Below, piece by piece: positions 1 to 40,129 of a stretch of 40,129 nt of DNA. The stretch is from Gammaproteobacteria bacterium (GTDB lineage: Bacteria; Pseudomonadota; Gammaproteobacteria; Steroidobacterales; Woeseiaceae). How positions within the stretch are numbered: the first letter of the stretch is position 1; every line of letters begins with the position of its first letter. Position numbers and translations under genes: made by a program. The notes under the pieces were generated by a model. That model worked only from the letters and a program-made list of their open reading frames with translations, was not told where the DNA came from and made no database searches. The stretch covers positions 1 to 40,129 of the forward strand of contig JAOUGX010000026.1 in assembly GCA_029865385.1 (NCBI GenBank), read 5' to 3'.

Positions 1-1
1 C

Positions 2-151
2 CACGCCGTGGAAAAGTCCGCACCGGTGGTTATCAAGCATCCGATCCAAGCCAATATTGCGGCTCCTTTTTTTACGATCGTCGAGATATTCCAATTGCTG
101 GGATTGCGCCAGGCATTGTTCGACGAAGTACAGGAACGCATCAGCAAGTAA
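2..151 (+). CDS. C-terminal end of an unrecognised protein (cut by window edge)
   Basis: An open frame enters from the left edge and ends at the TAA at 149-151, giving 49 residues that end in ...FDEVQERISK. No start is visible, so only the C-terminus is present. The segment reads as an alternating hydrophobic and amphipathic region (PVVIKHP, FTIVEIFQLLGL) without a motif I can assign. The stop codon runs directly into the A-run of the long hairpin at 151-205, so that hairpin probably serves as the gene's 3' end. That the frame is really coding is an inference from its open length and plausible composition. The family cannot be named. Confidence 0.5.
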   Translation, partial: HAVEKSAPVVIKHPIQANIAAPFFTIVEIFQLLGLRQALFDEVQERISK

Positions 152-205
152 AAAAAGGGGCCGGATACATTTTTCGTGCTCGAAAATGTATCCGGCCCCT
201 TTTTT
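151..205. repeat. Long perfect hairpin with A-run/T-run ends (dispersed-palindrome type, also a likely terminator)
   Basis: Bases 151-173 (A6, GGGG, CCGGATACA, TTTT) are the exact reverse complement of 183-205, giving a 23-bp stem with a 9-nt loop. Two further CG pairs are possible inside the loop. The A-run on one side and T-run on the other make it a potential bidirectional Rho-independent terminator between the partial gene on the plus strand and the START-like gene on the minus strand. The same layout (A-run, GGGG, arm, loop, arm, CCCC, T-run) recurs at 29365-29421 with a different arm sequence, so it is probably a member of a dispersed palindrome family. Confidence 0.85.
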
Positions 206-232
206 GTTCCTTTTTTCTTTTCCTGTTTGCTG

Positions 233-778
233 TTACTGCTCGAGGCCCTTGAGGAATTCCTTTGCCTGCTTTTTCATGCTGTAGCTGGCGGCAGCAGGCC
301 CGATAAGTGGAAACATGTCGAAGCCCGGTTCGATTTCGGACTCGTAGTTCAGCAAGGTACCGTCGCCTTCCGCCATCAGCGTCCAGTGCGCGCTGCCGTA
401 AGCCAACTCGCTCCTGGCAGGAATGACAGTAGCGACGATCTGGTACTGCGCCGGATAACTGATGGTCTCGAATATTCGTACCGTCTTGCAGACAAACAAT
501 ACGCAGGGACGCACCCGCGTGTAGACAATAACTTCGCCGGCTTCATCCGCCTTCAATTGCCGGCTTTCCTCGATCGAAGCGGAAAGCTGGCTCAGCTGAT
601 CGTAGCTGGTTAGGCGCCCGTAAACGACGTCTACGGGACGCTCGAGCCGGGCGGTCAGGCTGATGGTAAATCGCTTGTCGACGCGCTTCGTTTCCAGCGA
701 GCGGATCTCGAACGCCCGTGCGTCAACAGTTGTCAGCAAACCAAAAAGCAGTAGCAGCGGAAGCGGCTTGAAAATCAT
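233..778 (-). CDS. Secreted START/SRPBCC-like domain protein
   Basis: This 181-residue protein starts at the ATG at 778. The frame is open further upstream, but MIFKPLPLLLLFGLL begins a typical signal peptide with a plausible cleavage after A-R-A near residue 22, which decides the start. The mature part resembles the SRPBCC (START-like, polyketide-cyclase) fold: an N-terminal region containing RLERPVDVVYGRLTSYDQL, then alternating strands, and a C-terminal amphipathic helix ending KEFLKGLEQ. Such domains bind hydrophobic ligands, and the signal sequence places it in the periplasm. No catalytic residues can be named. It stands alone, convergent with the partial gene at the window edge. The family call is by overall pattern and is moderate. 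Confidence 0.7.
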   Translation of the reverse strand: MIFKPLPLLLLFGLLTTVDARAFEIRSLETKRVDKRFTISLTARLERPVDVVYGRLTSYDQLSQLSASIEESRQLKADEAGEVIVYTRVRPCVLFVCKTVRIFETISYPAQYQIVATVIPARSELAYGSAHWTLMAEGDGTLLNYESEIEPGFDMFPLIGPAAASYSMKKQAKEFLKGLEQ

Positions 779-983
779 AGTCCGTGGCCTGATTCGAACG
801 TCCCGGGCATTTTGACCGGTTTCCGGCCGGCCGTTCACACAATTCCGGCTTTCATCAGCAAATCATCAGCAATCCTCGCCTGGCCGTCAGGAGCCAGGCC
901 GAATTCTCCCGCAATCTGCAAGCGTCGACGCAGCGCCATTTTCAGGGGCTGGTCAATCGGAAATTTCACAGGGAGAGTTACAC

Positions 984-1754
984 ATGAACAAATTCAAAGT
1001 ATTGGCCTGTGCTGGCCTGATGTCCGTCCTTGCGGCGTGCGGTGGCGGCTCCGACGCGCCGGCTACACCACCGGTTGTTGTGACGCCACCACCGGTCGAT
1101 CAACTGCCGGGCGGACTCTGGTTCGGCACGATGACCTTTGATGCTGCCATGGGCAGCGAAGATGTCATAGGCATGGTCAGTGAGGACGGTCGACTCCGGC
1201 TGATCTCGGCCGACACATTGACCCAGATGAGCGCCCTGGTCACGGTCGCCGGCACGAGCCTTACAGGAGATGGCAAGGCATTCGCCAGTCCCGGCGGAAT
1301 CTGGCCGGATGGTTCCACGGTCGGCGACCTGAGCATCGCGGCGACCGTCGCACAGCGAAATACGATGTCCGGCGCATGGAGCACGACAGCGACGGAGTCC
1401 GGCACGTTCGACCTGTACTATGACGATTTCTACGAGCGCGATTCGTCGTTATCTCTGCTGAGCGGCATGTGGACAGCCTACGACGATCTCGGAAACCCGG
1501 ACGTCACGTTCACGATACAGAACTCGGGTTCGTTCGACGGGCAAAACATGCAAGGCTGCGTGTCCAATGGCCAGATTTCCATCATCGATTCGCGATTTGA
1601 TCTGTATGCAGTCCAAAGCACGATTTCGGGCTGCGGAATTGCAGGGGACTACAGTGGGCTCATATCGATCTTCGACCTGATATCGCAAAACGATGCGATG
1701 GTGTTCGTTGTCGACAACGGCAGCACAGCAATATTGCTCGGATTACAGAAATAG
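984..1754 (+). CDS. Putative outer-membrane lipoprotein, function unknown
   Basis: A 256-residue protein starting with ATG at 984, preceded by GGGAGA at 971-976. Residues 1-19 form a lipoprotein signal peptide ending in the lipobox LAAC, so Cys19 is the predicted lipidated residue. The following GGG lacks an Asp at position +2, which favours the outer membrane. A Pro/Thr-rich linker (about residues 23-40, VVVTPPPV) is followed by a Gly/Asp/Ser-rich domain with repeated short beta-like stretches (GLWFGTMTFD near 44-53, later GMWTAYDD). No enzymatic motif is visible. It is a single gene followed by a hairpin terminator at 1764-1786. The product is a real secreted protein of unknown role. Confidence 0.85.
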   Translation: MNKFKVLACAGLMSVLAACGGGSDAPATPPVVVTPPPVDQLPGGLWFGTMTFDAAMGSEDVIGMVSEDGRLRLISADTLTQMSALVTVAGTSLTGDGKAFASPGGIWPDGSTVGDLSIAATVAQRNTMSGAWSTTATESGTFDLYYDDFYERDSSLSLLSGMWTAYDDLGNPDVTFTIQNSGSFDGQNMQGCVSNGQISIIDSRFDLYAVQSTISGCGIAGDYSGLISIFDLISQNDAMVFVVDNGSTAILLGLQK

Positions 1755-1763
1755 GCGACTGAC

Positions 1764-1786
1764 CGGGGGCTCGCAGCGAGCCCCCG
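1764..1786 (+). terminator. Hairpin terminator after the lipoprotein gene
   Basis: CGGGGGCTCG at 1764-1773 pairs perfectly with CGAGCCCCCG at 1777-1786 around the loop CAG. It begins 10 bases after the lipoprotein stop codon. The downstream tract is only moderately T-rich (CTTCCATTCGATTCC), so termination is likely but not textbook. Confidence 0.7.
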
Positions 1787-1883
1787 CTTCCATTCGATTC
1801 CATTGCGCGACTGGCAAGTGCAGAGCCGGCCTGCGAAAAGACTGGTATCTTTAGGACCGCAGTTCCGGTAATTCTGAAATCGC

Positions 1884-1887
1884 GGAG
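1884..1887 (+). promoter_or_regulatory. Ribosome binding site that supports a CTG start
   Basis: GGAG at 1884-1887 lies six bases before the CTG at 1894. In this frame there is a stop (TAG) at 1852-1854 and no ATG, GTG or TTG before the GTG at 2035, whereas conserved-looking protein sequence is readable from about codon 1909. The spacing makes CTG 1894 the best start. Confidence 0.6.
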
Positions 1888-1893
1888 AACGCC

Positions 1894-3192
1894 CTGGCCA
1901 GTCAGACCAAGAAATTCCTGTTCGTATCGATAGACGCACTGATCAGCGACATCGCCTGGCAGGTCGTCAAGGAAGGGCAAAAAGTCCGGTATTACATCGA
2001 AAACGAAACCGAGCGCTCCATCGGCGATGGTTTCGTGCCCAAGGTCGATGACTGGGAGTCTCATGTCGACTGGGCCGATATCATCATATTCGACGACGTT
2101 CTCGGCCAGGGCGAGAAAGCCAAGAAGTTGCGCGATGCCGGCAAGCGCGTCGTCGGCGGCACACCGTATACAGACAGGCTCGAGGACGACCGGACGTTCG
2201 GCCAGCAGGAACTCAAGCGTCACGGTGTTTCGATCATCCCGTTCCAGGAATTCAGCGATTTCGACACCGCGATAGACTATGTCAGCAATAACCCGGCACC
2301 GTACGTAATCAAGCCGAGTGGCGAGGCACAGAACATCAAGCGGCTGTTGTTTGTCGGACAGGAAGACGATGGCAAGGATGTTGTGCACGTGTTGCAGTCC
2401 TACAAGGCCGTGTACGCGGATACCGTAAAAATATTCCAGCTGCAGCGGCGCGTGCGTGGTGTAGAGGTAGCGGTCGGCGCATTTTTCAACGGCAGCGACT
2501 TCATGATGCCGATCAACGTCAACTTCGAACACAAACCGCTCTTTCCCGGCGATATCGGCCCGGCAACCGGCGAGATGGGCACCTGCATGTACTGGAGCGG
2601 GCCGAACCGGATATACACAGCTACGCTCGCGAAACTGCGCGATCGCCTGGCCGAGGAAAAATACGTCGGCTACATTGACGTCAACTGTATCGTCAACGGA
2701 CAGGGCATTTATCCGCTGGAGTTCACGGCCCGCTTCGGCTACCCCAGCATCAGCATCCAGGCAGAGGGCCTGTCGATGCCGATCGGCGAGTTTCTTCTCG
2801 GCATGGCAGATGGGTCGCTGAAAGATTTCAAGACGAAGAAGGGTTTCCAGATCGGTCTTCGCGTCGTGGTTCCGCCCTTTCCTTACAACGATCCAAAGAC
2901 TTTCGAGGCCAATTCAAAAGACCGGGTGGTCATTTTTCGCAAGCCCAACTTTGACGGGATTCACATCGAGGACGTCAAGCTGGTCAAGGGCGAATGGCTC
3001 ATCACCGGACACACCGGCGTCGTATTGATAGTTACCGGCCAGGGCATTTCGGTAAAACAGGCGCAGGCCCAAGCCTACCAGCGGGTCAAGAACATTCTGA
3101 TTCCCAACATGTATTACCGAAAAGACATCGGCGATCGCTGGTTCGAGGACCATGACAAGCTGCACTCCTGGGGATACCTCAGGGAAAGTTGA
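1894..3192 (+). CDS. PurD-like ATP-grasp protein (phosphoribosylamine-glycine ligase family), CTG start
   Basis: Reading from CTG 1894 gives 432 residues, close to the length of PurD enzymes, which ligate glycine to phosphoribosylamine in purine synthesis. The N-terminal part (KKFLFVSIDALISDIAWQVV) reads as the pre-ATP-grasp nucleotide-binding-like domain and would be lost if the GTG at 2035 were used. ATP-grasp signatures include YVIKPSGEAQ in the central region and, later, YVGYIDVNCIV followed by YPLEFTARFGYP, with a metal-binding Glu and Arg as in PurD. It is more diverged than housekeeping PurD, so the substrate may differ and no symbol is given. The MFS transporter follows after 94 bases. 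The CTG start is supported by GGAG at 1884 and by the absence of any other start. Confidence 0.75.
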   Translation: MASQTKKFLFVSIDALISDIAWQVVKEGQKVRYYIENETERSIGDGFVPKVDDWESHVDWADIIIFDDVLGQGEKAKKLRDAGKRVVGGTPYTDRLEDDRTFGQQELKRHGVSIIPFQEFSDFDTAIDYVSNNPAPYVIKPSGEAQNIKRLLFVGQEDDGKDVVHVLQSYKAVYADTVKIFQLQRRVRGVEVAVGAFFNGSDFMMPINVNFEHKPLFPGDIGPATGEMGTCMYWSGPNRIYTATLAKLRDRLAEEKYVGYIDVNCIVNGQGIYPLEFTARFGYPSISIQAEGLSMPIGEFLLGMADGSLKDFKTKKGFQIGLRVVVPPFPYNDPKTFEANSKDRVVIFRKPNFDGIHIEDVKLVKGEWLITGHTGVVLIVTGQGISVKQAQAQAYQRVKNILIPNMYYRKDIGDRWFEDHDKLHSWGYLRES

Positions 3193-3286
3193 CAGAGTAC
3201 AGATCAAAGTGTGGCGCAGCCGATGGATTTAGGCACAGCTTTGCCCGATCATTGTCGCCCCCAACCGGACCAGACTACCGCACGTA

Positions 3287-4672
3287 ATGCCAGTTTTTTC
3301 GAACGACCCCGTTACCGAACGATCGCTGCAGCACTCGCTGAAAGACGCGACCGCATTCGCGACGATGACCGGGATCGGCGAAACCTACCTGTCTGCCTTT
3401 GCGCTGTTTCTGAAAGCCAGCACACCACAGATCGGGCTGCTCGCATCGCTGCCGCCGATGCTGGCATCGCTGGTGCAACTGCTGTCCGCATGGCTCGGCC
3501 GCGTTACGGGCCGCCGCAAGGCGATCATCATTGCAGGTGCCAGCATTCAGGCCTTTGCCTGGATTCCGATTCTCTGGCTGCCCTTGTTGCTGCCGGAACA
3601 CGCGGTGCCGCTATTGATCGCCTCTGTCGTGCTTTATCACGGAGGCGCCCACCTGACGACACCGCAATGGAGCAGCCTGCTTGGCGATATCGTACCGCCG
3701 CGCAAGCGTGGCCGCTTCTTTGCCCAGCGCACCCGCCTGATCACGGCCATGACGTTTGCATCGCTGATGACCGGCGGCCTGTTGCTGCATTTCTTCACTG
3801 AGGACAGCAAGACGCTTTACGGTTTCATTGTGCTGTTCAGCACGGCGATTGTCGCGCGTCTGGTTTCGATCTATCACCTTTCACGAATGCACGATCCGTC
3901 CGGTCATGTTGCCGCGCTGGAGTTTCCGAGCGGGCGTGACTGGTGGGAACGAATACGCGATTCGAACGCTGTGCGGTTCTCTCTTTTTTTCGCCCTGATG
4001 CAATTCTCGGTCGCGATCGCATCACCGTTCTTTACTGTTTACATGTTGCGCGATCTGGAGTTCTCCTACCTTGCGTTTACTGTGAACACCGGAACCGCCA
4101 TCCTCGCGCAGTTCCTGACCCTGTCCCAATGGGGACGGATCAGCGACGTGTTTGGCAATCGTCGTATTCTTGTCGTCACCGGCCTGTTCATACCGGTCAT
4201 GCCGCTACTGTGGACGTTCTCGAGCAATATCTGGTACCTGATTGCAATCCAGGCTCTCAGTGGATTTTCCTGGGCGGGCTTCAGCCTTAGCGCCAGCAAT
4301 TTTATCTACGACCTGATCAGCCCGAACCGTCGCGCCACCTATCTTGCCGTGCACAATGTGCTGGCGAGCGTTGGCATCTTCACCGGCGCCGTGCTCGGCG
4401 GTTATCTTGGAACGGTCATGCCAACGGAACTGACCCTTTTCGGCCATAGCTACAGCTGGCTGAGTCCGCTGTATGGCGTATTTGTCGTGTCGACCATCGC
4501 GCGTGCGGCCGTGGTCGCGTTATTGACGCCCAAGCTTCGCGAGGTTCGGGCAGTCCGCGAGATCTCTTTGCGCCAGGTAATCTTTCGCGTTACCAGAATG
4601 AACGCGCTGGCGGGACTGGTATTCGACATCGTCGGATCAAAAGGCGATCGTTCCGCGGGCGACAAGGAATAG
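3287..4672 (+). CDS. MFS transporter
   Basis: A 461-residue inner-membrane protein starting at ATG 3287. It has about twelve hydrophobic segments and a charged central loop (about residues 210-235), as in the major facilitator superfamily. A motif-A-like basic loop is visible at LGDIVPPRKRGRFFAQRTR, between early membrane helices, and RISDVFGNRR marks the equivalent loop in the second half. The short basic loop GRVTGRRKAI is also typical. Substrate cannot be told from sequence. It follows the PurD-like gene in the same direction with a 94-base gap, so co-transcription is possible. It is convergent with the GNAT gene, with a REP doublet between them. Confidence 0.85.
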   Translation: MPVFSNDPVTERSLQHSLKDATAFATMTGIGETYLSAFALFLKASTPQIGLLASLPPMLASLVQLLSAWLGRVTGRRKAIIIAGASIQAFAWIPILWLPLLLPEHAVPLLIASVVLYHGGAHLTTPQWSSLLGDIVPPRKRGRFFAQRTRLITAMTFASLMTGGLLLHFFTEDSKTLYGFIVLFSTAIVARLVSIYHLSRMHDPSGHVAALEFPSGRDWWERIRDSNAVRFSLFFALMQFSVAIASPFFTVYMLRDLEFSYLAFTVNTGTAILAQFLTLSQWGRISDVFGNRRILVVTGLFIPVMPLLWTFSSNIWYLIAIQALSGFSWAGFSLSASNFIYDLISPNRRATYLAVHNVLASVGIFTGAVLGGYLGTVMPTELTLFGHSYSWLSPLYGVFVVSTIARAAVVALLTPKLREVRAVREISLRQVIFRVTRMNALAGLVFDIVGSKGDRSAGDKE

Positions 4673-4766
4673 TTTCGGCGGTCGCCTGCAATGCAGGCTC
4701 CTACAGCAGTATTATCGAGACGTGTGGGCTTGGACAGTAGGAGCCTGCATTGCAGGCGACCCGAAA
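4673..4766. repeat. REP doublet (two inverted repetitive extragenic palindromes)
   Basis: Bases 4681-4704 are the exact reverse complement of 4737-4760 (24 bp). TTTCGG at 4673-4678 also pairs with CCGAAA at 4761-4766 after a two-base bulge. The loop is 32 bases. Each arm is itself an imperfect palindrome, GCCTGCAATGCAGGC, followed by TCCTAC. The tail GCTCCTAC resembles that of REP sequences of pseudomonads, and two inverted copies form the REPIN/BIME arrangement. It fills the whole gap between two convergent genes, the usual location for such elements. No RAYT transposase gene occurs in the window. Confidence 0.85.
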
Positions 4767-4775
4767 TTTCGAAAA

Positions 4776-5258
4776 TCAAAGCGTTTTAGCGTAAATGACC
4801 TTGGCATCGCCCGGCGCGTAGAAGTCATCGAGCACGGCCGCCTTCCGGTAGCCGCAGCGCTCATAGAAAGCCCGAGTCGGCGCATACTTTTCACGTCCGG
4901 CGGTATCGACGAACATCTGTGTCGTGCCCAGCCCTTTGGCAAGTCGCTCCGATTCGCGAATCAGTTGGCCGCCAAGCCCGCTGCGTTGCTTGCCGGGCGC
5001 AACGGCGATCCAGTACAGGTCGCAACTGGATACTGTCATCGGAATGGCACCGAAGCACGTATAACCTAGCAGTCTCCCCGAATCGTCCGGAGCGTCCGCA
5101 AACACGAACTCGTAGCCGCTGGACTTGCCATTCGCGAGAGTCTCATCGACCAGTTCGACAGCGACCTCCACTTCTTCATCGGTAAAGAAACCGGTCGCGG
5201 CAACCAACTCGCGCACGGCCGCAGAATCGCTTTCGCGTACGGCCGTGCGCCACTTCAT
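4776..5258 (-). CDS. GNAT-family N-acetyltransferase (last gene of the kamA operon)
   Basis: A 160-residue protein starting MKWRTAVRESD at ATG 5258. The ATG overlaps the TGA of the upstream GNAT-deacetylase gene as ATGA, which fixes the start and shows translational coupling. The acetyl-CoA-binding motif A is clear as IAVAPGKQRSGLGGQLI, and the conserved C-terminal segment appears as TRAFYERCGYRK. The N-terminal part includes WRTAVRESDSAAVREL, typical of GNATs that acetylate amino groups. Substrate is unknown. In this operon, beta-lysine or an amide derived from it is the natural candidate, by analogy with beta-lysine acetyltransferases that accompany lysine 2,3-aminomutase in osmolyte synthesis. 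That link is inference. Confidence 0.88.
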   Translation of the reverse strand: MKWRTAVRESDSAAVRELVAATGFFTDEEVEVAVELVDETLANGKSSGYEFVFADAPDDSGRLLGYTCFGAIPMTVSSCDLYWIAVAPGKQRSGLGGQLIRESERLAKGLGTTQMFVDTAGREKYAPTRAFYERCGYRKAAVLDDFYAPGDAKVIYAKTL

Positions 5259-7030
5259 TTTTGTTTGCTTTTCCTGGCCGGAGCCACGGCGGGCGTGCCC
5301 GGCATGCCTTCCCACAGACCGGTGAAAAAATGGCGCGCATTGACACCCAGTGTCTGCGTCTTGTAACCACCTTCCTGCACAACCAACGTGGGCAATCCGA
5401 GTGCGCCGATCATGCGGCCGTTTTCACGAAAGTCCTTCGTCATCAGGCGGAACGAACCTGTCGGATCACCTTTCGCTGTGTCGAGCCCAAGTGCCAATAC
5501 CAGAAACTGGGGCTTGAACTTTTGAAGTTTCGTCAGCGCTTCTGCGAGAACCTTTCGGTACTGCGGTCCGTCAAGATTTTCCTGAAGCGGGTAATTCAGG
5601 TTGAACCCCTTACCCTCGTCTTCGCCCTTTTCGTCGTCAAACCCTGAAAAGTACGGGTAGCTGTAGCGGGGATGGCCATGCAGGGAAATCGTGAAAACGT
5701 CCTTTCTCTTGTAGAAGATGTCCTGTGCGCCGTTGCCGTGATGGTAGTCGATGTCCAGCAATACAACCCGACCATGCTGACTCAGGTGATGTGCGGCAAT
5801 TGCGGATGAATTGAAGTAACAGAATCCGCCAAATGCTTCGTGTTCGGCATGGTGTCCTGGCGGCCTGACCAGGGCATACGCGGCACGATTGCCGTCCAGC
5901 AGGCAATCGGCGCCAGTCATTGCGCAGTCCACGGAGCGACGCGCTGCCTTGTATGCATTCGCATTCAACGGGGTAAACGTGTCGATGCAATAGTAACCGG
6001 CGCGAAGCGGCAGTTCTTTCGGCGGCCTCGAGTGATTTCGCACCGGAAACACGTACGGGTAGACGGACTTTCCCGGCGGTACGTTCTCGCAAGCGAGCTT
6101 CAGGAACTGCACGAACTCGGGTTTATGCACCTGCTCGATTACGCCGATACCGAATTTTCGCGCCTGAATTGTTTCGAACAACTGGGTACGATCCAGTTCC
6201 TTGGTAATCGACTGGATTCGGACCGGCGCCTCGACGTAACCACGATCGTTGACATGATGAATGGCGTGCTTGTCGTTCACTATCAGTGCAATGCGTCGCT
6301 GTCGCGGTCGATGTTCTGCAGCCTTGTCCGGTTCCTTGATATAGCGAGGCTCACGCAGCCTGACCGGATTGTCCTTGATCGATTTGACGATCTTCTCGAT
6401 GTATTCGGGTGAACAGACATTGGCATATTTGCGATCGAGAATCGCCCGGATGATCTTCCGCGCCTGTTCGCGCTCCAGCACCTTGTCGTCCTGGCCGAGA
6501 TTATCGAATACTAGGTACGGTGGATCTGTGTCGTTCTCAGTCAGGGGCGTTTCATAAGCTGTGTTCGCAATCGGTCGAGCGCCGTATCGCTCGTAGAAGC
6601 GAAGTCTTGCCACGTTCTGTTTACGAATTCCCGGGTCGGGAGACAAGGCCGGATCGTCCGGCAGGCATTCCAGGAAAATACCGCACACGCCGAGTTGAAA
6701 AGCCTCCTCGCGTACCCGGGAATACAATGCACCGCCAATGCCACCGCCGGTCTCACCGCGCCCGGCGCAAACGTAGTCGAGATAACTGAACTCGAGATCC
6801 GGCGCGTGCAGCAGCATCGCGAACCCTCGCACGGTAGCATCACCGTCTTCTGCGACCAGCAAAATCGAGCGAAATCGATACTTGAGCGGATTGGCCAGTT
6901 GCGAGGGCAGTTTGGCAATGTCCTTCTCACTGAGGTCATTGAACTGCACACGGAGCATCGCCTGAACCTGGCTCAGCAGCTGCTTGTTCGTCGGCGTTGT
7001 AACGTCGAAAACTTTGTGAATTCGAAACAT
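5255..7030 (-). CDS. Fusion of GNAT acetyltransferase and histone deacetylase/acetylpolyamine amidohydrolase
   Basis: A 591-residue two-domain protein from ATG 7030. Residues about 50-160 form a GNAT domain with the acetyl-CoA loop GRGETGGGIGGALY (90-103) and the motif VARLRFYERYGARP. Residues about 245-575 form an arginase-fold deacetylase: RPPGHH at 389-394 (paired His393/His394), DIDYHHGNG (zinc ligands Asp428 and His430), LGLDTAKGDP (third zinc ligand Asp517) and EGGY (Tyr556, catalytic tyrosine). All key deacetylase residues are present, so it should be active. The family removes acetyl groups from lysine or polyamine amines. Having acetylation and deacetylation in one chain is unusual. 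The gene lies 39 bases after the second ATP-grasp gene and overlaps the next GNAT by ATGA. Likely cytoplasmic. Confidence 0.9.
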   Translation of the reverse strand: MFRIHKVFDVTTPTNKQLLSQVQAMLRVQFNDLSEKDIAKLPSQLANPLKYRFRSILLVAEDGDATVRGFAMLLHAPDLEFSYLDYVCAGRGETGGGIGGALYSRVREEAFQLGVCGIFLECLPDDPALSPDPGIRKQNVARLRFYERYGARPIANTAYETPLTENDTDPPYLVFDNLGQDDKVLEREQARKIIRAILDRKYANVCSPEYIEKIVKSIKDNPVRLREPRYIKEPDKAAEHRPRQRRIALIVNDKHAIHHVNDRGYVEAPVRIQSITKELDRTQLFETIQARKFGIGVIEQVHKPEFVQFLKLACENVPPGKSVYPYVFPVRNHSRPPKELPLRAGYYCIDTFTPLNANAYKAARRSVDCAMTGADCLLDGNRAAYALVRPPGHHAEHEAFGGFCYFNSSAIAAHHLSQHGRVVLLDIDYHHGNGAQDIFYKRKDVFTISLHGHPRYSYPYFSGFDDEKGEDEGKGFNLNYPLQENLDGPQYRKVLAEALTKLQKFKPQFLVLALGLDTAKGDPTGSFRLMTKDFRENGRMIGALGLPTLVVQEGGYKTQTLGVNARHFFTGLWEGMPGTPAVAPARKSKQK

Positions 7031-7069
7031 GATTTTCCAGAGCGCTGCGAAAGTGCAGGCGTCGAACGA

Positions 7070-8098
7070 TTATCCGGTCCGGCGATACGACAGTAAAGCG
7101 GGACGCCGTGCGGCCAGTACGACCCGTTCGATCAGTTTTTCAAAGCGGATGCCGGCCTCCAGCGCCGCCGCAGCAAATCCCGCATCCTGAGAAAGGCAGG
7201 GATTGGCATTGATCTCCAGCACCCATGGATCCCCGTGCGAATCGAGCCGCAGGTCAATCCGTGCGTAGCCACGCAGCCCGAATACTTTCCAGCACTGCTC
7301 GACTATGGATTTCAGCCGGTTTCGCTCGCCGTCCGCCAGAGTAGGAAACACGCGGCGCGTCGCCGAGTACTCCGGAGCACTTTCGTCCCACTTCGCCGCA
7401 TATCCGACGATCCTGGGCTTGCCCTTCGGATAGTCCACGAACGTCATTTCTGCAACCGGCAGGATGTAGGGCTGCCCGTCCTGCTCGAGAACAGAAATGT
7501 TGAATTCACGCCCGTCGACAAATTTCTCCGCGAACCATTCGCCGCCATGTGCGGCCTCGCTTTCCGCCATTCTCGCGTGCGCCGCTTCGGTACCCTTGAC
7601 GACACAGCCGTCGTCCATGCCGAACGACGCATGCTCCCAGACCGACTTGACTATCCAGATGCTGTCACTATCGTTGCAAACGTCGCTGCGCGTGAAATAA
7701 GAAGGCGTGGGTATCGCATGTAACTGCATGAGACTCTTCGCCAGCAACTTTTGCGAGCTGGTGTAAATCGCATCGGCGTCTGAGCCGGTATACGCGATTT
7801 TTGCCACGCCCAGCGCCGCCGGCAGGAGGTGAATCAACCTGCCGTCTCCGCCCAGGGCCTCTACCAGGTTAAAAACACAACCAGCGTCATGCATTCTAAT
7901 AGCAGCAATCGTCGACTGAAGGTCCAGCCCTGTTGGCAGAACGCTGACCCGCCAGCCGAGCTTTTTCATCGCAGCCGATACTTGCTCGACCTGAACCAGC
8001 GCGTCTGACTCGTCCGGGCGCGCGTCCGCCCCGATCGCCTCGTGCACCACGAGGACGGACAATGGCGTGGACCTAATAGGGAAACTGTCAGTGTGCAA
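7070..8098 (-). CDS. ATP-grasp amide ligase, D-Ala-D-Ala-ligase-like (second of pair)
   Basis: A 342-residue ATP-grasp protein. The longest frame begins with TTG at 8098, immediately after the TAG of the preceding ligase gene; another TTG at 8062 (residue 13) is possible. Ligase features include FNLVEALGG (76-84), where D-Ala-D-Ala ligases have their FN..HG loop, a central ATP-grasp region (WIVKSVWEHASFG, then FAEKFVDGREFNISVL), and the metal site RIDLRLD (280-286) followed by LEINANPCL with Glu295 and Asn297. Such enzymes join a carboxylate to an amine through an acyl phosphate. It differs strongly from its neighbour, so the two probably act on different substrates or successive steps. The cell-wall D-Ala-D-Ala ligase role is unlikely in this context. 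Confidence 0.85.
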   Translation of the reverse strand: MHTDSFPIRSTPLSVLVVHEAIGADARPDESDALVQVEQVSAAMKKLGWRVSVLPTGLDLQSTIAAIRMHDAGCVFNLVEALGGDGRLIHLLPAALGVAKIAYTGSDADAIYTSSQKLLAKSLMQLHAIPTPSYFTRSDVCNDSDSIWIVKSVWEHASFGMDDGCVVKGTEAAHARMAESEAAHGGEWFAEKFVDGREFNISVLEQDGQPYILPVAEMTFVDYPKGKPRIVGYAAKWDESAPEYSATRRVFPTLADGERNRLKSIVEQCWKVFGLRGYARIDLRLDSHGDPWVLEINANPCLSQDAGFAAAALEAGIRFEKLIERVVLAARRPALLSYRRTG

Positions 8099-9121
8099 CT
8101 ATGCTGCCAGCGAAGCGGTTCGCTGCTGAGTGCTGCAGCGCTGCACGGCTGAATTCATGATGCGGCCGATAAGCGATGTGTACTCAACACCGATCATGGT
8201 TGCCATGATAGGAAGATCCGAATGTTCCGGATGAATTCCGGCCAGCGGATTCACTTCGATGAAACTGACCTGCCCCTGGTCATCCAGCCGAACATCGATT
8301 CGGCCGGCGTCCCGGCAACCGAGTGCACGCCAGGCGCGAACGGCCAGCGACTCGACCTCCCGCCTGAGCTTGCCGGAGGGCAGCAACTTGTACTTGACCA
8401 GCTCCTCGCAATTTTCCTTGTTGTTGTAGGAGTAGACCTCGGCATCCGCATCCGGCAACAACTCGATTTCGAGGGTTGCCAAAGCAGCGGCTTTCCTGCC
8501 CGTGCCCAGAATGCCAACCGTGAACTCGCGTCCCGGCAGAAATCGCTCGACGAGAACAGGTTGCTTGTATTCCTTCAGAAGCTTGCGGCAAACGTTCTGC
8601 AGTTCTGTCGCATTTGTGATCTTCGAATTGGCGCTGATGCCTTTGCCGGTGCCCTCTGCAATGGGCTTCGCGAACAAGGGATACGGCAGGTTTACGTTCT
8701 TGAGACATGCGAGATCGTGCACGACCGCATAGTCCGGCGTAGCAACGCCTGCGGCACGAACGACATCCTTGGTCATGCCTTTGTGCAGCGTGAGCGCACA
8801 GGCCAGCGTATCCGAGAACACGTAGGGTATCTGGTAGGCGTCCAGCAGCGCCGGCACCTGCGCCTCGCGACCGATTCCGTGCATGCCCTCGCATATATTG
8901 AACACGAGGTCCCAGCGGTCTCCCGCGACCAGTCTTGCAGCAAGCTGTTTGACGTGACCGATACGGTCGACCCGGTAACCCAGCTTGACCAGCGCAGCCT
9001 CGATGCTCTCGATGGTGTCGGCGCGATCGAACTCGGCCGTTTCAATGTCGCTGAAGCCGGCTTCGAGGTAGGCATCGCGCAGGTCGTACGTCAGGCCTAT
9101 ACGCAATTCTGACGGGCTCAT
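8099..9121 (-). CDS. ATP-grasp amide ligase, D-Ala-D-Ala-ligase-like (first of pair)
   Basis: A 340-residue protein from ATG 9121, overlapping the kamA stop as ATGA. Domain order follows D-Ala-D-Ala ligase: an N-terminal domain with FNICEGMHG (74-82), the lid and lysine region YPLFAKPIAEGTGKGIS (147-163), LVERFLPGREFTVGIL (190-205), and the metal-binding end RIDVRLD (274-280) followed by FIEVNPLAGIHPEHSDLP with Glu289 and Asn291. The segment GIHPEHSDLP is typical of D-Ala-D-Ala ligase homologues of unknown substrate. Catalysis would be ATP-dependent amide bond formation in the cytoplasm. The position directly after lysine 2,3-aminomutase suggests that beta-lysine is one substrate; this is inferred, not shown. 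Confidence 0.87.
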   Translation of the reverse strand: MSPSELRIGLTYDLRDAYLEAGFSDIETAEFDRADTIESIEAALVKLGYRVDRIGHVKQLAARLVAGDRWDLVFNICEGMHGIGREAQVPALLDAYQIPYVFSDTLACALTLHKGMTKDVVRAAGVATPDYAVVHDLACLKNVNLPYPLFAKPIAEGTGKGISANSKITNATELQNVCRKLLKEYKQPVLVERFLPGREFTVGILGTGRKAAALATLEIELLPDADAEVYSYNNKENCEELVKYKLLPSGKLRREVESLAVRAWRALGCRDAGRIDVRLDDQGQVSFIEVNPLAGIHPEHSDLPIMATMIGVEYTSLIGRIMNSAVQRCSTQQRTASLAA

Positions 9122-10422
9122 GAGCGTTCTCCCGTGGCAACCTGAACCGGTGTGCCACTATCCGGATAGCGGTAGGTGCCGCCGTCGTAGCTGTTCAACA
9201 GCAGGTCGCCATTCTCGTAACCAACGACATAGTCCGGTGCCAGCGGGATCTTGCCGCCGCCGTTCGGCGCATCGACAACAAAGGTCGGCACCGCATAGCC
9301 CGTTGTATGCCCGCGCAAGCCACGAATCAGTTCGACGCCCTTCGATACCGGCGTGCGGAAATGAGCAGAACCCGAGATCGGATCACACTGATACAGGTAG
9401 TAGGGTTTCACCCGGATCTTCAGCAGCCCGTGCATCAGTTGTTTCAAGGTGTCGACGCTATCGTTCACCTCCTTCAACAGGACGGTCTGGCTGCCCAGCG
9501 GAATACCGGCATCGGCCAATCGCCCGCAAGCTTCCGCCACTTCCGGGGTCAGCTCGTCGGGGTGCGTGAAATGCAGGCTCATCCAAAGCGGGTGATATCG
9601 CTTCAAGATGCGTGTCAACGACGGCGTGATACGCATTGGTTGCACCACCGGCTGCTTACTGCCTATGCGAATGAACTCGACATGCGGAATCTTTCGCAGG
9701 CGACGCAGGATGTATTCCAGCCGATCGTCGTCGAGACTTAAGGGGTCGCCACCGGAAATCAGTACGTCCCGAACTACCGGGGTCCGCTCGATGTAATCCA
9801 GCGCCAACTCGATATCCGTTTTCTTGACGCTGCGCTCGCCGACGGAACCGACCATGCGGGCCCGGGTGCAGTAACGGCAGTAGACCGAACAGAAATTCGT
9901 GACCAGCAGCAATACGCGATCCGGGTAGCGGTGCACCAGGCCCGGCACCGGGCTGTGCGAGTCCTCGCCAAGCGGATCTTCGTTCTCGCCGCGGCCTGTC
10001 TCGTACTCGCCCAGCACGGGCACGACCGTTCGGCGCAGGGCCTGGCCCGCGTCCCGCTGATCGAGCAGCGAGGCGTAGTATGGTGTTATGCCTACCGGCA
10101 GCGCGCCGGTATGGCGACGAATTGCGGAAATCTCTTCGTCGGAAAGCGTGATCATCCTCTCCAGGTCGGCAAGCGTGCGAACCCGGTTTCGGTTCTGCCA
10201 TCGCCAGTCGTTCCAGTCTTCGACTGTCGCGTCCGGATAGCAGCGGCGCAGGAACTCCGCCGACCGCTCGGAAACGCGAAATTTCGCCCGCTCGCGTTTT
10301 GCGATGGTCTGGGCGAGGCGAACAGGAGGGATATTCTTGGATAGGGGGGGTTCAGAAGGGGCAGGACGACTTTCGGCCGCGCTCCCCGGAGGTTCTTCCG
10401 CGACGACTCTGGCGGTTTTCAT
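9118..10422 (-). CDS. kamA: Lysine 2,3-aminomutase (radical SAM, PLP)
   Basis: A 434-residue enzyme from ATG 10422, preceded by AAGGA five bases upstream. It converts L-lysine to L-beta-lysine using an iron-sulfur cluster, S-adenosylmethionine and PLP. The radical SAM motif is C178-SVY-C182-RY-C185. The PLP lysine is Lys391 in PNGGGKIPL. Asp347 (QCDP) and Asp384 (VVDAP) match the two acidic residues that bind the lysine substrate in clostridial enzyme, which favours lysine over glutamate. HFRTPVSKG and GLRGHTTGY are near-identical family blocks. An N-terminal tail of about 40 Pro/Ser-rich residues is extra. It is too long, and in the wrong context, for EpmB of elongation factor P. It is the first gene of the five-gene operon. 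Confidence 0.93.
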   Translation of the reverse strand: MKTARVVAEEPPGSAAESRPAPSEPPLSKNIPPVRLAQTIAKRERAKFRVSERSAEFLRRCYPDATVEDWNDWRWQNRNRVRTLADLERMITLSDEEISAIRRHTGALPVGITPYYASLLDQRDAGQALRRTVVPVLGEYETGRGENEDPLGEDSHSPVPGLVHRYPDRVLLLVTNFCSVYCRYCTRARMVGSVGERSVKKTDIELALDYIERTPVVRDVLISGGDPLSLDDDRLEYILRRLRKIPHVEFIRIGSKQPVVQPMRITPSLTRILKRYHPLWMSLHFTHPDELTPEVAEACGRLADAGIPLGSQTVLLKEVNDSVDTLKQLMHGLLKIRVKPYYLYQCDPISGSAHFRTPVSKGVELIRGLRGHTTGYAVPTFVVDAPNGGGKIPLAPDYVVGYENGDLLLNSYDGGTYRYPDSGTPVQVATGERS

Positions 10423-10516
10423 TTCATTCCTTAGCGCTGCAGTTGGGCGACCTGCAATCGAAAACCGACCCGGCCCGTCGAGTCGTGCGGGATTTAGCCC
10501 GCCCTATTCGCGCGGT

Positions 10517-10544
10517 AATATATTTACAGACAAACGATTGTCAA
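10517..10544 (-). promoter_or_regulatory. Sigma-70-type promoter for the kamA operon
   Basis: On the minus strand, TTGACA (10544-10539) is followed by a 16-base spacer and TATATT (10522-10517). The -35 is a perfect consensus match and the -10 matches five of six bases. Transcription would start near 10510, giving a leader of about 90 bases before the kamA ATG at 10422. Confidence 0.75.
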
Positions 10545-10559
10545 CAAGTTTTTCTACGG

Positions 10560-10581
10560 CAGTGTGAAACATGTCTCACTG
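10560..10581. promoter_or_regulatory. Operator-like inverted repeat upstream of the kamA promoter
   Basis: CAGTGTGA (10560-10567) and TCTCACTG (10574-10581) are inverted with seven of eight matching positions around a six-base centre, AACATG. It lies 15 bases upstream of the kamA -35 in the divergent gap shared with the SulP gene, where a regulator could act on either side. The binding protein is unknown. Confidence 0.4.
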
Positions 10582-10749
10582 TGCGATTTTCGACTCGAAC
10601 CCGACTGTGGCACCGGGCGACCGGGAATCTGTGTTGACGCCCAGAATTGCGTTCGAGGGCCGCGATTTCAACAGTTTCGAAAATCATTGCCATGAATCGC
10701 CCCCGTCGCCAGACTTCGGACACCGACAGAAAGACATTGGCTTGGCAAA

Positions 10750-12399
10750 GTGATCCGGCACCTGAATTTTTCGAATCTGCGCAATGATCTGTTCGGCGGA
10801 CTGACTGCAGCGATCGTCGCGCTTCCCCTTGCCCTGGCATTCGGCGTTGCCTCCGGAGCCGGCCCTGTGGCCGGATTGTACGGGGCGATCTGCGTCGGTT
10901 TTTTTGCCTCGCTGTTCGGCGGTACGCCCAGCCAGATCTCCGGACCGACCGGTCCGATGACCATCGTCGCCGCAACGGTATTCACGCATTACGGATCGAA
11001 TCCCTCACAGGCTTTCACGATCGTGATGATGGCCGGCCTCTTCCAGATACTGTTTGGTTACCTGAAGCTGGGACGCTACGTAAATCTGATGCCGTACCCG
11101 GTCATCTCCGGCTTCATGAACGGGATCGGCTGCATACTGATCGTGCTGCAACTCACACCCTTGCTCGGCTATCCGGCCCTCGGCAACGTTATCAACGCCA
11201 TTACTGTCCTGCCTGCCGATTTCAGCGATCCGAACTGGCACGCCGTGAGCATAGGCCTCGTCAGTTTCGGCATCTGCCTGCTGCTGCCGTTCCGCGTAGC
11301 CCGAGTCGTGCCTCCGCCAGTACTGGCGATAGCCGCAGGAGTGGCGCTCGTCGCCATACTGCCCGGCGCACCGGTCATAGGCGAAATCCCGACAGCGCTT
11401 CCGACTCTGCATATGCCGGTCTTTGATTTCGCCGACCTGAACCAGATGCTGATCTTCGCCGCCGTGATCGGCGGCCTGGGCTCCATCGACAGCCTTCTGA
11501 CCTCGCTGGTTGCCGATAACGTCACCCGGGACTTCCACGATTCCGACAGGGAGCTGACCGGCCAGGGCATTGGTAACCTGGTTTCCGGACTGCTCGGCGG
11601 CATTCCGGGGGCTGGCGCCACCATTCGCACGCTGAGCAATATCCGTGCCGGTGGTCGCACCCCACTGTCAGGCATGTTCCATGCCGTCGTCCTGCTCCTT
11701 ATCGCCCTCGGGATGGGGCCGCTGGTCGCTTATATCCCGCATGCGGCATTGGCCGGCATCTTGCTGAAGGTTGGGATCGATGTCATCGACTGGCGATTCC
11801 TGCGGCGAATGCATCGCGCGCCACGGGCCGACCTCGTCACTATGCTTATCGTGCTGGCGCTAACGGTGTTCGTAGACGTCATAACGGCAGTGGCTGCCGG
11901 CATGATCTTCGCCAGCCTGCTGTTCGTCAAAGAAACCGCAGATCTGCAAATCGAGTCGATCCGGACGATCTCACATGCCGACAACGAACATCTGCTGACC
12001 GACGAAGAACGCGCGCTGTTCCAGCGCTGCGGCGGCAAAGCGCTGATCCTGCACCTTTCCGGGCTGATGAGCTTCGGTGCGGCCAATGAGCTGGTGAGGC
12101 GAATGTCGCGTATCAGCGACTACGAAGTTCTGATCATCGATCTGCTTGATGTACCGAAAGTCGATGGCAGTGCCGCACTGGCACTGGAGGAAATAATGCA
12201 ATCCGCGGCACGCGCCAAACGGCAGGTTATCATCGTCGGTCTGAATTTCGCCGTTGCCAGACTGCTGGCGCGGCTCGGCATCCTGGATCTCGTGCAGGAA
12301 ACCCACCGGGTCACTACGCGACACGAAGCCGTGTCCAGGGCTGTTTCTATCGTCGAGGCCCGACATTTGCCTGTGGATGCTTATTCGCCACAAATCTGA
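10750..12399 (+). CDS. SulP-family anion transporter with STAS domain
   Basis: A 549-residue inner-membrane transporter beginning with GTG at 10750. The N-terminal two thirds contain the SulP membrane core, with LFGGLTAAIVALPLALAFG near residue 14, the SGPTGPMT loop (about 74-81), and GLGSIDSLLTSLVADNVTR, all typical of SulP carriers. The C-terminal part (about 440-540) is a STAS domain with VLIIDLLDVPKVDGSAALALEE. SulP proteins carry sulfate, bicarbonate or other anions, often with sodium or protons. The sequence does not fix the substrate. The MscS gene follows after 73 bases in the same direction. Confidence 0.9.
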   Translation: MIRHLNFSNLRNDLFGGLTAAIVALPLALAFGVASGAGPVAGLYGAICVGFFASLFGGTPSQISGPTGPMTIVAATVFTHYGSNPSQAFTIVMMAGLFQILFGYLKLGRYVNLMPYPVISGFMNGIGCILIVLQLTPLLGYPALGNVINAITVLPADFSDPNWHAVSIGLVSFGICLLLPFRVARVVPPPVLAIAAGVALVAILPGAPVIGEIPTALPTLHMPVFDFADLNQMLIFAAVIGGLGSIDSLLTSLVADNVTRDFHDSDRELTGQGIGNLVSGLLGGIPGAGATIRTLSNIRAGGRTPLSGMFHAVVLLLIALGMGPLVAYIPHAALAGILLKVGIDVIDWRFLRRMHRAPRADLVTMLIVLALTVFVDVITAVAAGMIFASLLFVKETADLQIESIRTISHADNEHLLTDEERALFQRCGGKALILHLSGLMSFGAANELVRRMSRISDYEVLIIDLLDVPKVDGSAALALEEIMQSAARAKRQVIIVGLNFAVARLLARLGILDLVQETHRVTTRHEAVSRAVSIVEARHLPVDAYSPQI

Positions 12400-12472
12400 A
12401 ACAATGCCGCGGACCGATCCGCACGGTATTCGTCAGATCGAAATTCGTTAACAGGCCGGGGGCACGGGACAC

Positions 12473-13774
12473 TTGGACGAAAAAATCGCACACCTACTGG
12501 CTCTGGCCGATCAGTCCGTGCAAGGCATTCTCGAGTACCTGCGTCACCCCTCGATCATCTATCAGCTGCTGATGCTGGTCAGCTTCCTGATGATTGCCTT
12601 TGTCATATCGTGGTGGGTCGAACCGCGCCTCAAACGACGCGCCCAGGGCCTTGGAGGCACTTCCGGATTTCGCCGGGTCGTGCATGCGGTAATCGAACGC
12701 ACAGAGTGGGCCTTTTTCGTGCTCCTGACGGCCGGCGCCTACACGGCGAGCGGCATTGTCGGCTGGCCCGAGAAACAGCAACTGACGTCCAACGTTCTCC
12801 TGCTGGCGCTGGCATGGCTTGCGATTTCGGTGCTGTCGCACACGATAAACAGCCGCGCATTGCGAAATGTCCTCGCTGCCGCCGGCTGGGCATTTGTTGC
12901 CGTCACGATTCTCGGCATCAATGATGACGTCCGGGAACTGCTGCTTGCCGCCAATATCGGCGTCGGGCAACTGCAGATATCGCTTTGGTCGATTCTGCGC
13001 GGAACCATAGTTTTCGGCTTGCTGCTCTGGCTGGCTTACACCATCGGAAATTTCCTCGATCATCGTGTACAGCGATTCGAAGAACTGACTCCGTCGCTTC
13101 GCGTGCTTGTCGGCAAAATCCTGCGCATCTCCCTGGTCATCCTGGCCGGCATGGTCGCGATGTCCGCCCTGGAAATCGACCTTACGGTATTCACGGTTCT
13201 CTCGGGTGCCATCGGTGTCGGTATCGGTTTCGGCCTGCAGAAAGTGGTCTCGAATTTCATTTCGGGCATCATCATTCTCGCGGACCGGTCAATAAAGCCG
13301 GGCGATACGATTTCGCTCGGTGAGACCTTCGGCTGGATTCGCGAACTTCGTGCACGATTCGTGTCGGTGGTCACCCGTGACGGCCGCGAGTATCTGATAC
13401 CGAACGAGGACTTCATCACTCGCGAAGTCATTAACTGGTCATTTTCGGATGACCTGGTGAGGCTGGACGTACCTTTTGGCGTTTCCTACGACTCGGACCC
13501 ACACGTCGTGACCAATCTTTCCGTCGACGCGACGAACACGGTCTCGCGAATTGTTCAGGACCAGAAACCGGTTTGCTGGATGACTGGTTTCGGCGATTCA
13601 TCGCTCGATTTCGTCCTGAGGTTCTGGATTCGCGATCCACAGAACGGCCTGACCAATATTCGCGGCCAGGTCTTGCTGGCACTTTGGGATACGTTCAAGG
13701 AAAACAGCATAAAGATCCCGTACCCGCACCGCGAGGTCATCATGAAGGCGCCGTTGAACGCAACGACTGACTAG
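12473..13774 (+). CDS. MscS-family mechanosensitive channel
   Basis: A 433-residue inner-membrane protein starting with TTG at 12473. Several N-terminal transmembrane helices precede the conserved pore region, seen as GAIGVGIGFGLQKVVSNFISG, then ADRSIKPGDTI, which starts the beta domain of the cytoplasmic vestibule. The later YLIPNEDFITREVINWS is also a family block. MscS channels open under membrane tension and release solutes on osmotic downshock. It is longer than E. coli MscS (286 residues) because of extra N-terminal helices. Location behind SulP and opposite the kamA operon fits an osmotic or solute theme, but this is only suggestive. Confidence 0.9.
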   Translation: MDEKIAHLLALADQSVQGILEYLRHPSIIYQLLMLVSFLMIAFVISWWVEPRLKRRAQGLGGTSGFRRVVHAVIERTEWAFFVLLTAGAYTASGIVGWPEKQQLTSNVLLLALAWLAISVLSHTINSRALRNVLAAAGWAFVAVTILGINDDVRELLLAANIGVGQLQISLWSILRGTIVFGLLLWLAYTIGNFLDHRVQRFEELTPSLRVLVGKILRISLVILAGMVAMSALEIDLTVFTVLSGAIGVGIGFGLQKVVSNFISGIIILADRSIKPGDTISLGETFGWIRELRARFVSVVTRDGREYLIPNEDFITREVINWSFSDDLVRLDVPFGVSYDSDPHVVTNLSVDATNTVSRIVQDQKPVCWMTGFGDSSLDFVLRFWIRDPQNGLTNIRGQVLLALWDTFKENSIKIPYPHREVIMKAPLNATTD

Positions 13775-14026
13775 CGGTGATTGAACCCTATTCCCAAAGC
13801 CTCGGCACCGGAGTAAATTCAGTGTCGCGAGTCGGGCTGAATTCAGACTCTTATTAAGAATAAGAACAGGTCGCATACAGGCCGAAGCATCGCAGGTTCC
13901 AAGGAAGGGCAAAGCTGCCTGTCCCGCCGGGGCATCGCCTATCACCTTTCCTTGCGTGTGTGTTAATTGCGCGCAGCGCCACCGTAAGGCTGGCCGCGCG
14001 GATTCGGATGCGTGTGGAGAATTGTG
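13775..14026. other. Leader region with possible RNA structure
   Basis: Between MscS and the next gene. CAAGGAA (13900-13906) can pair with TTCCTTG (13948-13954), enclosing 41 bases with further short pairings such as AGG.GC/GCCT, and GCATCGC occurs twice (about 13887 and 13932). This could be a structured leader of the downstream gene. It does not match a riboswitch class I can identify. Confidence 0.3.
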
Positions 14027-15451
14027 ATGCGTTCAGAGACAGCTTTTTGGGTGACGATAACAGCGGTCGTATCGGTATTTGCCATAACGAGTGTTTCCGC
14101 CGCGGAAACTCGTAATCTGGCAGCGCCTGTTTACCCTGGCGCCGTGGCGGCCGTTCCAGCCGAGGGTGCGGAGGCCGCCGCGATCTACATCGGTACTTTC
14201 GGCGACATCAAGACGCTGGATTGCCAGGGTCGGAGGTCATCGACTGACTTTGCAGGCAGACCCATTAGTAACGAAGAGGCGGCCAATGCGAACCTTCAGG
14301 TCGGACCGTGGTGTTTTCTTGCCCGCGACCCCATCGACAAGGTGAAGGCGTTCTACGACAAGTCCATCGGTGCCATGCGTCCGCTGCAGGGCGAGGATGG
14401 GAAACACGGCTTCCAGGTATACGCCGAGCGCGCCTGGGCCGAGATTGACACTGATGCGGGGAAGACAAACGGATTTATCTACTCCGGTGTTTCCGTGCAC
14501 GCCCTTGCACCACCGCCGGTCAAGGGTCAAACGCCGCTGCCAGCCACCTACGGCGAGGGAATTCCAGGGCAGGAGGACTACCTGTTCTATTCACTATTCA
14601 AGCACCTCGGCCTGTTCCATCAAAGCGTCGCCTGGTACGGGCCTGAGCCAGGCAAGCGCGAGGTGGCAGACCTGGAAGCGATGTCCAGGAAATACGGTCA
14701 CCTCGAATCCGCTTTTTTTCAACACAAGGGCCCCGAGCTGAAGCCGGTGGATGAGTCCCTGCAAAAGCGCTATGGGGATCTGCAAGGCGAGCGCATGCAG
14801 GCCGCGATGATGGCCCCGGTTTCGGCCCGGCAGCAGCTTGCAGCCACCGCGCAACCGGCCCCCGCCGGCGAGTCCGCAGAAGATGCCGAGTTCAACCGCA
14901 TCATGCAGAAGAACCCGGAACTCGCAAACCGTTACATGTCGCTCACGCAGCAAGTGGGCGTACTCATGCAGCAAGGCAAATTCGACGAGGCGGATGAACT
15001 GCTGGATGAAATCGATGAGCTGGAACAAAGCAATCCGGAACTCGCCGCTTTAGCGGATAGGGACCAGGCTCGATCGGACAGCTTGAGTAAAGCCGGCAAG
15101 GCGCAGGAAGACGCAATCGATGCCGCCGGCAGCCAGCAGTTGGACAAAGCACTCTGGGGCACGGCGATGGAATACATCGAGGCCGTCGACAAAGAAGATT
15201 TCTACACGCTGATCGTGATCGATAATGCGTTGGCAAACTACGAGAAGGACTACACCCGCGATCGCGCACTGATTGATGGGGAAACCGCCGCCATGCTCCA
15301 TTGGGATTCTCGCGACTGGGGCATTCATTACGCACAGTCGAACGTCGGAGTCGTCTCGCCTGCAAGCGCGAACGAACCACCGGCCGAGGAGAAAAAAGAA
15401 AGCGTGACCGAGAAAGCAAAAGGCTTCCTCAACAAACTTAAGAAGCCGTAA
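14027..15451 (+). CDS. Periplasmic protein of unknown function with acidic helical C-terminal half
   Basis: A 474-residue protein. ATG 14027 is chosen because GGAGA at 14016-14020 lies six bases before it; the frame is open a little further. Residues 1-25 are a signal peptide with probable cleavage after VSA (AETRN follows). The middle part, about residues 40-230, has a globular pattern (DIKTLDCQGRRS, KVKAFYDKSIGAM, GYG-poor). From about 285 a Glu/Asp/Leu/Gln-rich stretch (LMQQGKFDEADELLDEID) looks helical or coiled-coil, resembling a TPR-like hairpin. The end is Lys-rich (EKAKGFLNKLKKP). I do not recognise the family. It is a single gene, convergent with the GNAT at 15597. Confidence 0.8.
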   Translation: MRSETAFWVTITAVVSVFAITSVSAAETRNLAAPVYPGAVAAVPAEGAEAAAIYIGTFGDIKTLDCQGRRSSTDFAGRPISNEEAANANLQVGPWCFLARDPIDKVKAFYDKSIGAMRPLQGEDGKHGFQVYAERAWAEIDTDAGKTNGFIYSGVSVHALAPPPVKGQTPLPATYGEGIPGQEDYLFYSLFKHLGLFHQSVAWYGPEPGKREVADLEAMSRKYGHLESAFFQHKGPELKPVDESLQKRYGDLQGERMQAAMMAPVSARQQLAATAQPAPAGESAEDAEFNRIMQKNPELANRYMSLTQQVGVLMQQGKFDEADELLDEIDELEQSNPELAALADRDQARSDSLSKAGKAQEDAIDAAGSQQLDKALWGTAMEYIEAVDKEDFYTLIVIDNALANYEKDYTRDRALIDGETAAMLHWDSRDWGIHYAQSNVGVVSPASANEPPAEEKKESVTEKAKGFLNKLKKP

Positions 15452-15596
15452 TAAGCGCGCATGCGCCGCGCGGCGCGGAGGAGCCGTGACCAAGACACCC
15501 ACATTGATCCGTTGGTTAAAGCGAAGCAATGGCGGATAGATGCGAACACAGGCAAGAATGGCGAGCCATCGCTGACGACGATAGATGCGTTCTACC

Positions 15597-16061
15597 TCAG
15601 CGCTTCATTTCTTCCAACTGACAGGACATCAGGTGATACTGATCGCGCAGCTCGAATCCCAGCGCCTCGTATAATTCCCGCGCGCGTCGATTGCTTTGCG
15701 CCACCTCGAGGTGCAGGGCCTTGACCTCGTCGATTCGCAATTGTTCGAGAACCTTCGTAAGCACTTTCCTGCCGATGCCCTTGCCACGGAATTCGGTAGA
15801 CAAAAAGAATTCGTCCACGAAGCCGTCCTTGCCGCCGAACTCGATGCTGTAACCGAGCGTTATCGCAATGTAGCCGGCCAGCTGATCGTCCGAGTAAATC
15901 CGCCAGATGTAACCGAAATCCGGCGTCATCAGCATTTCGGCAACCGCATTGCGCCGCGTCTGCTGATCCTGAACGACGCCCTCGAACTCATGGTACGCAC
16001 AGACCAGCGGAAGCAGGTCTTCGATGTGTCGAATAGTCGCAAGTCGGATTTCGATAATCAT
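15597..16061 (-). CDS. GNAT-family N-acetyltransferase
   Basis: A 154-residue protein starting at ATG 16061 (MIIEIRLATIRHIEDL). A TTG ten codons upstream is an alternative but adds no recognisable sequence. Motif A of GNAT enzymes is present as FFLSTEFRGKGIGRKVL, followed by ALHLEVAQSNRRARELYEALGF, which carries the conserved Asn and Tyr helix. The substrate is unknown; small GNATs of this type acetylate amines, amino acids or protein N-termini. It diverges from the porin gene, sharing a 130-base gap. Confidence 0.87.
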   Translation of the reverse strand: MIIEIRLATIRHIEDLLPLVCAYHEFEGVVQDQQTRRNAVAEMLMTPDFGYIWRIYSDDQLAGYIAITLGYSIEFGGKDGFVDEFFLSTEFRGKGIGRKVLTKVLEQLRIDEVKALHLEVAQSNRRARELYEALGFELRDQYHLMSCQLEEMKR

Positions 16062-16085
16062 TCTGTTTGGCGAAGCCGCAAATAT

Positions 16086-16113
16086 TTGCAACTGCTGTCA
16101 ATGATTGTATATA
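16086..16113 (+). promoter_or_regulatory. Candidate sigma-70 promoter for the porin gene
   Basis: TTGCAA (16086-16091), a 16-base spacer, and TATATA (16108-16113). It would give a leader of about 70 bases before the porin start at 16192. The hexamers are good but not perfect, so this is a candidate only. Confidence 0.5.
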
Positions 16114-16191
16114 GAGGCGCCCCCGTCGAGCCCCGACCAGAATAATTGGCCGGGCGGACCACCCTCGTCCCCGTCAGCTGCGGCTCTGAAA

Positions 16192-17289
16192 ATGAATCGA
16201 ATTGTTACGGCGTTCCTGTTGCTACTCGCGCCTGTTGCGGCCCTTGGCGACTGGCAAGCGTTTCGCGCTGAGGGCGGGATAACGGCCGTGCATCAGCGCG
16301 AGACGAACGGCGACCGGCAAGATACCGCCGTCTCCGGCGACCTGTTCCTGTTCCTGCCCGTATCCAGTGGCGAGTGGATGTTATACATCGAGGGAGCAAC
16401 CGCGACCTCGGTCGACAGCCTCTTCAACGTTTACCCCGAAAGCAACGCCGATGCCGGTAGCGCACAGGACGACGATGGCGGCAGCCGCATTCAGGTATCC
16501 GAGTTCAATTATCGGTGGGTTATCAATGAGCGGAACGAACTGACACTCGGGCAGATCGACCCGTCCGCGCATCTCGACCGAAGCCGTATTGCAAACGACG
16601 AAAACGCGCACTTTCTCGGCGCCAGCTTCGTCAATAACCCGACGATCGAGTTTCCGGATTACGCACTGGGCCTGATGTACCGGATCAACCGAACGGCAAC
16701 GTCGCCGGAAATTACTGCGATCCTCTCCAGCTCGGATGGACTTGCAGACAACCCCGGTCGCTCGTATCGCGAGCTGATCGACGTAGCCGATGCCGGAAAG
16801 GGCATTTTTGCCGGACTTGGCGCGCGCTGGGCCATTGGCGCCACGCGGATCGGCTTTGGCGGCTGGTATCGCTCCGATGAACATCCCGAGATCGGCAATC
16901 CGGACTCAAGCCTACACAACTACGGCGCCTATGGAGTCTATGGCTGGCAATCCGGCAATCATGGAGTCAACTTCCGCGCCGGCGCGGCACGAGCCACGGT
17001 ATCACCGGCAGAGTTTTTCATCGGCGCCGCTTACGAGGGCGTGACCCCGTTCGGCGCTTTTGGAATTGGCGTCGGCAAAATCTATGAATCAGACCCCTTG
17101 GTTGATCTCGGTACGAACGACACGATACATGCCGAGACCTTTTTCCGGATACCGCTTCTTTCCGAGACCTCGCACCTTACCGTCGCACTGCAGTACATCG
17201 AAAATTCGGGCTTCGATTCATCGGATGCGACCATCGACGCTCACGCGCTTCTCGCCGCCGTGCGCTTTCATATCTGGTTCGGCCAGTAA
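16192..17289 (+). CDS. OprB-like outer-membrane porin
   Basis: A 365-residue protein from ATG 16192. The frame is open further upstream, but MNRIVTAFLLLLAPVAALG is a signal peptide with cleavage before DWQ, which fixes the start. The mature protein has repeated amphipathic beta-strands and the block LTLGQIDPSAHLDRSRIANDE, as in carbohydrate-selective OprB porins, where a G(Q/K)-D segment and Asn/Asp-rich region follow early strands. Later strands include FIGAAYEGVTPFG and ALLAAVRFHIWFGQ at the end. The C-terminus is not a clean aromatic as in most barrels. Substrate is unknown. The porin family is the best reading; specificity is not. Confidence 0.7.
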   Translation: MNRIVTAFLLLLAPVAALGDWQAFRAEGGITAVHQRETNGDRQDTAVSGDLFLFLPVSSGEWMLYIEGATATSVDSLFNVYPESNADAGSAQDDDGGSRIQVSEFNYRWVINERNELTLGQIDPSAHLDRSRIANDENAHFLGASFVNNPTIEFPDYALGLMYRINRTATSPEITAILSSSDGLADNPGRSYRELIDVADAGKGIFAGLGARWAIGATRIGFGGWYRSDEHPEIGNPDSSLHNYGAYGVYGWQSGNHGVNFRAGAARATVSPAEFFIGAAYEGVTPFGAFGIGVGKIYESDPLVDLGTNDTIHAETFFRIPLLSETSHLTVALQYIENSGFDSSDATIDAHALLAAVRFHIWFGQ

Positions 17290-17291
17290 GC

Positions 17292-18203
17292 TCATTGCGC
17301 ACTGAACAGGTTCTTGATGATATGTCCTGCGATGTCGGGGTTTTCCCGCAGGCGACGCATCGAATAATTGAACCATAACTCACCGAAAGGCACGTAAACG
17401 CGAAGCGGATGCCCTTTGTCCACGAGTTGCCGGCGAAGGGTTCCGGCGACACCCAGCAGCATCTGGAATTCGTATCGGTGCTTGCTTACTTTCAGGCGCC
17501 TGATCGTCTTTTCTGCGTGGGTGACCAGCTCCGGATCGTGGGTCGCAATGCCGACGCGAGTTGCACCGCCTTCGAATAACTGCTCCAGCAAACGCTGGAA
17601 TGACTCGCGTATTTCATCTGGCGACCGGTAGGCAATGTCCTCCGGCTCGATGTAGATACCTTTGCACAGCCGAACGTTCGTCCGGCCACCGTGCAGCAGT
17701 TCATCGACATCCACTGCACTGCGTTTCAGGCAGGACTGCAACACGACGCCGACATTGTCGAAATCCTTTCGCAGTTCACGATACATGTCGAGCGTAACGG
17801 CAGTGACGCTGGAATCTTCCATGTCGATGCGGACGAAGTTGCCCCTGTCCCTGGCGTCCGACAACAGCTCTCGCATCACCCGACGGGTCTGTGCTATGTC
17901 GAATCGCAGGCCCATCTCGGACAGCTTGACCGATATGTTGCAATCGAGGGACGCCGACTGGATCCCCTGCAGGGCCTCGAGATACAGGTCGCGGGCGGCA
18001 TCCACCTGCTGCGTCGTGGTGCTGTCCTCGCCGAGCACATCCATGGTTGCCGTGCAGCCGGCCGCGTTGAGTTCCCGCACGACCTCAAACGCGTCCCGCA
18101 ATGTCGTTCCGGCAATGTAACGTTGCGAGAAGCGCCAGATCAGGGGCCGTGGCACCCATGGCATCGCCCCCACGAGTGCACGATCAAAGAAGTCAGCCGG
18201 CAT
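17292..18203 (-). CDS. Proline dehydrogenase (monofunctional)
   Basis: A 303-residue FAD enzyme from ATG 18203 that oxidises L-proline to pyrroline-5-carboxylate, the first step of proline use. It has the TIM-barrel blocks of the family: ISVKLSEMG (90-98), FVRIDMEDS (123-131), VVLQSCLKR (153-161), VRLCKGIYIEP (177-187), GIATHDPE (218-225), YEFQMLLG (244-251) and the end motif YVPFGELWFNYSMRRLRENP (270-289), with Arg283/Arg284 and Glu287 in the substrate carboxylate region. The length matches stand-alone enzymes rather than bifunctional PutA, and no aldehyde dehydrogenase gene follows. It diverges from the gamma-glutamyltransferase gene by 152 bases. Confidence 0.92.
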   Translation of the reverse strand: MPADFFDRALVGAMPWVPRPLIWRFSQRYIAGTTLRDAFEVVRELNAAGCTATMDVLGEDSTTTQQVDAARDLYLEALQGIQSASLDCNISVKLSEMGLRFDIAQTRRVMRELLSDARDRGNFVRIDMEDSSVTAVTLDMYRELRKDFDNVGVVLQSCLKRSAVDVDELLHGGRTNVRLCKGIYIEPEDIAYRSPDEIRESFQRLLEQLFEGGATRVGIATHDPELVTHAEKTIRRLKVSKHRYEFQMLLGVAGTLRRQLVDKGHPLRVYVPFGELWFNYSMRRLRENPDIAGHIIKNLFSAQ

Positions 18204-18355
18204 GCAGTTTACCGTTGCAATTGATACGAAAAGGCAGTTTCGGTGAATATATCTGCACTGTCTGTCCGCATTTACCGCGACAAAGGAAACGCAGATTCGA
18301 TTGTTGACGAACGGCGCAGGTACACTGTGCCACAGCCAAGCCAGGCCGGTGAACC

Positions 18356-20134
18356 ATGCAGTTCCAAAGTCCCAACAACATTACGTCATGCCTCGCGCGA
18401 TTCGTCGCACTGCCTTGCCTGTTTTTGACCTGCACGGCCGCATTTGCTGGACCGGACGGTGGCACTCGCTACACCGGCGATGGTTTTGCAAGCCGCAGCC
18501 CGGTGCTCGGGCGGCACGGAATGGCGGCGACATCGCATCCCATCGCCTCCTCCATTGCGGTTGAGATTTTGAAGAAAGGCGGCAGTGCAATCGATGCGGC
18601 CATAGCGGCAAACGCGATGCTGGCGCTCGTCGAGCCACACGCCTGTGGCATCGGCGGCGACCTGTTCGCAATCGTCTGGGATCCGGCCACCGGCGAACTT
18701 TACGGTTATAACGGTAGCGGTCGCACGCCGATGGGATTCAGTTACGAGGCGATGCGCGAAGTGCTCGGCAATGCAGAAACCATACCGTTGTTCGGCCCGC
18801 TGTCCATCAGCGTACCGGGCGCGGTCGATGGCTGGTATGCCTTGCACGAAAAGTTCGGACGCCTGTCGATGGCCAAACTGCTGGAGCCTGCCATTCGATA
18901 CGCACGCGAAGGCATTCCGGTTACCGAAGTCGATGCAGCCTTGTGGGCCGAGGCGATTGGTGAGTTCAGGAACAGCGATTTACCCGAAGCCATGCTCGAT
19001 GAGCTCTTTCGAACCTATCAGATCGACGGGCAGCCGCCGCGTGCCGGGCAAATCTTTCGCAACGAAGACCTCGCCGCCAGTTATGAGCGCCTTGTCAAAG
19101 GCGGCCGCGAAAGTTTCTACCAGGGAGAAACCGCAAGGCAGATTGCTGCCGCAATCCGGAAACACGGCGGTGCACTGCAGCGCGAGGACATGAACCTGCA
19201 CAAGGGAGAGTGGGTAAGGCCCGTATCGATTGCCTATCGCGGCTACGACGTCTATGAACTGCCGCCCAACAGCCAGGGAATTGCCGCGCTGCAGATGCTC
19301 AACATTCTCGAGGCTTATCCGCTGGCGGAACTCGGTCGCGACAATGCCGATTTCTGGCACCTGATGATCGAAGCGTCCAAGCTCGCCTACGAAGATCGAG
19401 CAAAGTATTACGCCGACCCGGATTTCGATCGCGAGACCTACGACTGGCTTCTGTCCAAGGATTACGCAACAGAGCGTCGCAAGCTGATCGACATGCAGAA
19501 AGCTTCGCTTTCACTGCCCGCGGGTGCGCCGCCGGCACACGGTGACACGACGTACCTGGCCGTCGCCGACGAGTCCGGCATGATGGTGTCGTTCATCCAG
19601 AGTAACTACTGGGAATTCGGCAGCGGCATCGTCCCCGACGGCCTGGGTTTCGCGTTGCAGAACCGCGGCAGCGCCTTCTCCATGGAGGCCGGACATGCCA
19701 ATGTCTACGCACCCGGCAAGCGCCCATTCCACACCATCATTCCAGCCATGGTGATGAAGGAAGATCTGCCGGTGATGGCATTTGGTGTCATGGGCGGATT
19801 TTTGCAACCGCAGGGTCACGTGCAGATCCTGGTCAATGTAATCGACTTCGGCATGAACGTGCAGGAAGCCGGCGATGCTGCGAGGTTCGTGCACAGCGGT
19901 GCGTCGCAACCAACCGGAGACTCTATGTCGGACGGCGGTCGCGTGTTACTGGAAGCGGGCGTTAGCGAGCAAGTCGTCGGGGAGCTCAGGAAGCGCGGGC
20001 ACCAGGTGGACCATGGTGCGAGACCGTACGTCGGTGCGGTTGGCGGTTACCAGGCAGTCTGGCGGGACCCGGCGACCGGCGTTTATCATGGCGCGTCGGA
20101 AATGCGCTTTGATGGCGCAGCGGCCGGCTACTAG
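18356..20134 (+). CDS. ggt: Gamma-glutamyltransferase / glutathione hydrolase, YwrD-like
   Basis: A 592-residue secreted enzyme from ATG 18356. Residues about 1-31 are a signal peptide (CLFLTCTAAFA). The protein is a self-cleaving Ntn hydrolase: the nucleophile is Thr398 in HGDTTYLAVADESG, and cleavage before it makes the small subunit. The large-subunit block EPHACGIGGDLFAIVWDP and the following NGSGRTP, plus QPQGHVQIL (485-492) and PFHTIIPAM (457-465), are family signatures. The GGDLFA form is typical of YwrD-like members, some of which act on glutathione analogues or acyl side chains instead. It removes or transfers the gamma-glutamyl group, likely in the periplasm. The TerC gene follows after 47 bases. 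Confidence 0.93.
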   Translation: MQFQSPNNITSCLARFVALPCLFLTCTAAFAGPDGGTRYTGDGFASRSPVLGRHGMAATSHPIASSIAVEILKKGGSAIDAAIAANAMLALVEPHACGIGGDLFAIVWDPATGELYGYNGSGRTPMGFSYEAMREVLGNAETIPLFGPLSISVPGAVDGWYALHEKFGRLSMAKLLEPAIRYAREGIPVTEVDAALWAEAIGEFRNSDLPEAMLDELFRTYQIDGQPPRAGQIFRNEDLAASYERLVKGGRESFYQGETARQIAAAIRKHGGALQREDMNLHKGEWVRPVSIAYRGYDVYELPPNSQGIAALQMLNILEAYPLAELGRDNADFWHLMIEASKLAYEDRAKYYADPDFDRETYDWLLSKDYATERRKLIDMQKASLSLPAGAPPAHGDTTYLAVADESGMMVSFIQSNYWEFGSGIVPDGLGFALQNRGSAFSMEAGHANVYAPGKRPFHTIIPAMVMKEDLPVMAFGVMGGFLQPQGHVQILVNVIDFGMNVQEAGDAARFVHSGASQPTGDSMSDGGRVLLEAGVSEQVVGELRKRGHQVDHGARPYVGAVGGYQAVWRDPATGVYHGASEMRFDGAAAGY

Positions 20135-20181
20135 CGACAGCCCTCACAAGACACCGAATCACCCCCCAACAGAGTTCGTCA

Positions 20182-21423
20182 ATGGCCATCTCGTTCACCA
20201 CGCTTGTCTGGATCGGCTTTCTGTCATTGATCGCCATCGTCGTGGCGCTGGATCTCGGCGTCTTTCATAAAAAGCAACACGTTATCAGCCTGCCCGAAGC
20301 ACTGGGGTGGACGGCCGTCTGGGTTTCCCTTGCTATCGCATTCAACGTGGGCGTGTATTACCTGTACGAAATCAATCCATCCGGCTGGGATATGGACACC
20401 GAACAACTGACTGGCCAGGAAGCGGCCATCCAGTTCTTCACCGGCTATCTGGTCGAAAAGTCGCTATCGATCGACAACGTGTTTGTCATTGCCATGATAT
20501 TCGCGCACTTTCAGGTACCGCTGGTCGAGCAGCACCGGGTACTTTTCTGGGGAATTTTTGGCGCTGTTGTACTGCGCGGGCTGATGATCTTCGGCGGCAT
20601 AGCGCTCATCGAGCGATATGACTGGGTGGTGTACGTTTTTGGTGCGATATTGATTTTTTCGGCCGCGAGCATGCTGATAATGCGCCATGACAACCTGGCG
20701 CCGGAAAGCAATGTCATGGTCAGACTGGTACGTCGCTTCTATCCGGTGACAACCGAGTTTCACGGCGGCCGTTTCTTTGTGACGATCGACGGCGTGCGAC
20801 ACGCGACTCCGTTATTGCTCGCGCTGGTACTTGTGGAAACAAGCGACGTAACGTTTGCCATTGACTCGATTCCGGCAATATTCGCCATTACTCGCGATCC
20901 GTTCATTGTGTTTACATCAAACGTGTTCGCAATTCTGGGGCTGCGGTCGCTCTACTTCGTATTGGCAGGGCTGATGGAGAAATTCCGCTACCTGAAAATG
21001 AGCCTTGTGTTCCTGCTCGCCTATATCGGCGTGAAGATGTTGCTGGTTCATCACTATCCGATTCCGAACCTGGTATCGCTGGCGGTCATCGGCGGAATTC
21101 TCTCCGTGGGCATCCTCGCTTCCATGCTGGCAGGCAGGGATACCATCGCTCTCATGTCGCCGCTTGCCGGCGAAATCGAACGGCTGGTTCTGCGGTCCTA
21201 TCGGCAAGCGCGCAAGGTCGTTATCCTGCTGCTGGGTTCAACTGTGCTGTTGGTCGGTCTCGCCATGATCCTTCTGCCCGGACCGGCCGTTGTTGTCATT
21301 CCCCTCGGCCTTGCAATTCTCGGCGTGGAATTTGCCTGGGCCAGAAAGTGGTTGAACAGTATTCGCCAGTCAATCGGGGACTTGACGAGGAAGGCCGGGC
21401 CGCCCGCCGGCGGAGACATTTGA
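20182..21423 (+). CDS. TerC-family membrane protein fused to a PGPGW-type transmembrane domain
   Basis: A 413-residue inner-membrane protein from ATG 20182. Residues about 1-300 are TerC/Alx-like: ALDLGVFHKKQH near the N-terminus, FFTGYLVEKSLSIDNVFV, LVLVETSDVTFAIDSIPAI and SNVFAILGLRSLYFVLAGL, whose acidic residues bind metal in the family, implicated in Mn2+ export and tellurite resistance. Residues about 340-400 (KVVILLLGSTVLLVGLA, LLPGPAVVVIPLGLAIL, EFAWARKWL) resemble the separate PGPGW transmembrane family. The two parts are usually encoded separately, so this is a fusion. No yybP-ykoY type Mn riboswitch is visible upstream; only 47 bases separate it from ggt. Confidence 0.85.
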   Translation: MAISFTTLVWIGFLSLIAIVVALDLGVFHKKQHVISLPEALGWTAVWVSLAIAFNVGVYYLYEINPSGWDMDTEQLTGQEAAIQFFTGYLVEKSLSIDNVFVIAMIFAHFQVPLVEQHRVLFWGIFGAVVLRGLMIFGGIALIERYDWVVYVFGAILIFSAASMLIMRHDNLAPESNVMVRLVRRFYPVTTEFHGGRFFVTIDGVRHATPLLLALVLVETSDVTFAIDSIPAIFAITRDPFIVFTSNVFAILGLRSLYFVLAGLMEKFRYLKMSLVFLLAYIGVKMLLVHHYPIPNLVSLAVIGGILSVGILASMLAGRDTIALMSPLAGEIERLVLRSYRQARKVVILLLGSTVLLVGLAMILLPGPAVVVIPLGLAILGVEFAWARKWLNSIRQSIGDLTRKAGPPAGGDI

Positions 21424-21599
21424 TTAATCTATCGGTCTGTCAATGGATCCGGACGCTTCTTGCGAAAAATATTCCAGATTGATGGGACTAGAAATGCGCT
21501 ATCGTGCAGGCCGTAAAATCTCTCTCTCGAAGTCACAATGAGACCAAATGGCAGTCCCGGTTTAAAGATCGGGGCAAGCTCAATCCTCCGGATACAGAC

Positions 21600-22844
21600 A
21601 TGTCAGTGAGCAGCATCGCGGAAAGCGCGGCACAAGGGCCGACGGTAGCCGGTATCCCCGTTGCCTTTATTTTGTTTGCGCTGACCTTGCTCGGCGTCGC
21701 GATTTTTCATTACCACACATTGCGCGTCGGGCTGATAGGTCTGGCGACGATAACGGCATACAAGCTGATTTTCACTGGATTCGACGGCGTCCCGGGTCTG
21801 ACTGGACTCGCCCACCATTTTGTTCACGAATGGGTCATTCTGGCCAACCTGTTCGGCCTGCTGGTCGGTTTTGCCCTGCTGGCCGACCATTTCGAGAAAA
21901 GTCATATTCCGGGATTGCTGCCGGCACTGCTTCCGGATGACTGGCGTGGTCCGGTGACGCTGCTCGTCATGATCTTTGTCATGTCCACTTTCCTGGACAA
22001 CATTGCGGCCGCCATCATCGGCGGCACGATCGCGTCTTCGGTGTTCCAGAAAAAGGTTCACCTGGGCTACCTGGCCGCGATTGTCGCCGCGTCCAACGCC
22101 GGCGGTGCCGGCAGCGTCGTCGGCGATACGACGACCACGATGATGTGGATCGAAGGAGTGTCCCCGCGTGACGTCGCGACGGCGTTTCTGCCGGCTCTTG
22201 TTGCGTTGGCCGTATTCAGCATTCCGGCATCTTTGGCCCAGCAGAAGCTTTCTCCAATCGTCTGCGATCCGCCGCCAGGCCTGCACCTTGACTGGTCCCG
22301 TGTCGCAATCGTCGCGCTGATTCTCGGTGCTGTCATCGGTACCAATGTCATCGTCAACACGCAGTTCACGGAGCTTGCCGACCGCTTTCCTTTCCTGGCG
22401 GCAGCCGTCTGGGTGATCGTTCTCGTGACGACGCCGTGGCGTGCGCCCGACTGGAAACTAGTGCCGCCGGCGGCACTCGGCAGCCTGTTCCTGCTATCGC
22501 TGGTGACTTGTGCGTCGATGATGCCGGTCGAAAGCTTGCCGGCACCGTCCTGGCAAACGGCCGTCGGGCTCGGTTTCGTGTCGGCCGTTTTCGACAACAT
22601 CCCGCTGACCAAACTCGCACTCGAGCAGGGCGGCTACGATTGGGGCGCATTGGCTTTTGCCGTCGGCTTCGGCGGCTCGATGGTCTGGTTCGGTTCGTCG
22701 GCCGGGGTGGCGCTGTCGACGCAGTTTCCGCAGGCAAAGTCCGTGTTCCTGTGGCTACGCTACGGCTGGGCCATTCCGCTCGCATACCTGGCCGGTTTCG
22801 CTGTAATGCTTGCGCTGATCGGCTGGCACCCCGCTCCTGCATAA
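21600..22844 (+). CDS. Ion-transporter superfamily protein (NhaD/ArsB/citrate-transporter type)
   Basis: A 414-residue membrane protein from ATG 21600 (MSVSSIAES); a longer frame from GTG 21504 adds a basic non-hydrophobic tail and is less likely. About eleven to twelve hydrophobic segments. Signature blocks are FVMSTFLDNIAAAIIGGT and, in the second half, FVSAVFDNIPLTKLAL, the paired 'FDNIP/FLDN' hairpins of the ion-transporter superfamily (NhaD Na+/H+ antiporters, ArsB and related carriers). AASNAGGAGSVVGDTTTTMMW matches the GD.TT region of NhaD-like members. It probably exchanges Na+ or transports an anion; the exact substrate is not fixed. The NSS symporter gene follows in the same direction after 63 bases. 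Confidence 0.82.
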   Translation: MSVSSIAESAAQGPTVAGIPVAFILFALTLLGVAIFHYHTLRVGLIGLATITAYKLIFTGFDGVPGLTGLAHHFVHEWVILANLFGLLVGFALLADHFEKSHIPGLLPALLPDDWRGPVTLLVMIFVMSTFLDNIAAAIIGGTIASSVFQKKVHLGYLAAIVAASNAGGAGSVVGDTTTTMMWIEGVSPRDVATAFLPALVALAVFSIPASLAQQKLSPIVCDPPPGLHLDWSRVAIVALILGAVIGTNVIVNTQFTELADRFPFLAAAVWVIVLVTTPWRAPDWKLVPPAALGSLFLLSLVTCASMMPVESLPAPSWQTAVGLGFVSAVFDNIPLTKLALEQGGYDWGALAFAVGFGGSMVWFGSSAGVALSTQFPQAKSVFLWLRYGWAIPLAYLAGFAVMLALIGWHPAPA

Positions 22845-22907
22845 CCGGTAACAAACCGATGGCCCGCTGGCGGCGCTGTGTTTTTCCGAGGAAAAGGACA
22901 ATGTGTC

Positions 22908-24566
22908 GTGAGTAACAACGCAACTCCCCAAGCCTGGGGCTCCCGCCTCGGCATCATCCTCGCGGTATCCGGTTCGGCAGTGGGTTTGGGAAATTTTCTG
23001 CGCTTTCCCGGCAACGCCGCGGAAAACGGCGGTGGCGCGTTCCTCATCCCCTACTTCATCGCGTTCCTGCTGCTGGGAATCCCCATTGGCTGGGCGGAAT
23101 GGACGATGGGGCGCTATGGCGGCCGCAAGGGATTTCATTCGGCACCCGCGATAATGGGATTGTGGGGGCGCGGTGCCATTGCCCGCTACATGGGTTCGTT
23201 CGGCGTGCTCGTTCCGCTGGTGGTTTACTTCTACTACGTGCTGATCGAAGCCTGGTGCCTGTCGTATGCCTGGAGTTACGTCAGCGGCGGCATAGGCATC
23301 GTCCCCGGTCAGACGGTCACTGAACAGGTCGCAGCGTCCGAGCTTTACTTCAACGAGACCACCGGTGCCAACTTCGACGGTCTGCTGGCCCAGGGCGGGC
23401 TGCATCCATCGGTCATTTTCTGGGGCATTACCTTCGCGCTTAATATCTACTTCCTGTACAGGGGCCTGCATCGCGGCATCGAAACCTTCTGTCGCTGGGC
23501 CATGCCGGCGATGGCAGTTTGCGCACTGATCGTGCTGGTGCGCGTATTGACCCTCGGTACACCGGATCCCAGCTTGCCGGATCAAAACGTCGCGGCCGGG
23601 CTCAACTTCATGTGGAATCCGGACTTCGCGGCACTCGGAAACTTCCAGACCTGGCTCGCAGCGACCGGCCAGATATTCTTCAGTCTGTCGGTCGGCTTCG
23701 GCGTCGTCATAAACTACGCTTCTTACCTGAAGAAGAACGACGATATTGTTCTATCCAGCCTGACTTCATCGGCAACCAACGAATTTTTCGAGGTCGCACT
23801 GGGCGGCATGATCACGCTCACGGCCGCCGTCGTGTTTCTCGGGCTCGTTGCCACACAAGCGAATATCGGTGGCACGTTCAGTACCGGCTTTACAGCATTG
23901 CCCGTCGTATTCGTGCGCATGCCGCTCGGCGACTTCTTTGGCGCTGTGTGGTTTTTCATGTTGTTCCTCGCCGCAATCACCAGTTCGTTGTCGATGCTGC
24001 AACCGACCAAGGCTTTTTTCGAAGAAGCCCTGGGACTCACGCACAAGGGAGCGACCGTGCTCGTGGCCGGACTCTGCATAGCCGGCAACCTGTTCGTGTT
24101 GTGGTTCAGCAAGGGCCTGGTCGCGCTCGATACGCTGGATTTCTGGGTCGGCACTTTCATGATATTCGTCGTCGCCGGCACGCAGATCATTTGCTTTTCC
24201 TGGGTCTTCGGCGCCGACAAGGGCCTGGAGGAAGCGAATCGCGGCGCACAGATACGGATTCCGCGCGTCTTCCGCTTCATCATCAAGTACGTGTCACCGG
24301 TTTACCTGATAGTCATTTTCCTCGGCTTCTGCTGGTACAACCTGCCGCCTTACGTTCGGTCGGTGCTGGGCGATCCGGCTAGCGGAACGCCGGCCAACCG
24401 GTCGGTCATCTACGCCTGGCTGGTGATACTCGGCTCGATTGCGATGCTGATGGTCGTGACGGCCATCGGGTCGCGTCGCTGGCGCGCCGCCGGCATGGAT
24501 ATCGACGGCAAACGGCCGCCCGACGATTCCACCGGGCCAATTGGCCTCCCGGAGAGACCCAAATGA
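22908..24566 (+). CDS. Neurotransmitter:sodium symporter (NSS) family amino-acid transporter, large subunit
   Basis: A 552-residue inner-membrane symporter. The start GTG 22908 is preceded by AAGGA at 22894-22898 with nine bases between. NSS features: the first helix motif GSAVGLGNFLRFP with the unwound Na+-binding region, followed by NGGGAFLIPY and EWTMGRYGG. Further family blocks are FSLSVGFGVVINYASYLKKNDD and FFMLFLAAITSSLSMLQP. NSS proteins import amino acids with sodium. The short gene overlapping its stop is a MetS-like small subunit, as in the MetP-MetS methionine importer of corynebacteria, so this is probably an amino-acid importer of the MetP type. Confidence 0.92.
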   Translation: MSNNATPQAWGSRLGIILAVSGSAVGLGNFLRFPGNAAENGGGAFLIPYFIAFLLLGIPIGWAEWTMGRYGGRKGFHSAPAIMGLWGRGAIARYMGSFGVLVPLVVYFYYVLIEAWCLSYAWSYVSGGIGIVPGQTVTEQVAASELYFNETTGANFDGLLAQGGLHPSVIFWGITFALNIYFLYRGLHRGIETFCRWAMPAMAVCALIVLVRVLTLGTPDPSLPDQNVAAGLNFMWNPDFAALGNFQTWLAATGQIFFSLSVGFGVVINYASYLKKNDDIVLSSLTSSATNEFFEVALGGMITLTAAVVFLGLVATQANIGGTFSTGFTALPVVFVRMPLGDFFGAVWFFMLFLAAITSSLSMLQPTKAFFEEALGLTHKGATVLVAGLCIAGNLFVLWFSKGLVALDTLDFWVGTFMIFVVAGTQIICFSWVFGADKGLEEANRGAQIRIPRVFRFIIKYVSPVYLIVIFLGFCWYNLPPYVRSVLGDPASGTPANRSVIYAWLVILGSIAMLMVVTAIGSRRWRAAGMDIDGKRPPDDSTGPIGLPERPK

Positions 24567-24670
24567 CCATCCTGGCAATAATTTTCATGAGCACCGCGGT
24601 GCTGTCCGTCATCGTGCTGGCGATATGGTGTTATTACCATGTCCTGAAAAAACCTGGCGGTAAGCCCTGA
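24563..24670 (+). CDS. MetS-like small subunit of NSS transporter (35 residues)
   Basis: ATG 24563 overlaps the TGA of the NSS gene as ATGA and is preceded by GGAGAG at 24551-24556, six bases upstream. The 35-residue product reads MTILAIIFMSTAVLS, then a hydrophobic stretch to AIWCYYHV and a basic tail LKKPGGKP. It is one transmembrane helix with a positively charged cytoplasmic end. This matches the MetS-type small subunits needed by some bacterial NSS transporters (MetP-MetS). The residue composition, overlap and ribosome binding site together make it a real gene, although it is too short for most gene finders. Confidence 0.88.
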   Translation: MTILAIIFMSTAVLSVIVLAIWCYYHVLKKPGGKP

Positions 24671-24694
24671 TTGCCCCGGCACGCCGCGCCTATG

Positions 24695-25648
24695 TCATTT
24701 ATTGGACTGGCTTACGAAAGCAGCAATTTGTGCATGGGTTGCAAACCACACGTCGGGCCGACTCTTCATGTGTTCGATCAGCCGGTCCAGCATCTTCATG
24801 CGATAGCGGTGACCGATCACCTGCGGGTGCATCGTCAGGATGAACATCGTGCCCTCTTCGTACGCGACGTCGAACTCATCGCGCCATATCGAGTACACGT
24901 CGTCGGCATTGCGCATCGAGTTCTGCCCGTCGGCCCAGTCGAGCTGGAAGTACGGCCAATCGTCGAGTATCCATTCGACCGGCAACTCGATCAGCCCGGA
25001 TTCGCGGCCTTCCGAGATCAACATATAGGGCCTGTCGTCGGCCATCATGCTGCTGTCGTATGCGAAGCCCAGTGCCTTGACGATTTCAATTGTCGCCGGC
25101 GTCAGGTCCCAGGCCGCCGAACGAAATCCTTGCGGGCGCGAACCGACGTGCTTGACGAAAAGCTCAATTCCCTTCTCGTACGCGGCGCGCTCGTCGGCCG
25201 CACTCAGTGCCAGCGGGTTCTCGTGCGCGTAGGAATGAAAGCCGAATTCGTGGCGCGGATCCGTCTTGATCATGCGCACCATTTCCGGATGCAGCTCCAT
25301 GCTCATCGACGGAATGAAAAAAGTGGCCGGAATGTCGTACTTTGCCAGCAACGCCAGCACACGCGGCAGGCCGGTGCGCGCGCCGTATTCACCGCGCGAC
25401 ATCGTCGACGGGCTCTGCATATCCGTATCTTCGAGCCAGACCAGCTCGGTATCCACGTCGAACGAGAGACCAACAGCAACGCGCGCGAAATTCGGCCACG
25501 CCTGCGGCGTCAGGTCCGCCCCCGCGCGTACCTGGCTTGCAGTCGATCGTATCTGCTCCGGACTCTGCTGCCAGCGAGGCAAGGATTGGGCTTCCGCGCA
25601 GGCCGTAGCACACAAACCGAACAAGGTAAGGATTCTCAATGCGCTCAT
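24695..25648 (-). CDS. Secreted polysaccharide deacetylase-family protein
   Basis: A 317-residue protein from ATG 25648 with signal peptide MSALRILTLFGLCATACA. The NodB-type deacetylase fold is visible: SFDVDTE (the metal/catalytic Asp pair), TFFIPSMSMELHPE, and FGFHSYAHENP with two metal His residues four apart, then RSAAWDLTP and FILTMHPQ near the end. These enzymes cleave N- or O-acetyl groups from glycans or related substrates, here in the periplasm. The protein belongs to the subgroup with an extended N-terminal part of about 50 residues before the fold. Substrate is unknown. It diverges from the symporter gene at 25687 with only 38 bases between. Confidence 0.9.
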   Translation of the reverse strand: MSALRILTLFGLCATACAEAQSLPRWQQSPEQIRSTASQVRAGADLTPQAWPNFARVAVGLSFDVDTELVWLEDTDMQSPSTMSRGEYGARTGLPRVLALLAKYDIPATFFIPSMSMELHPEMVRMIKTDPRHEFGFHSYAHENPLALSAADERAAYEKGIELFVKHVGSRPQGFRSAAWDLTPATIEIVKALGFAYDSSMMADDRPYMLISEGRESGLIELPVEWILDDWPYFQLDWADGQNSMRNADDVYSIWRDEFDVAYEEGTMFILTMHPQVIGHRYRMKMLDRLIEHMKSRPDVWFATHAQIAAFVSQSNK

Positions 25649-25651
25649 TCT

Positions 25652-25669
25652 GTTATCTCCGTAGATAAC
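25652..25669. promoter_or_regulatory. Hairpin or operator between divergent genes
   Basis: GTTATCT (25652-25658) and AGATAAC (25663-25669) are a perfect 7-bp inverted repeat with a 4-base centre CCGT. In the minus-strand transcript it forms a hairpin whose loop and 3' arm include GGAGA, the likely ribosome binding site of the deacetylase gene, ending eight to nine bases before its ATG. It could be an operator or an RNA switch. Confidence 0.45.
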
Positions 25670-25686
25670 TGTTTGACAGGACCAGT

Positions 25687-26994
25687 ATGAACAAAGACAT
25701 CTTCCGATTTATTGTTATCGCCATGCTCGCCGGCATCGCGTTCGGGACAATCGTCCATGCCACCCTGACCCCGGATAGTACTTCAGCGGTCGCTGCAAAT
25801 CTTAAAATTGTTACCGATATCTTCTTGCGCCTGATCAAAATGATTATTGCACCGCTGGTGCTGACTACGCTCATTGTCGGTATTGCACACATGGGAGATT
25901 CGAAGACGCTGGGACGTGTTGGTCTTCGTACGATCAGCTGGTTCATCGGTGCATCGTTTTTTTCACTGTCCCTCGGCCTGGTGCTGGTTAATCTGCTGCA
26001 ACCGGGAGAGGGTTTTGACCTTGCCTCTCCGGCGGTCGGACCCTCGGCTACGACTGCTGGGGCATTTACGCTGGCAGGATTCGTTACACATCTCGTGCCG
26101 CGCTCCCTATTCGAGGCAATGGCCGACAACGAAATACTTCAGATCGTCGTGTTCTCGGTCTTCGCCGGAATCGCGCTTGGTGCGCTTGGCGAAAAGACGG
26201 TGCGTGTGACCGAATTATTGGAGCAAAGTGCATTCGTTATATTGCGAATGACCGGGTACGTCATGCTATTTGCCCCGCTTGCTGTCTTCGCCGCTATTGG
26301 CGGCGTGATTGCAACGCACGGTATTGGCGTAATCGTAACCTACGGCGCATTCGTTGGGGGCTTCTACCTTTCGCTCGTCGTACTTTGGATAGCACTTGCA
26401 TTTGCAGGCCGGCTCGTGATCGGTGCGCGAATCTTTCCACTCGTCCGGGCGATTCGTGAACCGGTCACACTCGCCTTCTCAACCGCGAGTTCGGAGGCTG
26501 CCTACCCGAAATTGCTCGAGAAACTCGAGCGCTTTGGCATATCCAATCGCATTGCGAGCTTCGTATTGCCACTCGGTTACTCGTTCAATCTCGATGGCTC
26601 GATGATGTACTGTGCTTTTGCGACAGTATTCATAGCCCAGGTTTACGGAATCGAGCTTTCGGTAGTGCAACAGGTCTCAATGTTGCTTCTTCTGATGATC
26701 ACCTCCAAAGGCATGGCGGGTGTGCCGCGCGCGTCGCTGGTCGTCATCGCTGCGACGCTTTCCTTTCTCGGGCTTCCGGAGGATGGTTTGCTGCTCATAC
26801 TGGCAGTCGACCATTTCCTGGATATGGGTCGCAGCGCGACCAATGTAGTCGGCAACTCGGTCGCCACGGCAGCGGTTGCGAAATGGGAAGGCCAGTTACG
26901 TGATCCGGAGATAGAACCGCCGGCCATTGAACAGGCGCTGGAGCCACGTGACGTGCCCGCGCATACCGCGGCCACAGGAGGCGAGACAGCGTAA
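25687..26994 (+). CDS. Dicarboxylate/amino-acid:cation symporter (DAACS family)
   Basis: A 435-residue inner-membrane symporter from ATG 25687, preceded by AGGA five bases upstream. Family blocks: LRLIKMIIAPLVLTTLIVGIAHMGD near residue 60, the serine-rich hairpin AFSTASSEAAYPKLLEKLE, SFVLPLGYSFNLDGSMMYCAFATVFIAQ, and SKGMAGVPRASLVVIAATL, with the NLDG and the DMGRSATNVVGNSVA substrate-binding helix. These import dicarboxylates, glutamate or aspartate with sodium or protons. It is related to GltP/DctA; which substrate is used cannot be told. Confidence 0.92.
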   Translation: MNKDIFRFIVIAMLAGIAFGTIVHATLTPDSTSAVAANLKIVTDIFLRLIKMIIAPLVLTTLIVGIAHMGDSKTLGRVGLRTISWFIGASFFSLSLGLVLVNLLQPGEGFDLASPAVGPSATTAGAFTLAGFVTHLVPRSLFEAMADNEILQIVVFSVFAGIALGALGEKTVRVTELLEQSAFVILRMTGYVMLFAPLAVFAAIGGVIATHGIGVIVTYGAFVGGFYLSLVVLWIALAFAGRLVIGARIFPLVRAIREPVTLAFSTASSEAAYPKLLEKLERFGISNRIASFVLPLGYSFNLDGSMMYCAFATVFIAQVYGIELSVVQQVSMLLLLMITSKGMAGVPRASLVVIAATLSFLGLPEDGLLLILAVDHFLDMGRSATNVVGNSVATAAVAKWEGQLRDPEIEPPAIEQALEPRDVPAHTAATGGETA

Positions 26995-27113
26995 GATTGC
27001 CGCTGCTTACAGCGGAATTGCGCTCACCAGGTATTCGTTGCTGCCACGGAACCGGTCGACGAAGTACACAAGATTCTCTGCAAAAATCTCGTGTTATCAA
27101 GCGGCTGCGTCGG

Positions 27114-27132
27114 CAATTCGAAATTCGAATTG
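27114..27132. promoter_or_regulatory. Perfect 19-base palindrome upstream of the YgiQ gene
   Basis: CAATTCGAAATTCGAATTG has 9-bp arms around a central A, and includes the direct repeat AATTCGAA-ATTCGAA. It ends 68 bases before the YgiQ start at 27201. The form is that of a dimeric regulator site. No regulator can be named. Confidence 0.5.
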
Positions 27133-27200
27133 TCTTCCGGCCCTGCGTCCCCGCTCGGGAACGGTTATGATCACCAGCCCCGCTCGCGCGAATTCCGCTG

Positions 27201-29351
27201 ATGCCCGCAACCGCCACACCGCTGTATGACTATAACAAGTACTGGGCCGAGTGCTTCGGCACGGCGCCGCAGCTGCCCATGTCGCGCGCGGAAATGGATG
27301 CGCTCGGCTGGGATTCCTGCGACATCGTCATCGTCACCGGCGATGCCTACGTCGATCACCCTTCTTTCGGCATGGCGATCATTGGCCGGCTGCTCGAAGC
27401 ACACGGTTTTCGTGTCGGCATCATCGCGCAGCCCGACTGGAAGTCCAAAGACGCGTTCATGCAGCTGGGAAAACCGAATCTTTACTTCGGCGTCGCTGCC
27501 GGCAACATGGATTCGATGATCAACCGCTACACGGCGGACAAGAAAGTGCGGAACGACGACGCCTACACACCGCACGGCGTCGGCGGAATGCGGCCGGACC
27601 GCTGCTCGCTCGTGTACTCGCAACGCTGCAAGGAAGCGTACACCGACGTCCCCGTCGTGCTGGGTGGCATCGAAGCGTCTTTGCGTCGCATCGCGCACTA
27701 CGATTACTGGCAGGGGAGCGTAAGACGTTCGATCCTGCTGGATGCCAGCGCGGACATACTGGTTTACGGCAATGCCGAACGCGCCATAGTCGAGTTGTCG
27801 CATCGCATCGCCCGCGGTGACGCGATCAGGGACATCACCGACGTGCGCGGCACCGCATTCATTCGTCACGACAAGCCGGATGGCTGGTGGGAAATCGACT
27901 CGACGCGCATCGACCGGCCGGGACGCATCGACGCGATAGTGAGTCCCTACGTCAACACGCAGGATACGGAAGCCTGCGCAACGAAGCAGGCTGAACCGCA
28001 AACGGCCGACAACGTATTGCGATTCGTGCCGGATGCCCGCCGTAATCGCGAGCGCACGGTCATCAGACTGCCGTCTTTCGAGAAAGTCAGGAACGATGCG
28101 GTACTGTATGCGCACGCGAACCGCGTATTGCATCTCGAAACCAATCCCGGCAATGCGCGTGCGCTGGTTCAGGCGCACGAGCACCGTGATCTCTGGCTGA
28201 ATCCGCCGGCGTTGCCGCTGACGACCGAGGAAATGGATTACGTCTTCGGCATGCCGTTCACGCGGACGCCACACAAAGCCTACGGCGATGCAAAGATTCC
28301 GGCCTACGAGATGATCCGGTTTTCGGTCAACATCATGCGCGGCTGTTTCGGTGGCTGTACTTTCTGCTCCATCACCGAGCACGAAGGCCGCATCATCCAG
28401 AACCGCTCCGAGGAATCCATCCTCGAAGAGATCGAAAAGATCCGCGACACTGTTCCGGGTTTTACCGGCGTCATCTCGGATCTCGGCGGACCGACGGCCA
28501 ACATGTACCGGCTCGCCTGCAAGAGCCGCAAAATCGAAGCGGCATGTCGCCTGCCGAGCTGCGTATTTCCGGATGTCTGCAGCAATCTCAACACCGATCA
28601 CTCGTCACTGACGAAACTCTATCGCCGGGCGCGTGCGCTGCCGGGCGTCAAGAAAGTGCTCATCGCATCCGGCCTGCGTTACGACCTCGCGATCAAGGAC
28701 CCGGAATACGTTAAAGAACTGGTCACGCACCACGTCGGCGGTTATCTGAAGATCGCGCCCGAGCACACCGAAAAAGGTCCGCTCGACAAGATGATGAAAC
28801 CCGGGATCGGCGCTTACGACAAGTTCAAAGAATTGTTCGAGAAGTTCTCGGCCGAAGCCGGCAAGGAACAGTACCTGATCCCGTATTTCATCGCGGCGCA
28901 CCCGGGCACTAGCGACGAGGACATGGTCAACCTCGCGCTATGGCTCAAAGCGAACGGCTTCCGGGCGGACCAAGTGCAGGCGTTTTACCCGTCGCCGATG
29001 GCAACGGCGACCGCGATGTTTCACTCGGGCAAGAACCCGCTGCGTAAAGTGACGTACAAAAGCGATGGCGTCGAAAGTATCAAGAGCCCGGAGAAGCGCC
29101 GACTACACAAAGCGCTACTGCGCTACCACGACCCGAAAAACTGGCCGCTCATTCGAAAAGCGCTGTTCGATATGAAGCTCGGCCACCTGGTCGGCGCCGG
29201 CAAGGACAAACTTGTGCCACTGCATCAGCCGCGAGGAGTCGCAGCGCACCGCTCTCCGCGACGCAAGAATTCGGATGCTGCACATGAGAAACGCATTCGC
29301 AAGGGAAAGGCTTTGTCGCAACACACGGGACTCCCGCCGCGGGCCGAATGA
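27201..29351 (+). CDS. ygiQ: YgiQ family radical SAM protein (UPF0313)
   Basis: A 716-residue protein from ATG 27201. It starts with [14 protein letters not shown], has [14 protein letters not shown] and the AdoMet radical motif C382-FGG-C386-TF-C389 inside [15 protein letters not shown]. Other blocks are [17 protein letters not shown] and [14 protein letters not shown], typical of the YgiQ/UPF0313 family. The far C-terminus (about 680-716) is a basic, low-complexity tail. YgiQ proteins bind an iron-sulfur cluster; their reaction is unknown. The cobalamin-like N-terminal domain is a known component of this family. It is a single gene followed by the hairpin at 29365-29421. Confidence 0.93.
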
Positions 29352-29364
29352 AAAAAGGTCTTTG

Positions 29365-29421
29365 AAAAAAGGGGTCAGAGTTAATTGACGGTTCCCGTTA
29401 ATTAACTCTGACCCCTTTTTT
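29365..29421. repeat. Second long hairpin of the A-run/GGGG type
   Basis: A6 plus GGGGTCAGAGTTAATT (29365-29386) is the perfect reverse complement of AATTAACTCTGACCCC plus T6 (29400-29421), a 22-bp stem. Inside the 13-base loop ACGG (29388-29391) also pairs with CCGT (29395-29398). The T-run continues beyond the stem. Layout is the same as at 151-205 with a different arm sequence. It lies 14 bases after the YgiQ stop and 7 bases from the stop of the cytochrome gene, so it can terminate both convergent genes. Confidence 0.88.
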
Positions 29422-29428
29422 TCTTTTT

Positions 29429-30277
29429 TTAGTCCATACCCGGCGCCAGCGACTTGAGGTAAATCGCGATCGCTTTGCGGTCTTCGGGCGTAAGATGACT
29501 GGTGTTGTCGTCGATGACGGCAGACATCGATCCACCGGTGAAGTCACCGTCGGGCAACATGCCAATGTCGAGAAAAAACTCGATGTCACGCAATTGCCAG
29601 CGGCCGATGCCGTGCTCCGGATCCGCCGTGATGTTCGGGATACTCTCGCCATCGGGCCCGTCAGGATTGCCGGTCAATCCTTTGTCGTATTGCAGGCCGC
29701 CCAGCCGGCCGCGCGGCGTATGGCATTCGCCGCAATGGCCGACATGCCGTACCAGGTAGGCTCCGCGATTCCATTCCGTACTCTTTGTTTCATCGGGCCC
29801 GAAACGGCCCGAATTGAAGTAGGTCATTTGCCAGCCGCGCGCGGCGAGCCGTGATGACATGAACACCGGCAGGTCGTGATCCGGAATTTCCTTCGTCACC
29901 GGCTCCAGGCTGAAGAGGTAAGCTTTGATTGCCAGCAGGTCTTCGCGTGACATGCCTGTGTAAGAGGTGTACGGAAAGGCCGGAAAATACGCGTCACCGT
30001 CCGGATTCAATCCCTCGTGAAATGCGCGCAGGAAATCGTCGTCGGACCATTTGCCGATACCCGTTTCCGTGTCCGGTGTGATATTCGGCGCATAGAATGT
30101 GCCGAAAGGTGATTTGAGGGCGTGCCCGCCCGCCAGCGGCACGGCGCCCTCCACCTCTTCCGTATGGCATGTGATACAGCCGCCGGCGTAAACGAGGTAT
30201 TTGCCCTTTTCCAGCAGCGCCTCGTCCGCAAGGGCCGCCGCACTGCTCAAGGCGACGGCCAGCAATACATAGCGCAA
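29429..30277 (-). CDS. Diheme c-type cytochrome
   Basis: A 282-residue secreted cytochrome starting TTG at 30277 (MRYVLLAVALSSAAALA signal sequence, mature from about residue 18). Two heme attachment sites are C34-IT-C37-H38 and C182-GE-C185-H186, each followed by segments that could supply the methionine ligand (Met109 in YTGMSRED, Met251 in GGSMSAV). The repeat of blocks (NITPDTETGIGKWSDDDF and NITADPEHGIGRWQLRDIEF) shows two homologous cytochrome c domains. This matches the family of diheme cytochromes used as electron acceptors of periplasmic dehydrogenases. It sits nine bases after the cytochrome c' gene and is probably co-transcribed. Confidence 0.9.
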   Translation of the reverse strand: MRYVLLAVALSSAAALADEALLEKGKYLVYAGGCITCHTEEVEGAVPLAGGHALKSPFGTFYAPNITPDTETGIGKWSDDDFLRAFHEGLNPDGDAYFPAFPYTSYTGMSREDLLAIKAYLFSLEPVTKEIPDHDLPVFMSSRLAARGWQMTYFNSGRFGPDETKSTEWNRGAYLVRHVGHCGECHTPRGRLGGLQYDKGLTGNPDGPDGESIPNITADPEHGIGRWQLRDIEFFLDIGMLPDGDFTGGSMSAVIDDNTSHLTPEDRKAIAIYLKSLAPGMD

Positions 30278-30286
30278 AGTTTTGAC

Positions 30287-30754
30287 TCAGTCCTTTGGCG
30301 CGCGGAACTTGTCGTGACAACCCTTGCAGCTGCCGCCAACATCGCGAAAGGCGGCGGCGATCGCGGGCTTGTCGTCTCTTTCCGCCGCTGCTACGAATTT
30401 TTTCGTCGCATCAACGAGTTTCTCGACAGCTGCCGCAAATTCCTCCGGTTGCTCCCAGATCACCGGCAGCGCCTCCGACCCTTCGACATTGGAACCGGCT
30501 GGAAAAAGCGTTGCGATTTCCGAAGCGCCGTTGGCAAGGCCGCGAGCATGTTTGAGCAGAAACTCCGGACCGTCGACCAGGCCGCGCACGTGCATTGAAG
30601 CCGCGCCAATATGCCCCTTGAGCGAGGTCATGACGGATTCGCGATAGTCGGCCGCATCCTGTGAGGTCGTCTCCGCGGTTGCAACCAGCGATGCAGCTGG
30701 TCCTGTAGTAATCGCCAATGCGGCAACAAGGAACCTGAAACGGGTTTTCTGCAT
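30287..30754 (-). CDS. Cytochrome c' (class II monoheme)
   Basis: A 155-residue secreted protein. ATG 30754 is chosen because GGAGA lies five bases upstream; an in-frame ATG four codons earlier is an alternative. Residues 1-27 are a signal peptide ending near TAE. The heme site C143-KG-C146-H147 is at the C-terminus (GGSCKGCHDKFR), the hallmark of class II cytochromes with a four-helix bundle. Blocks of such proteins, DYRESVMTSLKGHIGAAS and FPAGSN..GSEALPVIWE, are present. Cytochromes c' bind NO and may protect from nitrosative stress or carry electrons. Its operon partner is the diheme cytochrome. Confidence 0.9.
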   Translation of the reverse strand: MQKTRFRFLVAALAITTGPAASLVATAETTSQDAADYRESVMTSLKGHIGAASMHVRGLVDGPEFLLKHARGLANGASEIATLFPAGSNVEGSEALPVIWEQPEEFAAAVEKLVDATKKFVAAAERDDKPAIAAAFRDVGGSCKGCHDKFRAPKD

Positions 30755-31156
30755 GGGAATCTCCATTGATTTTTCGTTAATCGAAATTGGCACGGGTGCG
30801 CAACGAGTATATCTTGCGATCCGGCCGGATTGTATGGTCACTCACGACAAGATCGGCAGAGCGTGTTCGTTTGTCGAATCGCTGGGTGGGCGGTTCGGCA
30901 GCAGCGTGGTGGTTTGGAGTCATTGTCTCTGCCGTGTTATTTGGATTCGGTCATTAATAAAAGGGACCACCGGGTATCGTCAATTCCGGAATGGCGGGAA
31001 TCATTGGCGAATTCTCTTGTCGCATTTCACATAATTTGCGGGCGGATCGGAACTGGTTCACGAATACGGCCACTCCGGTCCCGGTTCGTGGTTCAAATTT
31101 CCTAAAATCGACTCGTGTAATGGCTCGGCCACTGTCTTCCAGCGGGGAGAAATCCG
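30755..31156. other. Divergent intergenic region, cytochrome c' / ferritin-like gene
   Basis: These 402 bases hold no convincing gene. CACGAA (31059-31064) can pair with TTCGTG (31085-31090) and short AT-rich blocks (CATTAATAAAAGGG near 30951, CATAATTTG near 31030) are possible promoter pieces, but no hexamer pair with correct spacing was found. A regulated promoter is expected because divergent genes share the gap. Confidence 0.4.
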
Positions 31157-31669
31157 ATGCAACATCTGCCCAACACAGGCGATCTTCGGGAAATCCCGAT
31201 ATGCAAGCTGTCGATCAGAGAACTGCTGCTTCATGCACTCGTGATTGAACGCGAGGCGAAACACCGCTACGAAGAACTTGCCAATATGATGGAGAATATT
31301 GGCAACAGGAAGGTCTCGAGATTATTCGCGAAGATGGCGGAAATCGAAGCCACGCATGCGGAATCGATCGACCGGCAGATTCGAGGTCGTGAATTGCCGG
31401 TTCTCACCCCAAGCGAATATTCCTGGCCCGGACCCGAAGCGCCGGAAAACACTGACAGCAACAGACTCTTTCATCTGATGACGCCGTGCCAGGCGATGAA
31501 GCTGGCGCTCGACAATGAAAAACGCGCCTACGAATTTTACAACGATGTCGTCGATGACAGCACGGATGAGCGCGTTCGGGAAATGGCTGCGGAATTGGCT
31601 GCAGAGGAAGAGCAGCATGTTGCCTGGGTCGAGGAATGGCTGGCGGAAGAGCTGTCCGAAGACCGATAG
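31157..31669 (+). CDS. Ferritin-like (rubrerythrin-type) diiron protein
   Basis: A 170-residue protein from ATG 31157, with GGGGAGA ending about six bases upstream. Two helical pairs carry the diiron ligand pattern: EREAKHRYEELAN (31-43) and EIEATHAE (62-69) in the first half, NEKRAYEFYND (120-130) and AEEEQHVAWVEE (149-160) in the second. This E...E..H duplication is the ferritin-like/rubrerythrin arrangement. No rubredoxin-like CxxC domain follows, so it is a ferritin-like protein rather than classical rubrerythrin. Likely role: peroxide reduction or iron handling, in the cytoplasm. It is a single gene, convergent with rlmJ with 23 bases between. Confidence 0.85.
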   Translation: MQHLPNTGDLREIPICKLSIRELLLHALVIEREAKHRYEELANMMENIGNRKVSRLFAKMAEIEATHAESIDRQIRGRELPVLTPSEYSWPGPEAPENTDSNRLFHLMTPCQAMKLALDNEKRAYEFYNDVVDDSTDERVREMAAELAAEEEQHVAWVEEWLAEELSEDR

Positions 31670-31692
31670 TCGTAACCCCGATTCGGCGTATC

Positions 31693-32535
31693 TTACTCTG
31701 CCACCCACTGCTCGATGCGAAATCCGGACGAATTGCATTGTCCCAAAGCTGATGCAAGCCAGGGCAGCGCCAGCTTCATCTCCTCGCGCAGGGTCCATGG
31801 CGGATTGACGACGATCATGCCGCAGCCGTACATGCCAGGATGAATTTCTCGATCGGCGATAGTCAGTTCGAGGTTCAGTACATCGCGTATCGCGGCTTTA
31901 TCGACACACTGACGTAGCAAGGCGGTTCGGCGGTCGTCGAGAATCGGGTACCAGACGGCGTATATGCCGGTGGAGAAACGCCGGTGCAAGGCGACAAGCG
32001 TTGCCATGACCGTTTCGTACTCACCGTCCAGTTCGTAGGACGGGTCGATCAGGATCAGCCCCCGCCGTTCGGCCGGCGGCAGCAACCCTTTACTGAAGCG
32101 GTATCCGTCTTCGGCGAAGCAATGCACACGCCGGTCTCTTTTGAAAGTCTGCTGCAGCAACGGATAGTCGCTGCCGTGCAGCTCGCAAAGCATCAGCCGG
32201 TCTTGAGCCCTCAATAGTTGCGCACCAATCCAGGGCGAACCCGGGTAGCGAAGGAGCTGATCGCCGTCGTTGAATTGGCGGATCAATTCGAGGTATGCGG
32301 CGATTGGCTCTGGCGAGTCTTTCACATACCAAAGTTTGCCGATCCCCAGGTTGCTTTCCTCATTCTTCAGCGCATAGTCCGACTGCAGGTCGTATCCTCC
32401 GGCGCCGGCGTGGGTGTCAACGAAGCAGAGCGGTGAATCCTTGCGGGTCATGTACCGCAATAGCGCCGTCAATACGACGTGTTTCATGACGTCGGCGTAA
32501 TTTCCGGCGTGAAATGCGTGTCGGTAGCTCAGCAT
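31693..32535 (-). CDS. rlmJ: 23S rRNA (adenine(2030)-N6)-methyltransferase RlmJ
   Basis: A 280-residue SAM methyltransferase from ATG 32535. The start MLSYRHAFHAGNYADVMKH is nearly invariant in RlmJ. The family blocks CFVDTHAGAGGYDL and the catalytic motif LILIDPSYELDGEY (in place of the usual DPPY) are present, and the C-terminal region GCGMIVVNPPWTLREEM is typical. It modifies A2030 of 23S rRNA; length equals E. coli RlmJ (280). It is a single gene that diverges from mmuM. The Ser for Pro change in DPSY is tolerated in the family. Confidence 0.94.
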   Translation of the reverse strand: MLSYRHAFHAGNYADVMKHVVLTALLRYMTRKDSPLCFVDTHAGAGGYDLQSDYALKNEESNLGIGKLWYVKDSPEPIAAYLELIRQFNDGDQLLRYPGSPWIGAQLLRAQDRLMLCELHGSDYPLLQQTFKRDRRVHCFAEDGYRFSKGLLPPAERRGLILIDPSYELDGEYETVMATLVALHRRFSTGIYAVWYPILDDRRTALLRQCVDKAAIRDVLNLELTIADREIHPGMYGCGMIVVNPPWTLREEMKLALPWLASALGQCNSSGFRIEQWVAE

Positions 32536-32582
32536 ATGGAGAGCTTACTCAAATCGCGGCCGATTGCGGCTAGAATCCGTGC

Positions 32583-33545
32583 ATGCCCGGCACGAACCCG
32601 TTCTCAGATGCGCTGAAGAAAGCTGCCCCGATCATTCTGGACGGTGGTCTCGCCACGGAACTCGAGGCACAGGGTGCGAAGCTGCACGAGTCGCTGTGGT
32701 CGGCCGCGCATCTGCACAGTGATCCCGAAGCCATCGTCAAGGCGCACCTCGCCTACCTGGAAGCCGGTGCCAGTTGCATCATCAGTGCCAGCTACCAGGC
32801 AACGCGCAAGGGTCTGATGACCCTTGGCATATCCGCAGACGAAGCGGATGCATTGATCGTTCGCTCGGTAGGCCTTGCGCAGGAGGCAAGAGATCGGTTC
32901 GTCGCGGCCAATCCGCAAGCGCAACAACAGATACTGATAGCCGCCAGCATCGGGCCCTATGGCGCCGCATTGCACGACGGATCGGAGTACGTCGGAGCCT
33001 ACGGCGTATCGAAAGCCGCGCTTCGCGAATTTCACGAGCAGCGACTGCATTTGCTTGACGCCAGTGGCGCCGACGTATTGGCCTGCGAGACCATACCGGA
33101 TTTCCAGGAGATCGTCGTTCTTTGCGAACTTCTCAGGACCGTTACAACGCCGGCCTGGGTAAGCTTTTCCTGTGCCGACGGGCAGCATATTAGTGACGGC
33201 ACCGCGATCAGCGACTGCGCAGCTTTGTTTATCGATCATCCAAAGGTGCTTGCGCTCGGCGTGAACTGCACGCCGCCGCAGTACATACCGGCCCTGATCG
33301 GCGAGCTCAAAGCCGCTGCAACTGACAAGGCAATCATTGTCTACCCCAATTCCGGCGAGCGTTATGAAGCCGAAACCAATACCTGGCACGGTACTTCCAC
33401 GCCGGTCGAGTGCGCTCTGGCGGCACAGGAATGGCTTCGGGCCGGCGCGAAGATCATTGGCGGTTGCTGTCGCATGGGTCCAAAGCACATCCGGCAGATG
33501 CACGAGCGCATCGCCAAGCCTGGCTCGCCTATACTGTTGTCATGA
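32583..33545 (+). CDS. mmuM: Homocysteine S-methyltransferase
   Basis: A 320-residue cytoplasmic enzyme from ATG 32583. The barrel has the zinc-thiol site Cys229 (GVNCTPP) and Cys295-Cys296 (IIGGCCRMGP). The N-terminal ILDGGLATELEAQGAKL and TNSY-like block CIISASYQATRKG are family features. It transfers a methyl from S-methylmethionine or SAM to homocysteine, making methionine. The stop overlaps the next ATG as ATGA. It begins the directional block mmuM - membrane protein - aguB - MFS - aguA - tetR. Confidence 0.9.
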   Translation: MPGTNPFSDALKKAAPIILDGGLATELEAQGAKLHESLWSAAHLHSDPEAIVKAHLAYLEAGASCIISASYQATRKGLMTLGISADEADALIVRSVGLAQEARDRFVAANPQAQQQILIAASIGPYGAALHDGSEYVGAYGVSKAALREFHEQRLHLLDASGADVLACETIPDFQEIVVLCELLRTVTTPAWVSFSCADGQHISDGTAISDCAALFIDHPKVLALGVNCTPPQYIPALIGELKAAATDKAIIVYPNSGERYEAETNTWHGTSTPVECALAAQEWLRAGAKIIGGCCRMGPKHIRQMHERIAKPGSPILLS

Positions 33546-34249
33546 AGATGCGCATGGTTCCGATTGTGGCCGGTCTTGCGCCGATCATCGCGATACATCT
33601 CTGCTACCTGATTGCCATTCAGCATTCGCTGTTGCCAGGCTGCATTCCCTATGTCGAGGGTTGCGTTTCGATCAGCGCGACCGGCCGCTACGAGCCGGCG
33701 AGCTATTTGTTCAAGGCGGTAATGCTGCCGAATTCGATGCTGCTTTTCGCGTATTGGTTGTTGAACGTAGCGTGGCTCCGCACTTTCGAAATCTCGCTGG
33801 GCGTACCTGCGAGACGCTATCGGTCGATTGCCGCACTCGGAAGTGGCGGCGCGCTGTTCCTGATTCTCTACGTCATTTTCCTCGGGTCTGCCGAACCGTT
33901 CTACGAATTCATGCGGCGGTTCGGCGTGTACCTGTATTTCGCTCTCTCGGTTTTTGCCCAGATTCTGTTGGCGAGCCGCTCGCTGCAGCTTGCGACACAG
34001 GCGGGGATCGGCTCGCTTGCGCTGATTTCGAAGTGGCAACTTGCCTTGGCCGTTGCGCCATTCGCCCTGGGTATTCTCAACCTGGTCCTGAAAGCAGCTC
34101 TGCAAGACAGCAATCAGGCAGAAAACATCATCGAATGGATTTTCGCGCTGATGATGCAGAGCTTTTTCGTGTTGAGCTATTTCTCTTGGAAACTCAGTGG
34201 GTTCCGTGCTGAATTCCAGGTTTTCCGCCGGCCGGACGTCCAGCCCTGA
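33542..34249 (+). CDS. Predicted multi-pass membrane protein, Frag1/DRAM-like
   Basis: A 235-residue protein starting at ATG 33542 (MKMRMVPIVAGL), which overlaps the mmuM stop as ATGA; this fixes the start. It has about five or six hydrophobic segments. The block PGCIPYVEGCVSISATGRYEPASYLFKA, followed by a long hydrophobic segment, resembles Frag1/DRAM/Sfk1-type proteins. Those are integral membrane proteins mainly studied in eukaryotes, with unclear bacterial function. The match is by eye and tentative. Confidence 0.65.
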   Translation: MKMRMVPIVAGLAPIIAIHLCYLIAIQHSLLPGCIPYVEGCVSISATGRYEPASYLFKAVMLPNSMLLFAYWLLNVAWLRTFEISLGVPARRYRSIAALGSGGALFLILYVIFLGSAEPFYEFMRRFGVYLYFALSVFAQILLASRSLQLATQAGIGSLALISKWQLALAVAPFALGILNLVLKAALQDSNQAENIIEWIFALMMQSFFVLSYFSWKLSGFRAEFQVFRRPDVQP

Positions 34250-34326
34250 GCGCACCCGGCTTCGTTGACTCGGGCTGAAAGTCGAGTTAACTTGACTAAG
34301 TCCTGAAACGAAATCCGGTGATTCCC

Positions 34327-35208
34327 ATGCAAGTAACCGTGGCCTGCACCCAGATGCATTGCAGCTGGGAAATCGAGGAGAACATCAAACGCGCAGAGTC
34401 GCTGGTGCACAAAGCGGCCGACGACGGCGCCAACATCGTGCTGCTGCAGGAACTGTTCGAAACGCCCTATTTCTGCATCGACACGCAGAACCGCCACTTT
34501 GCCCTCGCGCACACGCTGGCCGAGCAGCCGACAATCAAACGCATGCAGAAGATTGCGAAGGATCGGCAACTGGTGCTGCCGGTATCTTTTTTCGAACGTG
34601 CCGGCCCCGCGTATTACAACGCAATCGCCATAGTCGACGCGGACGGCAGCATCGCCGGCCACTATCGCAAGAGCCACATCCCGGACTTCCCGGTTTACGA
34701 GGAAAAATTCTACTTCAGCCCGGGCGACACTGGCTTTAAAGCTATCGACACCGAATACGGATGTCTCGGTGTCGGCATCTGCTGGGACCAGTGGTTCCCG
34801 GAAGCGGCGCGCGCGATGGTGCTGAAAGGTGCCGACATGTTGTTTTACCCGACTGCGATCGGCAGCGAACTCAATCAACCCGACTTCGACAGCAAGGATC
34901 ATTGGCAAACGGTGATGCGCGGCCACGCGGCGGCAAATGTGGCCCCCGTGATTGCTTCCAATCGCATCGGCAAGGAATCGAGCAACGGTAAGGAAATGGA
35001 GTTCTACGGTTCGTCGTTTATCTGCGATGAAACGGGCGCGATGTTGCAGGCAGCCGATCGAAAGAGTGAAGCGGTACTGACTGCCAGCTTCGACCTGGAG
35101 AAGATACGACGATACAGGCGCAACTGGGGCCTGTTTCGCGACCGGCGCCCGGACCTGTACCGCTCGTTGCTTACATTGGACGGCCAGCACTCGGCGCCAC
35201 CGCTCTAG
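34327..35208 (+). CDS. aguB: N-carbamoylputrescine amidase
   Basis: A 293-residue nitrilase-family enzyme from ATG 34327; GTG 34318 is an in-frame alternative. The catalytic triad is Glu42 (LLQELFETPYFC), Lys115 (YRKSHIPDFP) and Cys152 (GVGICWDQWFPEAAR). The flanking sequences, including GRHxxx-like YRKSHIPD, are almost invariant in AguB. It hydrolyses N-carbamoylputrescine to putrescine, CO2 and ammonia, the second step of agmatine use. Gene order aguB - MFS - aguA supports the call. The membrane protein gene ends 77 bases upstream. Confidence 0.95.
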   Translation: MQVTVACTQMHCSWEIEENIKRAESLVHKAADDGANIVLLQELFETPYFCIDTQNRHFALAHTLAEQPTIKRMQKIAKDRQLVLPVSFFERAGPAYYNAIAIVDADGSIAGHYRKSHIPDFPVYEEKFYFSPGDTGFKAIDTEYGCLGVGICWDQWFPEAARAMVLKGADMLFYPTAIGSELNQPDFDSKDHWQTVMRGHAAANVAPVIASNRIGKESSNGKEMEFYGSSFICDETGAMLQAADRKSEAVLTASFDLEKIRRYRRNWGLFRDRRPDLYRSLLTLDGQHSAPPL

Positions 35209-35228
35209 AATCTGTTTCGGAATTCCGC

Positions 35229-36383
35229 GTGCGCATCAGGAATCTCTCGCAGTTCTCCGCCTACTCGGTCATCGGCACGGTTACGCTGATGCCCTTGCTG
35301 GTACTGCCAGCCATGGTCGGCGTACTGGTCGACGAAGCCGGTATGAGCGAACCCTTTGCCGGCTGGGTAGCATCGTTCAACTTCTTCGGTGGCGCCCTGA
35401 TCGCCTTGTTGATGGCTTTGCGCATACACCGGCTCGACCTGCGCAGGATTGCGATGATCGGGCTGTGCATCTCCATTCTCGCCGACACGCTATCGGCTTT
35501 CGTTGCGGCGCCAGACGGCTGGTTCCTGCTGCTGCGCTTTGTCACTGGTCTTGCGGCCGGCTCCGCGCACATCGCGGCGCTTGCAGCGTTCGCGAGGCAC
35601 GAGGAGGTCGAGCGTGGTTACGGTCTGTTCGTGACCCTGCAGTTCATCGTCAGTGGCCTCGGCCTGTACGTGTTGCCGGTCTATGCCTCGGAACTCGGCG
35701 TGAAGGGCATGTACCTGATGTTCGCGCTGTTGGGTCTGCTGTCATTGACAATGATTCGTTCTCTGCCGGGAAAAGCGATCGATCAGCATGCCGGGGCACA
35801 GCACAAATCCGAACTGACGGTCCTGCTGGCTCTCGTCACTGTACTGTCAATTCTCGGGTATGGCCTGTTCGAAGCAGCCAACACCGCCCAGTTCACTTAC
35901 GTCGAGAGATTCGGCATCTCGATCGACCTGTCGCACCGGCAGATAGGCACGGCGCTGATGATCGCATCGCTCATCGGTATCCCGGGCGCCTTCACGATCG
36001 TTATCATCGGCCACCGCTTCGGCCGTCTCGGGCCGCTGGCATTCGGGCTGGGCACGGCAATTGCCGGACTGCTGATGCTGATCGGCGGCAACAGTTTCGC
36101 CTGGTACTTCGCCGGCAGCTGCTGCCTCGGTTTTGCCTGGGCATTCTGCCTGCCGTATATACAAAGCCTGATGGCTGCTCTTGATCCGCACGGCAGCGCA
36201 ATTGCTGCCGGCTCGTCCGCCGCCACGATCGGCGGAGCGGCCGGCCCGGGACTTGCTGCACTGATTGTCGGCAGCGGCAACTATCGATACGTATTCCTGC
36301 TGTCCATCGTTCTTTTCCTGATCGCGATCAGCTGTTTCCTCGTATCGGAGCGGCGGGCGCCGGCTGCGCAGACAGCGGTATGA
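35229..36383 (+). CDS. MFS transporter within the agmatine operon
   Basis: A 384-residue membrane protein beginning with GTG 35229, 20 bases after aguB. Twelve hydrophobic segments are apparent, with the MFS-type loop LRIHRLDLRRIAM after the second helix and GHRFGRLGPLAFG in the second half. The stop overlaps the aguA start as ATGA, so it is translated with aguA. Position between the two catabolic genes suggests that it moves agmatine, putrescine or a related compound. Substrate is inference; the family is clear. Confidence 0.87.
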   Translation: MRIRNLSQFSAYSVIGTVTLMPLLVLPAMVGVLVDEAGMSEPFAGWVASFNFFGGALIALLMALRIHRLDLRRIAMIGLCISILADTLSAFVAAPDGWFLLLRFVTGLAAGSAHIAALAAFARHEEVERGYGLFVTLQFIVSGLGLYVLPVYASELGVKGMYLMFALLGLLSLTMIRSLPGKAIDQHAGAQHKSELTVLLALVTVLSILGYGLFEAANTAQFTYVERFGISIDLSHRQIGTALMIASLIGIPGAFTIVIIGHRFGRLGPLAFGLGTAIAGLLMLIGGNSFAWYFAGSCCLGFAWAFCLPYIQSLMAALDPHGSAIAAGSSAATIGGAAGPGLAALIVGSGNYRYVFLLSIVLFLIAISCFLVSERRAPAAQTAV

Positions 36384-37408
36384 CGACGTCCGGCGGGGAC
36401 CCGAGAGACTTCGGTTTTTACATGCCGGGGGAATGGGCAGAGCACAGCTGCTGCTGGATGGCATGGCCGTGCCGCAAAGGCATGTGGGGCGATTCGCAGG
36501 CAACGCAGCAGGCTTACGCTGACGTCGCGAATACCATCGCGAAATTCGAACCGCTGAAGATGCTCGTGCCGCCGCACAAACTGGAGTCCGCGCGTTCCCT
36601 GCTCGATGCCGGCATCGAAATCATCGAGTTGCCAATAGACGACTCCTGGGCGCGCGATTCGGGTCCGAATTTTCTCGTCAGCGATTCAGGCGAACTCGCC
36701 GGATCGACATGGGTATTCAATGCCTGGGGCAACAAGTACCAGCCCTTCGACCAGGATGCGCTGATGGGTACGCGAATCCTCGAGCGGGCCGGAGTGCGCG
36801 AGTTCACGTCAACGCTGGTCGCCGAAGGCGGCGGCGTCACGGTCGACGGTGAAGGAACCGTCATCACTACCGAGACCTGCTTTCTCAACAAGAACCGCAA
36901 TCCTGGCTGGACCAGGAAGCAGGTTGAGGCGGAGTTGTGCCGTACGCTCGGCGCCACGAAAGTCATCTGGCTGCCAGGCGACCCGCAGGATCACGAAACC
37001 GACGGACACGTCGACGGCATTGCCGCATTTGTCGAGCCCGGACGTGTGCTGCTCGAAATAAATCCGGACAAGACCGATCCGCATTGTTCGATCGGCGAGA
37101 TAAACCTCGCAGCACTGAAAAACCAGAAGGATGCCAAGGGCCGCACGCTGCAGATCGAGTTCATCCACGAAGGCATTTATCACGAGGGTATCTGGAACGG
37201 CGGTTGCAGCTCCTACGTCAACTCCTATCTCGCGAACGGCGCCGTGGTCGTGCCGGGCTACGGTTACGACCGCGACGATGCTGCAGTAGAAACCTATCGA
37301 AATCTGTATCCTGAAAGGATGGTCGTGCAAGTGCAGATCAACGACATTGCGGTTGGTGGCGGCGGCGTGCACTGCATCACGCAGCAGCAGCCTGCTGCTC
37401 TACGCTAA
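36380..37408 (+). CDS. aguA: Agmatine deiminase
   Basis: A 342-residue enzyme of the agmatine/peptidylarginine deiminase fold, from ATG 36380. It hydrolyses agmatine to N-carbamoylputrescine and ammonia. The catalytic Cys332 sits in VGGGGVHCITQQQP near the end; other conserved blocks are DDSWARDSGPNF, AEGGGVTVDGEGTVITTETC, and DHETDGHVDGIAAF with the catalytic His and Asp. It starts MPGEWAEHSCCWMAWP in the family's usual N-terminal block after a short lead. Overlaps the MFS stop by ATGA; tetR follows three bases after. Confidence 0.96.
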   Translation: MTTSGGDPRDFGFYMPGEWAEHSCCWMAWPCRKGMWGDSQATQQAYADVANTIAKFEPLKMLVPPHKLESARSLLDAGIEIIELPIDDSWARDSGPNFLVSDSGELAGSTWVFNAWGNKYQPFDQDALMGTRILERAGVREFTSTLVAEGGGVTVDGEGTVITTETCFLNKNRNPGWTRKQVEAELCRTLGATKVIWLPGDPQDHETDGHVDGIAAFVEPGRVLLEINPDKTDPHCSIGEINLAALKNQKDAKGRTLQIEFIHEGIYHEGIWNGGCSSYVNSYLANGAVVVPGYGYDRDDAAVETYRNLYPERMVVQVQINDIAVGGGGVHCITQQQPAALR

Positions 37409-37411
37409 CCG

Positions 37412-38071
37412 ATGTCCACGCGCCAGAGAATCGGCAAACGAAAGCAACAGGATATTACGCGAAAACGCGGCGATGAACGTCGCGAGCAATTGCTGCAGGC
37501 AAGCTACGACCTGCTGTGCGAACGCCCTGTCGAAGACATCTCGTTTCGAGACATCGCGGAGAAAGCCGGTATACCGGAGGGCTCGGCCTACCACTTCTTT
37601 GCCAACCGCTTCGATATATTTTCGGCGCTGGCAAAGAAGCTGAGCGATCTGTTTATTGACGCACATCGTCGGCCCGTTCCGGTGGCGAGGCGTAGAGACT
37701 GGAAAGCGCTTGCAGAATATCTGGTCGATGTCGGCGTCAGGGTTTACAGGGACAATCCGCCGGCGCGGCAACTTCTCATCGGAGGCAAGACGCCACCTGA
37801 GGTCAAGCAATCCGACCGACTGAACGATCGTTCGGTGGGTATCGTGATGTACGAGGTGTTTTCGCGACACTTCGAGTTGCCCGACACGGCAGAGATGCGG
37901 GATGCATTCTATTACTTCATAGAAATAACCGACCTGGTGCTGACCCTTTCGATGATCGAGCACGGCTCGATAACTGCGCCGATGATTCGCGAAGCCAAGC
38001 GGGCTGGAACGGGTTACCTGTCACACTACCTGGGATGCACTTCAGATTCGTCTTTGCGAGGAACGAAGTGA
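37412..38071 (+). CDS. TetR-family regulator, probable regulator of the agmatine genes
   Basis: A 219-residue protein from ATG 37412. The helix-turn-helix lies at about residues 43-75 (ISFRDIAEKAGIPEGSAYHFFANRFDIF), the classic TetR DNA-binding block. The C-terminal ligand domain is unlike others. It starts three bases after aguA, and in Pseudomonas a TetR-type protein (AguR) controls aguBA, so it probably responds to agmatine or N-carbamoylputrescine. The last seven residues, SSLRGTK, and the stop come from the dispersed repeat that begins at 38049, so the original C-terminus has been replaced or truncated. Confidence 0.87.
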   Translation: MSTRQRIGKRKQQDITRKRGDERREQLLQASYDLLCERPVEDISFRDIAEKAGIPEGSAYHFFANRFDIFSALAKKLSDLFIDAHRRPVPVARRRDWKALAEYLVDVGVRVYRDNPPARQLLIGGKTPPEVKQSDRLNDRSVGIVMYEVFSRHFELPDTAEMRDAFYYFIEITDLVLTLSMIEHGSITAPMIREAKRAGTGYLSHYLGCTSDSSLRGTK

Positions 38072-38195
38072 CGACGCAAACTTTCGATTAGTGATCGGAT
38101 TGCAGGAGATTGCTTCGCTGCGCTCGCAATGACGGGGGTGCGCTCGCAATGACGGGGGTACGCTCGCAATGACGGGGGTGCGCTCGCAATGACGG
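38049..38195. repeat. Dispersed repeat with inverted ends and four 20-bp tandem units
   Basis: CGTCTTTGCGAG at 38049-38060 is the inverted match (11 of 12) of CTCGCAATGACG at several downstream positions, with CGAAG and CTTCG next to it. Units of CGCTCGCAATGACGGGGGTG start at 38121, 38141, 38161 and 38181 (last one partial), exactly 20 bases apart. It resembles the widespread 'CGTCATTGCGAG...CTCGCAATGACG' type of small palindromic element. The left end lies inside tetR and gives its stop codon; the right end abuts the stop of the zinc-ribbon gene at 38196. Confidence 0.85.
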
Positions 38196-38420
38196 TCAGA
38201 TGTAACGCGCGGTATTGCCGAGCGTCGGCGCCGGCGGCCGCAATTGTTTCTGCACGAGACTTCCGCAATCGGTGCAACGAAAGCGCGCACCGGTAACCGT
38301 GTAGTTACCGCGGCCGGTATCGATCAGGAGTTGCAGGTCGGCCATGCCCCAGCGATCGCAAGTTATGCAGTAAAGACCGAGTGAATGATCGTTGTGTTGC
38401 AACTCCTGGAATGTGGACAT
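38196..38420 (-). CDS. Small zinc-ribbon-like protein, function unknown
   Basis: A 74-residue protein from ATG 38420 (MSTFQELQHND); an ATG three codons upstream (38429) is an alternative. Two CxxC knuckles, CITC near residue 18 and CTDC near residue 48, suggest a zinc ribbon. The rest includes GRGNYTVTGARFRC and a basic, Pro-rich tail. No domain of known function is recognised. It is a single gene opposite ppa, and convergent with tetR through the repeat. Confidence 0.6.
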   Translation of the reverse strand: MSTFQELQHNDHSLGLYCITCDRWGMADLQLLIDTGRGNYTVTGARFRCTDCGSLVQKQLRPPAPTLGNTARYI

Positions 38421-38575
38421 GCGTATCATCGCGGGAGCCTACGTGACATGTGCTGCGAAGCGCTATGCGCATTGCAGCAATCAATGACATAGCTGCGGGC
38501 ACTGGAAGGCCGGCTTTGCAAGATACTGATTTTAGGGCACTCTGCGCGTGACTCCGTATCCCAGGATTTTTTCTT

Positions 38576-39118
38576 ATGCGCATCGATGCCATTGCCATCG
38601 GCAATAACCCCCCGGACGACGTCAACGTCATCATCGAAGTACCGCTGGGCGGGCAACCGATCAAATATGAAATGGATAAAGATGCCGGCACGCTGGTCGT
38701 CGACCGATTCCTGTACACGCCGATGTCCTACCCCGGCAACTACGGATTCGTGCCACATACCTTGTCCGAGGACGGCGATCCTATCGATGTCCTCGTGTGC
38801 AACACGCGCCAGTTGATCCCCGGTTGCGTCATCAACGTCAGGCCGATCGGCGTGCTGATCATGGAAGACAACGCCGGCCAGGACGAAAAGATTCTGGCGG
38901 TACCGTCGCACAAGCTGACGAAGCGATACGACAACGTGCAGAACTACACCGACCTTCCGGAAATCACGCTGCGGCAGGTCGAACATTTCTTCGAGCATTA
39001 CAAGGATCTGGAGCCCGGCAAGTGGGTTCGGATCGGCGACTGGCACGGCGTCACCGAAGCGCGCGAGCTTATCCAGCTGGCCATCGACCGCGCCGCGGCT
39101 CAGGCATCGGGCAACTGA
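38576..39118 (+). CDS. ppa: Inorganic pyrophosphatase, family I
   Basis: A 180-residue enzyme from ATG 38576 that hydrolyses pyrophosphate to phosphate, pulling biosynthetic reactions forward. It has the core blocks of soluble family I enzymes: [25 protein letters not shown] with metal-binding Asp residues, and [24 protein letters not shown] near the C-terminus. Length equals typical bacterial PPases (about 175-180). Single gene; housekeeping and essential in most bacteria. Confidence 0.97.
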
Positions 39119-39478
39119 TCCGGGCGATTCAGCCGTCATTCAGCTGGCACATTCGATACTGTGGTGATCTCGTTACAGAAAGGAAATTCCGCGCGGCCGT
39201 ACCCATCACATAAGCCACGTAGGGACTTTCCGTAACACGTAGGGACTTCCCGTAATTGGCTGTTATTTTTATGATTTTGGTGACGGGCGCTATTGCTAAT
39301 TCACTTGCTCAGGGACATACTCCGCGCGTGTTGAGACCGGTGAAATTGTTGTTAGAGCGCAACACGAACGTCAGTTGCAATTCAGGTAGATGATTTTTGC
39401 AGTTGGTAGATATTTCGATTGGGTGTTTATTCAATCCGAGCTGTGTGACGCGGCTCGGGTAGCAACAGGAGGTTCGTC
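39119..39478. other. Intergenic region ppa / barrel protein with direct repeat
   Basis: These 360 bases hold no gene. They contain the tandem 20-bp repeat at 39216-39255 and a ribosome binding site, AGGAGG (39467-39472), six bases before the ATG at 39479. An AT-rich stretch (39255-39300) may hold the promoter, but no clear hexamer pair was found. GATTG...CAATC around 39418 forms a weak hairpin. Confidence 0.5.
39216..39255 (+). promoter_or_regulatory. Two tandem 20-bp repeats, candidate regulator binding sites
   Basis: CACGTAGGGACTTTCCGTAA (39216-39235) is followed immediately by CACGTAGGGACTTCCCGTAA (39236-39255), differing by one base. Two turns of DNA per unit put both copies on the same face of the helix, as expected for cooperative activator binding upstream of the barrel gene. 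Confidence 0.5.
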
Positions 39479-40018
39479 ATGAAGAAAATTATTGTGGGTT
39501 CAGTATTGCTCGCGGTACTGGGCGCCAGCCCGGCATTTGCGGACAAGGGATTTTCGGCAGGTGCATCGCTCGGCTATTCGAATATTTCGATTGGGGACAG
39601 CGGCATCAACGTCGACTTTAATGACGTCGGCTACAAGATCTTTGGCGCTTACATGTTCACTGATAACTGGGGAGTAGAAGGCAGCTGGCTGGACTTCGGC
39701 AGTCTCTCAGAGAACATTGCTGGCTCCAATGCCGAATTAGACGCTGATGGTTTTGACCTGTATGCGGTCGGCGCCTTTCCGGTGAGCGACACATTCGACC
39801 TGTTCGGCAAGGCAGGGATTATAAGCTGGGACGCCTCAGCGAGCATCGACGGCATCGACCAGGGCTCGGACAGCGGTGAAGATCTGGCTTTGGGCTTCGG
39901 CGGCCGGTTTACTGGTGCGAGCGGATTTGGGCTGCGCGCCGAGTATGAATGGTTCGACATTCAGGATACGGATTCGGCCTGGATGTTCTCGGTCGGTTTC
40001 GAATACGCATTCAAGTAA
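39479..40018 (+). CDS. Small outer-membrane beta-barrel protein (OmpA-like N-terminal barrel type)
   Basis: A 179-residue protein from ATG 39479, preceded by a consensus AGGAGG six bases upstream. Residues 1-21 are a signal peptide (MKKIIVGSVLLAVLGASPAFA). The mature protein alternates hydrophobic strands with Gly/Asp-rich turns (GASLGYSNISIGDSG, DVGYKIFGAYMFTDNWGVEG, GLRAEYEWFDIQDTDSAW) and ends MFSVGFEYAFK, a strand with aromatic residues close to the end. This matches eight-stranded barrels of the OmpA/Opacity type. Strong Shine-Dalgarno, upstream direct repeats and terminator suggest a highly expressed, regulated gene. Function unknown. Confidence 0.87.
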   Translation: MKKIIVGSVLLAVLGASPAFADKGFSAGASLGYSNISIGDSGINVDFNDVGYKIFGAYMFTDNWGVEGSWLDFGSLSENIAGSNAELDADGFDLYAVGAFPVSDTFDLFGKAGIISWDASASIDGIDQGSDSGEDLALGFGGRFTGASGFGLRAEYEWFDIQDTDSAWMFSVGFEYAFK

Positions 40019-40044
40019 CAGGCGGCCCACAGGGCATCCGATAT

Positions 40045-40075
40045 AGCCGCGCCCTCAGGGGCGCGGCTTTTTTTT
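40045..40075 (+). terminator. Rho-independent terminator of the barrel gene
   Basis: AGCCGCGCCC (40045-40054) pairs with GGGCGCGGCT (40059-40068) around the loop TCAG, followed by T8 (40068-40075). A 9-10 bp GC-rich stem plus T-run is the textbook form. The last 54 bases of the window after it show nothing recognisable. Confidence 0.93.
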
Positions 40076-40129
40076 GCGCGCAGCTCGGGCAGCGGTGGAC
40101 ACCTGCGACACCCGAACTTTTGCCACAAC

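Follow-up and report, generated by a model that had tools for sequence, protein, structure and literature searches.

The route to the osmolyte N-epsilon-acetyl-beta-lysine is encoded in the ablAB arrangement, with KamA next to a GNAT acetyltransferase. A Ddl-like ATP-grasp ligase, MysD, has been recruited for mycosporine-like amino acids, which are protective small molecules. To our knowledge MysD systems use other substrates and include no aminomutase, and the likeness between MysD and the ligases described below is drawn from descriptions. In Bacillus subtilis, kamA is presumably flanked by genes for a GNAT (yodP) and a deacetylase-like protein (yodQ), and we know of no Ddl-like ligase gene beside it. 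In the part of the published account available to us (PMC6522883), B. subtilis kamA encodes a lysine 2,3-aminomutase that makes beta-lysine in vitro, and its physiological role in that species is given as unknown.

The locus examined here lies in a 40,129 nt stretch of DNA (the window) from a member of the Woeseiaceae. As in the ablA/ablB route, a lysine 2,3-aminomutase comes first and a GNAT is among the products, but AblB was not found, the GNAT is of another family and there are two ATP-grasp ligases in addition. The enzymes are of known kinds, and the pathway appears to be new. No description of the cassette was found in the literature, judged by titles and abstract openings in a coverage from which many subscription papers are absent, and NCBIfam contains no family specific to it. 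We argue that the operon probably belongs to a cassette, spread across many phyla, whose product is an N-acetylated amide or short peptide of beta-lysine.

Gene arrangement

Re-checking of the open reading frame positions confirmed the five tightly packed minus-strand genes at 4776–10422 that had been reported in the preliminary description (Table 1). ATGA overlaps were present at the kamA/AG1 and FUS/small GNAT junctions, and 39 bases separate AG2 from FUS. The start of AG2 abuts the stop of AG1 only if the TTG is the true start. A good upstream promoter had also been claimed, and the site listed is indeed the top-scoring one of the region, but the scan gave three promoter-like sites where shuffled sequence averages 2.3, which is what chance would give, so the number proves nothing. 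A terminator-like hairpin (10485–10466) was found between this site and kamA; the region contained five terminator-like sites against a mean of 6.4. No riboswitch was found as an Rfam match at gathering score in six sources (the window, L033, L041, L086, L101 and L118).

Table 1. Features of the kamA locus in the window
Feature	Description	Position	Strand	Remarks
kamA	AblA-type lysine 2,3-aminomutase (radical SAM, PLP), 434 aa	9118..10422	(-)	
AG1	D-Ala-D-Ala-ligase-like ATP-grasp ligase, 340 aa	8099..9121	(-)	
AG2	Second Ddl-like ATP-grasp ligase, 342 aa	7070..8098	(-)	TTG start uncertain
FUS	GNAT + acetylpolyamine-amidohydrolase-like deacetylase, 591 aa	5255..7030	(-)	Optional in cassette
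Small GNAT	GNAT, 160 aa	4776..5258	(-)	
Promoter-like site	TTGACA-16-TATATT	10517..10544	(-)	Read from 10544 to 10517; consensus match 11/12 positions

Two further genes, PurD-like (about 1900–3192) and MFS (3287–4672), were considered as cassette parts and dropped, as each was matched in 0/80 loci at 1e-8. Relatives of the MFS gene lay close to the cassette in just two of the stretches inspected, L041 (57.5%) and L231 (30%).

Conservation of the cassette

To compare neighbourhoods, we took the loci of the 80 AG1 relatives that ranked highest in similarity to the window, all from named genomes. Upstream of AG1 and on the same strand, kamA was found in 76/80 of these loci, at a median gap of 9.5 bases (65/76 gaps of 300 bases or less), and its retention there indicates that the genes are grouped by more than chance. 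AG2 was present in 71/80 and the small GNAT in 58/80, and the commonest order, kamA-AG1-AG2-GNAT, accounted for 39 of the loci. From these frequencies the core is kamA-AG1-AG2-GNAT and FUS is optional. The genes thus form a conserved unit as had been proposed, and the scattering in related genomes that was named beforehand as the outcome speaking against this was not seen. The central part given to the GNAT-deacetylase fusion did not hold up: FUS occurs in only 15/80 best loci, adjoins the cassette in 8/17 AG1-bearing genomes of the window's order and was found in 0/18 other genomes of the phylum sample.

Three kinds of fused gene (AG1-AG2, AG2-GNAT and FUS-GNAT, the last two involving the small GNAT), recognised among the open reading frames of draft genomes, tie the parts of the cassette together. 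Distance matrices were correlated for KamA-AG1 (r 0.79), AG1-AG2 (0.66), KamA-AG2 (0.65), AG1-GNAT (0.57), AG2-GNAT (0.74), AG1-HDAC (0.87) and the GNAT and HDAC parts of FUS (0.91), and for every pair 0/500 permutations gave a value as high. L080 and L032 are one contig; the tree and distance tests were made without L080, and both the set of 80 loci and the residue counts include it. The AG1 tree, from which L071 was left out, was made by a quick search without a mixture model.

In the window's order, AG1 was found in 17/196 genomes, with kamA adjacent in 16 and AG2 in all 17. A KamA scoring above 387 bits was present in 20/200 sampled genomes of the phylum, 19 of which also had AG1. AG1 relatives were found in 75/297 sampled genomes of one phylum and 45/294 of another, or 62/297 and 29/294 when a more distant AG1 group is left aside. 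Incomplete versions occur: among 18 further relatives from the phylum sample, nine that belong to a single genus had neither AG2 nor GNAT nearby, and one of these was also without kamA. G044 has AG1-AG2-FUS, and KamA was not found in its draft genome. Of 20 stretches picked by hand, mostly long contigs and six of them from the more distant group (about 40% identity), three had no kamA near AG1; in this count the second ligase of L221 and L222, with AG1 as best match, was not taken as AG2. The best loci span eight NCBI phylum labels, the Myxococcota label coming from titles that read only 'Deltaproteobacteria bacterium'.

Aminomutase

The KamA of the window scored 475.8 bits against TIGR03820, under the equivalog cut-off of 525.4, as did three further KamAs of the cassette (464.8, 489.6 and 522.4 bits), and 354.9 bits against the KamA-family model TIGR00238, above its cut-off of 199.2. 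Seven positions (C178, C182, C185, R187, D347, D384 and K391) were invariant in 97/97 aligned rows, in which one contig is counted twice. They include the CxxxCxxC radical-SAM cluster (C178, C182, C185) and the PLP lysine K391, roles that we assign on the assumption that they follow those in 2a5h. D347, D384, R187 and K391 align with D293, D330, R134 and K337 of 2a5h, the first three of which we take to be lysine-binding. The proposal that KamA is a lysine aminomutase is therefore well supported by the residues kept, and the enzyme very probably converts L-lysine to beta-lysine. A role in EF-P modification was considered and rejected; no second KamA-like gene was found in the genome (E 1e-3), and the ligases would be left unexplained.

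Ligases

AG1 and AG2 share the fold and ATP-grasp residues of the Ddl/Van enzymes and matched Dala_Dala_lig_C at 100 and 70 bits, respectively. Invariant positions were K114, K152, E192, R274, D276, E289 and N291 in AG1 (104/104 rows) and K117, K151 and N297 in AG2 (81/81 rows), where E295 was Glu in 75 and Asp in six. We take K114 and K152 of AG1 and K117 and K151 of AG2 to be the ATP-grasp lysines, and E289 and N291 of AG1 and E295 and N297 of AG2 to be the Mg-binding Glu/Asn. Unlike Ddl/Van, both proteins scored far under the Ddl cut-off (AG1 165.4 bits and AG2 107.1 bits, where NF002378 requires 243), and the position of Ddl Tyr216 was occupied by Glu in AG1 (93/104 rows) and by Trp (W237) in AG2 (81/81 rows). 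The genome has other Ddl-like genes elsewhere. The fold of AG2, predicted from an alignment of 40 rows (about every second one), had a pLDDT of 92.1 and its best PDB matches were Ddl. Judged from the alignments, the ATP-grasp core is intact in both ligases and the Ddl substrate-site position is altered, and both look active.

Acetyltransferases and deacetylase

FUS consists of a GNAT domain (about residues 1–200; Acetyltransf_1 23.6 bits, cut-off 20.7) and a deacetylase domain (about 248–571; Hist_deacetyl 253 bits). The deacetylase is nearest in sequence to the acetylpolyamine amidohydrolases (HDAC-like, e.g. 6phr and 3q9b), with 6phr the top PDB match at 247 bits. H393, H394, D428, H430 and D517 were invariant in 26/26 rows and Y556 in 25/25, and we assume that these are the zinc ligands and catalytic residues of the HDAC fold. 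FUS differs from those enzymes in its N-terminal GNAT and, in some genomes, a C-terminal GNAT as well. The N-terminal domain was predicted as a GNAT fold (pLDDT 89.1, alignment of 26 rows), and the 50 Foldseek and 50 VIA matches listed were all GNAT-type acetyltransferases or complexes holding one. Many GNATs matched at similar Z, protein and small-molecule acetyltransferases alike, so these fold matches do not establish what the domain does.

In three genomes FUS was found apart from kamA: KamA was not found in the drafts of G188 and G107, and kamA is on another contig in G139. Near stand-alone FUS, L037 has an AstE/AspA-like hydrolase, matched in L038 by a divergent fragment, and nothing among these neighbours names a substrate. 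Given this separation and its presence in a minority of loci, the substrate of FUS may not be beta-lysine. An acetylpolyamine-amidohydrolase-like domain would nevertheless suit beta-lysine, because beta-lysine contains a putrescine unit.

The small GNAT matched Acetyltransf_1 at 39 bits and has a solved relative, 2r7h (DDE_3044, Desulfovibrio; E 1.1e-41).

Neighbouring genes

Single-linkage clustering of neighbours in 93 loci gave no further gene family present in most of them. Of the broadest families, each scanned through one representative, sigma-54-activator-like proteins, grouped by clustering alone, were found in 21/93 loci (in six at no more than 500 bases from the core), CxxCxxCC proteins in 10/93 (nine within the core) and DUF47/PhoU-like proteins in 9/93 (within 500 bases in eight). 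A phosphate transporter accompanied the last in eight of the nine, the pair lying downstream of the cassette in 8/93. An ABC ATPase and a formamidopyrimidine-DNA-glycosylase-like protein were each found in 8/93 and a LysA-like protein in 5/93. We read these as neighbours typical of a lineage and not as cassette parts.

Possible pathway and alternatives

In the pathway that we favour, KamA would supply beta-lysine, and AG1 would use ATP to activate a carboxylate and form an amide in which beta-lysine is either donor or acceptor, as its family and operon context suggest. AG2, with its altered substrate site, would form a second amide bond, and the small GNAT would acetylate an amine of the product or an intermediate. 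In loci that have FUS, the GNAT domain of the fusion may place an acetyl group on beta-lysine at its 1,4-diamine (putrescine-like) end, and the deacetylase domain may take it off again. This acetyl could give temporary protection by keeping the activated acyl phosphate from cyclising or self-joining, or could serve in tuning or recycling the product. We know of no such protecting-group logic for beta-lysine. The role of the product is the weakest step; since most loci have no exporter or NRPS in common, our guess is a compatible solute or a stress metabolite. Carrier record titles name fen, groundwater and lake as well as marine samples, which does not favour an osmolyte.

The ligases might instead join beta-lysine to a macromolecule (protein, peptidoglycan or a lipid head group), which we consider unlikely. 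Ddl enzymes do serve cell-wall synthesis. EpmB, a KamA relative, serves EF-P modification (PMC6522883, in the part available). AG1 and AG2, however, resemble free-amino-acid ligases, and among families common to at least 3/93 loci, of which at most 29 representatives were inspected by eye and a few scanned, none occurring in most loci was seen to be an obvious target or a cell-wall or lipid enzyme. A little less likely still is that FUS is directed at proteins and not at a metabolite, as a reversible acetylation switch on KamA or the ligases comparable to AcuA/AcuC on acetyl-CoA synthetase. Acetyltransferase and deacetylase in one chain are what a switch needs, the N-terminal GNAT has likenesses to acetyltransferases of proteins as well as of small molecules, and BsAcuC substrates are ANL-family enzymes in the part of PMC11532494 available to us. 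Against this stand the affinity of the deacetylase domain to acetylpolyamine amidohydrolases and the lack of FUS in 65/80 best loci.

Nitrogen storage or lysine breakdown, in place of a protective metabolite, is improbable. KamA begins lysine degradation in clostridia (PMC6522883, in the part available), and a histidine kinase and an NtrC-like regulator lie between AG1 and kamA, but only in the one sub-family of L220, L221 and L225, and ATP-spending ligases do not fit breakdown. We give very little credence to the known acetyl-beta-lysine osmolyte pathway accompanied by ligase genes unrelated to it: KamA beside a GNAT is the ablAB arrangement, but AblB (TIGR03827, E 1e-10) was found in 0/30 AG1-bearing genomes, own genome included, against 3/14 control genomes (B. 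subtilis, a control, has AblB), the small GNAT had no AblB match at 1e-3, one relative reached 26 bits against a cut-off of 205.1, and the ligases are conserved together with kamA. This agrees with the earlier view that the known route is insufficient.

Implications

It is conceivable, if somewhat doubtful, that the products form an undescribed class of beta-lysine peptides or amides common in environmental bacteria, and that some lineages add and remove acetyl protection during assembly. Direct tests are feasible, as one of the loci (L144) comes from a named strain, Desulfatitalea alkaliphila M08but, and the 2r7h structure is available for a relative of the small GNAT. With the cassette under eight phylum labels and in a sizeable share of sampled genomes from two phyla, a common bacterial small molecule may still await identification. 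If the favoured pathway is correct, it would give the AblA-type aminomutase a purpose in the bacteria that carry it, would add beta-amino-acid amide bonds to metabolism that uses neither ribosome nor NRPS, and would provide new ligases for beta-peptide chemistry.

Organization of the operon in the window

The five minus-strand genes of the preliminary description were borne out on the window (see table), as was their spacing, with ATGA overlaps, a 39-base gap and an abutting stop and start, the start being a TTG and hence uncertain. The promoter proposed upstream of them fared less well: a site with 11 of 12 positions is present at 10544–10517, but the number of promoter-like sites in the region shows no excess over shuffled sequence (three against a mean of 2.3). 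Between this site and kamA lies a terminator-like hairpin with a T-rich tail, possibly an attenuator; the number of such hairpins was not above chance. Genes for a PurD-like ATP-grasp protein and an MFS transporter converge on the operon, and neither had a match among the 80 loci most similar to the window for AG1, the first ligase (threshold 1e-8). A BicA/SulP-like transporter is divergent from kamA.

Features of the window and of the loci compared (numbers with L)
Feature	Location	Position	Strand
kamA	window	9118–10422	minus
AG1, ligase	window	8099–9121	minus
AG2, ligase (TTG start, uncertain)	window	7070–8098	minus
FUS, GNAT-deacetylase fusion	window	5255–7030	minus
small GNAT	window	4776–5258	minus
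terminator-like hairpin	window	10466–10485	
PurD-like ATP-grasp protein	window	1900–3192	plus
MFS transporter	window	3287–4672	plus
BicA/SulP-like transporter	window	10750–12399	
FUS without adjoining kamA	L037	4022–5803	
FUS without adjoining kamA	L038	387–2204	
FUS without adjoining kamA	L039	9439–11208	
FUS without adjoining kamA	L042	497–2218	
CxxCxxCC protein	L086	8496–8984	
PhoU-like (DUF47) protein with phosphate transporter	L153	7464–8084	
PhoU-like (DUF47) protein with phosphate transporter	L149	3916–4917	
diaminopimelate-decarboxylase-like gene	L149	4953–6290	
kinase-regulator insert	L220	8130–10633	
AG1-AG2 fusion	L105		
AG2-GNAT fusion	L116, L141, L152, L224, L232, L234		
FUS-GNAT fusion	L041, L115, L120, L128, L140, L144, L147, L233		

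Conservation of the cassette

A search of the named genomes with an AG1 profile matched at least 584 stretches. A relative is encoded in 576 of them, from which the 80 highest-ranking were kept. In these 80, kamA was found upstream on the same strand in 76, AG2 in 71, the small GNAT in 58 and FUS in 15; contig ends account for one of four absences of kamA, one of nine of AG2 and 10 of 22 of the GNAT. The order kamA-AG1-AG2-GNAT was the commonest (39/80).

AG1 was present in 17 of 196 genomes of the window's order, with kamA adjacent in 16, AG2 in 17 and FUS in eight. The GNAT is adjacent in 14 of the 17, the remaining three loci breaking off at a contig end before it. In the phylum sample AG1 was present in 19 of 398 genomes, and the stretches fetched from the 18 besides the window's contained kamA in 17, AG2 in nine, the GNAT in five and FUS in none; the nine relatives without AG2 all belong to one genus. 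KamA scored above 387 bits in 20 of 200 phylum-sample genomes, and 19 of these 20 carry AG1, G272 being the only exception; in G376 the two genes are on different contigs. Two other phyla yielded AG1 in 75 of 297 and 45 of 294 genomes (E 1e-60), or in 62 and 29, by hand count of rows, once a more distant group (about 40% identity) was set aside. Twenty stretches of our own choosing from these phyla included kamA in 17, a protein labelled AG2 in 18, the GNAT in 13 and FUS in two. One genome (G880) has two complete kamA-AG1-AG2-GNAT cassettes (L230 and L231).

The fusions are open reading frames in draft genomes, where errors may occur, but their recurrence in different genomes speaks against this. 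For seven pairs of parts the correlation of distance matrices was in each case higher than in any of 500 permutations, a result that shared ancestry alone can produce in part. Phylum labels were mixed in places in the AG1 tree (23 changes against a possible minimum of seven).

Catalytic residues and domains

KamA scored highest against the lysine 2,3-aminomutase model, below its curated cut-off and above that of the KamA family. Alignment with 2a5h, the clostridial enzyme, places the cluster cysteines, the PLP lysine and residues that we take to bind lysine, and none of these positions varies among the 97 aligned KamAs, one contig being counted twice.

Family models match both ligases as Ddl-like ATP-grasp proteins. 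The ATP-grasp residues are kept in all 104 rows of AG1 and all 81 of AG2, save one Glu of AG2 that is Asp in six. Tyr216 of Ddl, whose position is confirmed by the Y216F entry 1iow in one alignment, is Trp in AG2 (81/81) and, by a second alignment, Glu in AG1 (93/104). In this second alignment the HG stretch of Ddl has its His replaced by Glu in AG1 (104/104). The AG2 structure model (pLDDT 92.1) had Ddl-type structures as its listed matches.

In FUS, a GNAT domain shares one chain with a deacetylase domain that is nearest to acetylpolyamine amidohydrolases and has conserved catalytic positions. A sequence search of the PDB gave no match for the N-terminus of FUS, but a GNAT fold is predicted for it (pLDDT 89.1). 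Among solved structures, 2r7h (protein DDE_3044 from a Desulfovibrio) is clearly related to the small GNAT. Since FUS is optional and occurs in the draft genomes G188 and G107, where no KamA was found, it could act on a different acetylated amine. Stand-alone FUS genes in L037 and L038 are divergent from an AstE/AspA-like hydrolase, and G107 has two FUS genes. L036 carries AG1-AG2-FUS without kamA, and KamA was not found in that draft genome (G044) at E 1e-60.

Other neighbours

Among 93 loci compared, no further family was common to most. A CxxCxxCC-type zinc/iron-chelating family occurred in 10, inside the core span in nine (mostly titled Planctomycetota and Desulfobacter-like); in L086 it lies between kamA and AG1. 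PhoU-like proteins were within 500 bases of the core in eight, and all of these loci but L108 also have a phosphate transporter. Both families occur in eight of the 93 loci, and in L153 and L149 they are directly downstream of the cassette. Sigma-54-activator-like proteins were within 500 bases in six. These neighbours may reflect lineage habits or regulation, and do not name the product. In five loci a diaminopimelate-decarboxylase-like family lies at a distance of 1.7–1.9 kb from the core, and four of the five also have the phosphate transporter; the L149 gene scored 300.2 bits against TIGR01048 (cut-off 297.9). In three genomes of the more distant AG1 group (L220, L221, L225), AG1 and kamA are separated by genes for a PAS-type histidine kinase, an NtrC-like regulator and a conserved protein of short length.

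A proposed route to β-lysine amides

AblB defines the acetyl-β-lysine osmolyte route. It was found in three of 14 control genomes, all three also with KamA, and in none of 30 AG1-bearing genomes; a second KamA-like gene is lacking in the genome of the window. KamA needs an outlet for β-lysine. AG1 and AG2, which look active and are conserved with kamA, are therefore most likely to form amide bonds with β-lysine, the GNAT capping an amine. FUS may deal with an acetyl group that is present for a time, or serve in recycling of the product. β-Lysine (3,6-diaminohexanoate) includes a 1,4-diaminobutane (putrescine) unit, so on chemical reasoning the acetylpolyamine-amidohydrolase domain suits it. 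With no exporter common to most loci, a cytosolic solute as the product is plausible at most, and the titles of the carriers, from fresh water as well as salt water, do not favour it.

No NCBIfam family (E up to 0.001) is specific by name to AG1, AG2, FUS or the small GNAT, and a full-text literature search, judged by titles and the start of abstracts, returned no description of such a cassette. The kinds of enzyme are known; the pathway is widespread and apparently undescribed.
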